A stretch of DNA of 64,000 nt from Candidatus Gastranaerophilales bacterium (GTDB lineage: Bacteria > Cyanobacteriota > Vampirovibrionia > Gastranaerophilales > Gastranaerophilaceae): assembly GCA_944322855.1 (NCBI GenBank), contig CALUQG010000001.1, forward strand, positions 62,001 to 126,000, in the 5' to 3' direction. Every line of letters begins with the position of its first letter. Positions within the stretch are counted from its first letter, which is position 1. Under the pieces are notes generated by a model that was given only the letters and a program-made list of their open reading frames with translations, searched no databases and was not told the origin of the DNA. Position numbers and translations under genes: made by a program. Below, piece by piece: positions 1 through 64,000 of this stretch.

Positions 1-22
1 GCCAGTTGAATAACATAAAAGT

Positions 23-676
23 TTAAGACTGCTCTATATTTGCATTTGCATCAAAATAAAATTCAATAGGATCCTCTCTGTCAAAATAAACAGGAAGTGT
101 GGGTGGTATTTCTTCCTTGCTATTTGTGTAATTTGCTCCAATACAAAATATTTTTTCGCCTGTCAGAGGATTTATTGCGCAGACCTTTACGTAATTAACA
201 TTATTAATAGTTTTTATACTCTCTACATTAGCATTCACCTGTATACCTGTTGTTTTGAGCTTTTCTATACGTCTTTTGGAAAAAAGATAATAGAAAACAA
301 GACTGAATAAAGCACTGAAACCGACCAAAAAGGTAATGACCGGTATATCAAAATCAGCAATATTTTTTATAAAATGTCCGGTAAAATCAACTAAATCATC
401 AAAAAGAATTGACAGCAAAAGAGCAATACAAAAGCTTATGAAAAGATAATTGTTTTGAACAGTTCTATACAAAAGCGGCTTCCATTCAACGGGTGCTTTT
501 TCATAATCAAGTTTTTTGTCAATAATTTTGGCAAGCGGCATGATAAAATACATAATCAGCCAGATAAAAACCGTTTCGAGCCCGAGGATATAGTTGCCTG
601 TACGAAAAGCATTTCCTATTGCAAAAAAAGCCAGTCCGAAAGTCAATACTATACACAAAAGATTTTTGTCTGACAT
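23..676 (-). CDS. Hypothetical four-helix membrane protein with DUF3592-like tail
   Basis: 217 aa, function not recognised. Four hydrophobic segments are visible at about residues 8-24, 33-50, 75-93 and 112-132, followed by a soluble C-terminal part of about 80 residues. That tail has alternating beta-like strands, an 'NPLTGEKI' turn and an ending 'PVYFDREDPIEFYFD', which resembles the DUF3592 type of small membrane-tethered domain. The start is supported by an AGGAA ribosome site in front of the ATG. It follows the TSCPD gene by 16 bases and is probably the last gene of the spoIID-murJ-tsaC run. The role is unknown; the protein is presumably in the cytoplasmic membrane. Confidence 0.8.
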   Translation of the reverse strand: MSDKNLLCIVLTFGLAFFAIGNAFRTGNYILGLETVFIWLIMYFIMPLAKIIDKKLDYEKAPVEWKPLLYRTVQNNYLFISFCIALLLSILFDDLVDFTGHFIKNIADFDIPVITFLVGFSALFSLVFYYLFSKRRIEKLKTTGIQVNANVESIKTINNVNYVKVCAINPLTGEKIFCIGANYTNSKEEIPPTLPVYFDREDPIEFYFDANANIEQS

Positions 677-692
677 AAGTTTATTCCTGTTT

Positions 693-968
693 TTAATTTA
701 AAGCTTTTATTTCTTTATTATTATATGCCATCAAACAAGTTGCAAGCTGGTCAGGACAGCTTGTATTTTTATCACCGCAGCGAATGCCTTTGAGCTTTGA
801 GATTACATCTTCAATTCTCATACCTTTTATTAAACTTTTAATTCCCTGCAGATTGCCGTTGCAGCCTCCTAAAAATTCAGCATCTTTTATTATGCCGTCT
901 TCTATTTTCAATTGCATAATCCTGCAGCATACTCCTGTTGTTTGATATTGAATTATTTCTTCTGTCAT
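693..968 (-). CDS. TSCPD domain protein (TIGR03905 family)
   Basis: 91 aa, matching the stand-alone TSCPD family. It has the conserved early 'GVCCRIMQLKIEDG', the 'GGCNGNLQGI' glycine/cysteine patch and the name-giving 'TSCPDQLATCL' near residues 70-80. Cysteines at the CC, GGC, RC and SCP positions could hold a metal. The same domain is found at the C terminus of many adenosylcobalamin-dependent ribonucleotide reductases. The class II reductase in this window (59.6 kb) ends in a zinc ribbon with no TSCPD domain, so a partner role is possible but unproven. A GGAG ribosome site sits 6-7 bases before the ATG. Confidence 0.85.
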   Translation of the reverse strand: MTEEIIQYQTTGVCCRIMQLKIEDGIIKDAEFLGGCNGNLQGIKSLIKGMRIEDVISKLKGIRCGDKNTSCPDQLATCLMAYNNKEIKALN

Positions 969-1050
969 TTTTTTCTCCGGTTTTAACGATACAACAAATT
1001 TTATTAAAATATTATTTTTAATTTCAGATTTTTTCCAATCCCTGTCCGGT

Positions 1051-1824
1051 CTAGTCCAGTCTTTCTATTATATTTTTAATCTTTTCTTTTTCTTCCTGCG
1101 GTATATCAAATTTTAAATAGTCATTGTAGTATTCTTTTGCGTCTTCTTTACTGCCGCGTGCAAGAAACAGCATACCGAGTCTTTTATACCCGAGAGGGAA
1201 TTTGTCGTTGACAGCAATACTTTTCAAAAGGTTTGAAATTGCTTTGTCTATTTCGTCATTGGCTTCATAAGCAAGCGCTGTCTGGTAATATATCAGTTCA
1301 TTGTCTTCTATGTATTTCAAAACTTCTTCAAAATTGGCAATTGCGCTGTTGTAATCGCCAAGTTCAAAGTATACCATGCCGAGATCCCAGTTTGCATCGT
1401 AATTTTTGGGCGCCAGTTCAAGAACGGAATCCAGAGCATCAATTGCGTCATCATATCTTTTATCTTCAATATAAATTCTTCCGAGATAATGTCTTAATGC
1501 TGCATTGTCAGGAATAAGAGCGATGCCTCCTTGAAGCAGATCAATTGCATCCCAGAGACGATTTTCTTTGTAATAAATATCTGCTATATTTATATATGTT
1601 TCAGCGAGTTTGTCATCAAGAAAAAGGGCTTTTTTATAATACTCTTCAGCTTTTTCATTCTGCCCTTCATGCGCATAGCAAAGACCTATGTTGTTATATA
1701 AATGGGGATTTTTGCTGTCAGTTTCCAAAAGCTGTTTGAAAACTTCTGCAGCTTTTTCAAAATCTCTAAGTTTGAACAAGTCCATTGCGTATTTCAGCTG
1801 ATTATTATATTCCTTTTCGTCCAT
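1051..1824 (-). CDS. Tetratricopeptide repeat protein
   Basis: 257 aa made almost entirely of about seven TPR units of 34 residues, from residue 5 to the C terminus. Typical positions are kept, for example 'LYNNIGLCYAHEGQNEKAEE', 'ANWDLGMVYFELGDYNSAIA' and 'GYKRLGMLFLARGSKEDAKE'. There is no signal peptide or membrane segment, so it is a cytoplasmic scaffold or adaptor. It lies between tsaC and the TSCPD gene on the same strand, with an AGAGG ribosome site before the ATG. TPR proteins bind other proteins; the partner cannot be read from sequence. Confidence 0.9.
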   Translation of the reverse strand: MDEKEYNNQLKYAMDLFKLRDFEKAAEVFKQLLETDSKNPHLYNNIGLCYAHEGQNEKAEEYYKKALFLDDKLAETYINIADIYYKENRLWDAIDLLQGGIALIPDNAALRHYLGRIYIEDKRYDDAIDALDSVLELAPKNYDANWDLGMVYFELGDYNSAIANFEEVLKYIEDNELIYYQTALAYEANDEIDKAISNLLKSIAVNDKFPLGYKRLGMLFLARGSKEDAKEYYNDYLKFDIPQEEKEKIKNIIERLD

Positions 1825-1874
1825 ATTTGCCTCTGCTTGCTATTTTTAGACAATTATAAACCAAATAAATTGAT

Positions 1875-2471
1875 TTATAAAATATGAATTTCGCCCTGTC
1901 TTAGAACCTTTATATCGTCATTAAGCGCCAGAGCAACCGTTGAAGCGTGTCCTTCGCAGATATGTCCGTAATCTTCAAAAACATATTCTACATTTTTTCC
2001 TATGTATTCAACAGCCTGTTCATAAGTAGCAGCAGCAGGCTGGGAAGACAGATTTGCGCTTGTTGTAGCCAGTACATGCCCGTCTATAACCTCACACAGC
2101 CTTTTAAATACAAGATTGTCCGGTACTCTGATTCCGACGGTATCTTTAAAAGAGGTTACATAGTCAGGTGTCAGTTCGGATTTTTCAAAAATCAAAGTCA
2201 ATGCTCCGGGAAAGTGTTTGTCCATCAGTTTTTGTGCTTTTTCTCCGACATTTTTTACGTATGGTAAAAGATTGTTCACCTCATTTGACATTAATATAAG
2301 GGGTTTTGAACGGTCACGATTTTTTAGTTCATAAATATTTTCTACACCTTTTTCACTGTCCGGCAGACATCCTACTCCCCATACTGTGTCTGTAACAAAT
2401 GATATTACTGCACCTTTTTTAAGTTTTTCGTTTAAATCTTTTACGAATTTTTCGTCATCAAATATTTTCAT
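1875..2471 (-). CDS. tsaC: Threonylcarbamoyl-AMP synthase (Sua5/YciO/YrdC family)
   Basis: 198 aa, the length of the single-domain TsaC/YrdC form. The family makes threonylcarbamoyl-AMP from threonine, bicarbonate and ATP for the t6A37 modification of ANN-decoding tRNAs. Visible motifs are 'TDTVWGVG' (residues 27-34, for the usual TDTVYGLG), 'KNRDRSKPL' (about 50-58), 'ATTSANLS' and a late 'STV'. It starts 5 bases after the murJ stop and is surely cotranscribed with it. The C-terminal Sua5 extension is absent. YciO-like paralogues look similar, so the exact substrate is inferred. Confidence 0.9.
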   Translation of the reverse strand: MKIFDDEKFVKDLNEKLKKGAVISFVTDTVWGVGCLPDSEKGVENIYELKNRDRSKPLILMSNEVNNLLPYVKNVGEKAQKLMDKHFPGALTLIFEKSELTPDYVTSFKDTVGIRVPDNLVFKRLCEVIDGHVLATTSANLSSQPAAATYEQAVEYIGKNVEYVFEDYGHICEGHASTVALALNDDIKVLRQGEIHIL

Positions 2472-2475
2472 TTTT

Positions 2476-4107
2476 CTATCTCTTATATTTTATGAGTTTG
2501 CCTTTAACTCTTCCGTAAAGTTCAAATACGTACGGAATTTTTACAATAGCGGCAAAAATACTGTAAACAATTCCGCAAAGAAGTGTGATTAATATTATTT
2601 TTATTATCAAAAATATTTGTGTCGGTTCAAAATATTTATCCCAGAGCTTGTAGGCACCGAGACATATATAATAAGTTGCAACAGATATTACAGCCATTTT
2701 TAAAATGTTTTTAAAATAAATGCCGTAGTCCATATGCATTTTCTTTTTGATTAAAAGACCGAGCCAGAACCCGTTGATGAGTGTAACAAACGAAGTTGAA
2801 AGAGTAATACCTCCTATACCGAGTTGTTTTACAAAGATCATGTTTAAAATAAATTTTATAATTATCGAGGATAACGCAACAAGAAAAGGTGTTTTAGAAT
2901 CATTAAATGCGTAAAATACCCGTGTAATTGAATCTCTAAATACATAAAAAATGATAGAAACAGAAAGATAACACAAAGCCTCAGACACCATTATTGTAGC
3001 AACTTCGTTGAATGCACCTCTCTGGAATATAAGCTGAATAGCGTTTGTTGAAAGAAGAATAATTAAAATCAAAATCGGAAATGCAACAAAATTGAGAAGC
3101 CCGACTCCTTTGTTGAAGTAATATCTTATATTGTCATAATCTTTTTCTCCGACAAGTTTTGAAAAAATAGGAAACAAAGGGACAAGAAACGCTGTAACAA
3201 GCACACCGACAGGAAACTGGAACAAACGATTTGCATACCCTATTGCAGACCATGCACCTTCTTGCAGCTGTGAAGCAAAAAACATGTCCACATATATATA
3301 AACCTGTCCGATCGTAGAACTTAAAATTGCAGGGAATAAAAGTTCGAGAATATTTTTGTACTGGGGATTATTAAATACATCAAGATTTGGTTTGAATTTA
3401 AAACCGAGAGACTTAAGTTTTGGCAGCTGGTAAACAAACTGGCATAACGCACCCAGCGTTGTTGCTGCAGCAAGAACAATGCCTGAATTGTCATTTCTTA
3501 CAAGAGAAATGACAGCTATTATAGCAACGCTCATCAAAATTGGTGAGATATTCGGGATTAAAAATTCTTTATACACAATCAAAATACCGTAATAAATCCC
3601 GACAACACCTCCTACTGTCAAAACAGGAGCCATGATTTTCAAATGCATTGAAGCAAGATGGATAAGCTGCGGAGAACCGTTTGCGATAATGATTTTCATT
3701 ATTATGTCAGAAAAAGCAAAAACAAGCACACCAAGTACTAAAAATACAAGAAAAGAACTTGTCAAAAATGTGTTAAAAAGTTTGTTTACATTTTCAGGCG
3801 CTTTTTCTTCAAGATTTGGTATCATCTTTGAAAAAACCGAAACAACAGCACTATGGAAAGGACCTCCAATACCGCCAAGCAATATTATTGATATTGCCGG
3901 TATCTGGTATGCATAGAAATACGCATCTGAAACCATGCCGGCCCCGTAAAAATTGGCAATAACAATATCACGCAAAAAACCTATAAGTTTACTGATTATT
4001 GTCACAAAAGCAATAATCCATGCTGCTTTTAAAAGACTCTGGGTTTTTGTTGCATGCGACTCTTGAACTATAGGATTGTTTTCTGAGTTTGTTGTGTCAT
4101 TGCTCAT
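2476..4107 (-). CDS. murJ: Lipid II flippase MurJ
   Basis: 543 aa polytopic membrane protein of the MVF/MurJ branch of the MOP exporters, which move lipid II across the cytoplasmic membrane for peptidoglycan synthesis. The N-terminal signature 'KLIGFLRDIVIANFYGAG' is present, followed by a string of hydrophobic segments consistent with the family's 14 helices and a basic C terminus. The start overlaps the end of the spoIID-like gene by 11 bases, so the two are translationally linked. The pairing of a flippase with a SpoIID/LytB protein points to envelope assembly. Confidence 0.95.
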   Translation of the reverse strand: MSNDTTNSENNPIVQESHATKTQSLLKAAWIIAFVTIISKLIGFLRDIVIANFYGAGMVSDAYFYAYQIPAISIILLGGIGGPFHSAVVSVFSKMIPNLEEKAPENVNKLFNTFLTSSFLVFLVLGVLVFAFSDIIMKIIIANGSPQLIHLASMHLKIMAPVLTVGGVVGIYYGILIVYKEFLIPNISPILMSVAIIAVISLVRNDNSGIVLAAATTLGALCQFVYQLPKLKSLGFKFKPNLDVFNNPQYKNILELLFPAILSSTIGQVYIYVDMFFASQLQEGAWSAIGYANRLFQFPVGVLVTAFLVPLFPIFSKLVGEKDYDNIRYYFNKGVGLLNFVAFPILILIILLSTNAIQLIFQRGAFNEVATIMVSEALCYLSVSIIFYVFRDSITRVFYAFNDSKTPFLVALSSIIIKFILNMIFVKQLGIGGITLSTSFVTLINGFWLGLLIKKKMHMDYGIYFKNILKMAVISVATYYICLGAYKLWDKYFEPTQIFLIIKIILITLLCGIVYSIFAAIVKIPYVFELYGRVKGKLIKYKR

Positions 4108-5782
4108 TTTGTGCCTCTTTTAATTCAATATATAGCCGTACGGGTTTTTTATGATTTTCTGCATAAGGCAGCAGAAAAGTTATTTTGTTTTCACCTTTTT
4201 TGATATACGGTGACAAATCATATTTTTCAGGTTTAAAGATTGTCGGCGGAATTTCCACGGACAGCTCCTGTCCGTTTAGAACTATTGTCATTTTTGTAAA
4301 CTGGAATTTGTTTTCGACGACGAGCACTGCTTTTTTGTCTCTTGCATAAAAAGTTTGAACAGCTGTGTCTTTTCCGTCTTTGACTGACAAAACTACAGGA
4401 TATGTAGCGATAGCTGTGTTACAAAAATAGTGCTGAATGATTTCTTCAAAAGAATAGCCCTTTTTATCCATGGAACCAGCACCCCACTGGCTCATGCCTA
4501 CTCCATGCCCGAAACCGCCGCCGTAGGCAAAAACTTTTTTGACTTTTTGCCCGTTTTCATTTTTATCTTCTTTAATTTCAAATATAACATTTGCAGAAGG
4601 TAGTCCTATGTTATCTTTTTGAAACACACGTCTTATTTGCAGTTCTTTTTGAACATTAAATATTCCTTTATCGGTCACGATATTTACGGACATTGCTTTG
4701 CCGGAAACACCACGTTCAAGAACTTTTATTTCTTTAAGTTTTCCAAAATCCTGAGGGTTGTTTAGTTTTGGTTTTACAAAGCCCGTTGATGATTGAGATT
4801 TTAGAGTTTTTTTCAAAACATTTTCAAGCTCGGTTATTTCCCATTCTTTTGTCCATCTGAAATAAGGTGAATCATTGTCAAAAGATTCAGGTGTTGATGT
4901 GTAAAAATCTTTTGCATCCTGCTCACTGTTAAGAGAACGAGTTTTTGGATTGTCAGGGATACCTTTCAAGTATGGTTTTGGCACACCGGGAAACATCCTG
5001 TTTCCGTTCCCGAAATCAGTTGAAAATGCATTCTCGTAGTTTTCTGTATAACCTCCAGCAGTAGAGCTGTATAAAGCAAGTATCAGTTCTCCGTTGTGTA
5101 GAGCAACAAGATTTTCCGTTTCTTTGACTGCAATATCAGATTCTTCTTTTTCTGTATTTGCTCCGTAATATACCTGACAGGCAACAGAATCACATACATC
5201 AAAATTGTGATAATTCTTTTCTCTTGGCTTTAGTACATAGTTTCTGGCCAGAATTGCCTGTGCTTTTAGCGCTTCTTCCCCAAAGCGTACCGGCATTTCA
5301 TTCGGAACAACTCCTCTTAGATACGATTCCAAATCCAGAACATTTATTACATTAAAAAGGTTGTTTTTTTGGGGCACTTTTGTTATCTCAAATGTTCCTC
5401 TATAGTATGCAGGCTTTCCTGCTCTTTTTAGATTTGTTATTGTAACAAAACCGTTTTCAGAAGAAACAATAACAGGCCCTGTAATTTTGGAGGCAATTTG
5501 TGTATTGTCTTGATATATGCTGAACAGATTGTTTTTTATTTGAATTTTGATATTTTCATCAGCCCCAAAATCAGCAATAACATTGCTAGTTTTGCCGTCC
5601 GTTAAACGAAAATTGTCGGTTGCGCTTACAGAAATATTATCAAAATAATATTCTTTAAAGTTTGCATTACTAATACCGACTTTAACCATTTTTCCGCTGC
5701 AAGCAGGAACCGAATAGCAGCAATTTGCTGTTAAAATAGCTATCAATAATGAAAAAACAATACCATAAAATTTTTTTAACAT
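4097..5782 (-). CDS. SpoIID/LytB domain protein, secreted
   Basis: 561 aa with an N-terminal signal-like segment (residues 4-24) and a complete SpoIID/LytB domain. Key stretches are 'LESYLRGVVPNEMP', 'EALKAQAILARNYVL', 'STAGGYTEN' and 'GFGHGVGMSQWGAG'. SpoIID proteins are lytic transglycosylases or amidase activators acting on peptidoglycan. Here there are no sporulation genes, and the domain is common in non-sporulating diderms related to cyanobacteria. The extra C-terminal region of about 100 residues looks beta-rich. It is the first gene of the run into murJ. The catalytic activity is inferred from the family. Confidence 0.9.
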   Translation of the reverse strand: MLKKFYGIVFSLLIAILTANCCYSVPACSGKMVKVGISNANFKEYYFDNISVSATDNFRLTDGKTSNVIADFGADENIKIQIKNNLFSIYQDNTQIASKITGPVIVSSENGFVTITNLKRAGKPAYYRGTFEITKVPQKNNLFNVINVLDLESYLRGVVPNEMPVRFGEEALKAQAILARNYVLKPREKNYHNFDVCDSVACQVYYGANTEKEESDIAVKETENLVALHNGELILALYSSTAGGYTENYENAFSTDFGNGNRMFPGVPKPYLKGIPDNPKTRSLNSEQDAKDFYTSTPESFDNDSPYFRWTKEWEITELENVLKKTLKSQSSTGFVKPKLNNPQDFGKLKEIKVLERGVSGKAMSVNIVTDKGIFNVQKELQIRRVFQKDNIGLPSANVIFEIKEDKNENGQKVKKVFAYGGGFGHGVGMSQWGAGSMDKKGYSFEEIIQHYFCNTAIATYPVVLSVKDGKDTAVQTFYARDKKAVLVVENKFQFTKMTIVLNGQELSVEIPPTIFKPEKYDLSPYIKKGENKITFLLPYAENHKKPVRLYIELKEAQNEQ

Positions 5783-5820
5783 AACTTTCTCTCTCTTTAA
5801 AATTTTATAATAAAAACAAA

Positions 5821-5859
5821 AAAAAGACCTCTGTATTTACAAAACACAGAGGTCTTTTT
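5821..5859. terminator. Bidirectional rho-independent terminator
   Basis: A perfect 14-bp stem (5821-5834 with 5846-5859) around an 11-base loop, with A-runs on one side and T-runs on the other. It ends the minus-strand pilin-like gene just upstream of the spoIID leader. Confidence 0.85.
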
Positions 5860-5888
5860 ATATATTTGATTTTCTTAACTAATCGAAC

Positions 5889-7202
5889 TTACCACTCGAC
5901 AATTACAGCACCCGGCATGCCCTTTGCTCCGTTGCCGTATTCACCCATTGCAGCACCGCCGCCGGAACCGCCTGAGCCTGCTCCGCTGTATCCGTTCATT
6001 GTAGCAGCTCTTGCATCAACACTGGAATTGTTGACCGTAAAGCCGCCATAGCTGCGGTTTATTGAAGCAACTTTTGTCAAAGCCGGTACATTAGCATTTT
6101 GCCCGGGAGCTGTAGCAGTCCTGTTGACAATATACTCTGTGTCACCACCTATACCACCGTTTGCTGTGAGCAAGCTGCCAAAACGTGAAACACCGCCTGC
6201 ATAACCTGCAGCTCCGTTATATGAACCGCCAGAGCCGCCCATACCGAGGGTAATATTAACTTGAGAAGGAAGTGCCGTAAATGTTTTTACTATAGCTTCA
6301 CCGGGTCTGCCGGCACCGCCTGAGCCGAGAGATACTTTTGAGACGCTGGCTACGCCGGGGTTGCCTGCATAACACGGCGCACCTCCTCGTCCGTAGTATT
6401 TGCTTGTATTATTGGTAAGGTTATTTATGCGTTCATTTGAAATTGTTCCGGCAAGGCCTGATTGGCCGCACCTTCCTTCAGTTTGACTTCCTGCAACTCC
6501 AGCGGGAGAACCACCACCTCCGTTGCCGTCACCCCATTTACATTTATCTATTACGCCCCATCCAAAAGGACCTTCTCTATGCACTCGCCAGTTGCCGCTT
6601 CTGCCGCCTGAGGCAGTGATATTATATCCGTCACCGGTGAACGTCGTTGAACCTCCGGCATTATGTATGTTACTACTGCCTCTCCCAACGGTTACGTAAT
6701 AATAATTGTTTTTATAAAGCATTACATCCTCTGCAATGTATCCTCCGGAACCTCCTGCTTTTGATGTGCTGCCGCATATCTGAGTTCCGCCGCCGCCGCC
6801 GCCGGCAATCAATGCAACAGTGTATTCACCGTCTTCGTCAACTCTGACAGAGCCGGAACTGTACATCACTTTAGGCTTTGGCAGTGTTCCTGCAGCTCCG
6901 CCGCCGCCGCCGCCGATAAGTTTAACCGAATAGCTCTTTATTTTTGCTGTCGGTGTTGTAAAAATACAGGAACCATAGCTTGTTCCCGAGGTTTTGTTGT
7001 TGTTTTCCGTTCTTTCCCAGTGATAGGTTCCGTCTGTTGTACGGTAGCATATATAGCTTCCGTGATTGATTACATCCTTTTTAGGCTTCTTTTTGGTTAA
7101 AACAGGCACTGAACCAACCGCCAGTATTGCAATAATAGTGAGAGTAATCAGCATTTCTGAAAGAGAAAAGCCGCATAATCTCTTTTCCATAAAATTAAGC
7201 AT
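5889..7202 (-). CDS. Type IV pilin-like protein with glycine-rich body
   Basis: 437 aa. The N terminus is a class III prepilin signal: basic leader, then 'LCG' and 'FSLSEMLITLTIIAI' with Glu at mature position 5 and a hydrophobic helix to about residue 32. Prepilin peptidase should cut after the Gly. The rest is extraordinarily rich in glycine, with runs such as 'GGGGGG' near residue 100 and repeated 'GGxGG' and 'YTVxxGxGG' units that suggest a beta-helical or PGII-type fold. An AAGGA site sits upstream of the first ATG. Monocistronic between two terminators. It is probably a minor pilin or pseudopilin, or a surface adhesin; the glycine body is unusual for a pilin. Confidence 0.8.
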   Translation of the reverse strand: MLNFMEKRLCGFSLSEMLITLTIIAILAVGSVPVLTKKKPKKDVINHGSYICYRTTDGTYHWERTENNNKTSGTSYGSCIFTTPTAKIKSYSVKLIGGGGGGAAGTLPKPKVMYSSGSVRVDEDGEYTVALIAGGGGGGTQICGSTSKAGGSGGYIAEDVMLYKNNYYYVTVGRGSSNIHNAGGSTTFTGDGYNITASGGRSGNWRVHREGPFGWGVIDKCKWGDGNGGGGSPAGVAGSQTEGRCGQSGLAGTISNERINNLTNNTSKYYGRGGAPCYAGNPGVASVSKVSLGSGGAGRPGEAIVKTFTALPSQVNITLGMGGSGGSYNGAAGYAGGVSRFGSLLTANGGIGGDTEYIVNRTATAPGQNANVPALTKVASINRSYGGFTVNNSSVDARAATMNGYSGAGSGGSGGGAAMGEYGNGAKGMPGAVIVEW

Positions 7203-7304
7203 AAATTATCCTTCTATAGCTCATACGTCGTTAGTTATATAATCGGCACAAAATTAAATTTCTTTAAAAAAAATTTTTTTTTATTAAATAAAGTTTACAA
7301 AATT

Positions 7305-7334
7305 AAAACCCCGAAAGTTTATTTTCAGGGTTTT
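7305..7334 (-). terminator. Rho-independent terminator of the 127-aa protein gene
   Basis: A stem of 12 bp with one mismatch (7305-7316 with 7323-7334), flanked by A and T runs, about 60 bases downstream of the stop at 7397 on the minus strand. Confidence 0.7.
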
Positions 7335-7396
7335 GTATTAAATGTCGGAGAAGTTTTTTCTAATAAGTTTTCTTTTCTTATTGATTGAAAAAAGAA

Positions 7397-7780
7397 TTAT
7401 ACCATTTTGGCGGCAATTTCATATTTTGCAGCTTCTGAAAGTTTGCTGTTTTCGCCAAATTCTTTATTAATAGCAATAAGACCTTCTGCTACTTTATCTT
7501 CAAAACTTGTAATAAAACCGGCAATTCGTTCTGCCTGTTCAGGTGTAACATATTTTGCTACATCATATGTTTTTTGTGCGGCGACTTTCGGCTGATAAGC
7601 AATTGCCTGCTGTGCCATATATGTTAAGACATCATCAGCGTTTACCTGAGAATTTTGAGCCTGCTGTTGTGCTGCTTCCGGTTTTGTCTCCTCGGGTTTT
7701 GCTTCCGAGCCTTTTGGCTGGTTACCGTACGGATTTACAGAATTTGTGTTAATACCAATTCCATGAATGTTGTTTGTCAT
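7397..7780 (-). CDS. Hypothetical protein with disordered Pro/Gln/Glu-rich N terminus
   Basis: 127 aa, not recognised. Residues 1-50 are low-complexity and rich in N, P, E, Q and A, so probably disordered. Residues 50-127 look like three or four short helices ('TYDVAKYVTPEQAERIAGF', 'SKLSEAAKYEIAAKMV'). There is no signal peptide or membrane segment. A clear AGGAGA site precedes the ATG and a terminator follows, so the gene stands alone. The 'MTNNIHGIGINTNSVNPYG' opening resembles small lineage-specific proteins; no function is proposed. Confidence 0.7.
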   Translation of the reverse strand: MTNNIHGIGINTNSVNPYGNQPKGSEAKPEETKPEAAQQQAQNSQVNADDVLTYMAQQAIAYQPKVAAQKTYDVAKYVTPEQAERIAGFITSFEDKVAEGLIAINKEFGENSKLSEAAKYEIAAKMV

Positions 7781-7875
7781 TTATCTTCTCCTGTTTTACA
7801 TATTTGTTCCACTTCTTTTATATCGGTTTATAGTTTAAGGAACTTTAGTCTAAATTCAGGATTTTTTTATATTAT

Positions 7876-8088
7876 TTACATAAGTTTACAAAAATTACGA
7901 TTCATAAAATAATATGGCAGTTTTACAGGTGAACACAAATCTGTCTCAAACCTGTTTTTGCTGTAATTAAAACTGTTTATTTTATCAAAATATTTTGCTT
8001 TTAGTCCAATGGCTTTCAACCCCACAGGTGCCTGCGGAATAAAAAAGATGTTTTTTATTTTGTTGAGTATATTTACAAATAGAGACAT
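7876..8088 (-). CDS. Possible small hypothetical protein
   Basis: 70 codons from an ATG at 8088, with a GGGGTG stretch just upstream that could act as a ribosome site (a GTG at 8100 would add four residues). The product is basic with hydrophobic patches ('MSLFVNILNKIKNIFFIP') and has no recognisable domain. It fills an otherwise empty gap of about 400 bases between two transcription units. It may be a chance reading frame. Confidence 0.3.
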   Translation of the reverse strand: MSLFVNILNKIKNIFFIPQAPVGLKAIGLKAKYFDKINSFNYSKNRFETDLCSPVKLPYYFMNRNFCKLM

Positions 8089-8184
8089 GGCACACCCCAC
8101 AGAAAATAATTTTTGATGCTATAATTTTATTAATGAAATTTGAAAATTAGTCAAAAATTGTGAGTATGAAAGGATAAATTAATT

Positions 8185-8391
8185 ATGTCAGGAAAAGTTA
8201 CAAAAGACATGGGACTAATTGAGATAGTTCAAAACTACCCGGAAGCATTAGAAATATTTGCAAAATACGGACTCGGATGCATAGGCTGTGCTGCTGCAAA
8301 ATTTGAAAATCTTGAAGCTGGAGCAAAAGTTCACGGTGTTGATCCTGATGTCATGGTTGATGAAATCAATGCTTTGATTGCACAAAGATAA
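8185..8391 (+). CDS. DUF1858 / hybrid-cluster-associated redox disulfide protein
   Basis: 68 aa, the full length of the DUF1858 (TIGR03980-type) family. It has the conserved opening 'VTKDMGLIEIVQNYPEALEI' and the redox-type motif 'GCIGCAAAKFENLEAGA', with Cys at about 32 and 35. Family members occur beside hybrid-cluster proteins and in anaerobes, and the CxxC pair is thought to act in thiol or iron-sulfur redox chemistry. Here it is a single gene with a weak AAGGAT site and its own terminator (8413-8442). Its partner is not in the window. Confidence 0.85.
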   Translation: MSGKVTKDMGLIEIVQNYPEALEIFAKYGLGCIGCAAAKFENLEAGAKVHGVDPDVMVDEINALIAQR

Positions 8392-8412
8392 TTGGCATAA
8401 AGTACAATAAAC

Positions 8413-8442
8413 AAAAAGCTGACTTAAATTAGTCAGCTTTTT
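8413..8442 (+). terminator. Rho-independent terminator after the DUF1858 gene
   Basis: A 12-bp stem (8413-8424 with 8431-8442) with a 6-base loop and flanking A and T runs, 21 bases after the stop. It could also end the minus-strand small gene at 8477. Confidence 0.85.
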
Positions 8443-8476
8443 TGTTAAAAAATATTCAGTTGTAAAAATTTTTGAG

Positions 8477-8629
8477 CTACTTTTTAATCTCAATAGGAAC
8501 TGTAGCCAGTTTTGAATAACGATAAATCATATTGCCGTCAGAATGTTTTTCCGATACATTTTCTTTCTTCGGCGTATAATCATCTGCGTCACGACCAATT
8601 AAAAATCTCATAAATTCTACACTATACAT
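8477..8629 (-). CDS. Small protein of 50 aa, unknown
   Basis: A complete short frame from the ATG at 8629 to a TAG at 8477. It starts 'MYSVEFMRFLIGRDADDY' and ends 'LATVPIEIKK'. A GAAGGTG ribosome-site-like sequence lies about 10 bases before the ATG, and the minus-strand side of the 8413-8442 hairpin would terminate it. No domain is recognised; the centre is charged and probably unstructured. Position, ribosome site and terminator make it more credible than a chance frame. Confidence 0.5.
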   Translation of the reverse strand: MYSVEFMRFLIGRDADDYTPKKENVSEKHSDGNMIYRYSKLATVPIEIKK

Positions 8630-8781
8630 TAAAGAACACCTTCACTTTCCATATATATATAAACACAAAAAGGCATGAATTATTTCATAAAATTCGAATT
8701 TTTTTTACATTGTTAATAAAATTGTTACAAACTATCACGATTGTAGTAACAAATAGTGAAGACCGGCACGATTTGTCGGTT

Positions 8782-9423
8782 TTACTGCTGTATAATCTTT
8801 GAGCCAAAGTAGCAGTTATATTGCTTTTCATAGCCGATAGTTGTTTTGGAATCATGTCCCGGATAGACATCTATGTCATCATCGAGTTTAAATAATTTTT
8901 CTTTTATTGAATTGCTGATTTGAGCAAAACTGCCTCCCTCAAAATCAGTTCTGCCTATTGAAGCATGAAACAATGTGTCTCCAGAGAAAAGATTTTTTCC
9001 AACAAGAAAACAGCTGCTGCCGGGGGTATGTCCGGGTGTGTGTATAACTTTTATTTCTTCATTTCCAAGCTTAAAAATGTCTTTTTCCGTGAATGTTTTT
9101 ATGTTTTCAGGCGGAAGCACATTGTTAACAAATCCAAATCTTTTTAGTTGTTCCGGCAAATTTTCTACAAGATATTTGTCTGCTTCATGAACATACACAG
9201 GCAGACCCGTTGCTTCTTGAACATCTTTTTCACCTAATATATGATCAAAATGTCCATGGGTATTCAAAATATATTTCAGGTTAGCTTTTGATTTTTCAAT
9301 TTCCTCGCTTACCTCAGCAAAATCTCCACCTATATCAATTACAGCTGCTTCTTTTGAAATTTCATCTATTAGAAGATAAGCATTTGTACCGATTAATCCC
9401 ATCGGAAATGTTTTTATTATCAT
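8782..9423 (-). CDS. MBL-fold metallo-hydrolase (glyoxalase II-like)
   Basis: 213 aa, a compact metallo-beta-lactamase fold protein of the GloB/YcbL type. Metal ligands are all present: 'THGHFDH' (residues 55-61), His132 in 'TPGHTPGS', Asp149 in 'FSGDTLF' and His190 in 'YPGHDS'. This is the pattern of hydroxyacylglutathione hydrolase-like thioesterases, but the protein is shorter than classical glyoxalase II and lacks its C-terminal helical domain. The natural substrate is uncertain. A GGAG ribosome site precedes the ATG. Cytoplasmic. Confidence 0.88.
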   Translation of the reverse strand: MIIKTFPMGLIGTNAYLLIDEISKEAAVIDIGGDFAEVSEEIEKSKANLKYILNTHGHFDHILGEKDVQEATGLPVYVHEADKYLVENLPEQLKRFGFVNNVLPPENIKTFTEKDIFKLGNEEIKVIHTPGHTPGSSCFLVGKNLFSGDTLFHASIGRTDFEGGSFAQISNSIKEKLFKLDDDIDVYPGHDSKTTIGYEKQYNCYFGSKIIQQ

Positions 9424-9495
9424 TGTTTCTCCGTTATTTTTATATTTATAAATCCGAATTAATATTTTTCTTAAGTATTATAACTTAGCTGAAAA

Positions 9496-10116
9496 CTAGT
9501 AGCCGTTGTCAAGCCAGGGTCTTTCTCTGAATTTTGCTCCCAGAGCTTCTATTTGTTGTTTGCAGCTGTTCAAATCAACTTTGTAGTCTTTATATCCGGT
9601 AACTATTGTCGCTGTAGTTTCAATCCCTTCTTTAACGCATTCTTTGATGAAATCTTTCATCCCTTCATATGCATTTTCGATTTTTGGTAAAGAAATTTTG
9701 TCATAGACTTCTTTGTTTTCACCGTTAAAACTTATTGAGACGCTGTCTATAATTCCTTTCAGTTCCGGAACAATATTTCTTTTATATATGAGATTGCCCT
9801 GACCGTTTGTATTTATACGGGTTTTTATGTGCGGATATTTTTGTTTTATGTATTTTGCTACTTCTTTCAGTTCTTCCAGTTTTAATATAGGCTCACCGTA
9901 TCCGCAGAAAACTATTTCTTTGAATTTATCCGGTTCAAAGCTGTCAAGCTGTTTTTTCACTTCTTCGGCATCAAGTTTTTCACTGTCAAGAAATAAATTT
10001 GCTCCGACTACATCGTCTTTAATCGCTCTGATACAAAAAACACAGTTGTTAGTGCAGAGGTTTGTCAGATTAATATAAATTTTTCCTTCTAATAAATATA
10101 CATAATTATTGCTCAT
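9496..10116 (-). CDS. Radical SAM protein, TatD-associated type
   Basis: 206 aa, short for a radical SAM enzyme. The cluster-binding motif 'CTNNCVFC' places Cys at 21, 25 and 28, and 'FCGYGEPIL' (about 70-78) is the glycine-rich SAM-binding strand. The length and the 'YINLTNLCTNNCVFC' opening match the family often found next to or fused to TatD nucleases (TIGR04038), though no tatD gene is in this window. No ribosome site is visible. An 11-bp inverted repeat lies directly upstream (10122-10153) and may control it. The reaction is unknown. Confidence 0.82.
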   Translation of the reverse strand: MSNNYVYLLEGKIYINLTNLCTNNCVFCIRAIKDDVVGANLFLDSEKLDAEEVKKQLDSFEPDKFKEIVFCGYGEPILKLEELKEVAKYIKQKYPHIKTRINTNGQGNLIYKRNIVPELKGIIDSVSISFNGENKEVYDKISLPKIENAYEGMKDFIKECVKEGIETTATIVTGYKDYKVDLNSCKQQIEALGAKFRERPWLDNGY

Positions 10117-10121
10117 AGTAT

Positions 10122-10153
10122 TTGAATTGTCTCACAACAAAAAGACAATTCAA
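10122..10153. promoter_or_regulatory. Perfect inverted repeat in front of the radical SAM gene
   Basis: An 11-bp perfect inverted repeat (10122-10132 with 10143-10153) separated by 10 bases, ending 6 bases before the ATG at 10116. On the minus strand there is no T-run after it, so it is not an obvious terminator for the upstream gene. It could be an operator or a leader hairpin. Confidence 0.45.
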
Positions 10154-10177
10154 GAGTTTTTTACAAATCAAAAAATT

Positions 10178-10810
10178 CTATATTAAATTTGAATCAGAAC
10201 TGTTTTTTATATAAAACCCGAAACCAAGAGCTTTGTATCGGCTTAATTCATTTTTCAGATTGTAAACTTCTTTGTTCAACTCGTTCATTTTATATCTTAA
10301 AGTTTCGTTTTCTGTTTTGCATCTAACGAGTTCAACGACAACTTCATCCATGCCGTCAAGTTTTTCGTCTAATTTTTCTGAAAGCTTTTCATCAACGAGT
10401 TTTGAAATTTTGTTCAAAAGATTGTTTTCCATCGAAGAAAGAGAAGCACAAATTCTGTCTGCTGCAACTGCTGCAGGAGCCTGAACCGGCGGCTGCGCAG
10501 TCTGTTGCTGAGGCTGAAGCTGGCGAACGGCTTTTTTCATAGGAACGGATGCGTAAGACTTTGAAGCTTTAGAAGGCTCATTAGAGCGTTTTATTGTTTT
10601 TTGCTGTTCTGCCAGACCTTTTACTCTTCTTAAAATTTCAACATCGTCTTTAGTAAAATATGTTCTGCCGTATAAATCTTTTTTGGGCATCAAAGAAACT
10701 CTTGCGCAGAGTTTTGCAATACCTTTGTTATCCAAATTTAATAGATTTCTAACAGTTTCGACGGAAAAATTTTGAATTTTAGTCTGAGAATGTTGGTTCA
10801 ATGCTCTCAA
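10178..10810 (-). CDS. MerR-like helix-turn-helix protein with C-terminal coiled coil
   Basis: 210 aa. Residues 15-65 resemble the winged helix of MerR regulators ('GIAKLCARVSLMPKKDL', 'GRTYFTKDDVEILRRV'). A Pro/Gln/Ala linker follows (about 95-118), then a long coiled coil (about 120-190) that could dimerise the protein. There is no effector-binding domain. The start is a TTG at 10810, chosen because AAGGAAGGG lies 5 bases upstream and no ATG occurs before residue 41. It is probably a DNA-binding regulator or nucleoid-type protein; the targets are unknown. Confidence 0.7.
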   Translation of the reverse strand: MRALNQHSQTKIQNFSVETVRNLLNLDNKGIAKLCARVSLMPKKDLYGRTYFTKDDVEILRRVKGLAEQQKTIKRSNEPSKASKSYASVPMKKAVRQLQPQQQTAQPPVQAPAAVAADRICASLSSMENNLLNKISKLVDEKLSEKLDEKLDGMDEVVVELVRCKTENETLRYKMNELNKEVYNLKNELSRYKALGFGFYIKNSSDSNLI

Positions 10811-10941
10811 AGTAACCCTTCCTTTGAACAGTGCCTAACGAGCACATGACTTGTGGAAATATATATTATTTATAAGTATTATATTTTAAATCGATTACAA
10901 ATAAAACATGAAAGTCAAATTTCTTTACAATTTTATCAAAA

Positions 10942-11157
10942 TCATGAAAACGGATTTTTGGGCTTAATTTTTTGAGAACCGTTTTTTACAAGAAGTCCGC
11001 ATTTTGAACAAGCAAGAGTCTTGCCCGTACTGTCTACAGGGAAAAATGTATGCAGGCATTCTTCGTAATCGGCAGCTTCTGTTAAATCTGCCGGTTTATT
11101 TTGTTTTTTCTCTTTTTTCTCCTGTAAAATTTTTGCCAGATACTCTAATATATACAT
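10942..11157 (-). CDS. Small zinc-ribbon-like protein
   Basis: 71 aa from the ATG at 11157. Residues 1-25 are an amphipathic, Lys-rich helix. The C-terminal half carries 'ECLHTFFPVD' and 'ACSKCGLL', so Cys, His, Cys and Cys could form a small zinc site. An in-frame ATG at 11172 exists, but a TATAAT hexamer sits between the two ATGs, 6 bases before 11157, which favours the inner start on a leaderless transcript. The gene is divergent from gmk. Function unknown. Confidence 0.65.
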   Translation of the reverse strand: MYILEYLAKILQEKKEKKQNKPADLTEAADYEECLHTFFPVDSTGKTLACSKCGLLVKNGSQKIKPKNPFS

Positions 11158-11163
11158 AAAAAT

Positions 11164-11169
11164 ATTATA
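11164..11169 (-). promoter_or_regulatory. TATAAT -10 element for the small zinc-ribbon gene
   Basis: TATAAT on the minus strand, 6 bases before the ATG at 11157. It lies in a 16-base sequence repeated in inverted orientation in front of gmk. Confidence 0.5.
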
Positions 11170-11230
11170 CATCTTTTAGTTATTTTTTAAGTCTTAATAA
11201 TTAAAACATGCATAAAGATTTTTAGTGATG

Positions 11231-11236
11231 TATAAT
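11231..11236 (+). promoter_or_regulatory. TATAAT -10 element of gmk
   Basis: TATAAT ending 10 bases before the gmk ATG, leaving a leader of only a few bases. The surrounding 16 bases (11227-11242) are the exact inverse of those at 11158-11173. Confidence 0.5.
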
Positions 11237-11246
11237 ATTTTTCAAT

Positions 11247-11840
11247 ATGGAAAAGGACGTAAAAAAACAGCAGAATAACCCCGGCAAACTCTTTGTTATA
11301 TCCGGTTCATCCGGAGTCGGCAAAGGCACTTTGCTCAAGGAGCTTTTAAACAGGAACCCGGACTTGAAGCTCTCTATTTCTGCTACCACAAGACACCCAA
11401 GACCCGGAGAAATTGACGGAGTAAATTATTTTTTTATATCAAAAGATGAGTTTGAAAAATCCGTCCAAAACGGTGAATTTTTAGAATGGACAGAGTTTAA
11501 CGGAAATTGCTACGGTACAAAAGAATACTATGTAAAAAAAACTCTGGGGAAAGGTGAAAATCTGATTTTGGAAATTGAGACAAGAGGTGCTCTTCAAATA
11601 AAGAAAAAAATACCGGAAGCTGTGCTTATTTTTGTGCTTCCTCCATCTATTGAAGAACTGGAACATCGTCTAAGAGGCAGAAATACCGAAGATGAAACCA
11701 CAATACAGGGACGTTTGCATGAAGCCTACAGAGAAATTGAATGTTCTTCTCAATATGATTTCAGAGTTGTGAACGATGATTTAAACAGAGCTTTAGTTGA
11801 ACTTGAAAAAATTATTAATCAAGAATTAGCAAAAAGTTAG
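11247..11840 (+). CDS. gmk: Guanylate kinase
   Basis: 197 aa. It phosphorylates GMP to GDP with ATP in purine salvage and synthesis. The P-loop 'GSSGVGKGTL' is at residues 20-29, followed by the GMP-binding 'TTRHPRPGEIDGVNYFF' and 'FLEWTEFNGNCYGT'. The length is normal. It stands alone on the plus strand, ending 1 base before the convergent YitT gene. There is no Shine-Dalgarno sequence; a TATAAT lies 10 bases before the ATG. Confidence 0.97.
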   Translation: MEKDVKKQQNNPGKLFVISGSSGVGKGTLLKELLNRNPDLKLSISATTRHPRPGEIDGVNYFFISKDEFEKSVQNGEFLEWTEFNGNCYGTKEYYVKKTLGKGENLILEIETRGALQIKKKIPEAVLIFVLPPSIEELEHRLRGRNTEDETTIQGRLHEAYREIECSSQYDFRVVNDDLNRALVELEKIINQELAKS

Positions 11841-11841
11841 T

Positions 11842-12690
11842 TTACAATGCGTGATGTTTTTTTACACGTCCTCCGTCAACTTCGTGGACATTTTCTATTG
11901 TGATAAAAGCTGTTTCGTCAACTGTTTTTACAAGCTGTTTTAATTTTGCAATTTCCATCCTGTTAATTACACAAAAAATTATCTTTTTCTCAGCACCTGA
12001 ATATCCGCCTCGTGCTTTAAGATAAGTAACGCTTATATCAAAATTTTCCATAATAGCGTTGCCGATGTCAGTATGTTTCTCAGTAACAATTCTGACAGCT
12101 TTTGATTCATTCAAGCCTTCTATCACAATGTCTATTACACGGTAAGCAATGAAATATGTAATCATGGAATACATTGAACTTTGCCAGTTGTCATAAACAA
12201 ATCCGGCTGCGGTAAAAATAAACAGATTGAAAAACATTATAATCTCACCGACAGAAAATCCCCATCTTTTTGAAAGTCTAATAGATAAAATTTCTGTTCC
12301 ATCCAACGATGAATTGCTCCTCAATACAAGTCCGACACCTGCTCCTAGTATCAAACCTCCAAAAATACATGCCAGAAACGGATCCGAAACATGTTTGTGG
12401 TTGAGCCATACAGGCATAAAGGAAACACCGACAGACAAAACCGATACTGCATAAAAAGTAAATGCGACAAACAATTTGCCCATTTTTTGAAGAGCGAGAA
12501 ATATAAACGGTAAATTCAAAAGAAAAATACACCATCCAAGAGCAAAGTGAGTTTTGTAGTTTGTCATAATTGCAATACCAAGAATTCCGCCGTCGATAAT
12601 TTTATTGGGTATCAAAAAACCTTCAAGCGCAAATGCAGCAATTAATGCACCAATCGTCATTACGACTATGTTCATTACATTTTTTTTCAT
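11842..12690 (-). CDS. YitT family membrane protein (DUF161 + DUF2179)
   Basis: 282 aa. Five or six hydrophobic segments fill residues 8-190, with the family loop 'RSNSSLDGTEILSIRL'. They are followed by a cytosolic ferredoxin-like DUF2179 domain of about 80 residues ('TYLKARGGYSGAEKKIIFCV'). YitT proteins are widespread in bacteria but their transport role is not settled. A TATTAT hexamer lies exactly 6 bases before the ATG and no ribosome site is seen, so the message is probably leaderless. Confidence 0.9.
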   Translation of the reverse strand: MKKNVMNIVVMTIGALIAAFALEGFLIPNKIIDGGILGIAIMTNYKTHFALGWCIFLLNLPFIFLALQKMGKLFVAFTFYAVSVLSVGVSFMPVWLNHKHVSDPFLACIFGGLILGAGVGLVLRSNSSLDGTEILSIRLSKRWGFSVGEIIMFFNLFIFTAAGFVYDNWQSSMYSMITYFIAYRVIDIVIEGLNESKAVRIVTEKHTDIGNAIMENFDISVTYLKARGGYSGAEKKIIFCVINRMEIAKLKQLVKTVDETAFITIENVHEVDGGRVKKHHAL

Positions 12691-12696
12691 ATTCTA

Positions 12697-12702
12697 ATAA
12701 TA
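12697..12702 (-). promoter_or_regulatory. TATTAT -10 element of the YitT gene
   Basis: TATTAT on the minus strand, 6 bases before the ATG; a TATGAT overlaps it 5 bases further out. Confidence 0.4.
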
Positions 12703-12772
12703 TCATACTGTGGAATTTGGTACAATGTTATCAATTGAATGTAAAATTTGACTGATAGCCACTATCAGGGTG

Positions 12773-12778
12773 TATCAT
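12773..12778 (+). promoter_or_regulatory. TATCAT -10 element of the YkgJ-type gene
   Basis: TATCAT exactly 6 bases before the ATG at 12785. Its position argues against the GTG at 12770 as the start. Confidence 0.45.
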
Positions 12779-12784
12779 TTTAAT

Positions 12785-13402
12785 ATGTTTGAAAACTATG
12801 AAAAATATCTTGCATTTTTAAATGAAAAGCTTCAAAAATTTTTTGAAAGCCAGAAACCATTTATTTTTTGTCATAAAGGGTGTGCAAAGTGCTGCAAAAA
12901 TGCGCAATTCCCCTATTCTCTGCTTGAAATAAGATATCTTTTAGCAGGTTTTTTGAAACTGGATAAAGAGACACAGGATAAAATTGAAGAAAACCTTCAA
13001 ACTATTGTGAAAAAAAAGAAAAAATTCCGTGGCAAAATTTTCAAATATGAATGCCCTTTTTTGATAGATGATGTTTGCTCAGTGTATGAATACAGAGGAG
13101 TTATTTGCAGAACCTTCGGGTTGATGACAAATACTCTTGAGCAAAAACTCAGAGCTCCTTTTTGTTATGAAAAAGGTTTAAATTATTCAAATGTAATGAA
13201 CATAAGAACAAGAAAAATTTCTCCAAGAAAATATAAAAAACTTGGAGTAAAAGAAGAACCTCTCGGTTTTAATGTCAGCTACAAATTTTTGACTGACAGA
13301 AGTTTTGAAGAAGATTTTAATATCAGGTTTGGCGAAGTAAAACCGCTTATTAACTGGTTTTTGGATGAAGTTGAAGGTGTTGATAACAATATGCTTGACT
13401 GA
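12785..13402 (+). CDS. YkgJ family cysteine-cluster protein
   Basis: 205 aa. The Cys pattern of the YkgJ/Fli-type zinc or iron-sulfur family (CxCGKCC-like) is present: 'CHKGCAKCCKN' near residue 30 and, later, 'YECPFLIDDVCSVYEYR' with 'GVICRTFG'. The product is soluble and basic. The family binds a metal cluster through about eight cysteines; its biological role is not established. I chose the ATG at 12785 over the GTG at 12770 because a TATCAT box lies between them. Confidence 0.85.
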   Translation: MFENYEKYLAFLNEKLQKFFESQKPFIFCHKGCAKCCKNAQFPYSLLEIRYLLAGFLKLDKETQDKIEENLQTIVKKKKKFRGKIFKYECPFLIDDVCSVYEYRGVICRTFGLMTNTLEQKLRAPFCYEKGLNYSNVMNIRTRKISPRKYKKLGVKEEPLGFNVSYKFLTDRSFEEDFNIRFGEVKPLINWFLDEVEGVDNNMLD

Positions 13403-13447
13403 GAGTAGCTCTCAAGAAGTAAACTTGTATAGTGAAAAGAGGTGTTT

Positions 13448-13918
13448 ATGAAAAAAATATTACTTACTTTGTTATTTACAATACTGTTTACCGGAGGTGC
13501 AATTGTTATGTCAAAAGAATATGAACAGCCTTTTCAAAAAGGCAAAATAAATCCCTATAACAAATATTTTACAGGTACAACATATCTTTACAGGTTGAGT
13601 GAAAATGATAATATCTGGAATTCTTCAATTGCGAATGTAACATTTGAACCCAAAGCCAGAACAAATTGGCATAAACACTCAGGCGGACAAATTCTTCTTG
13701 TTACAGCAGGTGAAGGACGTTATCAAGAAAAAGGAAAACCGGCCAGAATATTAAAAAAAGGTGATGTGGTAAGAATTCCTCTCAATGTTGAACACTGGCA
13801 TGGTGCAGCACCTGACAGTTGGTTTTCTCATATTTCAATAGAGACAAATCTTCCGGATAATGCGACAACATGGCTTGAACCCGTTACAGATAAAGAATAT
13901 TACAATGAGGAAAAATAA
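13448..13918 (+). CDS. Exported cupin-domain protein
   Basis: 156 aa with a signal peptide or anchor (residues 1-20, basic then hydrophobic) and one cupin barrel. Metal ligands are 'TNWHKHSGGQILLVTAGEG' (HxH, Gln and a Glu) and 'VEHWHGA' (final His), so a mononuclear metal centre is expected in the periplasm. AGAGG lies 5 bases before the ATG at 13448; the GTG at 13442 is in frame but too close to the ribosome site. It is the first gene of a four-gene operon, and its stop is 2 bases before the flavodoxin start. Small cupins of this type often neighbour carboxymuconolactone decarboxylases, as here. Confidence 0.9.
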   Translation: MKKILLTLLFTILFTGGAIVMSKEYEQPFQKGKINPYNKYFTGTTYLYRLSENDNIWNSSIANVTFEPKARTNWHKHSGGQILLVTAGEGRYQEKGKPARILKKGDVVRIPLNVEHWHGAAPDSWFSHISIETNLPDNATTWLEPVTDKEYYNEEK

Positions 13919-13920
13919 TA

Positions 13921-14463
13921 ATGGCTAAAAAAGTATTGATAATTTCTTCTTCTCCAAGAAAAGGCGGAAATTCGGATGTTTTATGCGATGAATTTGCGAG
14001 AGGAGCAAAAGAAGCCGGAAATGATGTTGAAAAAATATTTTTAAAAGATAAAAAAATAAATTACTGTACAGGTTGCGGTTTTTGCAACACAAATGACTAC
14101 ACTGCCTGTTCACAAAATGACGATATGAAAGAAATTCTTGATAAAATGCCGGAAACTGATGTCATAGTTTTTGCAACACCTGTTTATTTTTATACAATGT
14201 GCGCTCAGATGAAAACTTTTATTGACCGCTGCTGTGCAAGATATATAAAAATAACAGGCAAAGATTTTTATTTTATTATGACTGCAGCTGATGAAAATAA
14301 AAATGCTATGGATAGAGTACTTGAAGAATTCAGGGGATTTCTTGTGTGTCTTGATGATGTCAGTGAAAAAGGTGCGATCTGTGCTGCAGGAGTCTGGCAG
14401 AAGGGTGATATTCTTTCTACAGATTATATAAAAGAAGCTTATGAAAAAGGAAAAAATGTATAG
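13921..14463 (+). CDS. Flavodoxin-fold NAD(P)H-dependent FMN reductase
   Basis: 180 aa. The N-terminal FMN phosphate loop 'SSSPRKGGNSDVL' and the flavin-binding 'TPVYFYTMCAQMKTFIDR' identify the flavodoxin-like reductase family. 'YCTGCGFCNTNDYTAC' (about residues 49-63) has the compact cysteine cluster of iron-sulfur flavoproteins, so a 4Fe-4S site next to FMN is possible. It is the second gene of the cupin operon and could supply reducing power to the other members. Electron donor and target are not deducible. Confidence 0.88.
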   Translation: MAKKVLIISSSPRKGGNSDVLCDEFARGAKEAGNDVEKIFLKDKKINYCTGCGFCNTNDYTACSQNDDMKEILDKMPETDVIVFATPVYFYTMCAQMKTFIDRCCARYIKITGKDFYFIMTAADENKNAMDRVLEEFRGFLVCLDDVSEKGAICAAGVWQKGDILSTDYIKEAYEKGKNV

Positions 14464-14494
14464 AACCAATATTTATTAAAAGGAGAAAATATTA

Positions 14495-16243
14495 ATGACA
14501 ATACTGGATAAAATTAACAGCCCTAAAGATGTGAAAAATCTGTCGACTGATGAAATGAATATATTATCTCAGGATATCAGAGATGCAATTCTTAAAAGAG
14601 TAAATGATTTTGGCGGACACTTAGGGCCGGATTTGGGCATAGTAGAAGCGACAATTGCGCTTCATTATGTTTTTAATTCTCCTCAGGACAAAATTGTTTA
14701 TGATGTGTCACATCAGGTTTATCCTCACAAAATGCTGACAGGAAGAAAAGAAGGCTTTTTAAATCCTGAAATGTATACCAAAATTTCGGGATACTCAAAT
14801 CCGTCAGAAAGTGAACACGACCATTTTATAATCGGTCATACATCTACTTCTGTAAGTCTTGCTACAGGGCTTGCAAAAGCCAGAGACTTAAAAAATGAAA
14901 AATATAATGTAATTGCCTTGATTGGCGACGGTTCATTAAGCGGAGGCGAAGCTTACGAAGGCTTTAACAATGCAGCAGAACTCAACAGTAATATGATTAT
15001 CATTGTTAATGACAATGAAATGTCTATTGCTCCGAATGCCGGCGGTTTATACAGAAATCTCGACGAACTCAGAAAAACTAACGGTCAGGCACAAAACAAT
15101 GTATTTAAAGCGATAGGTTTTGAATATCTCTATGTCGAAGACGGTAATAATATTGAGTCATTAATCAGTGCATTTGAAAAAATCAAAGATATAAACCATC
15201 CGGTAGTTGTTCATATCCATACACTAAAAGGTAAAGGCTATGAACCTGCTGAAATAGATAAAGAAACATATCACTGGCATACACCGGGCTTTATCGGACA
15301 AAAAACTGCACAATCAGAAGAAAAAACATATAACTCTATTACAAAAGATTTTCTTTTGAACAAAAAAAATAATAATGAGCCTGTAATAGCAATTACAGCT
15401 GCAACACCCGGTGTTTTTGATTTTAATCCGGAATTCAGAAACAAAATGGGCAAAAACTATACCGATGTCGGAATTGCAGAGGAGCACGCAATTGCTTATG
15501 CTTCCGGTCTTGCAAAAAACGGTGCTAAACCGGTACTGGCGTTAATGAGTTCATTCGTACAAAGAACTTATGACCAGATGTCACAGGATTTGGCTTTAAA
15601 CAATTCACCTGCTACTGTTTTAATTTACTGGGGCGGTATTTCCAATGCGGACATGACACACCTGTGTACTTTTGATATTCCTCTCATAAGCAATATACCA
15701 AACATAGTGTATCTTGCTCCTGTAAATAAAGAAGAATATTTGGCAATGCTTGAGTGGTCATACAATCAAAATGAGCATCCAGTATTCATTAGGGTTCCTG
15801 CAGGAAATCTTGTTTCGACAGGTGCTGCTGATACAACAGACTATTCAAAACTAAACAAATACAAAGTTGAATATGAGGGTTCAAATGTTGCTATAGTTGC
15901 CGCAGGCAATTTCTTCTGTCTCGGACAGCAGGTTAAAGAAGAATTAAAACAAAAAGCCGGGATTGATGCCACTTTGATTAATCCAAGATTTTTGACAGGA
16001 ATAGATGAAGAATTGCTTGATGACCTTAAGAAAAATCACAAAGTTGTAATAACTCTTGAAGACGGTGAAATTGACGGCGGCTTCGGTGAAAAAATTGCAA
16101 GATTTTACGGCAATTCTGAAATGAAAGTGCTTAACTACGGATCTAAAAAAGAGTTTAGCGACAGAGTGCCGTTAGATGAGCTTTACGACCGCTACCGTCT
16201 GAAAAAAGAACTTATTGTTGAAGATATAAAAGAATGTTTGTAG
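14495..16243 (+). CDS. DXS-like thiamine-diphosphate enzyme (non-canonical 1-deoxyxylulose-5-phosphate synthase homologue)
   Basis: 582 aa, about 40 shorter than typical DXS. The transketolase-type machinery is intact: 'GHLGPDLGIVEATIAL' (His42), 'GDGSLSGG' with 'NDNEMSI' (residues 144-168, Mg and thiamine diphosphate) and 'VGIAEEHA' (325-332, catalytic Glu). The acceptor side differs. The DRAG loop of DXS is replaced by 'IYWGGISNADMTHL' (367-380; only the His is kept) and 'YPRGN' by 'VPAGN'. No Arg occurs between 'GRKEG' and 'SESEHD'. From memory of the E. coli enzyme, these changes remove the three arginines that hold the phosphate of glyceraldehyde 3-phosphate. A different carbonyl acceptor is therefore likely. 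An AAGGAGA site precedes the ATG. Confidence 0.85.
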   Translation: MTILDKINSPKDVKNLSTDEMNILSQDIRDAILKRVNDFGGHLGPDLGIVEATIALHYVFNSPQDKIVYDVSHQVYPHKMLTGRKEGFLNPEMYTKISGYSNPSESEHDHFIIGHTSTSVSLATGLAKARDLKNEKYNVIALIGDGSLSGGEAYEGFNNAAELNSNMIIIVNDNEMSIAPNAGGLYRNLDELRKTNGQAQNNVFKAIGFEYLYVEDGNNIESLISAFEKIKDINHPVVVHIHTLKGKGYEPAEIDKETYHWHTPGFIGQKTAQSEEKTYNSITKDFLLNKKNNNEPVIAITAATPGVFDFNPEFRNKMGKNYTDVGIAEEHAIAYASGLAKNGAKPVLALMSSFVQRTYDQMSQDLALNNSPATVLIYWGGISNADMTHLCTFDIPLISNIPNIVYLAPVNKEEYLAMLEWSYNQNEHPVFIRVPAGNLVSTGAADTTDYSKLNKYKVEYEGSNVAIVAAGNFFCLGQQVKEELKQKAGIDATLINPRFLTGIDEELLDDLKKNHKVVITLEDGEIDGGFGEKIARFYGNSEMKVLNYGSKKEFSDRVPLDELYDRYRLKKELIVEDIKECL

Positions 16244-16249
16244 GTGCTT

Positions 16250-17098
16250 ATGATAAAAAAGATATTTTCAGTTTTTTTAACAATATCAATGCTGAGCTCT
16301 TTAGCTTTTGCTGATACACAGAAAAATAAAAATGAAAGTGTGAAAAAAATGACAAGAACAGAAATTTGCAATGAAAATATGCAAAAACTCTTTAATTCCA
16401 CCATGGCTCAAAGCGGCGATGACGTAGAAATGATGCAGATATTGCAGAAATATATTTTTGGAGAAGTGTTTACGACAGGTGAACTGGATATAAAAACAAG
16501 AGAGCTTTTGACAGTAGTTTCTCTTACAACCCAGCAGACACTGCCGCAGCTCAAAGCGCATATAAATGCTGCTTTGAATGCCGGTAATACCCCTGTTGAA
16601 GTAAAAGAAGCAATTTATCAGTGTGCTCCGTTTATTGGATTTCCAAAAACTTTGAACGCAATTTCTGTGATGAATGAAGTCTTTAAAGAAAGAGGAATAA
16701 AAACTCCTCTTGAATCGCAAATGACTGTTACAGAAGAAAACAGGCATGAAAAAGGGCTTGCTATCCAATCACCGTTGTACGGAGATGAAATATCAGCTGC
16801 ATTAAAAGGACTTCCGGATAAAATGGGAGAAAAAACAGCTGACTTCTTGACTGAAGTATGTTTTGGCGATTTTTATACAAGAAAAGGACTTGATATAAAA
16901 ACAAGAGAACTCCTTGCAATTGCTGTCTTGGTAACGACAAATAATACAGAAGTTTTGAGAAGTCACATTCTCGGAAATATAAAAGCCGGAAACACTGAAG
17001 CTCAAATTACTGCCGCAATAATCCAGTGTATGCCGTATACAGGATTTCCGAATGCAATTAATGCTTTAAAAACGCTCAAAGATACACTGGCTAAATAA
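16250..17098 (+). CDS. Exported protein with two carboxymuconolactone decarboxylase domains
   Basis: 282 aa. A signal peptide (residues 1-21, ending 'SLAFA') is followed by two tandem CMD units of about 90 residues. Each has the signature 'LDIKTRELL', a 'HINAALNAGNT' or 'HILGNIKAGNT' segment and 'QCAPFIGFP' or 'QCMPYTGFP'. No AhpD-type CxxC is present, so a peroxidase role is unlikely. The ATG at 16250 has AGGTG 5 bases upstream; a GTG at 16244 is in frame. It is the last gene of the cupin-flavodoxin-DXS-like operon, following the DXS-like stop within 6 bases. The periplasmic location matches the cupin. Confidence 0.9.
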   Translation: MIKKIFSVFLTISMLSSLAFADTQKNKNESVKKMTRTEICNENMQKLFNSTMAQSGDDVEMMQILQKYIFGEVFTTGELDIKTRELLTVVSLTTQQTLPQLKAHINAALNAGNTPVEVKEAIYQCAPFIGFPKTLNAISVMNEVFKERGIKTPLESQMTVTEENRHEKGLAIQSPLYGDEISAALKGLPDKMGEKTADFLTEVCFGDFYTRKGLDIKTRELLAIAVLVTTNNTEVLRSHILGNIKAGNTEAQITAAIIQCMPYTGFPNAINALKTLKDTLAK

Positions 17099-17169
17099 AA
17101 TTTATTAAAGATTAATTAGCTTGTAGCAGCATATGTAAAAATAGATTATTATATTCAAAACGGTATAAT

Positions 17170-17457
17170 ATGCCGGAATCTTATGAGTTATTTAAGCTAG
17201 CTCTAAAAAACAATAATTATAATCCATATTATATTAATGAAAATGGCAAATTATACGAAAGCATTCATAGTTTAAATCATAATCAATTAATAAAGAATAT
17301 TCGTTCAAGAATAAAAGCAGAAACACCAAAAATAAATGATTGTAAAGTGCTTGTTTTAAATTCCAATAGTTCTATTTCAAAGGCCATTGAACAAAGTCAT
17401 GAACTAAGTCGATTTTTAACAGATAATATAAATAAACTTAAAATTAATAGTCTGTAG
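17170..17457 (+). CDS. Hypothetical protein, 95 aa
   Basis: Not recognised. The product is rich in Asn, Lys and Ser ('LALKNNNYNPYYINENG'; 'NSNSSISKAIEQSHELSRF'), with predicted short helices and no signal peptide or membrane segment. No ribosome site is seen, and a TATAAT abuts the ATG directly, so the start is uncertain. The stop codon lies inside a strong hairpin (17454-17489). It could be a real lineage-specific protein or a chance frame in a repeat-bearing gap. Confidence 0.45.
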   Translation: MPESYELFKLALKNNNYNPYYINENGKLYESIHSLNHNQLIKNIRSRIKAETPKINDCKVLVLNSNSSISKAIEQSHELSRFLTDNINKLKINSL

Positions 17458-17489
17458 GCTGCGATAAATTAAAATTTAGCGCAGCCTAC
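17454..17489. repeat. Palindromic hairpin, possible terminator
   Basis: A perfect 10-bp outer stem (17454-17463 with 17480-17489) closed inside by TAAATT/AATTTA. Its core TGCG(A)TAAATTAA...ATTTA(G)CGCA is nearly the same as the hairpin at 27831-27865, so the two belong to one short palindromic family. There is no strong T-run. Confidence 0.6.
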
Positions 17490-17628
17490 GGGTTTGTCTA
17501 CAGATTAATTACATTTTTTTGGATACATTTCATTATGCCCAAAAGCATTATATAAAAATAAACTTCTTTTCCTTTACAATAAGAATTTTCTCTTTTACAA
17601 AATCAGCCTTTTAAGTAAACTTAAAATT

Positions 17629-18726
17629 TTATACATCCAAACTCTGGAATATCTGTTCTTTTGTTACATCTGCTGTAATTTTTACAGTATACAATCCGTT
17701 TGGCAATACAAACCTGAGTTTGCCGTTTTGAGATTTTTTGTCAAGAAACATTTCATCATAAAATCTTTCTTTATCAAAAGAAGGAATTTTATCGATTAAT
17801 TTATACTGTTCAATCAAATCCAATGATTTTTTATAGTAGGATTCTTCTATCAAGCCTTTGAGATAAGAGAGTTTCAGAGCCATTTTCATACCCATTGCAA
17901 CAGCCTCGCCATGAGTAAAAACAGTGTAATTTGTTAATGTTTCAATGACATGTCCGTATGTATGCCCGAAATTCAAAATTGCTCTCAAGCCCTTTTCTCT
18001 TTCATCCTGGTTTACAACACAGGCTTTTAAAGTACAGCATATTTGAATAAGCTCTGACAGGATATCAGGTTCAAGTTTGTAAATTTCATCTTTGTATTTT
18101 TTCAAATAATTGAAAAATTTAAAATTCTTTTCACATCCGCAGGTTCTTTCTATCAAAGCGTATTTAAGCACTTCTGCAAGACCTGTTTTCAGTTGTCTTA
18201 AATCTAATGTTTTTAAAACTGAAATATCAGCAAGCACAACTTTTGGCTGATAAAAAGCGCCAATCATATTTTTGCCGTGTTCATGATTGATACCTACTTT
18301 ACCACCGACGGAAGAATCAACCTGAGCAAGCAGAGTTGTCGGTATCTGGATAAAATCGACTCCTCTCATATAACTTGCAGCAGCAAAACCTGCCATATCA
18401 CCAATTACTCCGCCGCCAAACGCAATAATGCAGTCTTTTCGCTCCAATCTGTGGGCTACTGCAGCATCTATGATAACCTTTAGCATATCATAGTTTTTGT
18501 ATTCTTCTCCGTCTTTCAATACCACCCAAGCGGCATTTTGGATTTTCAAAGAACTCCTGTAGAGTTTTGCTACAGTCTCATTTGTCACAACCAGAAATTT
18601 ATTTGCTTTTGTGTATTTTTTTATTAAACCTTCAGCTTGAGATAACAGATTTTCACCAATCAAAATATCATAACTGTAAGCATTTTTTTGTGGTATATCA
18701 ACCTTAAGTGTTTGCAGCTTTTCCAT
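17629..18726 (-). CDS. aroB: 3-Dehydroquinate synthase
   Basis: 365 aa. It converts DAHP to 3-dehydroquinate, step two of the shikimate pathway. The NAD-binding 'FGGGVIGDMAGFAAASYMRG', the substrate and metal segment 'VGGKVGINHEHGKNMIGAFY' and the zinc-binding 'FGHTYGHVIE' are all present. The start overlaps the aroK end by 23 bases. It is last in the aroC-aroK-aroB run, so expression should be coupled. The length is normal. Confidence 0.97.
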   Translation of the reverse strand: MEKLQTLKVDIPQKNAYSYDILIGENLLSQAEGLIKKYTKANKFLVVTNETVAKLYRSSLKIQNAAWVVLKDGEEYKNYDMLKVIIDAAVAHRLERKDCIIAFGGGVIGDMAGFAAASYMRGVDFIQIPTTLLAQVDSSVGGKVGINHEHGKNMIGAFYQPKVVLADISVLKTLDLRQLKTGLAEVLKYALIERTCGCEKNFKFFNYLKKYKDEIYKLEPDILSELIQICCTLKACVVNQDEREKGLRAILNFGHTYGHVIETLTNYTVFTHGEAVAMGMKMALKLSYLKGLIEESYYKKSLDLIEQYKLIDKIPSFDKERFYDEMFLDKKSQNGKLRFVLPNGLYTVKITADVTKEQIFQSLDV

Positions 18727-19231
18727 AATTCTCTATTACCTCCATTACGATTTCCAGCAGTTCTTTATTTTCCGTTTTAATTTCAAAATCAGCCATTTTG
18801 TAAAACGGTTCTCTTTTTTTTAATAATTCTTCAATTATCTTTTCGGGATTTTCCTTTTGAAGCAGCGGTCTATGCGTTGTTTTTTTCACACGATTGTATA
18901 AAACTTTTGCCGGAGCACTCAAATAAAATATTACCCCGTTTTTTTTCAAAAGTTCAATATTTTCAATATTTTCAATCACGCCGCCGCCAGTTGAAATAAC
19001 CTGATTGTGATAGTTTGAATATTTTTTTATCATATCGTGTTCAAGACAGCGAAAGTGTTCTTCACCATGCTGTTCAAAGATTTCTGATATATATTTTTGA
19101 GCCAGCTTTTCAATTTCTTTGTCAATATCGAGATAAAAAAAGTCTTCCAGTTTTTCATCAAGCAGATGCCCGATGGTACTTTTGCCGGCACCCATCATAC
19201 CTATTAAGACTATATTTTTTTTATCATCCAT
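18704..19231 (-). CDS. aroK: Shikimate kinase
   Basis: 175 aa. It phosphorylates shikimate at the 3-hydroxyl with ATP. The P-loop 'GMMGAGKSTIGHLL' is at residues 12-25; 'FYLDIDKEIEKLAQKYI' is the shikimate-binding DxD region, 'ISTGGGVI' the conserved GGG, and 'THRPLL' the lid Arg. It starts 3 bases after the aroC stop and overlaps aroB. The length is typical. Confidence 0.96.
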   Translation of the reverse strand: MDDKKNIVLIGMMGAGKSTIGHLLDEKLEDFFYLDIDKEIEKLAQKYISEIFEQHGEEHFRCLEHDMIKKYSNYHNQVISTGGGVIENIENIELLKKNGVIFYLSAPAKVLYNRVKKTTHRPLLQKENPEKIIEELLKKREPFYKMADFEIKTENKELLEIVMEVIENYGKAANT

Positions 19232-19234
19232 TTT

Positions 19235-20338
19235 TTAATCCAAACTTTTCAAATACGACTCATAATTTCTTTTTATCTCAGTAAAGCTGTCACCGCCGAA
19301 TTTTTCTAAAAAAGCATCTGTGATTACGATTGCAGCCATTGATTCTGCAACCACCGCACAGGCTTCAACAGCACATGTATCCGAACGCTCAAAATGAGCT
19401 TTGTATGGTTCTTTTGTTTTGATATCAACAGAGTTCAGCGGTTTTTTCATAGTCGGTATAGCTTTCATTGCTGCACGAAAAACAATTTCTTCTCCGTTTG
19501 ACATACCGCCTTCAATACCTCCTGCATTGTTTGTTTTTCTTATATATTTGCCGTTTTCATAAAAAATTTCATCGTGAGTTTTTGAGCCGGTCATGTGTGC
19601 AGTTTCTTTGCCGGCACCTAATTCAAAAGATTTTACTGCAGGAATACTCATAACAGCTTGAGCGAGTCTGCCGTCCAGCTTTCTGTCCCAGTGAACAAAA
19701 GAGCCGAGTCCAACCGGAACATTTTGAATTTTAACTTCAAAATATCCGCCAAGAGTATCTCCTGCTTCTTTTGCTGCATCGATTTCTGCTTTTATTGTTT
19801 CTTCATCAAATGCATTTCCGATTTGAAGAACTTTGGAACATACGGTTATATTAAATGAATTTAAAAAACTTTTTGCCACAGCCCCGACAGCAACACGTGA
19901 AGCCGTTTCTCTTGCGCTTGAACGCTCGAGAATATTTCTTACATCATCATGAGCATATTTTAAAGCTCCTGCAAGGTCAGCATGACCCGGACGAACCTTT
20001 GTGATTTTTTTTGCTTCTACTAAGGCTGCAATTTCTGCATCTGACATATCAACAGCATCAACGCTCATTGGCACCGTCCAATTTGCCCAGTCTTTATTTG
20101 CTATTTCAAGACAAACAGGTGCACCTGTTGTTTTTGAAAATCTGATACCGGATTTTATTTTTGCGGTATCTTTTTCAATCCGCATTCTTCCGCCTCTGCC
20201 GTAACCGCCTTGTCTTCTGGCAAGTTCGGAATTTATAAAATTTCCATCAATCTCCAAACCTGACGGCAATCCGTCTATAATAGCATTCAGGCATTCACCA
20301 TGAGATTCTCCGGAAGTTAAAAATCTGAATTTATTCAT
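19235..20338 (-). CDS. aroC: Chorismate synthase
   Basis: 367 aa. It removes phosphate from EPSP to give chorismate, using reduced FMN. The three family signatures are visible: 'GESHGECLNAIIDGLPSGL' at the N terminus, 'VRPGHADLAGALKYAHDDVRNILERSSARE' in the middle (split here only by length) and 'GGIEGGMSNGEEIV'. An AAAGGA site lies before the ATG and a TATAAT box at 20372-20377. It heads the aroC-aroK-aroB operon. Confidence 0.97.
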   Translation of the reverse strand: MNKFRFLTSGESHGECLNAIIDGLPSGLEIDGNFINSELARRQGGYGRGGRMRIEKDTAKIKSGIRFSKTTGAPVCLEIANKDWANWTVPMSVDAVDMSDAEIAALVEAKKITKVRPGHADLAGALKYAHDDVRNILERSSARETASRVAVGAVAKSFLNSFNITVCSKVLQIGNAFDEETIKAEIDAAKEAGDTLGGYFEVKIQNVPVGLGSFVHWDRKLDGRLAQAVMSIPAVKSFELGAGKETAHMTGSKTHDEIFYENGKYIRKTNNAGGIEGGMSNGEEIVFRAAMKAIPTMKKPLNSVDIKTKEPYKAHFERSDTCAVEACAVVAESMAAIVITDAFLEKFGGDSFTEIKRNYESYLKSLD

Positions 20339-20371
20339 TATTTTCCTTTGTGATGTAATCTTTTCAGGATA

Positions 20372-20377
20372 ATTATA
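20372..20377 (-). promoter_or_regulatory. Likely -10 element of the aroCKB operon
   Basis: A TATAAT hexamer on the minus strand 33 bases before the aroC ATG, leaving room for a normal leader with its AAAGGA ribosome site. No good -35 box was found. Confidence 0.4.
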
Positions 20378-20400
20378 AACTATTTTTGGCTTTTTAAAAA

Positions 20401-21150
20401 CTATTTATAAATATTGTTGCCTATCTGGATTTGTGTAACATAAAAAACCTCGCATGAGCCGCCGGCTTTGCGTGCATCTCTGGGCCTCGAAGTTCCGTCT
20501 GTATCCGAACGAGAAACACTTGTCATAGCCACAACATTCCCGTCTTTATATATGTCTACAAGATATCCGTCCATCTTAACAATTTCATATTTTTTTAAAC
20601 AGTATAATGCTGACATTATGTTAGGAGTTGCCGCAATCATATGATTGTGAGATGTGTGGCTTCTCATATAATCTACAGACCATGCAGAACCCTGTTTTAG
20701 TCGCCAGAAATACATCCTGGAACCGCCAGGATGCTTTTTTTGACCGAGTTTTTTTACATTTTTCTCAAAAAGAGTTTTGTTTGCGGCTTCACCCCATCCA
20801 AGCACCACATCTATCATTGCAATATAATCAAAATCTTCTCTCGACAACCCCCATACACCAAGATCCATATTCGTGCTGAGAACCATTGCAGAGATAGAAT
20901 ATTTAGCAATAGGATTAATAAAGAACGTCTTGTCTTTTATTTGTATTTTTTGCATTTTTTGAAAATCCGGCAGGTTAATTTGTACGGGATCTTTTGCCGG
21001 ATTAATTTCAGTTTTTGTATATCCGGTTGCAACAGGATTTTTGTGGGTAAGGTAAAAAACAAAATCCTCGCAAGCAGAATTTAAAAATAACAAAGCAAAA
21101 AATAATATCACTGCAAAGCAGGCTAAAAATATAATAGTATCATTTTTCAT
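20401..21150 (-). CDS. Hypothetical membrane-anchored protein
   Basis: 249 aa, not recognised. One N-terminal hydrophobic segment (about residues 6-26) anchors an extracytoplasmic part. Distinct stretches are 'DLGVWGLSREDFDYIAMIDV', 'WGEAANKTLFEKNVKK', 'SHTSHNHMIAATPNI' (a His-rich loop) and 'GYLVDIYKDGNVVAMTSVSR'. A TATAAT hexamer lies 7 bases before the ATG with no ribosome site. The gene sits alone between the aro and sda operons. It could be an envelope protein with a metal-binding loop, but no family could be named. Confidence 0.75.
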   Translation of the reverse strand: MKNDTIIFLACFAVILFFALLFLNSACEDFVFYLTHKNPVATGYTKTEINPAKDPVQINLPDFQKMQKIQIKDKTFFINPIAKYSISAMVLSTNMDLGVWGLSREDFDYIAMIDVVLGWGEAANKTLFEKNVKKLGQKKHPGGSRMYFWRLKQGSAWSVDYMRSHTSHNHMIAATPNIMSALYCLKKYEIVKMDGYLVDIYKDGNVVAMTSVSRSDTDGTSRPRDARKAGGSCEVFYVTQIQIGNNIYK

Positions 21151-21157
21151 GCTTTTA

Positions 21158-21163
21158 ATTATA
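21158..21163 (-). promoter_or_regulatory. TATAAT -10 element, probable leaderless start
   Basis: TATAAT on the minus strand, 7 bases before the ATG at 21150. Confidence 0.45.
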
Positions 21164-21168
21164 ACATT

Positions 21169-22062
21169 TTATGAACCGGCATTCCATTTTTGAATAAGAG
21201 CTTGCGCAATTTCAAGGCCGGTTTTTGTCGTAGCAAGACCTGCTTCAGAGCTTTCTTTGAGTGTCGGCGACATTAATTCTCCGACTTGTTTCATAGCATC
21301 AACTATTTCATCTATAGGAATAACGGAATTTATACCGGCCATCGCCAGTTCTGCACCTGTAATGGCATAAATAGCAAGAAATGCGTTTCTCTTCACACAA
21401 GGAACTTCAACAAGTCCTGCAACAGGATCACAGACAAGTCCCATGATATTTTTCAAAGTTAAAGCCGCAGCCTGCAATATTTGGTCATTTGTTCCGTTAT
21501 ATATTTCCACAAGAGCTGCTGCAGCCATTGCGGAAGCAACACCGCATTCACTCTGGCATCCTGCAACAGCACCGGCAAGAGCAAGTTTGTTTGACACAAT
21601 CTCGCCTATCAAACCTGCCGTAATCAGTGCATTGATTTGAATTTCTTCATTTGCATTTGCTGCCTCTGACATTGCAACAATGACTGACGGCACAATTGCA
21701 CATGAACCTGCTGTCGGACAAGCAACAATTTTTCCCATTCTAAGGTTTTGTTCTATTGTTGCAAAAGAGTACAACAAAACTTTTTGATATGTTTCTGAAA
21801 AAAAGATTTTTCCGCTTTTATATTTTTCTATGAGCTTTGCACAATCATCTCCGCAAAGACCGCTCATTGATTTTTCTTTTGACTTTAATCCTGAAAAAAT
21901 TGCATCTTTCATTGCGTTAAGATTTATTTGAACTTTTTCACGAACTTTCTCCACAGAAGTTTCCAGTATTTCAGCTTCGTGCTCCTGACAAATTTCGTAA
22001 AGTTTTTTATTTTGTGTTCCGGCTTCTTTTAAAACCTCTTCAAATGTATTCAGCTGTATCAT
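21169..22062 (-). CDS. sdaAA: L-serine dehydratase, alpha subunit
   Basis: 297 aa. This is the iron-sulfur catalytic subunit that deaminates L-serine to pyruvate and ammonia. 'CPTAGSCAIVPSVI' and 'GLVCDPVAGLVEVPC' carry the cysteines that bind the oxygen-sensitive 4Fe-4S cluster, and the glycine-rich 'CQSECGVASAMAAAALVE' is conserved. The start overlaps the beta-subunit stop by 4 bases, the usual arrangement of the split enzyme in anaerobes. The length is normal. Confidence 0.95.
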   Translation of the reverse strand: MIQLNTFEEVLKEAGTQNKKLYEICQEHEAEILETSVEKVREKVQINLNAMKDAIFSGLKSKEKSMSGLCGDDCAKLIEKYKSGKIFFSETYQKVLLYSFATIEQNLRMGKIVACPTAGSCAIVPSVIVAMSEAANANEEIQINALITAGLIGEIVSNKLALAGAVAGCQSECGVASAMAAAALVEIYNGTNDQILQAAALTLKNIMGLVCDPVAGLVEVPCVKRNAFLAIYAITGAELAMAGINSVIPIDEIVDAMKQVGELMSPTLKESSEAGLATTKTGLEIAQALIQKWNAGS

Positions 22063-22730
22063 TTTTTCAGTACTTCTATATTTCTAATCAAATACACACC
22101 GTCTATTTCAGCAAGACTGGTTAACAAACTCTCTGGCAGCGAGCCGTCTATACAAATTCCCATAGATGCTTCCTGTCCTTTTGCATTTCTATCACAATGC
22201 ATTGTTGCAATGTTTAAATTATAGTTTTGAAGCAGGGCTGTGACTTTGTATACCATGCCCGGTTTATCTTTATATATCAAAACAAGAGTATCATAATCAC
22301 CGTTTATATTAAATTTGTATCCGTTAATTTTTGTTATACAAACTTCTCCGGCACCTAAAGATACACCCGTAATATCCATCTTATATGAACCTTCCAGATG
22401 TATATCAACCGAATTTGGATGGCGGTTGTGGTCATTTGCATATTCAAATTCATATTGGACATTCAGTTTTCTTGCATAATCAAAAGCTTTTTTTATATTT
22501 TCATTATCAACATCAAGCCCGAGAACTCCACCCAGAAGACCTTTGTCAGTACCATGTCCTTTGCCTGTTTTGGCAAACGAATTGTATAGTCTAAATTTTA
22601 CTTTTTGCGGAATTTCGCCGAATATTTTCCCTGCGAGATAACCTATCCTCACAGCACCTGCCGTGTGTGAACTCGAAGGCCCTATTATCACAGGGCCTAT
22701 CACATCAAAAAGTGTTTTTTGTTTTTCCAT
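22059..22730 (-). CDS. sdaAB: L-serine dehydratase, beta subunit
   Basis: 223 aa. It holds the N-terminal 'IGPSSSHTAGAVRIGYLAG' motif of the serine-binding domain and a C-terminal ACT domain ('LVLIYKDKPGMVYKVTALLQ') of about 70 residues that may sense serine. It is the first gene of the pair and is read through into sdaAA. The beta/alpha split and the ACT domain match the Bacillus/Clostridium-type enzyme rather than the single-chain E. coli form. Confidence 0.95.
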   Translation of the reverse strand: MEKQKTLFDVIGPVIIGPSSSHTAGAVRIGYLAGKIFGEIPQKVKFRLYNSFAKTGKGHGTDKGLLGGVLGLDVDNENIKKAFDYARKLNVQYEFEYANDHNRHPNSVDIHLEGSYKMDITGVSLGAGEVCITKINGYKFNINGDYDTLVLIYKDKPGMVYKVTALLQNYNLNIATMHCDRNAKGQEASMGICIDGSLPESLLTSLAEIDGVYLIRNIEVLKK

Positions 22731-23042
22731 CTCTGTGCACTTTTATTTTCTGCCTGCTATTAAATTTTATACCAATTCAGATATTTATCAAAATTTTTTA
22801 TGGAAATAACAAATTTGTCATTCAGATATCAGATGTTCGTAAAAAAAAGACCTCACCCGTAATTTGAACAAATTTTATTCAAAGCGAGGTCACTTTTGAC
22901 AATATTCCAGCATTTTGCACAGGAATAATTACCCTTATTCAGATACTTTCTTATGTAATTACATTAGAATAGTATAACAGATTATAGCAGTTAACTATAC
23001 TTTTGTGTAGTATTTGTAATAGTAAAAGTAAGGATTAATTTA
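22731..23042. other. Intergenic region between sdaAB and the AbrB-like gene
   Basis: 312 bases without a credible gene. It contains the hairpin at 22845-22896 and AT-rich promoter-like sequence before 23043. Nothing else is recognised. Confidence 0.5.
22845..22896. terminator. Branched hairpin, possible terminator or attenuator
   Basis: An outer stem AAAAGACCTC with GAGGTC plus a T-rich tail encloses an inner TTTGAA/TTCAAA stem. It lies upstream of sdaAB on one strand and upstream of the AbrB-like gene on the other, so its target is unclear. Confidence 0.4.
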
Positions 23043-23204
23043 GTGGAAAAGAAACTCTATAAATCAGGAAACGGCTGGGCTTTATTCTTAAATCAAACTA
23101 TTCTGAAATTACTTAAAATTGATCCCGAAAAAGATCTTGTTGAATATGAAATAGAAAATGATGTTTTAAAAATCAGAAAGGTAAAGAAAAAATCCGAATC
23201 ATAA
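23043..23204 (+). CDS. Small AbrB/MazE-like swapped-hairpin protein
   Basis: 53 aa from a GTG start with TAAGGA 8 bases upstream. The sequence begins with 'KKLYKSGNGWALFLNQTILK' and continues with 'LVEYEIENDVLKIRKVKK', the pattern of an AbrB/SpoVT swapped-hairpin DNA-binding domain as in MazE-type antitoxins. It is followed directly by a terminator and has no toxin gene next to it. It may be a lone transcription factor or an orphan antitoxin. Confidence 0.7.
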   Translation: MEKKLYKSGNGWALFLNQTILKLLKIDPEKDLVEYEIENDVLKIRKVKKKSES

Positions 23205-23214
23205 AAGAATCAAT

Positions 23215-23252
23215 AAAAAAAGTCCTCCGTCTTTAATCAGGAGGACTTTTTT
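23215..23252. terminator. Bidirectional rho-independent terminator
   Basis: A 13-14 bp stem (23215-23228 with 23240-23252) with A and T runs on either side. It serves both the AbrB-like gene (plus) and the AsmA-like gene (minus). Confidence 0.9.
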
Positions 23253-23260
23253 ATTTCAGC

Positions 23261-26059
23261 TTATTTTATTTTTTTCAACGATGACAGGAAGTTAAAATTC
23301 TGTACATCACCATCAACTTTTGTTAAAAATACCTGACAGTCTTTTTCTTCTGCATCAATAGGAGGAAGTTGCTTAAGTTCTGCTGCATAATACAGGCTGT
23401 CATTCCTTCCGCTCAGGTTAACTCTGTTTGCGAGGCTGTTAAGTGAGATATTTCTCAAAAATCCTGCAAAACCTTTATTTTTGTTGCTGAACTTTGTATA
23501 AATTCTCAAGCTTGCATCACCTGTTGTAAGGTCATATCTTCCGATAATAAATGAGCTTAGCTGCTGTGCTGCAGATTTTATCATGATTTTTTCAACAACA
23601 TTATCTTTCAGCACAAGATCACCGTTAATTTTGTCAAAAGTGCCTTCAGGAACATTCACCAAATCAACAATTGTTGAAGGGCTAATCATAGCCATCGGAT
23701 TTCTGAACAGTGCAGCAAATTTCAGTGCATATTCAATCAAACCGACTTTCTGGATTGTTCCGTTGCTTACATCAAATCTTATACGTCCGTTTATTTTAAA
23801 GGAGTCATCAGTATTAAGCTCAATCAGACCCATTGCCTTTCCTGAAATTTCTCTTGGTAAAGCAAGAAGAGTTGTTGCAATAATATCCGAATTGATATCT
23901 TTTACACCGAGGCGGATATAATACTCGTGTTTCATCAAATCACATTTTACTTTCAGACTGGATATACCTTCTGCAAAGTCAAATCTGTTTGAATTAATTT
24001 GCAATACACCATTTTTGTCCAGTGTCAGATTAGCTTTTAGATTTCCGAATTTTATATCTTTATAAAATCCCTGAACAACCTCAAGGATACATCTTTCAAC
24101 AATCAACAGCCCTGTGTCAAATGTATAAGTATCATAGCTTGCTTCTTCGGCAGAAGCACTCACTAAAGTAGCTTCATCAACTTTTTCTGTTTCTTTTTTA
24201 ATATCAGAAACCTGCTGAGTGTTTTGTTTGTTCATTGACATCATCATTCTTTCAACATCAATATTGTCAACTTTAAGATGTATGTCTTTGATTACAACAG
24301 GGAACACTATGGCATTGTTGAGTTTACCGTCAAAATCATAGCTGGAACGTTTAAATTTGCCGTTTGAAGTAAGATGAATATAATTTTTGTCAGTAAAAAA
24401 TCTTCCTTCTGCAATATAAAGGCGCTGGCTCGGTATTCTGACTTTTTCCATTGCCAAATTACCTTCAAGTTTCGGGACTTTGCCTGTGTTAATAAACTGC
24501 AAATGACCGTATATCAATCCTTTTCTGAACATTTTTTGTCCGATAAGAACATTCAAAAATTCACTCGGAAGAGGATTTGGAATTTCAAATCCAAGATTGT
24601 GAAGCAGGAATTTCTGACAATCGTATTTTCCTGTTATAGTAACCAGCGGTTTTACATTTTTCGAATTTTTGTTTAATTCTTTTGCAATATAGTAATTGAT
24701 ATTCTTTATGTCAAGCATATTGCTTTCAAGATGCATGTCGGCTTTGAATGCTCTGTCGTATCCCACAGGGCTCAAAGATGCACCATCAATCAATATATCC
24801 TGCCCTTTCGGAACTTTTCCCATAATTGAAAAATCCATTTTGTTGTATATAGATTTAACAACCATTTTTGCACCACATGGGCCTGTCAAAGTTACAGGAT
24901 AACCTATAAGTTTTGAAAGATAGTTTTTGGTTAAATCGTTTGTTGCTTTACCGTTGATTTCTACATAGGTATCAACTGATTTTGTATAATCTTTTATTGT
25001 ACCGGTCATTGTTGCGACATTGGATTTTGAACTGCCGTACCAGCCGTTGAAATCTTTTAAAGTAATTGTATTTTTTGTAATATCAACAACTCCCTTTTCA
25101 AGATATACAGGCAGATTGTTGACAGGAATAACTTTTAGAGTTGATTTATTAACAAGAATTTTTCCTGTCATACCGTCATTCTTTAAATTGATTTTAAAAT
25201 TGAAACTTCCTTTTATATCTTTGAAAAATGAAAGCATTTCAGAACCGTTTGGAATAACAAGATTTGTATTTAAAAGATCAACAACATCTTTTACGTTGAA
25301 TTTATCTGAAAAAACGGTCAAATCAAATTTGTTATCTTCATCCGATGTTGCATTGATAAATACTTTAGATTTGTTTATACAAAGCGTACCCTTATCAATA
25401 AAGAGTTTTCTGTCTTTTATATAAACAGTATGGTTGTCATCAATTGCAAATTTTGTAACTTTGCCGTTTTGGGTTAAATCTGCAAATATATTAAAGACCA
25501 GATATTTTGGATTTCTTTTGCTGCTTATGCCTGTGTTTATTGCAGTAATTTTTAAATTAGTTTCTTTGTTTAAATCATAGATGATTATACATTTTTTGAC
25601 ATACATCAAAGAATCAAACCACATTATTTTCCAGTCAAATTCCGGCTGCTTTTCTTGTTTTTGCTGTTTTGGTGCAAGTGCCAGCAGTTTATTTACATCA
25701 GCATAAACATAATCAACACCGATTTTTTTCAAGATAATTCTTTTTTCTAAAATTCTTTTAAAAGAAATTTTTGTGTCAAGATTGTTTATATCAAGCAAAT
25801 GTTCTTTTTCTTTTGTAATAGAAAGTTTTGTCAATTTGAAAGAGATTTCCGGTGACAGTGCGGTTTTCAGCACAGGTTTTTCTATATCTACATTCACTTT
25901 AAGATTTTTTTCCGCAGCTTCTTCAACCATTGTTATAATTTTCTGGTTTGAAACAATTCCCGGTAATATTTTTGTATAGAACAAAAGTGGAAAAGCCGCA
26001 AAAAACACAATAAGTATACAAACTGTAGTAATTACAATATTTTTTGTTGAAAATTTCAT
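23261..26059 (-). CDS. AsmA-like inner-membrane protein
   Basis: 932 aa with one N-terminal membrane helix (about residues 8-29) and a very long, beta-rich periplasmic body. It has the alternating 'L.v..g..tl....v......f..s' style of AsmA/TamB/DUF3971 proteins. The closing part ('SGKAMGLIELNTDDSFKING' to 'GRYDLTTGDASLRIYTKF') resembles the AsmA-like C-terminal domain. Such proteins are bridge-like lipid transporters of diderms, so this gene is evidence for an outer membrane. An AGGAT ribosome site lies before the ATG. It is a single gene closed by the terminator at 23215-23252. Confidence 0.85.
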   Translation of the reverse strand: MKFSTKNIVITTVCILIVFFAAFPLLFYTKILPGIVSNQKIITMVEEAAEKNLKVNVDIEKPVLKTALSPEISFKLTKLSITKEKEHLLDINNLDTKISFKRILEKRIILKKIGVDYVYADVNKLLALAPKQQKQEKQPEFDWKIMWFDSLMYVKKCIIIYDLNKETNLKITAINTGISSKRNPKYLVFNIFADLTQNGKVTKFAIDDNHTVYIKDRKLFIDKGTLCINKSKVFINATSDEDNKFDLTVFSDKFNVKDVVDLLNTNLVIPNGSEMLSFFKDIKGSFNFKINLKNDGMTGKILVNKSTLKVIPVNNLPVYLEKGVVDITKNTITLKDFNGWYGSSKSNVATMTGTIKDYTKSVDTYVEINGKATNDLTKNYLSKLIGYPVTLTGPCGAKMVVKSIYNKMDFSIMGKVPKGQDILIDGASLSPVGYDRAFKADMHLESNMLDIKNINYYIAKELNKNSKNVKPLVTITGKYDCQKFLLHNLGFEIPNPLPSEFLNVLIGQKMFRKGLIYGHLQFINTGKVPKLEGNLAMEKVRIPSQRLYIAEGRFFTDKNYIHLTSNGKFKRSSYDFDGKLNNAIVFPVVIKDIHLKVDNIDVERMMMSMNKQNTQQVSDIKKETEKVDEATLVSASAEEASYDTYTFDTGLLIVERCILEVVQGFYKDIKFGNLKANLTLDKNGVLQINSNRFDFAEGISSLKVKCDLMKHEYYIRLGVKDINSDIIATTLLALPREISGKAMGLIELNTDDSFKINGRIRFDVSNGTIQKVGLIEYALKFAALFRNPMAMISPSTIVDLVNVPEGTFDKINGDLVLKDNVVEKIMIKSAAQQLSSFIIGRYDLTTGDASLRIYTKFSNKNKGFAGFLRNISLNSLANRVNLSGRNDSLYYAAELKQLPPIDAEEKDCQVFLTKVDGDVQNFNFLSSLKKIK

Positions 26060-26152
26060 AATTTATATCCTGAAATAAACTCGTAAATCTGATTTTATTT
26101 TATAAAGCCTTAAAAAAATTATAACATAATACATTTAACCCGACATTTATGT

Positions 26153-26158
26153 TATCAT
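26153..26158 (+). promoter_or_regulatory. TATCAT -10 element, probable leaderless start
   Basis: TATCAT exactly 6 bases before the ATG of the WG-repeat gene. Confidence 0.45.
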
Positions 26159-26164
26159 TTTTAT

Positions 26165-27070
26165 ATGAAAAAATTATTTGTATTACTGGGTTTATTTTTA
26201 ATATTACAAAATATTAGTGTAGCAGCAGAAGAAAAAACACCTGTTGCACACAAAATGTCTGATGTCGTTGTTTATAGCGACGAAGGTAATTTTGGTTTAA
26301 AAGACAAAGCAGGAAATATAGTTGTCGATGCAGATTACAAAAAATTAATCAGACTCGGAAATACATCCTGGATTATACAAAAGAAAAATCGTTTCGGAAT
26401 AATGGATTGTGACGGAAATTACCTTGTAAAACCAAAATACAGACATGTTGAAAGAGTTTTCGGTAAATATGCAAAACTTGGCAATGAAAATGACTACGGC
26501 CTATACGATGAAACCGGCAAAGCAATTATACCGCCTGAATTTAGTTCAATAGAACCTTTATTCGGGCAGATGTTTGTGACTTGCAAAAACTATAAATACG
26601 GAATAGTAAATGAAAAAGGCGAACAGCTTTTGGAAAATGAATTTGATGATCTTTATATGCCCAATCCTCACTCTCTGAGAGTAAGATATCAGGGTGAATG
26701 GTATCAGATTGAACAGGCAACATCACAGGATATAGAATTACCGGAAGGAGTGCAAAAAGTTACTATAAACAACAAAGAATTCAAAGTTACTCACCTTGTT
26801 GCAAATACAGGATATTTTTCAGGGTATTATACACTAACTGCAGCAGATTATATTTTGAAAATTCTTTCATCAATCTCGCCTGCATATGAACAAACTATTG
26901 ATGAATTGATGTTTTCTCAAGGTGCGGATGGTGTTTCTGCATTTGTAAAATTTGGCTGGATACCCAAATTCCCTGTTACATATATAAGAAAATACTATAA
27001 CAATTTTCGTGACCCAAACAGCGGCCCTCTGTCTGATTTGAGATATGATTTGAAACGCCAGATAAAATAA
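26165..27070 (+). CDS. Exported WG-repeat protein
   Basis: 301 aa. A signal peptide (residues 1-21) is followed by WG-type beta repeats: 'EGNFGLKDKAGNIVVDADYK', 'KNRFGIMDCDGNYLVKPKYR', 'ENDYGLYDETGKAIIPPEFS' and 'NYKYGIVNEKGEQLLENEFD'. These are four consecutive units of about 37 residues between 40 and 185. The rest (about 195-301) is a separate, unidentified domain. WG repeats probably form a propeller-like or solenoid binding surface. The ATG has no ribosome site but a TATCAT 6 bases upstream. Confidence 0.85.
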   Translation: MKKLFVLLGLFLILQNISVAAEEKTPVAHKMSDVVVYSDEGNFGLKDKAGNIVVDADYKKLIRLGNTSWIIQKKNRFGIMDCDGNYLVKPKYRHVERVFGKYAKLGNENDYGLYDETGKAIIPPEFSSIEPLFGQMFVTCKNYKYGIVNEKGEQLLENEFDDLYMPNPHSLRVRYQGEWYQIEQATSQDIELPEGVQKVTINNKEFKVTHLVANTGYFSGYYTLTAADYILKILSSISPAYEQTIDELMFSQGADGVSAFVKFGWIPKFPVTYIRKYYNNFRDPNSGPLSDLRYDLKRQIK

Positions 27071-27129
27071 TAGCAATTTTTTAGTTTCATCCGTTTTATA
27101 TATGAAGAATTATCTTTTAGTACAAAACA

Positions 27130-27810
27130 ATGAAACCAATAAACATTTTTTCTGTAGAAAACCGGTATAAAAAGAATTCTTTCAACTCGCAAACTGAAAA
27201 AGCAGTTGAAAATAAGACTCACGCTGCCCAAAAGAGTGTTCTCTCTCCTTTAGAAAAAGATACTGTGTCTTTTAAAAATACATTCTCACATACATATCCC
27301 GTTGCACAAATACAAAGTCACAAAGACATAGGCGGAACTATTGCTTTTGGTAAATATCCTGAAAATTATATAAAATTAATTAACAGAGAATTTGTTGAAT
27401 ATCAACCCGAAAGAATTGTTGTAAGAAACGGGAAAGAACGAATAATAAAAGCACGTCCTGCCCACTATGAAGAAACATTTGCGCTTCTTCCTCATTATCA
27501 TATAGACAAATTGTGGACAACCGGAAAAGGCAGCGGAACACTTGCTATACAAATGGTAGTAGAAAAAAGTCTCAAAGATAAAGAAACCTGCGGAAGAGTT
27601 ACTCTTGATGCTTCTTGTATTGACGGAAAAACATCACCGGCAGGTTTTTATTACAAACTCGGTTTTAGATTTTTGAATGAAATATCAAATCAAGAATGTG
27701 AAAGTTGGCTTAAAGCAGGCGGAAAAAGGGAAAATGCCCCCTTCATAACAGGGACTATGTATCTGCCTTCTGAAAATATTTTGCACTGTCTCAAATACGG
27801 TACAAAATAA
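27130..27810 (+). CDS. GNAT-like acetyltransferase-fold protein with disordered N terminus
   Basis: 226 aa. Residues 1-65 are polar and probably disordered. The rest resembles an N-acetyltransferase fold: 'GSGTLAIQMVVEKSLK' fits the acetyl-CoA pyrophosphate loop and helix, and 'GRVTLDAS' followed by 'SPAGFYYKLGFRF' fits the terminal beta-strand and 'FYxKxGF' motif. The acceptor is unknown. The gene lies between the WG-repeat gene and a repeat patch. It could be a secreted or peptide-modifying enzyme; this is not supported by context. Confidence 0.7.
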   Translation: MKPINIFSVENRYKKNSFNSQTEKAVENKTHAAQKSVLSPLEKDTVSFKNTFSHTYPVAQIQSHKDIGGTIAFGKYPENYIKLINREFVEYQPERIVVRNGKERIIKARPAHYEETFALLPHYHIDKLWTTGKGSGTLAIQMVVEKSLKDKETCGRVTLDASCIDGKTSPAGFYYKLGFRFLNEISNQECESWLKAGGKRENAPFITGTMYLPSENILHCLKYGTK

Positions 27811-28192
27811 TTTTTGAGCATAACAGTCCGTATGATGCGGTAAATTAAGGATTTACCGCATCATACTAGCTGAAACAAGCTCAGAATAACAAAAATTTTG
27901 GTTTGCTTTGTTTCCCACCGGAGAGGAAAATAATTAAGTCCGTAGGGTGGGCAAAACGGAGTGTGCCCACCAATTTATTCAAAACTTAAGTCGTAGGTTG
28001 GGCATACCCTGCCCAACAGCACCAACGGGGCATTGGTAAAGACAAGTTTGTTTTTTCCCTTACGGGTCAACCCTCACCTAACCTCTCCCATCGGAGAGGG
28101 ATAATAATTAAAACAATTAAAATAATTTCTATAGGCTCATCACTGACCATCACCTAAGTTTCACTGTAAAAACTGTTGATAATATAAAAAGA
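27811..28192. repeat. Intergenic patch of palindromic repeats
   Basis: 382 bases with no gene. It holds four repeat types. One is the 15-bp perfect hairpin at 27831-27865. The second is a GGTGGGCA/TGCCCACC hairpin (27946-27953 with 27964-27971). The third is a GTTGGGCA/TGCCCAAC hairpin (27997-28004 with 28010-28017). The fourth is two copies of a CGGAGAGG-(A/T)AATAATTAA unit near 27918 and 28093. The last two types recur at 51.1-52.1 kb. Confidence 0.7.
27831..27865. repeat. Perfect 15-bp stem-loop, same family as 17454-17489
   Basis: 27831-27845 pairs exactly with 27851-27865 around a 5-base loop. Located 21 bases after the GNAT-like stop. No T-run follows, so a pure terminator role is not certain. 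Confidence 0.75.
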
Positions 28193-28825
28193 TTATTCTC
28201 TTGCCAGATAGCTCAATGCTTCTTTCAAAATTTCTTCGGACGAATCTTTTTTAACAACAACTTTGCAGGCTGCTTTTATTGCATTTTTTGCTTCCTGTAT
28301 GGAATATCCCAAAGACAAAAGTACTGCTTGAGCTTCAGATAGAGCTTCATCAGGAATATCTTTTTCATCCGCAATATCAGATACATCAACCGGTGTTGCA
28401 TTCTGCCAGTTAATCAATTTGTCTTTTAGTTCAAGTATAATCTTTTGAGCGAGTTTCGGCCCGACACCTTTTGCTCTTGAAAGTTCTTTATAATCACCTC
28501 TAATAACCGCTGAAATCAAGTCATATCCTGAAAATTCATCCAGAAGCACAAGTGCAACTTTCATGCCGACACCTGAAACACTCAAAAGAATATTAAAAAT
28601 ATCTCTGTCTTCTCTGTTAAGAAAACCGCAAACAAGCATTGCATCTTCTCTATGGATAAGAGTTGTATAAACTTTGATTGAGCAGCCCTCTTCTCCTGCA
28701 AGCGCAACATTTCTTGATGTTGTATTAATCTGGTATCCGATGCCGTTATTTTCTACAACTATAGAGGCGCTTTTTGTATTTGAAGCAAGCTTGGAAATTA
28801 GAGTGCCTTTTATATAATCGTACAT
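28193..28825 (-). CDS. ruvA: Holliday junction branch-migration protein RuvA
   Basis: 210 aa. The tetrameric junction-binding subunit that loads RuvB. The OB-fold N terminus ('YDYIKGTLISK', 'VENNGIGYQI') is followed by two helix-hairpin-helix motifs ('VSGVGMKVALVLL' and 'AKGVGPKLAQKIILELKDKL') and a C-terminal RuvB-binding three-helix domain ('EAQAVLLSLGYSIQEAKNAI'). The start lies inside the end of bioB (16-base overlap), so the two are cotranscribed. RuvB is not in the window. Confidence 0.96.
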   Translation of the reverse strand: MYDYIKGTLISKLASNTKSASIVVENNGIGYQINTTSRNVALAGEEGCSIKVYTTLIHREDAMLVCGFLNREDRDIFNILLSVSGVGMKVALVLLDEFSGYDLISAVIRGDYKELSRAKGVGPKLAQKIILELKDKLINWQNATPVDVSDIADEKDIPDEALSEAQAVLLSLGYSIQEAKNAIKAACKVVVKKDSSEEILKEALSYLARE

Positions 28826-29727
28826 AAAACTTTTTTCCCTATATTTTTTACCATATCAATATCTTCTTGAGGATTTCGACCTGTTTTTGTAAGATAATTC
28901 CCTATCATTATACCTTCAACACAGGAATTCAATGCCAGCTTTTGGCTTTCAATACTCAGCCGCATTCTCCCTCCGCAAAAACGAAGTACGGAATTTGGAT
29001 TAGCTATTTTTAGTATTGCAAGAGTTCTCAAAATATTTTCTTCATCTATTTTGTCATAATAATTTTCAAAAGGTGTATTTTCCACCGGCATTAGAATATT
29101 TACAGGAATAGAATCCGGCTGAATTTCTGCCAGAGTCAAAGCCATTTCGACACGCTGTTCAACACTCTCTCCCATGCCGAGAATAACTCCGCAGCATAGC
29201 TCCATACCATATTTTTTCACAAGCCTGCAGGTCTCAATTCTTTCCTGGAATTTATGTGTTGAGCAGACTTCGGGATAGTAAGATGCTGCGGTATTAATGT
29301 TATGATGAAAACGTTTTAAACCTGCTTTTGCAAGTTTTTGTGCCTGATATTCATTTAAAATCCCGATAGATGCACAACTGTTTAGATTTTCAATTTTATT
29401 CAGTTCCCTGATTAAATCAAGAATTTTTTCAAAATCACTTTCGTCAGGTGTTTTGCCTGATGTGACAATCGAAAAATAATTTGCACCGTTTTGTTTTGCA
29501 TCGTACGCAGCTTTTTTCACAGTTTCACAATCAACCAGCGGAAAAGAATTTATGTCAGTATTGTAATGTGAACTTTGTGCGCAGTATTTGCAGTTCTGTG
29601 AACATTTGCCGTTTCTTGCATTAATAATTGAGCAGAATTCTATATTCGGGCTTATGTAATTCGATGCTGTTTTTAGAAGTTCATCGAGATTTGTGTTGTA
29701 TAAATTTAATAATTCGTTCTTATCCAT
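28810..29727 (-). CDS. bioB: Biotin synthase
   Basis: 305 aa from the ATG at 29727. A radical SAM enzyme that inserts sulfur into dethiobiotin. 'CSQNCKYCAQSSHYNTD' holds the 4Fe-4S cysteines, and 'YFSIVTSGKTP', 'CCGVILGMGES' and 'NSVLRFCGGRMRLS' (with the Arg that bridges the 2Fe-2S cluster) are conserved. An ATG six codons earlier is in frame, but a TATCAT hexamer sits 6 bases before 29727. No other bio gene is adjacent; the biotin ligase is 28 kb away. Confidence 0.95.
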   Translation of the reverse strand: MDKNELLNLYNTNLDELLKTASNYISPNIEFCSIINARNGKCSQNCKYCAQSSHYNTDINSFPLVDCETVKKAAYDAKQNGANYFSIVTSGKTPDESDFEKILDLIRELNKIENLNSCASIGILNEYQAQKLAKAGLKRFHHNINTAASYYPEVCSTHKFQERIETCRLVKKYGMELCCGVILGMGESVEQRVEMALTLAEIQPDSIPVNILMPVENTPFENYYDKIDEENILRTLAILKIANPNSVLRFCGGRMRLSIESQKLALNSCVEGIMIGNYLTKTGRNPQEDIDMVKNIGKKVLCTII

Positions 29728-29733
29728 ACATTT

Positions 29734-29739
29734 ATGATA
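29734..29739 (-). promoter_or_regulatory. TATCAT -10 element of bioB-ruvA
   Basis: TATCAT on the minus strand 6 bases before the bioB ATG, in the 35-base gap after murT. Confidence 0.45.
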
Positions 29740-29762
29740 TAACAATCCAAAAACTTCATAAA

Positions 29763-31121
29763 CTACATATCTAAAAATTTTTTCATCTCTAAAAGAGCTG
29801 TATATGTAGGCATAACAAGGAGCTGTTCTTCCGGATTTATTGAATTTAGTGAATGATAAAAAGCTTCTTTAATGTTAGTTTTTACCTCAATTTTTGATGT
29901 ATCAAATCCTGCATATTTCAGCCTGACAGCCATATCATAAGCTCTTGTTCCGCTTACGGTAATTTGTCTTGGAAAATCTTTTAAAAGTTCAAAATCCGTA
30001 TCCCAAAGCCATGAAACGTCTCTGCCGTCAGCATAGTTGTCGTTAATAATTATCAAAAGTTTTTTTGAAGTATTTTGATTAACCGTTCTCAAAACCTCAG
30101 AAGCTCCTGTAGGATTTTTTATAAGCTGCACTAAAACATTTCTGTCTTTTACTGAAAGTTTTTGAGCTCTTCCAAAAACGGATTTGTAGCTGTTCAGAGC
30201 TTTTTGGATTGTTTCCGGTTCTATACCAATTTCAAGAGCAGCACTGATTGCGCCGAGTGCATTGTATGCGTTATACAACCCTACAAGATTTGTTTTAAAA
30301 TACAATTCCGTTTCTAGCCCTTCAGGTTTGTATTTTAGATATATTTCACTGTAGTCATCATATATTACGGCATAGCCTTTGTAGTCCAAATCATGTCTGT
30401 GTCTGCCGCATGTGGGGCAGTAATATTTTCCAATATGAGCATAATAACGTTTTTCATAAGCCAAATCTGATTTACATGTGCAAGATACTGCCTCAGCAGG
30501 TGCAAGTGATTCTTGAAAAGATGTTTTATATGTTATTTCATCAAAACCGTAAAAAATTCTTTTGTTTTTCAAACCTATTTCAAAAAGCATCGGGTCATCT
30601 GCGTTTACAAAGATTTTTAGATTTTTATTTTTGTCAATTGCTTCTTGTATTTTTTTTGCGGTAGTATCAAGTTCACCATATCTGTCCAGTTGATCTCTGA
30701 AAAGGTTTGTCAACAACAGATAATCAGAATTTATAAAATTATAAAGCTTTGTCAAATATGCTTCATCGGATTCCAGTACCGCATAATCAAACTTTGAAAA
30801 CGGTTTGTAATTAACAGCAAGAGAGCTTGCAATGCCGGAGAGCATGTTCGCTCCTTTTTCATTATGCAAAACAGAAGCTTCAGATGTTTTTAGTATATGA
30901 GCAAGAAGGCCGGCAGTTGTTGTCTTTCCGTTTGTTCCTGTAATTGTAATTATGTTTTTTTGACAGTATTTTGACAAAAATGACAAAAAGTTTTTTGAAA
31001 TTTTTAACGCCATAAGACCCGGAAGAGATGTTCCTGAGCTTTTCATCAAATGCAGTCCGTAATTTACAAACTTTGCAGCAAAAAGTGCTGTATAAAAACT
31101 AATTTTATCCGACATTTTCAT
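29763..31121 (-). CDS. murT: Lipid II isoglutaminyl synthase, MurT subunit
   Basis: 452 aa Mur-ligase family protein of the MurT type. It has the ATP loop 'ITGTNGKTTTAGLL' (about 59-72), the catalytic 'ESDEAYL' and a four-Cys ribbon inserted in the middle ('CTCK' and 'YCPTCGRH'), which is diagnostic of MurT. The C-terminal DUF1727 domain follows ('NPTGASEVLRTV'). MurT works with the glutamine amidotransferase GatD to amidate the D-Glu of lipid II. No gatD is next to it here, which is unusual. TATAAT lies 7 bases before the ATG. Confidence 0.92.
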   Translation of the reverse strand: MKMSDKISFYTALFAAKFVNYGLHLMKSSGTSLPGLMALKISKNFLSFLSKYCQKNIITITGTNGKTTTAGLLAHILKTSEASVLHNEKGANMLSGIASSLAVNYKPFSKFDYAVLESDEAYLTKLYNFINSDYLLLTNLFRDQLDRYGELDTTAKKIQEAIDKNKNLKIFVNADDPMLFEIGLKNKRIFYGFDEITYKTSFQESLAPAEAVSCTCKSDLAYEKRYYAHIGKYYCPTCGRHRHDLDYKGYAVIYDDYSEIYLKYKPEGLETELYFKTNLVGLYNAYNALGAISAALEIGIEPETIQKALNSYKSVFGRAQKLSVKDRNVLVQLIKNPTGASEVLRTVNQNTSKKLLIIINDNYADGRDVSWLWDTDFELLKDFPRQITVSGTRAYDMAVRLKYAGFDTSKIEVKTNIKEAFYHSLNSINPEEQLLVMPTYTALLEMKKFLDM

Positions 31122-31128
31122 ATTGAAT

Positions 31129-31134
31129 ATTATA
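31129..31134 (-). promoter_or_regulatory. TATAAT -10 element of murT
   Basis: TATAAT on the minus strand 7 bases before the murT ATG, in the 42-base divergent gap to folC. Confidence 0.5.
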
Positions 31135-31163
31135 TCGTAAAATTATTCTGAGGTCTTAAAAAC

Positions 31164-32441
31164 ATGTCAAAAAATTACGAAAAAGCTATAGAATTAATTA
31201 CATCCAGAGAAAAATTTCACATATGTCTGGGTCTGGATAGAATTTCTAAAATACTCGGACTGCTTGGCAATCCTCAGGATAAATTGAACATAATCCATGT
31301 TGCAGGAACCAACGGCAAAGGCTCAACCTGCGCAATACTTGCGAAAATACTTTCCTGCGCCGGATACAAAACAGGGCTTTACACAAGTCCTCACATACTT
31401 GATTACACTGAGCGGATAAAAATAAATCAGTCGGATATTCTAAAAGATGATTTTGCAGATTTAATTTTTGAAATCTCTGATTTAGCTAAAAAAAATGATA
31501 TCTATCTGACAGAATTTGAACTTTTAACTGCTGCTGCATACAAATATTTTTCCGACAAGGAAACAGATATATGCGTGGTTGAAACAGGGCTTGGCGGAAG
31601 ATTTGATGCGACAAATGCTATTGATAAAAACCTCCTTTCCATAATAACTTCCATAAGTCTTGACCATACAGACAGGCTCGGAAATACAATTGAAAAAATT
31701 GCGTTTGAAAAAGCCGGTATCATAAAAACCGGATATCCTGTTTTAATTTCTAAAAAGAACAATGGCTTTGAAACAGTATACAAAATTGCACAAGAAAAAA
31801 ACAGCAAAATTATTACCCCTGAAAAAGAAACAGCTTTATGCTTTGAAAACGGAATTAATTATGCTTTATACAACAATAAAAAATATGAATTTAATATGCT
31901 AGGATTGTGGCAAAAAGAAAATCTTGAGCTAGCTCTGGCAGCTATTGAATATTTGAACAATACAGGATATGAAATAGATGAAAAATCAATTGAAAAAGCG
32001 CTCAAAAACGTAGTCTGGATGTGCAGAATGCAATATAATCCAAAATACTGCGTTCTTATTGACGGTACACACAATCCAGATGGAGCAAGAGTTCTGAGAG
32101 AGAGCATTGATTACTATTTTCCTGAAAAAGAGCGTATCTGGATTTACGGTTCTTTGAAAACAAAAAATTATGCAAAAGTCATGGAAACTCTTTTTAGAAA
32201 AAATGATGAAATATATTTTTACGATTTTGAATATCCCAACAGTGTAAGTTTCGATGAATTGAAAAAACTTGTTCCTGACGGTGTAAGAATAAATCAAAAA
32301 GAACTTGAGTATTTGATTGAAGAAAACAGGACAAAGCTTGTTATTATATCCGGTTCATTTTATATGATAGGTTCAATTTTATCTGCAGGAAAATCAAGCG
32401 GCTTTTTAAAAAATATTGCCGAGTTGGTTAATATCATATAA
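31164..32441 (+). CDS. folC: Dihydrofolate synthase / folylpolyglutamate synthase
   Basis: 425 aa. It joins glutamate to dihydropteroate and extends the polyglutamate tail of folates. 'HVAGTNGKGSTCAILAKIL' is the ATP loop, 'YTSPHILDYTERIKIN' the folate-binding strand, and 'VVETGLGGRFDATNAI' and 'DHTDRLGNTIEKIAFEKAGI' the Mur-ligase core. 'LIDGTHNPDGARVL' is the C-terminal signature. A GAGGTC ribosome site precedes the ATG. Divergent from murT, a structural relative. Confidence 0.95.
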   Translation: MSKNYEKAIELITSREKFHICLGLDRISKILGLLGNPQDKLNIIHVAGTNGKGSTCAILAKILSCAGYKTGLYTSPHILDYTERIKINQSDILKDDFADLIFEISDLAKKNDIYLTEFELLTAAAYKYFSDKETDICVVETGLGGRFDATNAIDKNLLSIITSISLDHTDRLGNTIEKIAFEKAGIIKTGYPVLISKKNNGFETVYKIAQEKNSKIITPEKETALCFENGINYALYNNKKYEFNMLGLWQKENLELALAAIEYLNNTGYEIDEKSIEKALKNVVWMCRMQYNPKYCVLIDGTHNPDGARVLRESIDYYFPEKERIWIYGSLKTKNYAKVMETLFRKNDEIYFYDFEYPNSVSFDELKKLVPDGVRINQKELEYLIEENRTKLVIISGSFYMIGSILSAGKSSGFLKNIAELVNII

Positions 32442-32513
32442 AAATTCAGCCGTCCATAATTACACATGAAAATAAATTTTATTTACCCCATATAGAAAGG
32501 AAAAGGTTATTTC

Positions 32514-33200
32514 ATGTTGACGACTGTTGAGCAAAGTAATCAGGTTATTAATGTAGTTATTGTTGAAGATTACAAACTGACAAGAGTAGGTTTGCGTTCT
32601 ACATTAAACGAATTTGAAAATATTCAGGTAATTGGTGAAGCAGAAGACGCAGCATCCGGACTTGAAATTATAAAAAACAAAAAACCTGCTGTGGTTTTAA
32701 TGGATTTGGGTTTGCCTGAAATGAACGGAATTGAAGCCACCCAAAAAGTGAAAGAAATTTCACCTGAAACTAAAGTAATCATCCTGACATCTCATGACAG
32801 AGAAGAAGAAGTTTTGGCGGCACTGGGCTCAGGGGCATCAGCATACTGTCTAAAAGATATTGATCCAAACACTCTTGCTTCTGTAATCAGAAATGTTGCA
32901 AAAGGTGCTTGCTGGTTAGATTCTGCTGTTGCTCAGGTAGCACTAAATCTCTTCCCGAAACCGGAAAACATTACTCTTCAAGGAAACGGAGAAATCTCTG
33001 ATGCAAGAGCACAACTTACAGAAAGAGAATTTGAAGTTTTAAGGCTTCTTGTCAAAGGCAAAAGCAATACTGAAATTGCAAAAGAGCTGATTGTAAGCGT
33101 TCATACAGCAAAAGCTCATGTTTGCAGCATACTACAAAAACTGTGTGTAGATGACAGAGTTCAAGCTGCAGTTAAAGCAATAAAAGAAAATATTATCTAA
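32514..33200 (+). CDS. NarL/FixJ-type response regulator
   Basis: 228 aa. The receiver domain (residues 14-130) has the acidic pair 'VEDY', the phosphorylation site in 'VVLMDLGLPEMNG' (Asp near 63), 'LTSHDRE' and the Lys in 'YCLKDI'. The LuxR helix-turn-helix follows ('LTEREFEVLRLLVKGKSNTE', then 'VHTAKAHVCSILQKL'). No sensor kinase is in the window, so the signal is unknown. An AGAAAGGAAA ribosome site is present. The overall form is like cyanobacterial NarL-family regulators. Confidence 0.93.
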   Translation: MLTTVEQSNQVINVVIVEDYKLTRVGLRSTLNEFENIQVIGEAEDAASGLEIIKNKKPAVVLMDLGLPEMNGIEATQKVKEISPETKVIILTSHDREEEVLAALGSGASAYCLKDIDPNTLASVIRNVAKGACWLDSAVAQVALNLFPKPENITLQGNGEISDARAQLTEREFEVLRLLVKGKSNTEIAKELIVSVHTAKAHVCSILQKLCVDDRVQAAVKAIKENII

Positions 33201-33284
33201 TTCTAATACTCAATCTTACTCAACTTTACACAGATAAATTATTGATGACCTCAAGGTTATTAGCCGTAACTTAATAACAAAAAT

Positions 33285-33325
33285 AAATACCGTATTTTAA
33301 TCAAAAGATTATGAATACGGTTTTT
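33285..33325. terminator. Terminator between the response regulator and the ABC permease
   Basis: A 12-bp stem with one mismatch (33285-33296 with 33314-33325), with A-rich and T-rich flanks. It overlaps the last base of the minus-strand permease gene. A weaker GTTATTA/TAATAAC hairpin lies at 33256-33278. Confidence 0.7.
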
Positions 33326-34205
33326 ATTCATTAAAAACCCATTTCTTTCTGGTAAACCATTGCAGTGCTGTTAACAGAAGGACAATTAAAAACAAAATAT
33401 ATGCTCCTGCTGATGCCGCACCCACATTGAAATATTCAAAAGCATTTTTATAAACCCAGTAAACAAGCACATTTGTACTTTCCATAGGCCCACCTTGAGT
33501 CATCAAATAAATCAAATCAAAAACCTGAAATGATGAAATAGTTGTTATTATAAGTACAAATAATATTGTCGGACTCAAAAGAGGAATTGTTATTTCAAAA
33601 AATGTCTGCAGCTGCGATGCTCCATCGATTTTTGCAGCTTCATATACATCCTGATTTATTCCGGAAAAGCCGGATAAAAATATCAGCATATTGTATCCGA
33701 TGAGCTTCCATGATGAAACTATAATCAAGGCAATCATTGCTGTATCGGTATCATAAAGCCAGTTTATATGTGTTCTTAATACAAAATTCAACAATCCGTT
33801 TCCGGGGTCAAAAATCCACTCCCAAACAAGTGCAGCAACTATCATGGGAGTTATGAAAGGAAGAAAATAAGCTGTCTTAAAAAACTCTGTACCCCGTATT
33901 TTGTTGTTTAGTATTGAAGCAAGGATAAGAGGGAGTATTATAGATATCAAAGCAGTTGATACAGCAAAAACAAATGTGTTTTTTAATATTAACCCGAAAG
34001 AACTGTCTAAAAAAAGTTTACTGTAATTACTTAAACCCACAAATCGAATTTTCGACAGCAAATCCCAATCACAAAAACTAAGGTAAAAAGAAAAGATTAC
34101 GGGAATTACAATAAAAATAAATGTACCCAAAACAGCAGGCAATAGCATTAATTTGCCTGCTGTTTTGTCGTCTGAAAAAGTTTTTAAAAGATTTTTCAAT
34201 CTCAA
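33324..34205 (-). CDS. Sugar ABC transporter permease (MalF/UgpA type)
   Basis: 293 aa with six hydrophobic segments. The coupling motif 'EAAKIDGASQLQTFFEITIP' (EAA loop) near residues 190-210 marks a binding-protein-dependent permease of the carbohydrate family. No partner permease, solute-binding protein or ATPase is nearby, so it must pair with subunits encoded elsewhere. The start is TTG (34205) or the TTG two codons later (34199), which has GGGAG at better spacing. It begins 7 bases after the pepT stop. Confidence 0.9.
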   Translation of the reverse strand: MRLKNLLKTFSDDKTAGKLMLLPAVLGTFIFIVIPVIFSFYLSFCDWDLLSKIRFVGLSNYSKLFLDSSFGLILKNTFVFAVSTALISIILPLILASILNNKIRGTEFFKTAYFLPFITPMIVAALVWEWIFDPGNGLLNFVLRTHINWLYDTDTAMIALIIVSSWKLIGYNMLIFLSGFSGINQDVYEAAKIDGASQLQTFFEITIPLLSPTILFVLIITTISSFQVFDLIYLMTQGGPMESTNVLVYWVYKNAFEYFNVGAASAGAYILFLIVLLLTALQWFTRKKWVFNE

Positions 34206-34212
34206 CTCCCGG

Positions 34213-35460
34213 CTATTTATTGAATATTAAAAATGATTCTTTTAAAAATTCATAACCTTTCAAAAAGGAAGCTATATCTACCATCTCATTGCTGGAATGC
34301 ATATTGTAAATATCAGCCAACCCCAGAAGGTAAGGTTTCAAAATTTCGCCATTTTTGTTTTTTTCATGGGCATAAATATGTGTTTCCGCTCCGGCATGGA
34401 AAGATGATACGTCAGCTTTTATACCGATATTATTGCAGGCTTCAACACACACTTTTTGAATAGTTTCATCACCGGATTTTTCAAAAGCTTTCATTTTTGA
34501 TTTTGCAATAAATTCGGCTTTTGCCATACCTTCGTATTTTTTGTTGAAATTGTCAACAATCTTTTTAATATCATTAATAAGCTGATTTTCATTGGCTTCT
34601 TCAGAACTTCTTATAGAATATTTAGCCATGGCTTTTGTATTGATTATATTTGTAAGGCAGTTATCTGCAACATATTCTATATAGCTTTCAGCTTTTATAC
34701 CTTTTTGTGCAATTTTTTGAATTGCAGGTTCTACTCCTCCGCCTATAACACATCCGATATTAATAGACGTAACAGTTCCGAATTCATCACGTTTGTATTC
34801 ACCCTGCGGAATTTGTGCAATCAGTTCACCAATGAGCTTTGCTGCATTCAATCTTGTTTTGTCCCAGATATCTATTCCTGAGTGTCCGCCTTTTGGAGCA
34901 TCTACAATAAGGGTTCCGTTTGTATAGCTTGCACCGGAAATTTGAATTTGTCCGAGTTTATCAGCATCAAGAACAAGCACATACTGAGCATCAATTTCAT
35001 TAAACTTAACGTTATGAATTCCTGTCATGTTTTGCTCTTCATCTTTTGTAAAAATAAGTTCAAGTCCGCCATGCTTAATTTCCGGATGTTTTTTCAAATA
35101 CATAGCCAGATACATTGCTGCAGAAACACCAACTTTGTCATCAGAACCAAGAGTTCTTGTTTTGTCTGTTTCAATATATTTTCCGTCATTTGAAATTCTT
35201 ATGTTTACATCGGATGCATCTCCCACAACATCCATATGAGAGGAAAGTGCCAGAGGCCTTTTTGTTGTATCTGTTGCAGCAAGTTTTGACCTTACATTTC
35301 CAAAATCATCCTGTTTTGCTTCAATGCCTGCTGCTGTAAGTATCTCTATAATTTTAGAAGCCACTTTGTCTTCTTCACCGGATGGTGAAGGTATTTCAGC
35401 AAGCGTACAAAATAAATTAATCAGTTCATTTTCGTTTCTCAACTCTTTTATATCAGCCAT
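34213..35460 (-). CDS. pepT: Peptidase T-like M20 aminopeptidase
   Basis: 415 aa. Dizinc metallopeptidase of the M20B type that removes the N-terminal residue of tripeptides. Ligand motifs are 'LSSHMDVVGD', 'LGSDDKVGVSAAM', 'FTKDEEQNMTG' (catalytic Glu pair), 'VLDADKLGQI' and 'FHAGAETHIY'. A dimerisation domain is inserted between about residues 205 and 320. A strong AAGGAG site lies before the ATG. Cotranscribed with the downstream permease. M42-type or other M20 tripeptidases are possible alternatives. Confidence 0.9.
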   Translation of the reverse strand: MADIKELRNENELINLFCTLAEIPSPSGEEDKVASKIIEILTAAGIEAKQDDFGNVRSKLAATDTTKRPLALSSHMDVVGDASDVNIRISNDGKYIETDKTRTLGSDDKVGVSAAMYLAMYLKKHPEIKHGGLELIFTKDEEQNMTGIHNVKFNEIDAQYVLVLDADKLGQIQISGASYTNGTLIVDAPKGGHSGIDIWDKTRLNAAKLIGELIAQIPQGEYKRDEFGTVTSINIGCVIGGGVEPAIQKIAQKGIKAESYIEYVADNCLTNIINTKAMAKYSIRSSEEANENQLINDIKKIVDNFNKKYEGMAKAEFIAKSKMKAFEKSGDETIQKVCVEACNNIGIKADVSSFHAGAETHIYAHEKNKNGEILKPYLLGLADIYNMHSSNEMVDIASFLKGYEFLKESFLIFNK

Positions 35461-35547
35461 AATTTTGCTCCTTAAAAATGCCTGTAACTAAAAATATCAT
35501 AGAATTACAGGCAGATTTTGTAAATCATATATTTTGACCATAAATAT

Positions 35548-36087
35548 CTAATTTTCGAAATAGCCGATGTACGGCAGGTTCCTCATATAACCTTCGTAAT
35601 CCAGTCCGTATCCGACAACAAATTTGTCATCTATTTCAAATCCGTAATAATCCGGCTCTATATCAGTCTTTCTTGCAATTTTTTTATTCAAAAGAGTTAC
35701 AACCTTGAGCTTTTCAGGCTTGTGAGTTCTGCACAAAAGCTCTGTCAAAAACTTCATTGTGCAGCCTGTGTCTATAATATCTTCAACAATAAGTGCATTT
35801 TTGTTTTCAAGGTTGGGCAGAGTCAAGTCCATTGCCTGCACCGTGCCGGAAGACTGCTTTGCGTTTCCGTAGCTTGAAACTCTTATAAACTCCATTTGTA
35901 CCGGCATTTTTAAATGCTTTGACAGGTCACAGAAAAATATACTCGAGCCTTTTAACACACAAATCAGTATCAGGTCTTTTTCCGTACCAAAATCCCTGTT
36001 AATTTCCTGAGCAAGTTCTCTGGTTCTTTGTTCAATTTGCTCTTGCGAAAATAAAATTTTTAAATCTTCAACTTTTCTGTCAGGCAT
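35548..36087 (-). CDS. hpt: Hypoxanthine phosphoribosyltransferase
   Basis: 179 aa. It makes IMP and GMP from hypoxanthine or guanine and PRPP. The PRPP-binding motif 'ALIVEDIIDTGCTM' and the preceding 'VLKGSSIFFCDL' are clear, and 'DKFVVGYGLDYEGYMRNLPY' is the usual C-terminal segment. It starts 4 bases after the tilS stop, and the tilS-hpt pair is a conserved bacterial arrangement. An AAGGA ribosome site precedes the ATG. Confidence 0.96.
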   Translation of the reverse strand: MPDRKVEDLKILFSQEQIEQRTRELAQEINRDFGTEKDLILICVLKGSSIFFCDLSKHLKMPVQMEFIRVSSYGNAKQSSGTVQAMDLTLPNLENKNALIVEDIIDTGCTMKFLTELLCRTHKPEKLKVVTLLNKKIARKTDIEPDYYGFEIDDKFVVGYGLDYEGYMRNLPYIGYFEN

Positions 36088-36091
36088 AATT

Positions 36092-37441
36092 TTATAATTC
36101 CTTAATGCTTATTATATGAGACGGGAGATTCTTTGCTCTGAGTTTTTCACTGAGGCAGACTCCCGGAACCCACAAAACTTCATGTCCTTTGCATAAGAGT
36201 ATGATATCATCTCTTTTGAATTTTTCCACACCTTCATTTATGAAAAGTTTTTTGAGCTTCATTTTTCCTTTCATTCCAAAAGGCTGAATTATATCGCCGT
36301 GAATGCGTGTTCTCAAAGTTAGGCAAAAATCATTTCCGAGATTAACAAACGCTTTTTTCTCGGTTCGTTTCGGAAATTCGGGTATTAAACTGCCTTTGTA
36401 CTCTTCAACTTTAAAAATACAATTGTGAAATTTGTATGTACCGCAGCCTTTAATTTCCAGCTGCTCTTCAAGTTTTTGCGGTTCGATATCATCAATTGTG
36501 CATATTTTTTCTTTTGAAGCAAAAAGCCACATGTCAGTAGTCAAAGATAGTGTTTTTCCTGATTTGTATTTTGCACTTTTATTGATGAAATTAAAAATCT
36601 CTTCAACCTTTTTTGAATCATAATCAAGATTATTTTCCACAAGAAAATCAAGGATTAATTTGAATTGAACATCTTTTGACTGTGCTATAAATCTTTGTGA
36701 ATCTATACAACCGTTTTTTTCTATATCTTTTTTTATAATAGATAGATACTCTTTGATTATATTTTGTTCCGAAATTGCAATTTGCGACAAATTCAAAATT
36801 ACATCATCAATTTTAGGATTAATAGTTTTCAGCTCTGAAATAATCTGGTGCCGTATAAAATTACGTGCATATTTAGTATCAAAGTTGCTTGAATCATTGT
36901 TCGGAACTAATTTGTTTAATGTGCAATACCTCACAATATCTTTCCTTGAAAAAGACATCAAAGGTCTATATACATCACAAAAATCCAGCCTGCTCTGCTC
37001 AAGTATACCGCATAATCCTTTTACACCGGTGCCTTTTGAAAGACGATAAAGAATAGTCTCTGTGTTGTCGGATTTTGTGTGAGCAAGAAAAAGTCCGTCA
37101 GCATTCAATTTTTTGTAAAACTTTTTGAAAAACTCCTGCCTCTTTTCTCTTGCAACAGTTTCTGTTTTTTGTATTCCGTCAGGCAGAATCTCTGTATAAA
37201 GCTCTATGTTGTTTTCCTGACAATATCTCTCGCAGTTTTCCTGCTCAATTTCTGACTCCCGTCCTCTCCAGTTGTGATTCAGATGCAGTGCAACAAGTTT
37301 AAATCCTTCTTTTTGTGAAATTCGATGCAGAATATCGAGCATACACATTGAATCATATCCACCTGAAAAGCCAACAAGAAAAACTTTTTCAGGTGATAAT
37401 AAGCCGTGTTTTTTTAAAAAACTTTTAACTTTATTCAGCAT
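36092..37441 (-). CDS. tilS: tRNA(Ile)-lysidine synthase
   Basis: 449 aa. It changes C34 of tRNA-Ile(CAU) to lysidine. The PP-loop 'SGGYDS' is at residues 26-31, followed by 'LHLNHNWRGRESEIE' and 'HTKSDNTETILYRLSKGTG', the conserved TilS stretches. The long C-terminal part fits the full-length form with TilS-C domain. Coupled to hpt downstream. Confidence 0.95.
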   Translation of the reverse strand: MLNKVKSFLKKHGLLSPEKVFLVGFSGGYDSMCMLDILHRISQKEGFKLVALHLNHNWRGRESEIEQENCERYCQENNIELYTEILPDGIQKTETVAREKRQEFFKKFYKKLNADGLFLAHTKSDNTETILYRLSKGTGVKGLCGILEQSRLDFCDVYRPLMSFSRKDIVRYCTLNKLVPNNDSSNFDTKYARNFIRHQIISELKTINPKIDDVILNLSQIAISEQNIIKEYLSIIKKDIEKNGCIDSQRFIAQSKDVQFKLILDFLVENNLDYDSKKVEEIFNFINKSAKYKSGKTLSLTTDMWLFASKEKICTIDDIEPQKLEEQLEIKGCGTYKFHNCIFKVEEYKGSLIPEFPKRTEKKAFVNLGNDFCLTLRTRIHGDIIQPFGMKGKMKLKKLFINEGVEKFKRDDIILLCKGHEVLWVPGVCLSEKLRAKNLPSHIISIKEL

Positions 37442-37505
37442 AATGTAGCAAAATCCCGTAAAAAATTGTTTTTTGACTATCCACTTATATCTATTATATC
37501 TTAAA

Positions 37506-37536
37506 AAAAAGCTCCCTGTATATCAAGGAGCTTTTT
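37506..37536 (-). terminator. Terminator of the HEAT-repeat gene
   Basis: A 10-bp stem of AAAAAGCTCC with GGAGCTTTTT (37506-37515 with 37527-37536), 32 bases beyond the HEAT gene stop on the minus strand. Confidence 0.8.
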
Positions 37537-37567
37537 ATTTCAAAAATTGGTTTATGTCAGCAGCTGA

Positions 37568-38422
37568 TTATACACCGGCTGTTTTTTTCTGAGGTGCTGC
37601 ACCCGGAATAGCCTGCCAGTTTGCAGCCATGATTTTCTTAAATGATTTAAGAGCAGTATCTTCAAGTTCACCAAGTTCATCAGCAGCCATGATGAGTTCT
37701 CTCAAAGGCATTAATGCTCTTTGATCTCTCAAAACACCCAGAGCTGCTGCTGCGCCTGCTCTTACAAGATCATTTTCTTTTTTATCCTGCATAACTTCTA
37801 TCAAAGCAGGAACTGCTTTTCTGTCACTCAATTTGCCAAGAGAAGTTACTGCATAAATTCTGACATTTACCCATTCATCTTTCAGCATAGTGATAATTTT
37901 ATCAACTGCTTTCGGATTGCCGATTTCACCGAGAGCTCTTGTTGCATCGCATCTGACGTTAACTTTTTCATGATCCAAAGATTCCATCAAAGCATCAGTA
38001 GCAACATCACCGATTTCAATCAAAGCATCTGTAGCAGTGATACAAACTTGAGGGTTTTCATCATTGAGAGCTTCAACCAGCGGTTCAACAACTTCTTTAC
38101 CGCCGAGACGACCGAGAGCACGTGCTGCACGTACACGAACATCGACATTTCTGTCTTCTCTCAAAGATTCAATCAAAGGTATAGTTGCATTTGTGTCGCC
38201 GAGTTCACCGAGAGCTCTGGCTGCATACAAACGAACTGAACCGTTTTTGTCATTTTTTAATACATCAATAAGCGGTTCTACTGCTTGAGAATCGCCGAGT
38301 TCACCAAGAATACGAGCTGCATTATATCTAACTTTTTCAGAATTGCTTGTTCTTAAGTCATTGAGTAATTCATCAAAAGATTTTTTTGCTTGTTTTTTTC
38401 TTGAGTTCACACTAATTGTCAT
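37568..38422 (-). CDS. HEAT-repeat (PBS lyase-type) protein
   Basis: 284 aa composed of about seven HEAT units of 31 residues between 25 and 255. Each follows the pattern 'VRxxAARALGELGDxxAVxPLIxxL', as in phycobilisome-lyase-type repeats (for example 'SVRLYAARALGELGDTNATI' and 'VDVRVRAARALGRLGGKEVV'). No bilin chemistry is expected outside photosynthetic relatives, so this is a scaffold protein. The repeat units are close to each other in DNA sequence as well, suggesting recent internal duplication or selection. A strong GGAGGAAAG ribosome site lies before the ATG. Confidence 0.92.
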   Translation of the reverse strand: MTISVNSRKKQAKKSFDELLNDLRTSNSEKVRYNAARILGELGDSQAVEPLIDVLKNDKNGSVRLYAARALGELGDTNATIPLIESLREDRNVDVRVRAARALGRLGGKEVVEPLVEALNDENPQVCITATDALIEIGDVATDALMESLDHEKVNVRCDATRALGEIGNPKAVDKIITMLKDEWVNVRIYAVTSLGKLSDRKAVPALIEVMQDKKENDLVRAGAAAALGVLRDQRALMPLRELIMAADELGELEDTALKSFKKIMAANWQAIPGAAPQKKTAGV

Positions 38423-38765
38423 GCCTTTCCTCCGACATTACCTACTAAAAAATTTCCTACATTTATATTAAAAACTTTGTGACGATAATTATTGACTTTT
38501 AATCATATTTTGTAAACAATATCTTTACATAACTTTAAATTAAGGGTAAAGAGAACACTTATTCTTCTCTGTTCTATTATTATAACATTTTTTGCCTTTA
38601 TGTGAAGACTTTCGCCGTTCATTTAGTCTGAAAGTAGTAAATTGTTTTTTTAAATTTTGAGTTGTTTATTTAAAATTAATATGCAATTTTACAACAATTT
38701 TGTAACAAATTGTTAACAATTTGAAATATAATATTTTTGTGCAATTACATAATTTCAGGTATAGA
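38423..38765. other. Intergenic region upstream of the HEAT gene
   Basis: 343 AT-rich bases that should hold the promoter of the HEAT gene. No gene, RNA or clear repeat was recognised. Confidence 0.5.
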
Positions 38766-39230
38766 TTACCAGCCTTTTTTGCCTTCCAGCCAATCAAGTA
38801 TTTTTATATATGTCATACCCAAAAATGCGCCCAGACAAAAACCATCGATTAATCTTATAAAGTCATTGGTTACAAAAAGATTAAAATACTCAGCGGCAAT
38901 TTCACCAAAAGCAAGAGTACCCAGAATTATATAAACAATTTTGTTCATTTTAAATTTATTTATATACAGATTTAAAACAAGAGCCGCACTCATATATGAA
39001 CCGATGCATCTTGCACAAATACCTATTGGATGTCCCAATATTGTGAAGATATTTGTCCCATGCATTTTACATAGTCTGTGCAAGAAGTTGTATAAAACAT
39101 CAGCGCCTGCGGAAAAATTTGAATGAGCAAACAGCGGAGCAAGAAAAGCACAAATAACAACAGCAATACAAAATAGTCCTGCCAGTCCGATTAATGCGTT
39201 TTTAAAACTCCACTTCATTATGTTGCTCAT
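38766..39230 (-). CDS. DUF2085 membrane protein
   Basis: 154 aa with four hydrophobic segments (about 10-32, 63-85, 95-115 and 128-146). The central stretch 'LHRLCKMHGTNIFTILGHPI' plus 'GICARCIGSYMSA' has the conserved 'H.lC......f...g....C.RC.G.Y' of DUF2085. The cysteines may bind a metal at the membrane surface. An AGGAT ribosome site is present. It lies between valS and the HEAT gene on the same strand, 34 bases after valS. Function unknown. Confidence 0.85.
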   Translation of the reverse strand: MSNIMKWSFKNALIGLAGLFCIAVVICAFLAPLFAHSNFSAGADVLYNFLHRLCKMHGTNIFTILGHPIGICARCIGSYMSAALVLNLYINKFKMNKIVYIILGTLAFGEIAAEYFNLFVTNDFIRLIDGFCLGAFLGMTYIKILDWLEGKKGW

Positions 39231-39264
39231 AATTTCAATCCTATCCGTTTTTGTTATTTGTTTT

Positions 39265-41922
39265 CTACTTTAATGTTTCAATAAGCTCTTTTATTGCATT
39301 AATTTGTGAATTTAGTTCATCAGAACGGGCCTTAGTTTCTTCAATGAGTTCTTTAGGCGCTTTTTCAACAAAATTTTTGTTCTTTAGTCTTCCGTCCAGA
39401 CTCATTTTTTCTTTTTCCAGTTTTTCTATTTTTTTGTTTTGACGTGCGATTTCTTCATCAAAATTAATTAATCCTTCAAGCGGAATAATTATTTTTGAAT
39501 TACCGACAACAGCAGATGCCGATTTTTTAGGCATTTGTGTGTCTGTATCTTTAAACTCAACGCTTTCAATTCTTGCAAGGCGTTTTAAGTATGGAACAAC
39601 CGCTTCAAATACCGGTTTTTCCTGTTCGCTTGCCAGAACAGTGATATCCATCTGAGCACTCAGCGGAATATTTAATCCCTGACGAACATTTCTCAGTGAT
39701 TTTATTGTTTCAAAAACAAGTTCCATTTCTTTGTTTTCTGTTTCAAAAACAAACTCTTTTTTATATGTCGGGAACTCTGCTTTTATAATTCCTATTGTTT
39801 CTTTTTTCTGCGGAATAATCTGCCAGATGGCTTCCGTAATATGCGGCATGATAGGATGCAGCATTCTCAATGCCATATCAAGAACATATCTCAAAACTCT
39901 TTGAGTATTAGCCTTCTGGCTGCTATCCTGTAGTTGAATTTTTGCTATTTCAACATACCAGTCACAGTATTCATTCCAGAAGAAATCATAAAGAACATGA
40001 GCGGTTTCGCCTATTCTAAATGTTTGAATATTGCTGTTTACAAGTTTTGCTGTTTCATTCAATCTATGCAAAATCCATCTGTCCGCGATTGTCAGATTTT
40101 CCATGTCAATCGGGTTGTCATCAATTCCTTCAAGGTTCATTAATACAAATCTTGAAGCATTCCATATTTTGTTGGCAAAGTTCCTGCCGTATTCAAACTT
40201 GTCTTCACTAATTTTTATATCTTGGCCGCCGTAAGTGCACATTGAAGTCATGGTAAATCTCAATGCATCACAGCCGTATTTGTCAATAATAATAACAGGA
40301 TCAACTGTATTACCTTTTGATTTTGACATCTTTTGACCTTTTTCGTCACGAATGAGACCGTGGATATATACAGTTGAAAAAGGAGCTTTGCCGGTAAATT
40401 CCAACCCCATTGTAATCATCCTTGCTACCCAGAAAAAGATAATATCAAATCCTGTTACAAGGGTGGTTGTAGGATAGAATTTTTTGAAATCTTCTGCATC
40501 TGTATTAGGCCAGCCCATTGTAGAAAAAGGCCACAAACCTGAAGAAAACCATGTGTCAAGTACATCGGTTTCTTGAGTGTAATTTTCAGGATCAGGGTTT
40601 TCCTTTGCAACAACCATTTCTCCTGTCTGATTGTGGTAATATGCCGGTATCTGATGTCCCCACCACAATTGACGTGAGATACACCAGTCACGAATGTTTT
40701 CCATCCAGCCAAGATAATTCTTTTCCCATTTTTCAGGTACAAATTTTATATCTCCGGTTTTTACAGCTCTGATGGCCGCTTCTGCAAGAGGTTTCATTTT
40801 TACAAACCACTGTTCGGAAAGCAGAGGTTCAATTGTTGTATGGCATCTCTGGCATTTTCCTACATTGTGTTCAAGATCTGTAATTTTCACAAGATCATTG
40901 TGATATCTAAGCATATCAACAGTTTGTTTTCTTGCTTCGTCTCTATCCAGACCATGAAGTTCTTTTGGAACTTCACTGCAAGCCTTCATCTTTCCTTCAC
41001 CGTCAATAACCCAGATAGGTTTGAGATTGTGTCGTTTTGCAATTTCATAGTCATTCGGATCATGAGCCGGAGTGATTTTTAGAGCGCCTGTTCCGAATTT
41101 TTTGTCTACATAGTCATCTGCAATGATTGGAATTTCTCTTCCTGTCAAAGGAATTACTACCGTTTTGCCTATCAAATCTTTATATTTATAATCTGTAGGA
41201 TTAACAGCAATAGCTGCATCACCGAACATTGTTTCCGGTCTTGTTGTGGCAATAACAATTGCACCTGGTTCATCTTTCAGAGAATAACTGATTTCCCAAA
41301 GGTGGCTGGCTTCTGTTTCGTATTCTGTTTCGACATCAGAAATAGCAGACTGGCAGCGTGGACACCAGTTTACAATATAAGAACCTTTATATATTAGACC
41401 TTTTTCATAAAGTCTTACAAACACCTCTTTTACTGCGTCAGAACAGCCTTTATCCAGAGTAAATCTTTCTCTGGTTCTGTCAAAAGAAGCACCGAGGCGT
41501 TTGCACTGGTCAAGAATTGCGCTTTTATGTTCGTTTGCCCAATCCCATGTGCGTGCAAGGAATTTTTCTCTTCCGAGTTCATGGCGGTTTGTTCCTTCTG
41601 CTCGCAGTTGTTTTTCAACGACATTTTGTGTTGCAATTCCGGCATGATCTGTTCCGGGAACCCATAATGTTTCATAGCCCGACATTCTGTGATAACGAAC
41701 AAGAATATCCTGTAGTGTTTCATCTATTGCATGACCCATGTGAAGCACACCCGTAACATTCGGCGGAGGAATAACTATTGAAAAAGGTTTTTTAGGCGAT
41801 TTAGCATCAGCCTTAAAACATTCATTATCTTCCCAGAATTTATAAATTCTTTCTTCGGTTGCCTTTGCGTCATATGTTGTCGGCAAATCGCTGAAGTTAA
41901 CAGTCTGCTGTGTATTTTCCAT
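39265..41922 (-). CDS. valS: Valyl-tRNA synthetase
   Basis: 885 aa class I synthetase. The HIGH motif is 'GVLHMGHAIDET' (near residue 57) and the KMSKS motif is 'QKMSKSKGNTVDPV' (near 525); the editing domain lies between. The C-terminal coiled coil ('EIARQNKKIEKLEKEKMSLD') that grips the tRNA is present. The length is normal. AAAGAGG lies 12-13 bases before the ATG. No T-box leader was seen upstream. Confidence 0.98.
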   Translation of the reverse strand: MENTQQTVNFSDLPTTYDAKATEERIYKFWEDNECFKADAKSPKKPFSIVIPPPNVTGVLHMGHAIDETLQDILVRYHRMSGYETLWVPGTDHAGIATQNVVEKQLRAEGTNRHELGREKFLARTWDWANEHKSAILDQCKRLGASFDRTRERFTLDKGCSDAVKEVFVRLYEKGLIYKGSYIVNWCPRCQSAISDVETEYETEASHLWEISYSLKDEPGAIVIATTRPETMFGDAAIAVNPTDYKYKDLIGKTVVIPLTGREIPIIADDYVDKKFGTGALKITPAHDPNDYEIAKRHNLKPIWVIDGEGKMKACSEVPKELHGLDRDEARKQTVDMLRYHNDLVKITDLEHNVGKCQRCHTTIEPLLSEQWFVKMKPLAEAAIRAVKTGDIKFVPEKWEKNYLGWMENIRDWCISRQLWWGHQIPAYYHNQTGEMVVAKENPDPENYTQETDVLDTWFSSGLWPFSTMGWPNTDAEDFKKFYPTTTLVTGFDIIFFWVARMITMGLEFTGKAPFSTVYIHGLIRDEKGQKMSKSKGNTVDPVIIIDKYGCDALRFTMTSMCTYGGQDIKISEDKFEYGRNFANKIWNASRFVLMNLEGIDDNPIDMENLTIADRWILHRLNETAKLVNSNIQTFRIGETAHVLYDFFWNEYCDWYVEIAKIQLQDSSQKANTQRVLRYVLDMALRMLHPIMPHITEAIWQIIPQKKETIGIIKAEFPTYKKEFVFETENKEMELVFETIKSLRNVRQGLNIPLSAQMDITVLASEQEKPVFEAVVPYLKRLARIESVEFKDTDTQMPKKSASAVVGNSKIIIPLEGLINFDEEIARQNKKIEKLEKEKMSLDGRLKNKNFVEKAPKELIEETKARSDELNSQINAIKELIETLK

Positions 41923-42304
41923 AGTTTATATATGCCTCTTTATCTTCTTTTTTGACTATAAAATAGCACAAAGAAATAAGATAATAAAGCTTCAAGAAAC
42001 ACAAAGTAAATAGAACAAAAATATTGCTGCATAACCTGTGTTTTTTCTTTTTCAGTAATCCTTAATGGAAAAACAGCACCTCAAAATACACGACAATTTA
42101 TTAAAGCTTCTGACAATTGTTAACTTATGTAAATCATGTAAATTGGCTTATATCAAAGATTTGAGATTTTAGTATATATTTTGTAGATAAATTTTAGCAA
42201 TTATTTATACAAAAATTACTTTATATAAGAGTAAGGCAAACACAATATAGTCGAAACATTAACCACAAAAAAGATTACAAGATTTATAACTGGAGGAAAC
42301 AATT
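41923..42304. other. Intergenic region between valS and the ribbon-helix-helix gene
   Basis: 382 bases. It holds a candidate promoter for the plus strand, TTGAGA (42161-42166), then 17 bases, then TAGATA (42184-42189). A 35-codon frame (42065-42172) lacks a ribosome site. Nothing else was recognised. Confidence 0.45.
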
Positions 42305-42493
42305 ATGGCAAGAGTTTTAATTTCAATGCCCGAAGAATTTTTAAACAAAATTGACGGTGTAGCAGAAACAGAAAACCGTACAAGAAGCGAACTTATCAGA
42401 GAAGCATTGAGAACATATATTCATAAACAAAAAATCAGAGAAAATTCACTTGCTACAAAAAATGCAAATATCTTAGAAGCACTGCTTGACTAA
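42305..42493 (+). CDS. Ribbon-helix-helix (CopG/MetJ-type) DNA-binding protein
   Basis: 62 aa. 'ARVLISMPEEFLNKIDGVAE' gives the beta-strand and first helix, and 'NRTRSELIREALRTYIHKQK' the turn and second helix of a CopG/Arc-type repressor dimer. It has a strong GGAGGAA ribosome site, unusual next to its mostly weak neighbours, so high expression is likely. No toxin gene follows; the gene is followed by a 170-base untranslated stretch and a terminator. It may be a small regulator or an orphan antitoxin. Confidence 0.88.
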   Translation: MARVLISMPEEFLNKIDGVAETENRTRSELIREALRTYIHKQKIRENSLATKNANILEALLD

Positions 42494-42718
42494 GACTAAA
42501 AACAAAGGCATTGATAAGGCTGCTAATTTGGGGAAATTAAACAAAAGCAAAATTATACTAATAGAGAAAACCAGCAAGACAGATAGAAAATAAGGCAAAA
42601 AGTAAAACGGACTAATAGAGAAAATAGACTTAAGGCTAAAGCAATACTAGATTTGGGGAAAATAAAAAAAACTGACATATAATATGTCAGTTTTTTTTAT
42701 TAAAATTTATTGTTATTT
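42494..42718 (+). ncRNA. Untranslated 3' region with repeated words, possible small RNA
   Basis: About 170 purine-rich bases run from the RHH stop to the terminator at 42664-42698. It carries two copies of ATTTGGGGAAA (42526-42536 and 42651-42661) and two of ACTAATAGAGAAAA (42557-42570 and 42611-42624) in the order A-B-B-A. No frame spans it. It could be a 3' UTR or a small RNA. Confidence 0.35.
42664..42698 (+). terminator. Strong terminator after the RHH gene and murG
   Basis: A near-perfect palindrome (AAAAAAACTGACATAT with ATATGTCAGTTTTTTT) ending in eight T. It can end both the RHH transcript and the mur operon on the other strand, whose stop is 21 bases away. Confidence 0.88.
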
Positions 42719-43858
42719 CTATTTCTTCAATGCACCTTTTATCTGTTCAACAATATCTTTTGTTGCATTGTATTTGACTAATTTTTTTGCATTATTTTGA
42801 AGTTCAATCATTTTTTGAGTATCGTTAATCAAACCTTCCAATTTTTCCATAAAAGCTTCAGCTGTGCACTGTGAATCATCAAGATAGATTGAAGCACCGA
42901 GTTCTTCCATTTCTTTTGCGTTTTTGCGCTGGTGGTCGGCTGCAGCATAAGGATAAGGAATAAGAATAGAAGCCAGACCTGATACACAAATCTCTGAAAT
43001 ACTCAAAGAGCCTGCTCGTGAAACGGCTATATCAGAAGCAATCATCGGCAGATACATTTTTTTGAAATAAGGTCTGATAATATACTGAGAGTTTTCTGTA
43101 TAATTCGGATAAACTTTTTTCAATTCTTTAACCGTTTCGTCATAATTTTTTAGTCCTGTTTGATGAATAATCTGAATATCATATTTTTTAAACAGCGGTT
43201 TCAAACATTGAACAAGAACGGTATTTAATTTTTTGGCGCCCTGAGAACCTCCCATTACCATGATAGTGAGTCTGTCTTTGAGTTTCCATATTTGTCTTGC
43301 ATTATATCTGTCAATGCTCAAAAACTCTTCTCTTATAGGGTTGCCGTTCACTTTAATATTTTTGGACTTCAAGCCTTCCTGTGCACTTTCAAAAGCAACA
43401 GAAACAACCTTTGCATACGGTGCAACAAGTTTTGAAACCTTACCCGGAATTGCATCGCATTCATGTATGACAAAAGGAGTTCCTGTTAAAACCGAAGCAA
43501 ACAGCATCGGAGCACTTACATATCCGCCTGTGCCGAATACCAGTGACGGTTTATATTTAAAAATATAACCTATCGATTTTGCCGTTGCGATTGAAAGTTT
43601 AAAAACCCATTTCAAAAAATCAAAAGACATTAAATGAGGCATGCCTGTAACATCTACATCCAAAAAATCAAAAACTTTGTCTTCGGCAATTTTTTTCTCA
43701 AGGTTATTTGAATTACCGACATAATAGACCTTGTCAGTATCAGGTTCTTTTTGCAGTGCAAATCCCACTGCAACCGCAGGATAAATATGTCCTCCGGTAC
43801 CGCCGCCGGTTACAAAATATGTATATTTTTTATCATTTTCATTAGTATGTTCTGTCAT
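42719..43858 (-). CDS. murG: Undecaprenyl-diphospho-muramoylpentapeptide N-acetylglucosaminyltransferase
   Basis: 379 aa. It adds GlcNAc to lipid I to form lipid II at the inner face of the membrane. 'FVTGGGTGGHIYPAVAV' (residues 15-31) and 'VMGGSQGAKKLN' are the two glycine-rich loops, and 'SRAGSLSISEICVSGLASILIP' is the UDP-GlcNAc site. The ten-residue N-terminal extension is polar. The start overlaps ftsW by 17 bases. Last gene of the murF-mraY-murD-ftsW-murG operon. Confidence 0.97.
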   Translation of the reverse strand: MTEHTNENDKKYTYFVTGGGTGGHIYPAVAVGFALQKEPDTDKVYYVGNSNNLEKKIAEDKVFDFLDVDVTGMPHLMSFDFLKWVFKLSIATAKSIGYIFKYKPSLVFGTGGYVSAPMLFASVLTGTPFVIHECDAIPGKVSKLVAPYAKVVSVAFESAQEGLKSKNIKVNGNPIREEFLSIDRYNARQIWKLKDRLTIMVMGGSQGAKKLNTVLVQCLKPLFKKYDIQIIHQTGLKNYDETVKELKKVYPNYTENSQYIIRPYFKKMYLPMIASDIAVSRAGSLSISEICVSGLASILIPYPYAAADHQRKNAKEMEELGASIYLDDSQCTAEAFMEKLEGLINDTQKMIELQNNAKKLVKYNATKDIVEQIKGALKK

Positions 43859-45044
43859 AATGTCTTATCCTCTTTATTCTTTTTTTCGAAATATTTAAAA
43901 GCACTCCCACCATACACAAAGAAACAATCAACGAAGTACCGCCGTAACTGATAAACGGGAGCGGAACACCCGTTGCAGGTATAAGAGAGCTTGAAACACT
44001 CATATTGATAAATGCCTGCAGTCCTATTGATAAAGTTATACCGACTGCCATAAGTTTTCCAAACATGTCATTTGCCCGTGAAGAAATAATAATACCTCTA
44101 TGGATAAATGTCCAGAATAATCCTATCACGAGAAGACATCCAACAAATCCCAATTCTTCCGCAATAACAGCAAAAATAAAGTCAGTATGTCCTTCAGGCA
44201 GCCAGGCAAGTTTTTGTTTTGAGTTTCCGTATCCGACACCCCAAAATCCTCCGGCTGCAAATGCAAGCAATGACTGTATAATATTGTATCCGGCACCATA
44301 CGGATCAGAATTAGGGTTAAGCCAAATCTGAATACGCTGCATCTGATAGCCATGAAGCAGCTTCTGCCCGAAAAGCATAAATGTTCCAAACGCTGCACCT
44401 ATAGCCGCCAAACCGAGTGTGACCATATATTTTATTGAGCCGGATACGCTCAAATACATAACCATAGATGTCAAAAGCAGCAATATTACCATAGACAGGT
44501 TTGGCTGCTTGTAGACAAGGAATACCATAACAAGAATAGGAAGAAAGTAACGCATGATTTTATGTGAACTGAAAAGAGACCCGTCACGATAAAATGCGTT
44601 AGATAAAAGCATAATCACCGCAAATTTTGTCATTTCGGAAGGCTGAAATTGCAAAGGTCCGAGCATAATCCATCGTCTCGCACCGTTTACTACAACCCCG
44701 AGAGGTGTAAAATCTACCAGTGCAAGCATTATAACAACAAACCATGCAAAAGGTACAGCCCAATCTTTGAGTTTTTTATAATCCAAATTAAGAAAATATT
44801 TAAGGCCGAACAATCCGACTATCAGATATGCAAACTGTTTCAATGCAAAAGATGCCGGATTTTCACCGACCTCCATGGATTTTGGTGCACCTGCACTAAA
44901 AATTGCCATCAAGCCGATTACGACAAGAAAAGCCACAACCACCATCAATGTAGTATCAGGCGGTGACAAAACCACATCATTTGTCTGAGTGTAACCATCC
45001 TGTATATGTCTTCTGCGTCTTCTGCTATTTCTTTGATAAGGCAT
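43842..45044 (-). CDS. ftsW: Cell division lipid II polymerase FtsW
   Basis: 400 aa from the ATG at 45044. SEDS-family glycosyltransferase with about ten membrane helices and the signature 'GVGYGNSKQKLAWLPEGHTD' followed by 'FVGCLLVIGLF' and 'VPLPFISYGGTSLI'. The N terminus is Arg-rich ('MPYQRNSRRRRRHIQDG'), presumably cytosolic. Earlier in-frame starts at 45074 and 45092 would overlap murD by 50-68 bases; a GAGGAAGAG lies 12 bases before 45044. The exact start is uncertain. RodA is the close alternative, but the operon supports FtsW. Confidence 0.92.
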   Translation of the reverse strand: MPYQRNSRRRRRHIQDGYTQTNDVVLSPPDTTLMVVVAFLVVIGLMAIFSAGAPKSMEVGENPASFALKQFAYLIVGLFGLKYFLNLDYKKLKDWAVPFAWFVVIMLALVDFTPLGVVVNGARRWIMLGPLQFQPSEMTKFAVIMLLSNAFYRDGSLFSSHKIMRYFLPILVMVFLVYKQPNLSMVILLLLTSMVMYLSVSGSIKYMVTLGLAAIGAAFGTFMLFGQKLLHGYQMQRIQIWLNPNSDPYGAGYNIIQSLLAFAAGGFWGVGYGNSKQKLAWLPEGHTDFIFAVIAEELGFVGCLLVIGLFWTFIHRGIIISSRANDMFGKLMAVGITLSIGLQAFINMSVSSSLIPATGVPLPFISYGGTSLIVSLCMVGVLLNISKKRIKRIRHYDRTY

Positions 45045-46401
45045 AGTCTTTGAATACTCTTCCTCGTTCTTCATATCCTGAAAACATATCATAACTTGAA
45101 CATGCCGGTGAAAGAAGCACTACTTCACTGTCTGTTTCAAAAGCTTTGTCAACTCCATCGGTAAATGAATCTGCGATTATGATATTTTCATAACCGTTTT
45201 TTCTGAGCTCCTGCTCAAATCTTTCTTTTGCTGCACCGAGAAGCACGACTGTATTCACATATCTCTTCACGGTTTCACAAAACTCGGTTAAATCAGTCAT
45301 CTTGTCAGTTCCGCCTGCAATCAGAGTCACGGTTCTGCCATCAAAGGATTTTAGCGCAACTATTGCAGCTTCGGGGTTTGTTGCTTTGGAATCATTATAA
45401 ATATCTTTTCCTCGTATGTTATCAACAAACTCGCATCTGTGTTCCGGAGCTTTGAATTCTTTTATCGCCTCATTGATTTTTTCCGTCGAAACACCGGCAA
45501 TCTTAGCACAAATTACAGATGCCATTACGTTTTGATAATTGTGGTTTCCGACAAGTTGTATATCTTTTAAATCAATAATTCTTTCTTCAATGTTTTTCGG
45601 ACTGCGTTTAAAAAATATTGCATTATCTTTTATATAAGCGCAATTTGTATCTAATTCTTTGCCAAAAAAGAATTTTTCGCCTCCATAATTTTTTCCGAAT
45701 TCAAAAACTTTTTCATCCTCAGCGTTAAAAACCGCAAATCCCGGCATTTTTTCCGGTGCAAATAGTGAAGCCTTGGCCTTGAAATAGTTCTCGAGTCCGC
45801 CATGCCAATCTATATGATCCGGTGTAAAATTCATCCATACAGCGATTTGAGGTCTAAAACGGGGGCTGTATGTCAGTTGAAAAGAACTTACTTCACAGAC
45901 AAAAAAATCAGTTTCTTTTTCTGCTCCGGTTGTCGGGTCTTTCAGCAATGAACAGGGAGGAATACCTATATTTCCGCATTTTTCCGCTTTAAATTCTTTA
46001 TTTAAAATAAAATTTGTCAATTCAGTTGTTGTTGTCTTTCCGTTAGTTCCCGTAATTGCAACAAAAGGTATTTGTGTTTCCAGATATGCAAGCTCAACTT
46101 CTGAAATTACGCTGATATTTTTTTCTTTAAGTTTTTGCATAATTTCACTGTTCGGCGGTATACCGGGGCTTGTTACAGCAATATAAGCATCATCCATAAA
46201 TTCATCAGAATGCTGTTCAAACTCTGTTTTTATCCCTTGATTGTTCAATTCCTCAACAAGCTGTTTATCTTTATCAGCAAGCGGTTTTTTTTCTGTAATA
46301 AAACATTGCGCTCCACGATTATTCAAATATCTGGCAGCAGCAACACCGCTTTTTGACAATCCCAAAATAAGAACTTTTTTATCAAACCATTTTCTAATCA
46401 T
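45025..46401 (-). CDS. murD: UDP-N-acetylmuramoylalanine-D-glutamate ligase
   Basis: 458 aa. It adds D-Glu to UDP-MurNAc-L-Ala in the cytoplasm. 'ILGLSKSGVAAARYL' binds UDP, 'AITGTNGKTTTTELTNFIL' is the ATP loop, 'FTPDHIDWHGGLENYFKAK' the Mur-ligase signature, and 'YNDSKATNPEAAIVAL' the C-terminal motif. It lies 15 bases after the mraY stop and overlaps ftsW. Confidence 0.97.
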   Translation of the reverse strand: MIRKWFDKKVLILGLSKSGVAAARYLNNRGAQCFITEKKPLADKDKQLVEELNNQGIKTEFEQHSDEFMDDAYIAVTSPGIPPNSEIMQKLKEKNISVISEVELAYLETQIPFVAITGTNGKTTTTELTNFILNKEFKAEKCGNIGIPPCSLLKDPTTGAEKETDFFVCEVSSFQLTYSPRFRPQIAVWMNFTPDHIDWHGGLENYFKAKASLFAPEKMPGFAVFNAEDEKVFEFGKNYGGEKFFFGKELDTNCAYIKDNAIFFKRSPKNIEERIIDLKDIQLVGNHNYQNVMASVICAKIAGVSTEKINEAIKEFKAPEHRCEFVDNIRGKDIYNDSKATNPEAAIVALKSFDGRTVTLIAGGTDKMTDLTEFCETVKRYVNTVVLLGAAKERFEQELRKNGYENIIIADSFTDGVDKAFETDSEVVLLSPACSSYDMFSGYEERGRVFKDYALSKK

Positions 46402-46416
46402 TTTCTACCTATCCGC

Positions 46417-47382
46417 TTATCTGTTCAAATACCAGAAGAGAGCAACAGCACCCGAACAGAATATCAAATTAACAAGTGCAAAAACTTTTACAATCTTTGT
46501 TTCTTTCCAGCCCGACAACTCAAAATGATGATGTATAGGGCTCATTTTAAAAACTCTTTTTCCAGTAAGTTTAAAACTTGTCACCTGTATCATAACAGAA
46601 AGAGTTTCCATAAGATATATAATACCAATTGGTATAAGCCATAACTCAAATTTTCCCATAACAGCAAGTGTACCCAAAACTCCGCCTAACGCAAGAGAAC
46701 CGGTATCTCCCATAAAAACTTTTGCAGGATGTCTGTTGAAATACAAAAAGCCAAGACAAGCTCCCATTATAGCAGCACAAATAATTGATAAATCTACATT
46801 TCCCATTATTAAATTAATAACAGCAAGTGCAGCTAATGAAATTACCATATTCGAAGAAGCCAATCCGTCCAGACCGTCTGTAAGATTCACCGCATTTGAT
46901 ACACCCGTAATTAAAAAGATACCGAAAATAGGATATAAATAACCGAGATTAAATGCCCAGTGTCCGAATGTCAAAAAAGTCCTTCCGCTAATTGTTACAA
47001 ACAACACAGGAAGGCAGGCTATGGCTATCTGAAGTATCAATTTACCCTTAGCACTTAATCCTTTGTTTGCATGATGTTCAAACTTTTGTGCATCATCTTG
47101 AAAACCTGCAAACATATAAAATATAAATGTAATCAATATTAAAAAAGCACCCGTAGATGTCTTTTCAGCCATGAATAAAGACACTATTGCAGACAAAACA
47201 GCTGCAATTACAAGAAACACACCACCGGTAGTAGGAGTTCCGCCTTTTTTTGCATGAGATTCAGGAGCCTCTTCACGTATATACTGCCCGAGCATTTTCT
47301 TTTTCAAAAATTCTATATACGGCACCCCGAAAAGCAATGCCAGAACAAATGCTATAAGTGCTGATACTATAGACAAAATCAT
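46417..47382 (-). CDS. mraY: Phospho-N-acetylmuramoyl-pentapeptide transferase
   Basis: 321 aa integral membrane enzyme that joins the MurNAc-pentapeptide to undecaprenyl phosphate to make lipid I. 'GVFLVIAAVL' begins the core, with 'FQDDAQKF', 'NAVNLTDGLDGLA' (Mg site) and the C-terminal 'MSPIHHHFELSGW' signature all present. About ten hydrophobic segments. It overlaps murF by 4 bases. Confidence 0.97.
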   Translation of the reverse strand: MILSIVSALIAFVLALLFGVPYIEFLKKKMLGQYIREEAPESHAKKGGTPTTGGVFLVIAAVLSAIVSLFMAEKTSTGAFLILITFIFYMFAGFQDDAQKFEHHANKGLSAKGKLILQIAIACLPVLFVTISGRTFLTFGHWAFNLGYLYPIFGIFLITGVSNAVNLTDGLDGLASSNMVISLAALAVINLIMGNVDLSIICAAIMGACLGFLYFNRHPAKVFMGDTGSLALGGVLGTLAVMGKFELWLIPIGIIYLMETLSVMIQVTSFKLTGKRVFKMSPIHHHFELSGWKETKIVKVFALVNLIFCSGAVALFWYLNR

Positions 47383-48716
47383 TGTTTGCTTATCTCCTCG
47401 ATTATTTCTTCAAAATGCATAAAGCGTGAAGCCTTAAACAATATTGAAGTGTTTTTTTCTATATTTTCTTTGATATATTCTGCAGCTTCGTGATTAGTTT
47501 TAAAACTAACTGAATAATCTTGAAACTCAGAATTCAGAGTTTTTTTAAAATATTTGGCAAGTTTTCCGACTGTTACAAGGCGGAAATTCCTGTAACTGTT
47601 TAAAAATTCGCCGATTTCTTTATGATACTTAACTTCATCTTTGCCTAATTCTCCCATATCACCAAGAACAAGCAATCTCGGAGGATTTTGAGTTGAAAGA
47701 AATGTAGAAACCGCCGCTTTTAAAGATTCCGGATTGGAATTATAACTGTCATTTATAATTTTATATCGGCCTGTGTCAACAATTTCCCATCTTTTCTCTA
47801 TAGGCTTGTATTCAGAAAGACCTTCCGCAATCAGTGCAGGAGAAATTCCAAGTTTTAAGCCTACATTTATGGCAAAAAGTGCGTTTTGAATATTATGTCT
47901 GCCTTCTACACTAAGTTTATATTTCTGATTTTTGTATACAAATTCTGAACTGTCAGTATTAAGTTTTATTTTTTCAACATCAGGTGACTCAAGACTCAAA
48001 TAAACAGTCTGCCCTTTAAACTTGTTTACACTCCTAATAAGTTTTGTATCATGCGCAAACAAAACACCTTCCGGATGCATATATTTTGTTATTTCGCATT
48101 TTGCTTCCGCAATTTTTCTAACTGTTCCAAGCCGTCCTATATGAGCGGTACCTGTGTTAGCAATAACAGCAATATCAGGCTCAGTATACTTTGAAAGAAG
48201 TTCAATCTCACCGGCTCCCCTCATTCCCATTTCTGCAATCAGAACTTCTGTATCCTCAGGCATCGAAAGCATTGTTTCACAAAGTCCGATTTCATTATTG
48301 TGATTTAGAATTGATTTGTGTGTTTTATATCCTTTTTGGACAACACTTGCAGTCATTTCTTTTGTCGTTGTTTTGCCTGAACTGCCTGTTATAGCAACTG
48401 TTATAGGTTTAATTTTTTTCTTGTAATACGATGCCAACTGCAAATATGCAGTCAGAGTATCTTCCACATACAAAACAAATTCAGCTTCGGGAAGTACAAT
48501 GTCTTTGTTCTGTGTAAAATAACCTTTTGAACCTTTTTCAACAGCACTTTTTATAAAATCATGCCCGTCAAATTTTTCTCCTTTTAAAGGAATATAAACA
48601 CTATTAACGTCTATTTTTCTTGAATCTGTAGAAATACTAAAATTTCCGGATGTATCATTTTTATGCAAAACCGTTGCCTGTGTGGCTTTTATCAAATCAT
48701 CAAAAGTAAATGTCAT
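47379..48716 (-). CDS. murF: UDP-N-acetylmuramoyl-tripeptide-D-alanyl-D-alanine ligase
   Basis: 445 aa. It adds D-Ala-D-Ala to the cytoplasmic precursor. 'ITGSSGKTTTKEMTASV' is the ATP loop, 'NHNNEIGLCETML' and 'IAEMGMRGAGEIELL' the substrate strands, and 'NDSYNSNPESLKAA' the C-terminal signature. First gene of the five-gene operon; no murE, murC or ftsI lies upstream. No strong ribosome site was seen. Confidence 0.96.
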   Translation of the reverse strand: MTFTFDDLIKATQATVLHKNDTSGNFSISTDSRKIDVNSVYIPLKGEKFDGHDFIKSAVEKGSKGYFTQNKDIVLPEAEFVLYVEDTLTAYLQLASYYKKKIKPITVAITGSSGKTTTKEMTASVVQKGYKTHKSILNHNNEIGLCETMLSMPEDTEVLIAEMGMRGAGEIELLSKYTEPDIAVIANTGTAHIGRLGTVRKIAEAKCEITKYMHPEGVLFAHDTKLIRSVNKFKGQTVYLSLESPDVEKIKLNTDSSEFVYKNQKYKLSVEGRHNIQNALFAINVGLKLGISPALIAEGLSEYKPIEKRWEIVDTGRYKIINDSYNSNPESLKAAVSTFLSTQNPPRLLVLGDMGELGKDEVKYHKEIGEFLNSYRNFRLVTVGKLAKYFKKTLNSEFQDYSVSFKTNHEAAEYIKENIEKNTSILFKASRFMHFEEIIEEISKQ

Positions 48717-48861
48717 AATATTTCCAACTTTGTTTTAACGATAAAAATTTTAACTCCGTACTATGCAAATTTTACTAAAAAAGCATATCAAATACAATTA
48801 GAATGTTTTTAAACTTAAATATTTCTCTAATACCTGCAATCTCATTTACTATAGTAAAAAC

Positions 48862-48899
48862 AAAAGCAGACATTTTTTGTTACAACTGTCTGCTTCGTT
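48862..48899 (-). terminator. Terminator of proS
   Basis: An 11-bp stem (48862-48872 with 48887-48897) with flanking A and T runs, 24 bases after the proS stop. Confidence 0.7.
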
Positions 48900-48922
48900 T
48901 TAAGTTTTTATTGGATATCTTA

Positions 48923-50689
48923 TTATATATATGGTTTTACAAGCTCAATAATTTTTTGTGAAGCTTCTTCAGGTTTAACTTTAAACACTTCATCAGTTTC
49001 TCTGACTTTAAATTCAACTAGCCCTTCATTAATTGTTTTTCCCACTGTAATTCTAAATGGGAAACCGATTAAATCCGCATCTTTGAACTTAACTCCGGCA
49101 CGCTCGTCTCTGTCGTCAAATACAACTTCAACTCCGGCTTTAGAAAGTGTTTTATACAGTTCCTCTGCTACTTTCATTTGAAGTTCATCTTGAATATTTA
49201 CAGGTACTATATCAACATGATAAGGAGCAATTGCAATAGGCCATTTAATACCATGCTCATCATGATGGCGTTCCACCGCTGCTGCTGCAGTTCTGGAAAT
49301 ACCTATACCGTAACATCCCATTATAAAAGGCTGAGTTTTCCCGTTTTCATCAAGATAAACAGCGTTCATTGCTTTGGAATATTTTGTTCCGAGCTGAAAA
49401 ATATTGCCGACCTCGATACCTTTTGTAACAAACAGTGGTTCACCACAATCAGGGCATTTTTCGCCTGCTTCAACAAGTCTGATATCAGCAAAAACAGGAG
49501 TGTTTAAATCAGACCAGTTTACACCTGTAAAGTGCTTGTCCGTCTCATTTGCACCTATAACAAAATTTTTCATTTCTTGTGCCGTAAAATCAGCAACTAC
49601 GGTAATTGTGTCGCCTTCATATTCTTCCGGGATTTTAACTTTTTCAATATCTTTTGGGCCGACAAACCCTTTGCTTGCTCCAAATATTGCTTCGAGTTCT
49701 GCAGGAGCTGCGCTTCTGATTTCATTAGCTTTTACTGCATTCATAACTTTTGTTTCTTCAAAAGTCTTATCAGCTCTGATTAATGCCATAACAATTCTGT
49801 TATCCGCTACATAAATCATAGATTTTAAAATAACAGTCGGAGGAACTTTTAAGAACGCAGCCAGTTCCTCAATCGTTGTTGTGTTGGGTGTATCAGTTTT
49901 TTTAAATTCGTTAAAACCGAATTTTGCTCCGTCAATTTCTGCAGATTCAAGAACGGATACCGCATGATTTGCGTTTGCAGCATAGCCGCAAGATTTGTTT
50001 TTGCAAAAGAACACGTCATTTTCCCCTGCATTATTTTCATTGTCATCAATCAAAACCATATACTCATGCGATACAGCACCGCCTATGGCGCCTGAATCAG
50101 ATTGTACAGCTTTTGTTTCAAGTCCGCATCTGTCAAAAATTTTGTAATATGCATCAGCCATAATTTTGTATGATTTTTCAAGCCCCTCTTGTGAAGAATC
50201 AAAGCTGTATGCATCCTTCATAATAAATTCGCGCCCTCTTAAAAGTCCGTATCTGGGGCGGACTTCATCACGAAATTTTGATTGGATTTGATATAAATTT
50301 ACGGGCAGCTGTTTGTATGACTTTATGCCTTCTCTTGCAACTGCGGTGATAACTTCTTCATGTGTAGGCCCGAGGCACATTCCTCTTCCATGTCTGTCTT
50401 TGAGCCTCATAAGTTCCTTGCCGTATACATTCCATCTGCCGGATTCTTGCCACAATTCCTCAGGCTGAACAAACGGCATAAGCATTTCTTGAGCGCCTGC
50501 AGCATCCATCTCTTCTCTTACAATATTTTCTACTTTTTTTAAAACTCTCCACATTAAAGGAAGATAATTGTAAACTCCTTGTGCCAGTTTTCTTATATAT
50601 CCGGCTCTAACAAGTAGTTTATGGCTTATTACTTCTGCATCCGACGGATATTCCCTAAGTGTTTGTACAAACAATTTTGACATTTTCAT
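48923..50689 (-). CDS. proS: Prolyl-tRNA synthetase
   Basis: 588 aa class II synthetase of the bacterial type, with the YbaK-like editing domain inserted (about residues 225-400). Motif 2 is 'FRDEVRPRYGLLRGREFIMKD' and motif 3 lies in 'PFIMGCYGIGISRTAAAAVE'. The anticodon-binding domain follows ('VEVVFDDRDERAGVKFKDAD'). The length is normal for the type. AAGGA lies about 10 bases before the ATG. Confidence 0.98.
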   Translation of the reverse strand: MKMSKLFVQTLREYPSDAEVISHKLLVRAGYIRKLAQGVYNYLPLMWRVLKKVENIVREEMDAAGAQEMLMPFVQPEELWQESGRWNVYGKELMRLKDRHGRGMCLGPTHEEVITAVAREGIKSYKQLPVNLYQIQSKFRDEVRPRYGLLRGREFIMKDAYSFDSSQEGLEKSYKIMADAYYKIFDRCGLETKAVQSDSGAIGGAVSHEYMVLIDDNENNAGENDVFFCKNKSCGYAANANHAVSVLESAEIDGAKFGFNEFKKTDTPNTTTIEELAAFLKVPPTVILKSMIYVADNRIVMALIRADKTFEETKVMNAVKANEIRSAAPAELEAIFGASKGFVGPKDIEKVKIPEEYEGDTITVVADFTAQEMKNFVIGANETDKHFTGVNWSDLNTPVFADIRLVEAGEKCPDCGEPLFVTKGIEVGNIFQLGTKYSKAMNAVYLDENGKTQPFIMGCYGIGISRTAAAAVERHHDEHGIKWPIAIAPYHVDIVPVNIQDELQMKVAEELYKTLSKAGVEVVFDDRDERAGVKFKDADLIGFPFRITVGKTINEGLVEFKVRETDEVFKVKPEEASQKIIELVKPYI

Positions 50690-50810
50690 AATATAAAAAT
50701 CCTTTTTATTTATTACATTTTCTTTAATGTTAACACAAAAGTCTTGATAATAATTTTTCAGCAGGCTAAAATTTAACTACAAAAAAATTATACAGAAGGG
50801 AATGAAAAAA

Positions 50811-51011
50811 ATGAAACAAGGTATTCATCCAGAATATAAAAAAATGAAAATCAAATGCGTTTGCGGTAACGAAATTGAAACAGGTTCTATTGAAGAAAAT
50901 ATTACTGTTGAAATTTGCAACAAGTGCCATCCTTTCTACACAGGTAACCAAAAAATCATGGATACTGAAGGTAGAGTTGAAAGATTTAAAAAAAGATACG
51001 AACAAAAATAG
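50811..51011 (+). CDS. rpmE: Ribosomal protein L31 (bL31, zinc type)
   Basis: 66 aa from the ATG at 50811, beginning '[19 protein letters not shown]', with the second Cys pair in '[18 protein letters not shown]'. Both CxC/CxxC pairs are present, so this is the zinc-binding form. An ATG nine bases earlier (50802) is in frame, but AGAAGGG lies only 1 base before it and 10 bases before 50811, which fits the inner start and the usual L31 N terminus. Confidence 0.95.
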
Positions 51012-51034
51012 TTTTATCTTTTCAAAATTTATGC

Positions 51035-51063
51035 AAAAGGGCTTTAGATTTAAAGCCCTTTTT
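51035..51063 (+). terminator. Terminator of rpmE
   Basis: A 12-bp stem (51035-51046 with 51051-51062) with a 4-base loop and trailing T-run, 23 bases after the stop. Confidence 0.9.
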
Positions 51064-51064
51064 G

Positions 51065-52080
51065 TTTACCATAGAATTTGCCAAATAATCATTTCACCCT
51101 ACGGGGCTCTTCTCACCTAAATTTCATTTCGGAAACATGTTTACACTGGAAAGTCTACAAAGAATAGTTTGGGTTCATTAGTTGGTGTTGGGCAGGTATG
51201 CCCAACCTACAACTTCGGAAACAGGTTTAAGCAACCCACTTTTTGTTGGTTCGCTTTGTTTCCCCACGGAGAGGGAAAATAATTAAGATAAATTCTTTGC
51301 ACAACAACAAACCGATTATCTCCCTGTCATCCTGAAGCGTGGTTTTGGAAATTAATGCTTTAGTCTGGTGTGTTCAGGATCTTAGATTTTTCTGAGTACA
51401 GCAATAATCTTTTTTATTATTTCTATTATGTTTATTTATTATGTTCATTTCTTTTCTTTTGAACTGCTCAGGCAAAAGAAAAGAAACGAACCAAAGAAAA
51501 GAAAAACCGGAGCTATCAAAAAACACTGTAAATTTTCATCATAAATTTTGCATCCACTTCACTAACGTTTCGGTCTGTCAAAATTCATACTGAAAATCAA
51601 CAGTGTTTAACCAAAGTCACAACGGCAAAGCCGTATTACCTCTTCGAGGTTTAGTTATTCTTTTCTCTCTAAGTCGGGAACGAAATTACTGACGTCGGTT
51701 GGGCATAACGGATTTCCTTCATATTGGGACAGTTTCTCTCGTCTTTTAAGTTTAATCTCTATACAGCCTGAAAAAGCTGGGCTTTTGACTTAGCTTTGCT
51801 TAAAACAATAAGTCGTAGGTTGGGCATACCTGCCCAACACCAACAAAAAGGCGAAACTGTCCGAGCATGAAGAAAATACAAGACGCAGATTTTGGCTAGT
51901 GCGGAGTCGACCGTAGGGAACTAGCACGTCCTGTGAGGGCGGACGTTACTCCGCCCGAACGGCCAATAATCCAGGACACCTGCCCAACAGCTCGCAAAAG
52001 CCGTGATTTTTGACTTAGCTTTGCTTAAAACAATAATCTTTTTGATATTTTTAAATTTTGATAATATAAATTTCATTTTT
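51065..52080. repeat. Repeat-rich intergenic region without genes
   Basis: About 1 kb with no credible gene. It contains two GTTGGGCA/TGCCCAAC hairpins (51187-51206 and 51821-51840), one GTTGGGCA remnant near 51700, one CGGAGAGGG-AAATAATTAA unit (near 51266) and a TGTCATCCTGA...TTCAGGATCT arm pair (near 51327-51390). A 29-base direct repeat occurs at 51785-51813 and 52008-52036, and a GC-rich foldable block at 51895-51965. Reading frames inside are interrupted. The same hairpin and CGGAGAGG units occur at 27.9 kb. Confidence 0.75.
51895..51965. other. GC-rich self-complementary block
   Basis: Much richer in G+C than its surroundings. GGGCGGA (51937-51943) pairs with TCCGCCC (51950-51956); an alternative nested fold pairs ACGTCC (51926-51931) with GGACGT (51940-51945) and GCGGAGT (51901-51907) with ACTCCGC (51948-51954). 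It may be part of a mobile or structured RNA repeat. No known RNA family was recognised. Confidence 0.45.
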
Positions 52081-52085
52081 AATGC

Positions 52086-52091
52086 TAAAAT
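52086..52091 (+). promoter_or_regulatory. TAAAAT -10 element of smpB
   Basis: TAAAAT exactly 6 bases before the smpB ATG; no ribosome site is visible, so the transcript is probably leaderless. Confidence 0.4.
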
Positions 52092-52097
52092 AATCCT

Positions 52098-52547
52098 ATG
52101 GGCAGAAAGATTATCGCAAGCAACAAAAAAGCTTTTCATGACTATACAATAGTCGAAAAATTTGATGCCGGTCTTGTTTTGACAGGTACCGAAATCAAAT
52201 CTATACGAAAAGGCTCAATCAACTTAAAAGACGGGTTTGCAAAAATTGAAGACGGCGAAGCCTGGCTTTATAATGTACACATAAGTCCCTACGAACAAGG
52301 CAACAGGTTTAATCCCGATCCTGACAGAAAAAGAAAGTTGCTGTTGAATAAAAACGAAATTTTGAAAATGTTAGGAAAAGTCAAAAAAGAAAAATATACA
52401 ATTGTTCCTCTTAATGTATTTTTAGAAAACGGCTGGGCAAAATGTGAAATAGCACTGGCTAAAGGTAAGCTTTTGCATGACAAACGGGAAGATATAGCTA
52501 AAAAAGCTATGGATAGAGATATTGCGAGAAATTTTAAAGTCAGATAG
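52098..52547 (+). CDS. smpB: SsrA-binding protein
   Basis: 149 aa. It binds tmRNA and rescues stalled ribosomes. 'NKKAFHDYTIVEKFDAGLVLTG' is split over the conserved beta-barrel start, followed by 'TEIKSIRKGSINLKDGF', 'LYNVHISPYEQGN' and the basic tail 'LLHDKREDIAKKAMDRDI'. The length is typical. The tmRNA gene (ssrA) is not in the window. Confidence 0.97.
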   Translation: MGRKIIASNKKAFHDYTIVEKFDAGLVLTGTEIKSIRKGSINLKDGFAKIEDGEAWLYNVHISPYEQGNRFNPDPDRKRKLLLNKNEILKMLGKVKKEKYTIVPLNVFLENGWAKCEIALAKGKLLHDKREDIAKKAMDRDIARNFKVR

Positions 52548-52548
52548 T

Positions 52549-52582
52549 AAAAACCCCCTTTGATTTTTCAAAGAGGGTTTTT
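52549..52582. terminator. Terminator between smpB and ppdK
   Basis: A 15-bp stem with one mismatch (52549-52563 with 52568-52582) and A/T flanks. It can end smpB on the plus strand and ppdK on the minus strand. Confidence 0.88.
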
Positions 52583-52604
52583 TATTAACTGTTATATCAG
52601 TTTT

Positions 52605-55283
52605 TTATTTGCAGCCGAGTGTACCGACTTCTTCTTTAGAGTGTTTGAACTCGATTACTGCCTGAGCAGCAGCCAATCTGGCCTGAGGAACTCTGAATGG
52701 TGAACATGATACATAGTTCAATCCAATTCTGTGGCAGAATTTAACAGATGCAGGATCACCGCCGTGTTCACCGCAGATACCACGTTTGAGATGAGGTTTA
52801 ACAGTCAATGCTTTGTCTAATGCAATTTTCATTAACTGACCGACACCTTCTTGATCCAGAGTTTGGAACGGGTTAGCCGGAAGGATTTTGTTGTCTACAT
52901 ATTTTTGTAAGAACTTGCCTTCAGCATCATCTCTTGAGTAGCCGAATGTCATCTGAGTAAGGTCGTTTGTACCAAATGAGAAGAATTCAGCATATTCTGC
53001 AATCTGATCAGCAGTCAATGCAGCACGAGGGATTTCTATCATTGTTCCTATCATATAGTCAACAGAAACACCTTTTTCAGCCATAACTTCTTTTGCTACT
53101 CGTTCGCAAACTGCTTTTGCTTCTTTAAGTTCATTTACATGACCGACAAGCGGAATCATTACCTCAGGTTTTACATCCAAACCTTCTTTTTTCAAATCAC
53201 ATGCAGCATAGAATATAGCTCTAACCTGCATTTCATTGATTTCAGGGAATGTAAGACCGAGACGGCATCCACGAAGACCCATCATCGGGTTTGATTCTGA
53301 CATGTTTTCTACAAGATGAAGCATTTCTTCATCTTGTTTATAATCCTGATTCAATGCTTTTTTAGTAGCAACAGTAGCAATCAATTCTTCTTTTGAAGGT
53401 AAGAATTCATGAAGCGGCGGATCCAACAATCTGATTGTCATAGGTTTGTCGCCGAGAGCTTTGAACATATCATAGAAGTCTTGATACTGCATAGGAAGCA
53501 GATGGCTCAAAGCTTCTTTTCTTTGTTCTGTATTTTCAGCGATAATCATTTTTTGAACCCATGGCAATCTTGCAGGATCCATAAACATATGTTCTGTTCT
53601 GCAAAGACCAACACCTTCTGCGCCCATTTCAAGAGCTTTTGCAACATCTGCAGGTGTGTCAGCATTTGCACGTACACTCAATAGTTTAACTTCATTAACC
53701 CATTCAAAGAGTTTTTTGAAATTGTCATCAAGTGTAGGAGGAACAAGATGTACTGCTCCTTCAAATACTTCACCGGTACCGCCGTCTAACGAGATAACAT
53801 CGTTTTCATGGTAAACTTTTCCGCTTCCGTCAGTCAAAGTACCATTTTTCAGGTCAATTTTCAAATCTTCGCAACCTGCAACGCATGGTTTACCCATACC
53901 TTTTGCAACTACTGCTGCGTGAGATGTCATACCGCCTCTGAGTGTCAAAACACCTTGAGAAGCAATCATACCATGGATGTCATCAGGACATGTTTCAAGA
54001 CGAACAAGGATGACTTTTTCACCGTTTTTGCCTCTTTCTGCAGCTTCTTCTGTATCAAATACAATTTTACCAACTGCAGCACCCGGAGAAGCCGCAAGAC
54101 CTTGAGCAATTTTGTGAGCTTCTTTTTTGGCCGCAGGATCAAAGTCAGGCAAAAGAACCTGATACAACTGGTTCGGATCGACAAGCTCGATTGCTCTTTC
54201 CTTATCAATGATACCCTCTTCTGCCATTTCAACTGCAATTCTTACAGAAGCTTTAGCCGTTCTTTTACCGTTTCTTGTTTGAAGGATATAGAGTTTTCCT
54301 CTTTCGATTGTAAATTCCATATCCTGAACATCTCTGTAGCCTTCTTCCAGTCTTTTTGCAATTTCAACATACTGTTTGTATTGTTCCGGCATTTCCTTTT
54401 CAAGGTCAGCAATAGGATGAGGGGTTCTGATACCTGCAACAACATCTTCACCTTGAGCGTTTGTTAAGTATTCACCATAGAATTTGTTTTCACCGGTAGA
54501 TGGGTTTCTTGTGAATGATACACCTGTAGCACAATCATCACCCATGTTTCCGAATACCATTGTTTGAACGTTTACTGCAGTACCGTAGTTGTGGTCAATT
54601 TTGTAGTGATTTCTGTAAGCTACAGCACGAGGAATATTCCAGGAACGGAATACTGCTTCAATAGCTTCTTCAAGCTGTACATAAGGATCTTGAGGAAATT
54701 CTTTTCCTGTTTCAGCTTTGATTAAAGCTTTGTAAGGTTCAATTAAAGATTTCCAATCTTCAGCAGTCAGGTCAACATCCTGTTTGTAACCTTTTTCTTC
54801 TTTAATTCTATCGATATATTCTTCAAACTTCATTCTTTCAATGTCCCATGCTACAGAACCGAACATTGTTAAGAAACGTCTGTATGAGTCATAGCAGAAG
54901 CGAGGGTTATTTGTTAATTTAATCATACCTTCAACTGTCTGGTCATTCATACCGAGGTTAAGAATTGTTTCCATCATGCCCGGCATAGACAATCTTGCAC
55001 CGGAACGAACAGAAACAAGGAGGGGATTTTCCGGATCACCGAATTTTTTACCTGCTTTTTCTTCAACTTTTCTCAAAGCAGCTTTAACTTCGTTCATAAC
55101 CCCTGCAGGCATTTTGTTGCCATGGTTTATATAATCCATACAGGTTTCTGTTGTGATTGTTAACCCCGGAGGAACAGGAAGCCCCAAATTTGTCATTTCA
55201 GCGAGGTTTGCACCTTTACCGCCAAGAAGATCTCGCATGTTTGCATTACCTTCTTCAAATAACCATACTCGTTTTGATGTCAT
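52605..55283 (-). CDS. ppdK: Pyruvate, phosphate dikinase
   Basis: 892 aa, the full length of the dimeric enzyme. It interconverts pyruvate, ATP and phosphate with PEP, AMP and diphosphate through a phospho-His swing. The N-terminal ATP-grasp domain is present ('LLGGKGANLAEMTNLGLPVP', 'VRSGARLSMPGMMETILNLG'). The phospho-His loop is 'GGMTSHAAVVAKGMGKPCVAG' and the PEP barrel includes 'MIGTMIEIPRAALTADQIAE' and 'FFSFGTNDLTQM' with 'GICGEHGGDPASV'. A very strong AAGGAGA ribosome site precedes the ATG. It replaces or reverses pyruvate kinase in anaerobes. Confidence 0.97.
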   Translation of the reverse strand: MTSKRVWLFEEGNANMRDLLGGKGANLAEMTNLGLPVPPGLTITTETCMDYINHGNKMPAGVMNEVKAALRKVEEKAGKKFGDPENPLLVSVRSGARLSMPGMMETILNLGMNDQTVEGMIKLTNNPRFCYDSYRRFLTMFGSVAWDIERMKFEEYIDRIKEEKGYKQDVDLTAEDWKSLIEPYKALIKAETGKEFPQDPYVQLEEAIEAVFRSWNIPRAVAYRNHYKIDHNYGTAVNVQTMVFGNMGDDCATGVSFTRNPSTGENKFYGEYLTNAQGEDVVAGIRTPHPIADLEKEMPEQYKQYVEIAKRLEEGYRDVQDMEFTIERGKLYILQTRNGKRTAKASVRIAVEMAEEGIIDKERAIELVDPNQLYQVLLPDFDPAAKKEAHKIAQGLAASPGAAVGKIVFDTEEAAERGKNGEKVILVRLETCPDDIHGMIASQGVLTLRGGMTSHAAVVAKGMGKPCVAGCEDLKIDLKNGTLTDGSGKVYHENDVISLDGGTGEVFEGAVHLVPPTLDDNFKKLFEWVNEVKLLSVRANADTPADVAKALEMGAEGVGLCRTEHMFMDPARLPWVQKMIIAENTEQRKEALSHLLPMQYQDFYDMFKALGDKPMTIRLLDPPLHEFLPSKEELIATVATKKALNQDYKQDEEMLHLVENMSESNPMMGLRGCRLGLTFPEINEMQVRAIFYAACDLKKEGLDVKPEVMIPLVGHVNELKEAKAVCERVAKEVMAEKGVSVDYMIGTMIEIPRAALTADQIAEYAEFFSFGTNDLTQMTFGYSRDDAEGKFLQKYVDNKILPANPFQTLDQEGVGQLMKIALDKALTVKPHLKRGICGEHGGDPASVKFCHRIGLNYVSCSPFRVPQARLAAAQAVIEFKHSKEEVGTLGCK

Positions 55284-55527
55284 AATTTGTCTCCTTTTAA
55301 TAAACTGAGTATATTCGTGTTTTTATTTAACTCATGAAACCATTAATTAATACAGTTTAAGACTACCATAATTTTTGTAAATACACAAACATTTTGTATG
55401 AAAAATTGTGTTATCTATTCAATAAATATAAGGGAATGGCTTAGTTTATATTAAATATTACCCCAGACTTTTGTCTTGAAGCATATTTTAAGGGAATTAC
55501 CATACAAAAACTATCCATAGCAAGTAT

Positions 55528-56895
55528 TTAATTATTTAGACTGTGAATAGGAGCAGGAATTCTTCCCCCTCTTTGCACAAAAGCTGAGGAACTAAGCGCA
55601 CTAACATTCATCACTGGTGCTTCGCCGAGCAGACCGCCGAATACTACTTTGTCACCGGCTTTTTTACCCGGAGCAGGAATAATTCTTACTGCTGTTGTTT
55701 TTTTGTTAATCATGCCTATTGCCATCTCATCTGCTATTATTCCCGAAATTGTATCTGACGGAGTATCACCGGGTATGGCTATCATATCAAGCCCGACAGA
55801 ACAAACAGATGTCATTGCTTCAAGTTTGTCAAAAGTCAAGCATCCTTTTTCTGCAGCTTCAATCATGCCTGCATCCTCGGAAACTGGTATAAAAGCTCCG
55901 GATAGCCCTCCAACATGTGAACTTGCCATGATACCGCCTTTTTTCACTGCGTCATTAAGCATTGCGAGAGCGGCAGTTGTACCGTGTGCACCGGCATGCT
56001 CCAGTCCCATTGCCTGAAAAATTCCTGCAACGCTGTCTCCTATTTCAGGTGTCGGAGCAAGAGACAAATCTATAATGCCGAAAGGTATATCCATTCTTTG
56101 AGCCATTTCTCGGCCTACAAGCTCTCCTGTGGAGGTAATTTTGTATGCAATTTGTTTAATTTTTCCGGCAACATCACCAAAATCGGAATTTGCCGGGAGT
56201 GCTTCTATTGCCGCTCTTACAACCCCCGGCCCTGAAACACCTACGTTTAGCGCACATTCCGGTTCACCATATCCATGAAAAGCCCCTGCCATAAAAGGAT
56301 TGTCCCCCGGTACATTGCAAAAACAAACGAGTTTTGCTGCTCCTATGCCGTCTTTGTCTGAAGTTAATTTTGCAGCTTCTTTTATAATTTTCCCCATTTT
56401 TAAGACAGCATCCATGTTTATTCCGGCTTTTGAACTTGCAACATTAACAGAAGAACAAATTCTCTCGGTCTGGGCAAGAGCTTCAGGTATGCTTTCTATG
56501 AGTGCATTGTCTCCTCTTGTACAGCCTTTTTCAACAAGTGCACCGAAACCGCCAATAAAGTTTACACCCACATCACAAGCCGCTTTATCAAGAATTTTTG
56601 CCAGATAAACATAGTCATAATCTTTACAAGACTCGCCAATCAATGATATTGGAGTCACTGATATTCTTTTATTTATAATTGGTATTGAGTATTCTTCTTC
56701 TATCTCCTGAGCAAGAGAGACAAGATTTTGGGCATATTTTGTAATTTTGTTATATATCTTTTCACCAACAATTCTAACATCACTGTCACAACAATCACGC
56801 AGACTCAATGCTAAAGTGACTGTCCTGATATCAAGATGATGAACTCTTATCATATCAATAGTTTCAAGAATATAATCGGCATTGATATATGACAT
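55528..56895 (-). CDS. UPF0210 / PFL family protein (DUF711)
   Basis: 455 aa, the normal length of the family. Conserved stretches are '[19 protein letters not shown]', '[20 protein letters not shown]', '[16 protein letters not shown]' and '[20 protein letters not shown]'. The protein resembles the glycyl-radical fold of pyruvate formate-lyase but lacks the radical site, and its activity is unknown. It sits 40 bases after an ACT-domain gene on the same strand, the pairing seen in Gram-positive bacteria. An AAAGGG ribosome site is present. Confidence 0.93.
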
Positions 56896-56935
56896 ATTTT
56901 CCCTTTCAAAATTGTTGTTTTAGGTCTAAATTTAT

Positions 56936-57235
56936 TTAAACGTTATGCATTCTGTCAAAAATCTGTTTTTTCTGAACCCAAATTTCCATTCCGAGCTCCT
57001 CTCCGGCCTTTTGGATAGCCTCTTTAATTTCTTTAAAAGATTTTTCTGCCTGCGAGATGTCTCCGAGCAGGAACATAACAAAATAATCCTGCATGAGAGA
57101 CTGTTTTATATCTTCTATATTAACTCTGTAATCAGCAAGAACATTTGCTACTTTAGCAACAATACCAATTTGGTCAACTCCTGATACGGTTATGATAATT
57201 TTGTTTTCAGATTTATTTGATATTTTTTCCGGCAT
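56936..57235 (-). CDS. ACT domain protein (UPF0237)
   Basis: 99 aa with a single ACT domain ('IIITVSGVDQIGIVAKVANV', 'YRVNIEDIKQSLMQDYFVMF') and a helical tail. ACT domains bind small ligands, usually amino acids, and this type pairs with the UPF0210 protein. An AGAGGA ribosome site lies before the ATG. It probably regulates or senses for its downstream partner. Confidence 0.93.
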   Translation of the reverse strand: MPEKISNKSENKIIITVSGVDQIGIVAKVANVLADYRVNIEDIKQSLMQDYFVMFLLGDISQAEKSFKEIKEAIQKAGEELGMEIWVQKKQIFDRMHNV

Positions 57236-57274
57236 GATAAGTCCTCTTTTGTGAACTAAAATATTTTAACTTAT

Positions 57275-57997
57275 TTATAAAATTAAGTCACCGGAAAAAA
57301 TTATTTCTCTTTGTTTCTCTTTATTTAAAACAACAAGATTACCGGATTCGTTAATATCAAGAGCTTGAAATTTCTCTTCCGGCAAGTCATCTCTTTTGCG
57401 TATAGTAATGCTTTTTCCCAGAAAATTAATCCTTTTTAGATAGTCTTCCCTGATACAGGCAAAACCTTTTTCGGCAAATCTATCAAAGCCTGCTTCAAAT
57501 TCTATAAGTAAACTATCAAGAAATTTTTGTTTATCAATATTTGTACCAGTTTCAAGATTTAAAGATGCAGCAGGTTTGTCAATATTCCTTAAAACATCTT
57601 CATTCATATTGATATTTATGCCTATACCGAGAACAAATCCGTCAGGAATATTGTGTGTTGTGTGAGCTTCACATAGAATGCCTGCAATTTTTTTCCCTTC
57701 CACAAGTAAATCGTTCGGCCATTTTATTTGAACTTTTACTGAGTACTTCTCAATAACTTTTGCAGCTGTAACACAAAGATACTGTGTAAGATTCGGTGCA
57801 AATTCTTTTTTTATCTGTTTCAAAACTATAGACAAATAAATATTTTCGCAATCAGGAGAAAGCCATTTTCTTTCAAACCTTCCTCTTCCGTCTGTTTGAG
57901 TTTTCGCAGCAATTGCTGTCATATCTTCCAGTTCCTGAAAACGATTAAGAGCGTAAGTGTTGGTGGAATTTATTGTTTTAAATTTAATCAGCTTCAT
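57275..57997 (-). CDS. birA: Biotin--[acetyl-CoA-carboxylase] ligase
   Basis: 240 aa from the ATG at 57997. It attaches biotin to the carboxylase carrier. 'TINSTNTYAL' and 'TDGRGRFERKWLSPD' (ATP/biotinyl-AMP loop), then 'QIKWPNDLLVEGKKIAGILCE' and 'GIGININMNE' are family motifs. There is no N-terminal helix-turn-helix, so this is a class I ligase that does not repress biotin genes. A TTG at 58012 is in frame and overlaps the upstream gene by 11 bases. Coupled to the secreted protein gene upstream. Confidence 0.93.
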   Translation of the reverse strand: MKLIKFKTINSTNTYALNRFQELEDMTAIAAKTQTDGRGRFERKWLSPDCENIYLSIVLKQIKKEFAPNLTQYLCVTAAKVIEKYSVKVQIKWPNDLLVEGKKIAGILCEAHTTHNIPDGFVLGIGININMNEDVLRNIDKPAASLNLETGTNIDKQKFLDSLLIEFEAGFDRFAEKGFACIREDYLKRINFLGKSITIRKRDDLPEEKFQALDINESGNLVVLNKEKQREIIFSGDLIL

Positions 57998-58001
57998 TTT
58001 A

Positions 58002-58547
58002 TTATTCAGCAATTTTTCTAAGCATTAAAACATTGCCTCTGGCATCATAACATGCATTATCAATCCAGTGTCCGATAAGTCTTTTTTCTGCATCATACAA
58101 ATATTGTTCATCTTTTGAAACGACATATGTTGCATTCTTAAATGCACCGTATTTATTGTACGCAATTGAACGATGAGGATATTCATTATAAGGCTTGTTT
58201 AAAACATCAACTTTAAACAGTGCGCCTTTTTCATTGTAATAATAGTTATGATAAGGATCATTCTCATACCTTACCCCGTAGGTACCGTCAGAAAACAATG
58301 CCAGGTATCTGTCAGCAATTTTTGTTTCGCCGTTTTTCAAACCTGAATAATTGGCAAGAAAATTCGGGTCATACCAGTAGTCTTTGAAAACATCCGGCTC
58401 AAGAGCAAAGTTTATATTGCTGAATGTTTCTTCTCTTGCCAGTTCTGCATTGAATTCCGCATTACCCTGCAAAATCAGTGCCTGAGACGGCAGTACAATA
58501 CATAAAAACAATGCGGTAAGTATTAAATTTTTTAATAATCTCTGCAT
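58002..58547 (-). CDS. Hypothetical secreted protein with aromatic repeats
   Basis: 181 aa, not recognised. A signal peptide (residues 1-23, ending near 'SQALILQ') is followed by a soluble domain rich in Tyr, Asn and Asp. It has MORN/YD-like pieces such as 'GTYGVRYENDPYHNYYYNEK', 'YNKYGAFKNATYVVSKDEQ' and 'LYDAEKRLIGHWI'. It probably adopts a beta-hairpin repeat fold in the periplasm. TATTAT lies 6 bases before the ATG and no ribosome site is seen. Its stop lies 5 bases before the birA ATG. Confidence 0.75.
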   Translation of the reverse strand: MQRLLKNLILTALFLCIVLPSQALILQGNAEFNAELAREETFSNINFALEPDVFKDYWYDPNFLANYSGLKNGETKIADRYLALFSDGTYGVRYENDPYHNYYYNEKGALFKVDVLNKPYNEYPHRSIAYNKYGAFKNATYVVSKDEQYLYDAEKRLIGHWIDNACYDARGNVLMLRKIAE

Positions 58548-58553
58548 ATTTTA

Positions 58554-58559
58554 ATAATA
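58554..58559 (-). promoter_or_regulatory. TATTAT -10 element, probable leaderless start
   Basis: TATTAT on the minus strand 6 bases before the ATG at 58547. Confidence 0.4.
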
Positions 58560-58563
58560 TAAT

Positions 58564-58605
58564 AAAAAAACTCTGGATGTCATTTTTTAACATTCAGAGT
58601 TTTTT
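58564..58605 (-). terminator. Terminator of rpmI-rplT
   Basis: A long stem (58564-58580 with 58590-58605, one G-U pair) with A and T runs, 19 bases after the rplT stop. Confidence 0.8.
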
Positions 58606-58623
58606 AACAAAATATTGTTTAAG

Positions 58624-58974
58624 TTAAGCTTTAGCTTTTGCTGATTCCACTACAACTGAAAAAGCTTCCGGCTCATTTACAGCCATTTCGGCAAGCATTT
58701 TTCTGTTAACCTGAATATCAGCTTTCTTAAGTGCATTCATAAATTTTGAATAGCTCAAACCATGCTGTCTAACAGCAGCATTGATTCTAACAATCCACAA
58801 ACGACGCATAGATCTTTTTCTGTTGCGTCTGTCTCTGTATTGATATTTAAGTTTTTTCATTACAGCAGTATTTGCAACTTTAAAGATTCTGCTTCTTGCA
58901 CCGATAAAGCCTTTAGCTAATTTTAATATTTTTTTGTGTCTTTTTCTCAAGACATTACCACGTTTTACTCTCAT
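58624..58974 (-). CDS. rplT: Ribosomal protein L20
   Basis: 116 aa, full length. '[20 protein letters not shown]', '[20 protein letters not shown]' and '[20 protein letters not shown]' are the conserved rRNA-binding stretches. It follows rpmI by 13 bases. It is an early assembly protein of the large subunit and often autoregulates this operon. Confidence 0.98.
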
Positions 58975-58987
58975 TGTTCAGCCCTTC

Positions 58988-59197
58988 CTATCTTGAATAC
59001 TTCTTGTACGGCAGCTCTTTTGAAACAAGGTTCAAATGAGTTTCTGATACTTCAGTCATACCTGCAAGTCTTCTTTTTCTGCTTACAGATTTGTGCTGCA
59101 GCAAATGTTTTGTACCTGCAGAACGTCTCAAGATTTTGCCGGAAGCTGTCACTTTATAGCGCTTTGCAGCTGCACGGTGAGTTTTCATCTTTGGCAT
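58988..59197 (-). CDS. rpmI: Ribosomal protein L35
   Basis: 69 aa from the ATG at 59197, beginning '[20 protein letters not shown]' and ending '[16 protein letters not shown]'. A very strong AAAGGAGAAA site lies 6 bases before this ATG; an upstream in-frame codon at 59221 has none. The usual third member of the operon, infC, is missing upstream. Confidence 0.97.
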
Positions 59198-59586
59198 AGT
59201 TTTTCTCCTTTCGAGGGGCAATCTTTCGATTTTTTAAAACCCTTAACTGTTCTACGGATATATGTGACATGCCGTCCACATAATATCTCTGCAAAAATAA
59301 TTGTAAAACAAAAAGAAAACCATGCAATATTTAGAAATTTCTGCTTAATATTATTTTATAATTTTGTTTTCAAAACTTATAAAATGTTAAGAATAAGAAT
59401 TAAATAAAAGCATGCTATTCTCACATGACCGTTGACATTATTCAACATGATTAGTATTCAAAAAATGTCAATGGATTAAGTTTGTAAAAGTTGCTTAAAG
59501 CTTCTTATGTTTTTGTTCACAGGGAATGCTTTTTTATAATACAATATTGTTAATTAGTATAATATTGAATTTGGGGAGAAATAAAC
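59198..59586. other. Divergent intergenic region between rpmI and nrdJ
   Basis: 389 bases. It holds a TATAAT (59558-59563) with GGGGAG for nrdJ, the palindrome ACAATATTGT (59541-59550), a TTGACA box (59432-59437) followed 17 bases on by TATTCA, and an 8-base inverted repeat TTGACATT/AATGTCAA (59432-59439 with 59464-59471). The rpmI promoter must also lie here. No L20 leader structure was recognised. Confidence 0.5.
59541..59550. promoter_or_regulatory. ACAATATTGT palindrome, candidate NrdR box
   Basis: A perfect 10-base palindrome just upstream of the nrdJ -10 box. It resembles the core of NrdR boxes (ACAxxATATxxTGT type), and its position would overlap RNA polymerase. A second box at the usual spacing was not found. 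Confidence 0.35.
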
Positions 59587-61596
59587 GTGAGTCAATTGAC
59601 GGAATGTACAGAAGAAAAACTGGATTTATCAAAAAATGCCATCAAAGTATTAGAAAAAAGATATCTGAAAAGAGACGCTCAGGGTAATCCAACAGAAACT
59701 CCAAAAGATTTGTTTTTGAGAGTTGCATCTACTTTGGCAGACGCTGATAAAAAGTTTGGTGCATCACAGCAGGAAGTTGATGCAACAACAAAAGAATTTT
59801 ATGATTTTATTACAAAACGCTATTTTATGCCGAATTCTCCTACATTAATGAATGCAGGCAGAGAGCTGGGTCAGCTTGCAGCTTGTTTTGTTCTGCCGGT
59901 AGAAGATTCTCTTGAAGGTATTTTTGAAACAGTAAAAAATACTGCTCTGATACACAAATCAGGCGGTGGTACAGGTTTTTCATTCTCAAGATTGAGACCT
60001 AAAAATGATGTAGTGCGTTCTACAATGGGTGTTTCTTCAGGCCCTGTAAGCTTTATGGAAGTTTTTAATGCTGCAACGGAAGCGGTAAAACAAGGCGGTA
60101 CCAGACGCGGTGCAAATATGGGTATTTTAAGAATTGACCATCCGGACATTCTTGAATTTATCAACTGCAAATCTGATAACAACAAATTAAATAACTTTAA
60201 TATTTCTGTTGCGGTTACTGACAAATTTATGGAAGCATTAAAAGCAGGAACTGACTATGAACTCATTCATCCAAGAACAAAACAGCCTGTGGGTAAGTTG
60301 AATGCAAAAGCTGTGTTTGACTTAATTGTTGAAGGTGCCTGGAAAAACGGTGAACCGGGTATTATCTTTATTGATCATATGAATTATGACAACCCTACAC
60401 CTTTAATCGGTGAAATTGAATCAACAAATCCATGCGGAGAAGTTCCTCTTCTTCCTTATGAAGCTTGCAACCTCGGTTCTATAAACCTCGGACTTATGCT
60501 CAAAGGTGAAAAAGGAAACTATAGTGTTGATTGGGATAAGCTTGCAAAAACTACAAGAACAGCTATACATTTTCTTGATAATGTTATTGCAATCAATAAC
60601 TATCCGCTTCCTCAAATTTCTGAAATGGTTCAAAACAACAGAAAAATCGGTCTTGGTGTAATGGGCTGGGCAGACATGCTTATGAAGATGGGCATTGCTT
60701 ATAACTCTGAAGAAGGAACAAAACTTGCTTCTCAAATTATGGAGTTTATTGATTACCAGTCAAAACTTGAATCCATTGAACTTTCAAAATCAAGAGGTCG
60801 TTTCGGAAACTTTAAAGGCAGTGTTTATGACGGTATATTCAAAGACGGAAAACCATTCTTGACATATAAATACCAGGGAAAATCAGCAGGCATTATCACT
60901 GATGAAATGTGGGAAGAAATGGATGCTGAAATCGCAAAACACGGTATCAGAAATGCAACAACAACTTGTATTGCTCCAACAGGTACAATATCAATGATTG
61001 CAGGTGCGTCTGGAGGTGTTGAACCGTTGTTCGGGCTGGTATTTATCAGAGACGTTATGGACGGTACAAAACTTGTTGAAGTCAATCCGATTTTTGAAGA
61101 ATATGCAAAAGATCACGGCTTCTATTCAGAAGAATTGATGACAAAAATTTCGATTGACGGAACTCTTGCTCATTGTGACAACGTTCCTGCTGAAGCTAAG
61201 AAAATATTTGTATGTGCGCATGACGTATCTCCATACTGGCATGTAAAAATGCAGGCTGCATTCCAGCTTCATACAGATAATGCTGTTTCTAAAACAGTAA
61301 ACTTTGAAGAAAATGCAACAAAACAGGATGTAGCTGATTCTTATCTGCTTGCTTATGAAAACAATCTGAAAGGCATCACTGTTTATCGTAACAACTCAAG
61401 ACAATTCCAGCCAATGAATCTTGAGAAAAAAGAAGACAAAAAAATGCCTGAAATTAAAGCTATTGAACCTAAAACAGACCTGCCGGAAGCACAACATGAA
61501 GGCGAAGAACATAAATGCCCTGAGTGCGGTGCGGTATTAGGCTATGGTGAAGGCTGCTTTATCTGCTTAAATTGCGGTTATTCAGGTTGTTCATAG
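59587..61596 (+). CDS. nrdJ: Class II (adenosylcobalamin-dependent) ribonucleotide reductase
   Basis: 669 aa from a GTG start with GGGGAG 9 bases upstream. 'FMPNSPTLMNAGRELGQLAA' and the following Cys in 'ACFVLPVEDS', 'NPCGEVPLLPYEACNLGSIN' (radical Cys and Asn/Glu) and 'TTTCIAPTGTISMIAGASGG' mark the catalytic barrel. The C terminus is a zinc ribbon 'CPECGAVLGYGEGC' plus 'CLNCGYSGC'. The enzyme makes dNTP precursors with B12 as radical source. The TSCPD domain common at the end of this class is absent; a separate TSCPD protein is at 693-968. A terminator follows. Confidence 0.96.
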   Translation: MSQLTECTEEKLDLSKNAIKVLEKRYLKRDAQGNPTETPKDLFLRVASTLADADKKFGASQQEVDATTKEFYDFITKRYFMPNSPTLMNAGRELGQLAACFVLPVEDSLEGIFETVKNTALIHKSGGGTGFSFSRLRPKNDVVRSTMGVSSGPVSFMEVFNAATEAVKQGGTRRGANMGILRIDHPDILEFINCKSDNNKLNNFNISVAVTDKFMEALKAGTDYELIHPRTKQPVGKLNAKAVFDLIVEGAWKNGEPGIIFIDHMNYDNPTPLIGEIESTNPCGEVPLLPYEACNLGSINLGLMLKGEKGNYSVDWDKLAKTTRTAIHFLDNVIAINNYPLPQISEMVQNNRKIGLGVMGWADMLMKMGIAYNSEEGTKLASQIMEFIDYQSKLESIELSKSRGRFGNFKGSVYDGIFKDGKPFLTYKYQGKSAGIITDEMWEEMDAEIAKHGIRNATTTCIAPTGTISMIAGASGGVEPLFGLVFIRDVMDGTKLVEVNPIFEEYAKDHGFYSEELMTKISIDGTLAHCDNVPAEAKKIFVCAHDVSPYWHVKMQAAFQLHTDNAVSKTVNFEENATKQDVADSYLLAYENNLKGITVYRNNSRQFQPMNLEKKEDKKMPEIKAIEPKTDLPEAQHEGEEHKCPECGAVLGYGEGCFICLNCGYSGCS

Positions 61597-61617
61597 AAAA
61601 AACATTTAAATAACCGG

Positions 61618-61645
61618 AAAGGATGCATTAAAACATGCATCCTTT
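61618..61645 (+). terminator. Terminator of nrdJ
   Basis: An 11-bp perfect stem (61618-61628 with 61635-61645) with a 6-base loop and T-run, 21 bases after the stop. Confidence 0.88.
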
Positions 61646-61771
61646 TTATTTTATTTAAAATGGATTTTAATTTTAATATTAATGCTATAATAAAATTTTT
61701 TTATAACAATATATGAAAATTAAAACAAATAAAATTGACATCGAATTTTGTCAAAAGTAAAATCATGAAAA

Positions 61772-61955
61772 AGAAGGAAATGGGATGAAACTCCCCAGCT
61801 GAGCCGCAGCCGTATAGCCGGAACGCTTCTTTAAACCGCAAGTCGGAAACAAAACCACATTGCCTCGGGATTTAGGCAGGGGAATATATTAAAGTCAAAA
61901 ATGTTATCCTTGTTTATCCTGAGCAAATCAGTCAGGAATTAAGAACAGGGATTTT
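61772..61955 (+). ncRNA. Cobalamin-type riboswitch
   Basis: The order of conserved elements matches Cobalamin riboswitches (RF00174 type). AAGGAAA is followed by GGGATGAAACTCCC (61782-61795, P4 hairpin), CAGCTGAGCCGCAGCCGTA (61796-61814), then AGTCGGAAAC and CCACATTGCC (61855-61864, B12-box region). A TGCCT/AGGCA hairpin (61861-61878) and GGGGAA come next. The 3' side has AGTCAGGA (61930-61937) and a final stem, ATCCTTGTT with AACAGGGAT, ending in seven T directly before the ATG at 61962. That last stem looks like a terminator or ribosome-site mask. Inference from motif order, not from a covariance search. Confidence 0.75.
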
Positions 61956-61961
61956 TTTATA

Positions 61962-62672
61962 ATGACAGCATCGCTTTCAAGAGCATCAAACAGCAAAATC
62001 GGAACCTGTCCTCATGGGCTGCCGCTGGGTGCATGCCCTATATGCAACGGAATGAGCGGCGGAGGCGGTGCTTCAAATACAAAAAAAAATAAACCGCCTG
62101 AAATGACCTGGAATGAATGTTATGCTATCGGACAGATGCTAAAAGCACAGAAGCTTGCCCGTCAGCATACACAACAAATGTTTGCTCAGCAAGACATGCA
62201 GGCTCATTTGAACAATCTTCAAATGCAAATAAATGCACTCAAGACTGCTGCTATGAATAATTTGCCAAGACCTGTTGCCAAAATGGTAGTTGTGCTTGCA
62301 GATGCTGTTTTGACTCCGGCAGCAAAAGTTTTACAGGCCGCTACTACAACTATTCAAAATATTGCAGCTGGTATATCTAAAGCAATAAATAATATAAAAC
62401 AAAAAATTGTTGATATTGCGGACAAACTAACAGCTGTGATGGGTGAAGCAAAAGCTGCTATTCAGAAGAAAATAGATGAAAAATTTAAAGATATTAAAAA
62501 GAAAATCTTTAACCTGTTTGGTCTTTCCGGTGCTGACAATGAAGAAGATGAAGAATTAAAAAGAATAGAAGAAGAAAAAAGGCTATTTGAACTTAACACA
62601 GCAAAAGAAGCACTGTTTGAACTTTTTACAGCAGATGAACAAACAGAAAAACTAAATGAAAGCGACGAATAA
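61962..62672 (+). CDS. Riboswitch-controlled hypothetical protein with CPHG...CPIC motif
   Basis: 236 aa, not recognised. Residues 15-28 are 'CPHGLPLGACPICNG', a CxH/CxxC-type metal site, followed by a Gly run ('SGGGGAS'). The middle is Gln-rich helix ('QKLARQHTQQMFAQQDMQAH'), then a weakly hydrophobic stretch ('VAKMVVVLADAVLTPAAKVL'), a long Lys/Ala amphipathic helix and an acidic tail. It is the first gene after a cobalamin riboswitch and overlaps the next gene by 1 base (TAATG). A link to B12 is therefore expected but its nature is unknown. No signal peptide. Confidence 0.85.
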   Translation: MTASLSRASNSKIGTCPHGLPLGACPICNGMSGGGGASNTKKNKPPEMTWNECYAIGQMLKAQKLARQHTQQMFAQQDMQAHLNNLQMQINALKTAAMNNLPRPVAKMVVVLADAVLTPAAKVLQAATTTIQNIAAGISKAINNIKQKIVDIADKLTAVMGEAKAAIQKKIDEKFKDIKKKIFNLFGLSGADNEEDEELKRIEEEKRLFELNTAKEALFELFTADEQTEKLNESDE

Positions 62673-64000
62673 TGAGCTCCATCAATCCGTATCAAGACAT
62701 AGAAACACGAAGACAATACAGAAATCATACAATATCCCAGCAGAAAAAGATTTCTGAAATAAAAGAAGGTGTAATAGTCAATTCCATGATAAAAGAACCG
62801 CAGAATGAACAAATGTCTGATGCAGTTCCAAGCATTGAAAATATGTATGACAACCTCGTTATACCTGATAAAACAACAAAAACAGATGTTTTTACATATA
62901 ACGACGATATCAAAGATTATGCAAAAAAACCTTTGCATAAATCATTAATGCCAATTTTTGCTTCAACTGTCGGGCTTTTTGGACTTCTTGCAGGCTCGAT
63001 GTTTGCAATGAAAAAAGCAGCGCAGTACAAAACAACCCTGAAACCGTGGCAAACTCTTCAGGAAATTACAAAGCATGTGTCAGTCAATGACGAACCTCAT
63101 CTGGCTATGCTTTTAATGATTAGAGATCCGAATTTTAGAAACATCATGGGCGCTCTTGGTGTTTTTGTTTTGAGTGCGGTAGGTTTTGTCGGAAAAAATT
63201 ATGTTGATGGAGTAAAAGAAGTCTGGGTAAGAAAAAAACAGGCAGATGTTCAAAAAGATTTGCAAGAAAAATTAATCGAAGTTGAAACAAAAAGCTTTTC
63301 AGGGAAAATGCAAATTTTGAGAAACATGCTCACAGAAAAAGCACGTGAGCTTGATACTGTTTTGCACAAAAATAACATAGGAAATGAAAATACAACTTTC
63401 AAAAAGTTTATATCTTTTAAAAATTCTGAAAAACAAAAATATCCCAATGAAAAAAACAGTACACTTCTTACTGCCGCAGGAATAACTCTAAGCAGTGCTG
63501 CTATTGGAGTTCTTGGCTGGCTTGCTTTTCGAAATCTCAGGCAGTCTGCAAAAATCTGCAATGATTTTGCCATAAAAACGCTAAAAGATTTCGGTGAAAA
63601 AATTCAAACGGCAGAAAACCCATCTGCTCTTGATTTAGAACGTTTGAAAAATACCATAGTTTCTTTAAATCTAAAAAAAGTTGAAATAGAAAACTTTTTC
63701 AAAAATGCAAAAAATCTGCCTCAAGATGAATTTGTTGCTCTAAACGGCAACAAATATAAAAGCTACAAAGATTATGTAATGCTGGAAGTTGAAAAGCTGA
63801 CTGACGAGGGGGCTGAAGCAATTGCAGGCAAACCTTCTTCCAAACCTGTTCTATTCTCATACACCGGCGATCTTTGTTCACATTTGTATAATATGATTGT
63901 CAATCCTGAAAGCCCATTGTTGAAACTTGTTTTTGCAGGCATGGCGGCAGTAACAACAATCGGATATGCCGGTTCAAAGACGGTTGAAGCTGTTAAGGAA
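62672..64000 (+). CDS. Large hypothetical membrane protein, truncated by the window end
   Basis: At least 443 codons, open to the last base of the window. The start ATG overlaps the previous stop by 1 base, so translation is coupled. The N-terminal 90 residues are polar; hydrophobic segments follow near 97-115 ('LMPIFASTVGLFGLLAGSMF'), 160-177 ('MGALGVFVLSAVGFVG'), 272-292 ('AAGITLSSAAIGVLGWLAF') and 415-435 ('LLKLVFAGMAAVTTIGYAG'). Between them are charged coiled regions of 100 residues or more ('KKQADVQKDLQEKLIEVETK'). No family was recognised. It is in the same riboswitch-controlled unit as the CPHG/CPIC gene. Confidence 0.85.
   Translation, partial: MSSINPYQDIETRRQYRNHTISQQKKISEIKEGVIVNSMIKEPQNEQMSDAVPSIENMYDNLVIPDKTTKTDVFTYNDDIKDYAKKPLHKSLMPIFASTVGLFGLLAGSMFAMKKAAQYKTTLKPWQTLQEITKHVSVNDEPHLAMLLMIRDPNFRNIMGALGVFVLSAVGFVGKNYVDGVKEVWVRKKQADVQKDLQEKLIEVETKSFSGKMQILRNMLTEKARELDTVLHKNNIGNENTTFKKFISFKNSEKQKYPNEKNSTLLTAAGITLSSAAIGVLGWLAFRNLRQSAKICNDFAIKTLKDFGEKIQTAENPSALDLERLKNTIVSLNLKKVEIENFFKNAKNLPQDEFVALNGNKYKSYKDYVMLEVEKLTDEGAEAIAGKPSSKPVLFSYTGDLCSHLYNMIVNPESPLLKLVFAGMAAVTTIGYAGSKTVEAVKE

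Follow-up and report, generated by a model that had tools for sequence, protein, structure and literature searches.

A dispersed three-way-junction repeat of Gastranaerophilales and their phages, probably a non-autonomous miniature mobile element

Introduction

Several described systems of small, folded mobile DNA resemble the repeat unit reported here. The closest prior idea comes from the cyanobacteria, a sister lineage, in which Elhai and colleagues in 2008 are said to have described very small mobile repeats (SDRs) that are tiny, nested in other repeats and without a known enzyme. SDRs reportedly span 21–27 nt and have no branched fold with covarying arms, and our unit would differ from them in both respects. 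Transposons of the IS200/IS605 group, moved by a Y1 HUH transposase, have hairpin ends with an extrahelical base and leave no target duplication. The unit shares the extrahelical base near its ends and the missing target-site duplication; unlike these transposons, it holds both ends in one hairpin, contains no gene and needs no resident Y1, and no Y1 gene was found in it or in any parent among the loci examined. Integron attC sites take part in recombination as folded single strands, have extrahelical bases and carry the R'/R'' core GTTRRRY/RYYYAAC. In contrast, the conserved ends of our alignment show no such core motif by eye, and no cassettes lie between tandem units.

PMC3733652, PMC6006769 and PMC8266576 describe REPs and REPINs with their RAYT (TnpAREP) as short, dispersed, extragenic hairpins with an unpaired stem base that are non-autonomous and form composites with other repeats, all of which applies to our unit as well. 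A REP is a hairpin of 20–40 nt, whereas the unit is a three-way junction of about 92 nt. It also differs from REPs in having no GTAG or CGTC tag at its foot (the consensus is GC at the 5′ end and AAGAC at the 3′ end, and the preceding base varies), in not lying beside RAYT genes, in being present where Y1 is absent, and in being inserted in REP loops. Among the open-licence literature on REP, RAYT, REPIN and HIP we found no published description of the family.

Results

A 92-nt repeat unit in an intergenic gap

In a 64,000-nt stretch of DNA from Candidatus Gastranaerophilales bacterium (the window), a sequence-only reading had singled out a GC-rich foldable block at 51895–51965. The block is real, but these limits take in only the interior of the repeat unit, which covers 92 nt at 51885–51976 and is the sole match to our covariance model in the window (Table 1). 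The unit sits in the gap between rpmE (ribosomal protein L31, by Pfam match) and an ORF at 52098–52547 that we take to be smpB. The sharp contrast in base composition claimed for both flanks holds on the right, where G+C falls from 63% at 51900–51959 to 12–32% from 51990 on, and is milder on the left (35–52% across the preceding 150 bp). That no frame explains the block was borne out: the sole ORF that overlaps it is a mechanical one of 72 aa on the minus strand, and we could make out no gene. Relative to the family consensus, this copy has A for G at 51887 and G for A at 51974, one change in each conserved end, and may therefore be decaying.

Two mutually exclusive sets of stems had been named, and both are present. 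GGGCGGA (51937–51943) complements TCCGCCC (51950–51956), and ACGTCC (51926–51931) with GGACGT (51941–51946) is nested within GCGGAGT (51901–51907) and ACTCCGC (51948–51954). The folding energy of the 71-nt block is unremarkable (z −1.76; 11 of 200 shuffles equally stable); unlike folding energy, repetition and covariation are far above chance. Genome searches and a covariance analysis of the copies, both proposed in that reading, yielded dispersed copies that covary, and no coding remnant was found.

Table 1 Features of the repeat unit and its immediate neighbours in the window
Feature	Position	Strand	Basis
Repeat unit (mobile three-way-junction element)	51885–51976	+	Model R1, 77.2 bits
Closing stem P1, 5′ strand; outermost pair 51887–51972 broken in window copy	51887–51896	+	Alignment, covariation, model match
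Closing stem P1, 3′ strand; unpaired T at 51967	51962–51972	+	Alignment, covariation, model match
Arm P2, 5′ strand GTGC, partner 51924–51927	51899–51902	+	Covarying columns 17-50, 18-49, 19-48, 20-47
Mini-hairpin CC-GTA-GG (GNA triloop) within P2	51911–51917	+	Read from sequence; GNA loops enriched across family
Arm P2, 3′ strand GCAC	51924–51927	+	Covariation
Arm P3: GT/AC base, tandem G.A step (51935–51936 with 51957–51958), stem GGGCGGA/TCCGCCC, loop CGTTAC	51933–51960	+	Covariation, model match
C completing 3′ tag (consensus AAGAC; window copy AGGAC)	51977	+	Flank counts, empty sites
Sister-element 3′ remnant (..GAAGAAAATAC AAGAC) abutting unit	51850–51884	+	Same order, with fuller sister element, in L010 and L009
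REP palindrome, right half (CCTGCCCAACA)	51979–51989	+	Other copies with unit between both halves; empty sites
Intact GTAG-tagged REP palindrome	51815–51839	+	Tagged-palindrome reading
Intact GTAG-tagged REP palindrome	51186–51210	-	Tagged-palindrome reading

Copies, hosts and modular build

The window's own genome (G000) holds the unit at 22 places by BLAST, partial ones included, and gives 24 matches to the covariance model. All 23 genomes of the genus contain model matches, with 2 to 50 per genome, as do 66 of 194 genomes sampled from the phylum, and all 66 belong to one family (f1). When the window copy was the sole query, BLAST found units in no more than 23 of 59 genomes, G000 among them, which indicates that the sequence diverges quickly under a lasting fold. 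A two-end search pattern (GCGGATTTTG, 45–75 free bases, CAATAATCCAAGA), applied to a collection of 84,980 species, matched 67 stretches with 72 occurrences (58 distinct); the records are mostly titled Candidatus Gastranaerophilales, Melainabacteria or uncultured bacterium, with one Heliobacteriaceae and one Muribaculaceae title. Copies of the repeat are scattered through the genomes of a single bacterial family, whose members are gut bacteria related to cyanobacteria but not photosynthetic, and also occur in phages.

The constant part of the unit consists of GC at the 5′ end, the stem foot and AAGAC behind the foot, and the closing stem of the family reads GGATTTT../..AATAATCC with one unpaired T. 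Element length is roughly 73–140 nt; an arm is longer or swapped in some units (for example, an AT-rich P3 in L033, L035 and L041), and sister elements combine the same ends with a different interior. In one genome (G183), eight copies selected for their similar scores are almost the same in sequence and have a flanking repeat in common, so composites also multiply. Searches against Rfam 15 returned no match above the gathering score for the window and, in 12 loci, only the L10 leader, which lies outside the units; comparison of the window unit with named plasmid and phage records gave no match. In the window's own genome, units occur at or near contig ends (for example, C22:1-102 and C3:154-256).

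A three-way junction conserved by compensatory change

We aligned 47 units by sequence alone, namely 45 of the 58 distinct occurrences (13 near-duplicates were omitted), the window copy and one copy from its own genome. When column pairs were limited to those with 85% or more standard pairs, mutual information was highest for 18-49, 13-87, 19-48 and 14-86; these four strongest covarying pairs lie in arm P2 and at the inner end of P1, where the search pattern had prescribed no letters. Over the whole three-way junction, 87.5% of cells pair (71.8% when shuffled), double-sided changes occupy 196 cells (67.5 when shuffled, s.d. 8.3), and the covariation score is 0.409, compared with 0.143 for shuffled and 0.064–0.154 for slid alignments. 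Two of the five fold measures are unimpressive: further pair types show no excess (38 vs. 40.1 shuffled), and the number of pairs with a double change (15 vs. 12.9 shuffled) was reached by 27 of 500 shuffles. In P3, where length varies and the alignment shifts, 69% of cells pair. The core of P1 is invariant by construction, its letters being those of the search pattern; copies from phages and from other genomes have C-G in place of its inner G-C (GGATTTTC../..GAATAATCC). The unpaired T of P1 is present in all 47 rows, although 45 of these rows had been found with a pattern that prescribed those letters, and recurs in copies found by BLAST in the own genome and in relatives. A three-way junction on one strand is conserved, with two arms varying by compensatory change; the unit is probably preserved as a folded single strand.

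Of the two alternative stem sets, GGGCGGA/TCCGCCC proved to be arm P3 and is backed by covariation, whereas ACGTCC/GGACGT with GCGGAGT/ACTCCGC scores 0.164 against a shuffled mean of 0.161. This absence of covariation leaves a switch between the sets unsupported, and we rejected this reading.

Seven-base mini-hairpins with a GNA loop number 45 in the units, against a shuffled mean of 17.5 and a largest value of 29 in 200 shuffles, and P2 triloops are GNA in 21 of 30 cases with RNA parameters and in 11 of 17 with DNA parameters. GNA mini-hairpin loops are exceptionally stable in DNA, and we therefore infer that the fold is one of single-stranded DNA, though the units counted are related to one another.

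Precise insertion, usually after A and in some cases at stop codons

An A stands directly before the unit at 37 of the 51 distinct sites outside tandem arrangements. At 8 distinct sites, which make up 10 of 72 rows, the stop codon of the upstream ORF takes its last base from the unit, namely its first G; this is offset +1, and the only other offsets listed within 20 bases are −17 and +20. Such sites include rplL and one where the end of the upstream ORF resembles, in our own assignment, GroEL. We attribute the pattern to the preference for A together with selection, since a sense insertion after TA keeps the stop when the unit starts with G. Other units lie behind terminator T-runs or in palindrome loops such as GTAGGTTGGGCATA^CCTGCCCAACA and GTCATTCTGA^GCG.., or stand in tandem next to their own kind, and they occur in both orientations relative to neighbouring genes. 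The ORF-based classing of sites is crude, with 18 of 54 'inside an ORF' (mostly on the opposite strand) and at least one wrong (rplL, L113), and serves for orientation only.

Three further sites are unusual. In L094 (401–484), a unit lies in frame within a 142-aa ORF without a Pfam match and is apparently translated, resembling the translated palindromic elements known from Rickettsia. In two lake records (L111 and L120) and one Gastranaerophilales record (L134), units occupy the stop of apparently the same 185-aa gene (..NEYLDR[CV]*), which would be either an old common insertion or a hot spot. On the reverse strand of L132 (3200–4400), units and tRNA-like 3′ ends are repeated together beside a tRNA-like sequence.

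Occupied sites were then compared with empty ones. After removal of the unit in silico, 26 of 88 flank pairs have a counterpart in another collected stretch that spans the junction; since tandem arrangements and places represented twice account for many of them, our conclusions rest on the clear pairs only (L016/L010, L036/L121, L114/L121, L131 vs. its own paralogue, and L046 vs. window 51585–51525). None of them has a target-site duplication: 0–3 bases follow AAGA, and the old sequence resumes. At rplL, 24 loci of the genus gave 22 distinct gene ends (one end was not found, and two loci are one place), all of which end in TAG; the unit is present only in G009, and the other 21 run straight into unrelated sequence. 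The smpB locus carries the unit in 1 of 23 fetched loci; it was rejected as an empty site for the window copy because gene order around smpB differs among relatives, and it shows only that 22 of 23 lack the unit. The terminator site of L128 was likewise rejected as a clean empty site, since G015 holds a different hairpin repeat where G006 has the unit. Around a T-run in L217/L218, the G006 unit faces the other hairpin repeat of G015 as if one had replaced the other.

Phages provide further pairs. In a Mu-like phage, in which Pfam identifies an F protein, a portal and a terminase, the unit lies at the end of the F-like gene in four contigs that agree in their flanks (L280–L283), whereas L284, with an F-like protein 98% identical, has no unit at that place. 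In a second phage group (terminase by Pfam), units of L237 and L238 stand at the stop codon of a 285-aa protein, whereas L239, 94% identical to the L237 protein, has a plain TAATAG and no unit. Both comparisons indicate insertion without target-site duplication, and model matches occur in 7 of 69 phage loci searched (123 were fetched). The element inserts precisely, without target-site duplication and usually after A.

Little association between units and Y1/RAYT genes

Y1 (PF01797) was the sole enzyme family tested against the distribution of the unit. Y1/RAYT genes are absent from G000. They are present in 22 of 60 genomes of the family, in 9 of 22 unit-bearing genomes (absent from 13), and in 9 of 29 further genomes chosen for high, low or zero copy number. 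Of 20 genomes of the genus that were tested, Y1 is present in 7 and missing from 13, and every one of the 20 has units; copy-rich genomes without Y1 include G007, G011, G014, G018 and G183. Help from a RAYT in trans, or in the past, would be compatible with these counts. Around the Y1 genes themselves, a unit is found in only 2 of 33 loci, whereas at least one palindrome behind a GTNG-like tag is found in 24 of 33, some of the 33 being one place reached twice. These results suggest that REPs go with RAYTs and that the unit is a separate element using REPs as landing sites; a RAYT as owner of the unit is not supported by association.

Some tagged REPs sit inside the Y1 gene. The RAYT genes of L077 (1425–1752) and L083 (1427–1752) have a tagged REP in front and a second REP within the coding frame. 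REPs inside the tnpAREP gene are described for HuH subclass 2.4 in PMC6006769, and PMC1525189 presents REPs as known targets of insertion sequences.

We found no replication-strand bias of the units (30 vs. 26, p 0.69); single-strand transposons usually show one. No autonomous parent with the same ends was present in the loci examined. One candidate of 622 nt, in L132, has no clear gene inside it, and the 3′ ends that lack a standard unit (in G000, G183 and G227) are truncated copies, variants or chance matches.

Discussion

We interpret window 51885–51976 as one copy, with slightly decayed ends, of a non-autonomous, gene-less miniature mobile element, a reading to which we give a probability of about 0.7 and which follows from insertion without target duplication at occupied and empty sites, including those in phages. 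The suggestion of a mobile-element end was thus correct as to mobility, in view of dispersed copies, covariation and empty sites, but the unit is a whole miniature element and not an end. As for movement, the evidence is evenly poised on whether the unit would travel as folded single-stranded DNA, with a trans-acting enzyme that reads the stem foot, the unpaired base and the end tags, cuts and rejoins. Cutting would occur on both sides of the unit, which would then be joined behind an A where single-stranded or hairpin-loop DNA lies exposed. An HUH-type enzyme would be the likeliest kind, a tentative assignment given that the resident Y1/RAYT family is not tied to the unit. Phages may serve as vehicles, and a unit nested in another repeat may also be carried along when that repeat is copied, as the near-identical G183 composites suggest. 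The bolder proposal is a new class of mobile DNA. Its whole body would be a three-way junction of single-stranded DNA in which the foot stays constant and the arms evolve freely; an enzyme other than Y1/RAYT would move it in trans and join it to chromosomes and phages, and at stop codons its own first base would complete the stop. This we consider possible but rather doubtful.

The unit could instead be an ordinary substrate of RAYT (Y1), in effect a REP that is long and branched but moved in the same way as the GTAG palindromes. A hairpin foot with an unpaired base and insertion without target duplication are features of REP and IS200/IS605 (PMC8266576), Y1 genes exist in the family and units lie inside REPs. 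The lack of a GTAG or CGTC tag, the absence of Y1 from the window's genome, from most unit-bearing genomes and from copy-rich ones, and the company that Y1 genes keep, tagged palindromes far more often than units, make this unlikely. Mosaic junctions with common short stretches (for example, L019) and the exchange of one hairpin repeat for another between G006 and G015 would also suit repeats without an enzyme of their own, exchanged or nested by template switching or recombination in replication; against such an origin, units keep constant ends and are cleanly joined to sites that have nothing in common, the ends of single-copy genes and phages among them, and we judge it quite improbable.

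A structured RNA (a 3′-UTR or small RNA) with a cellular function, its spread being secondary, would account for the strongly conserved fold and for the several copies just past stop codons in sense, which would therefore be transcribed. However, it has no Rfam match, its positions are not conserved (the rplL and smpB copies each being solitary), both orientations to neighbouring genes occur, and near-identical dispersed and phage copies are expected of a mobile element; the mostly GNA mini-hairpin loops would also suit DNA. We found no specific support for the RNA element that had been suggested for the block, and hold this explanation to be very improbable. Least probable of all, to the point of being hardly tenable, is a MITE derived by deletion from a DDE transposon with inverted ends: the unit is short, gene-less and dispersed with complementary ends, yet matched sites have no target-site duplication, no parent with the same ends was found in the loci examined, and covariation keeps interior arms, for which the movement of a MITE has no use.

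Miniature repeats in bacteria tend to be plain palindromes or the ends of transposons, whereas here selection keeps a branched one-strand fold, as covariation attests, in an element that demonstrably inserts, also into phages. With a constant foot and matched occupied and empty sites, what moves orphan bacterial repeats becomes directly testable. Near-identical and tandem copies probably break assemblies too.

Neighbouring repeats in the window

The surroundings of the unit contain further repeats besides those of Table 1. An inverted repeat at 51521–51608, 83% complementary (AAACACTGTAAATTTT..), is part of another dispersed repeat, and L046 holds a unit inside the same repeat. The unit-bearing stretch is flanked by a perfect 29-nt direct repeat (TTTTGACTTAGCTTTGCTTAAAACAATAA) at 51783–51811 and 52008–52036. 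A GTCATCCTGAAGCGTG..TTCAGGATCT repeat occupies 51300–51385 and elsewhere adjoins units or is fused to them, for example in L012 and L019.
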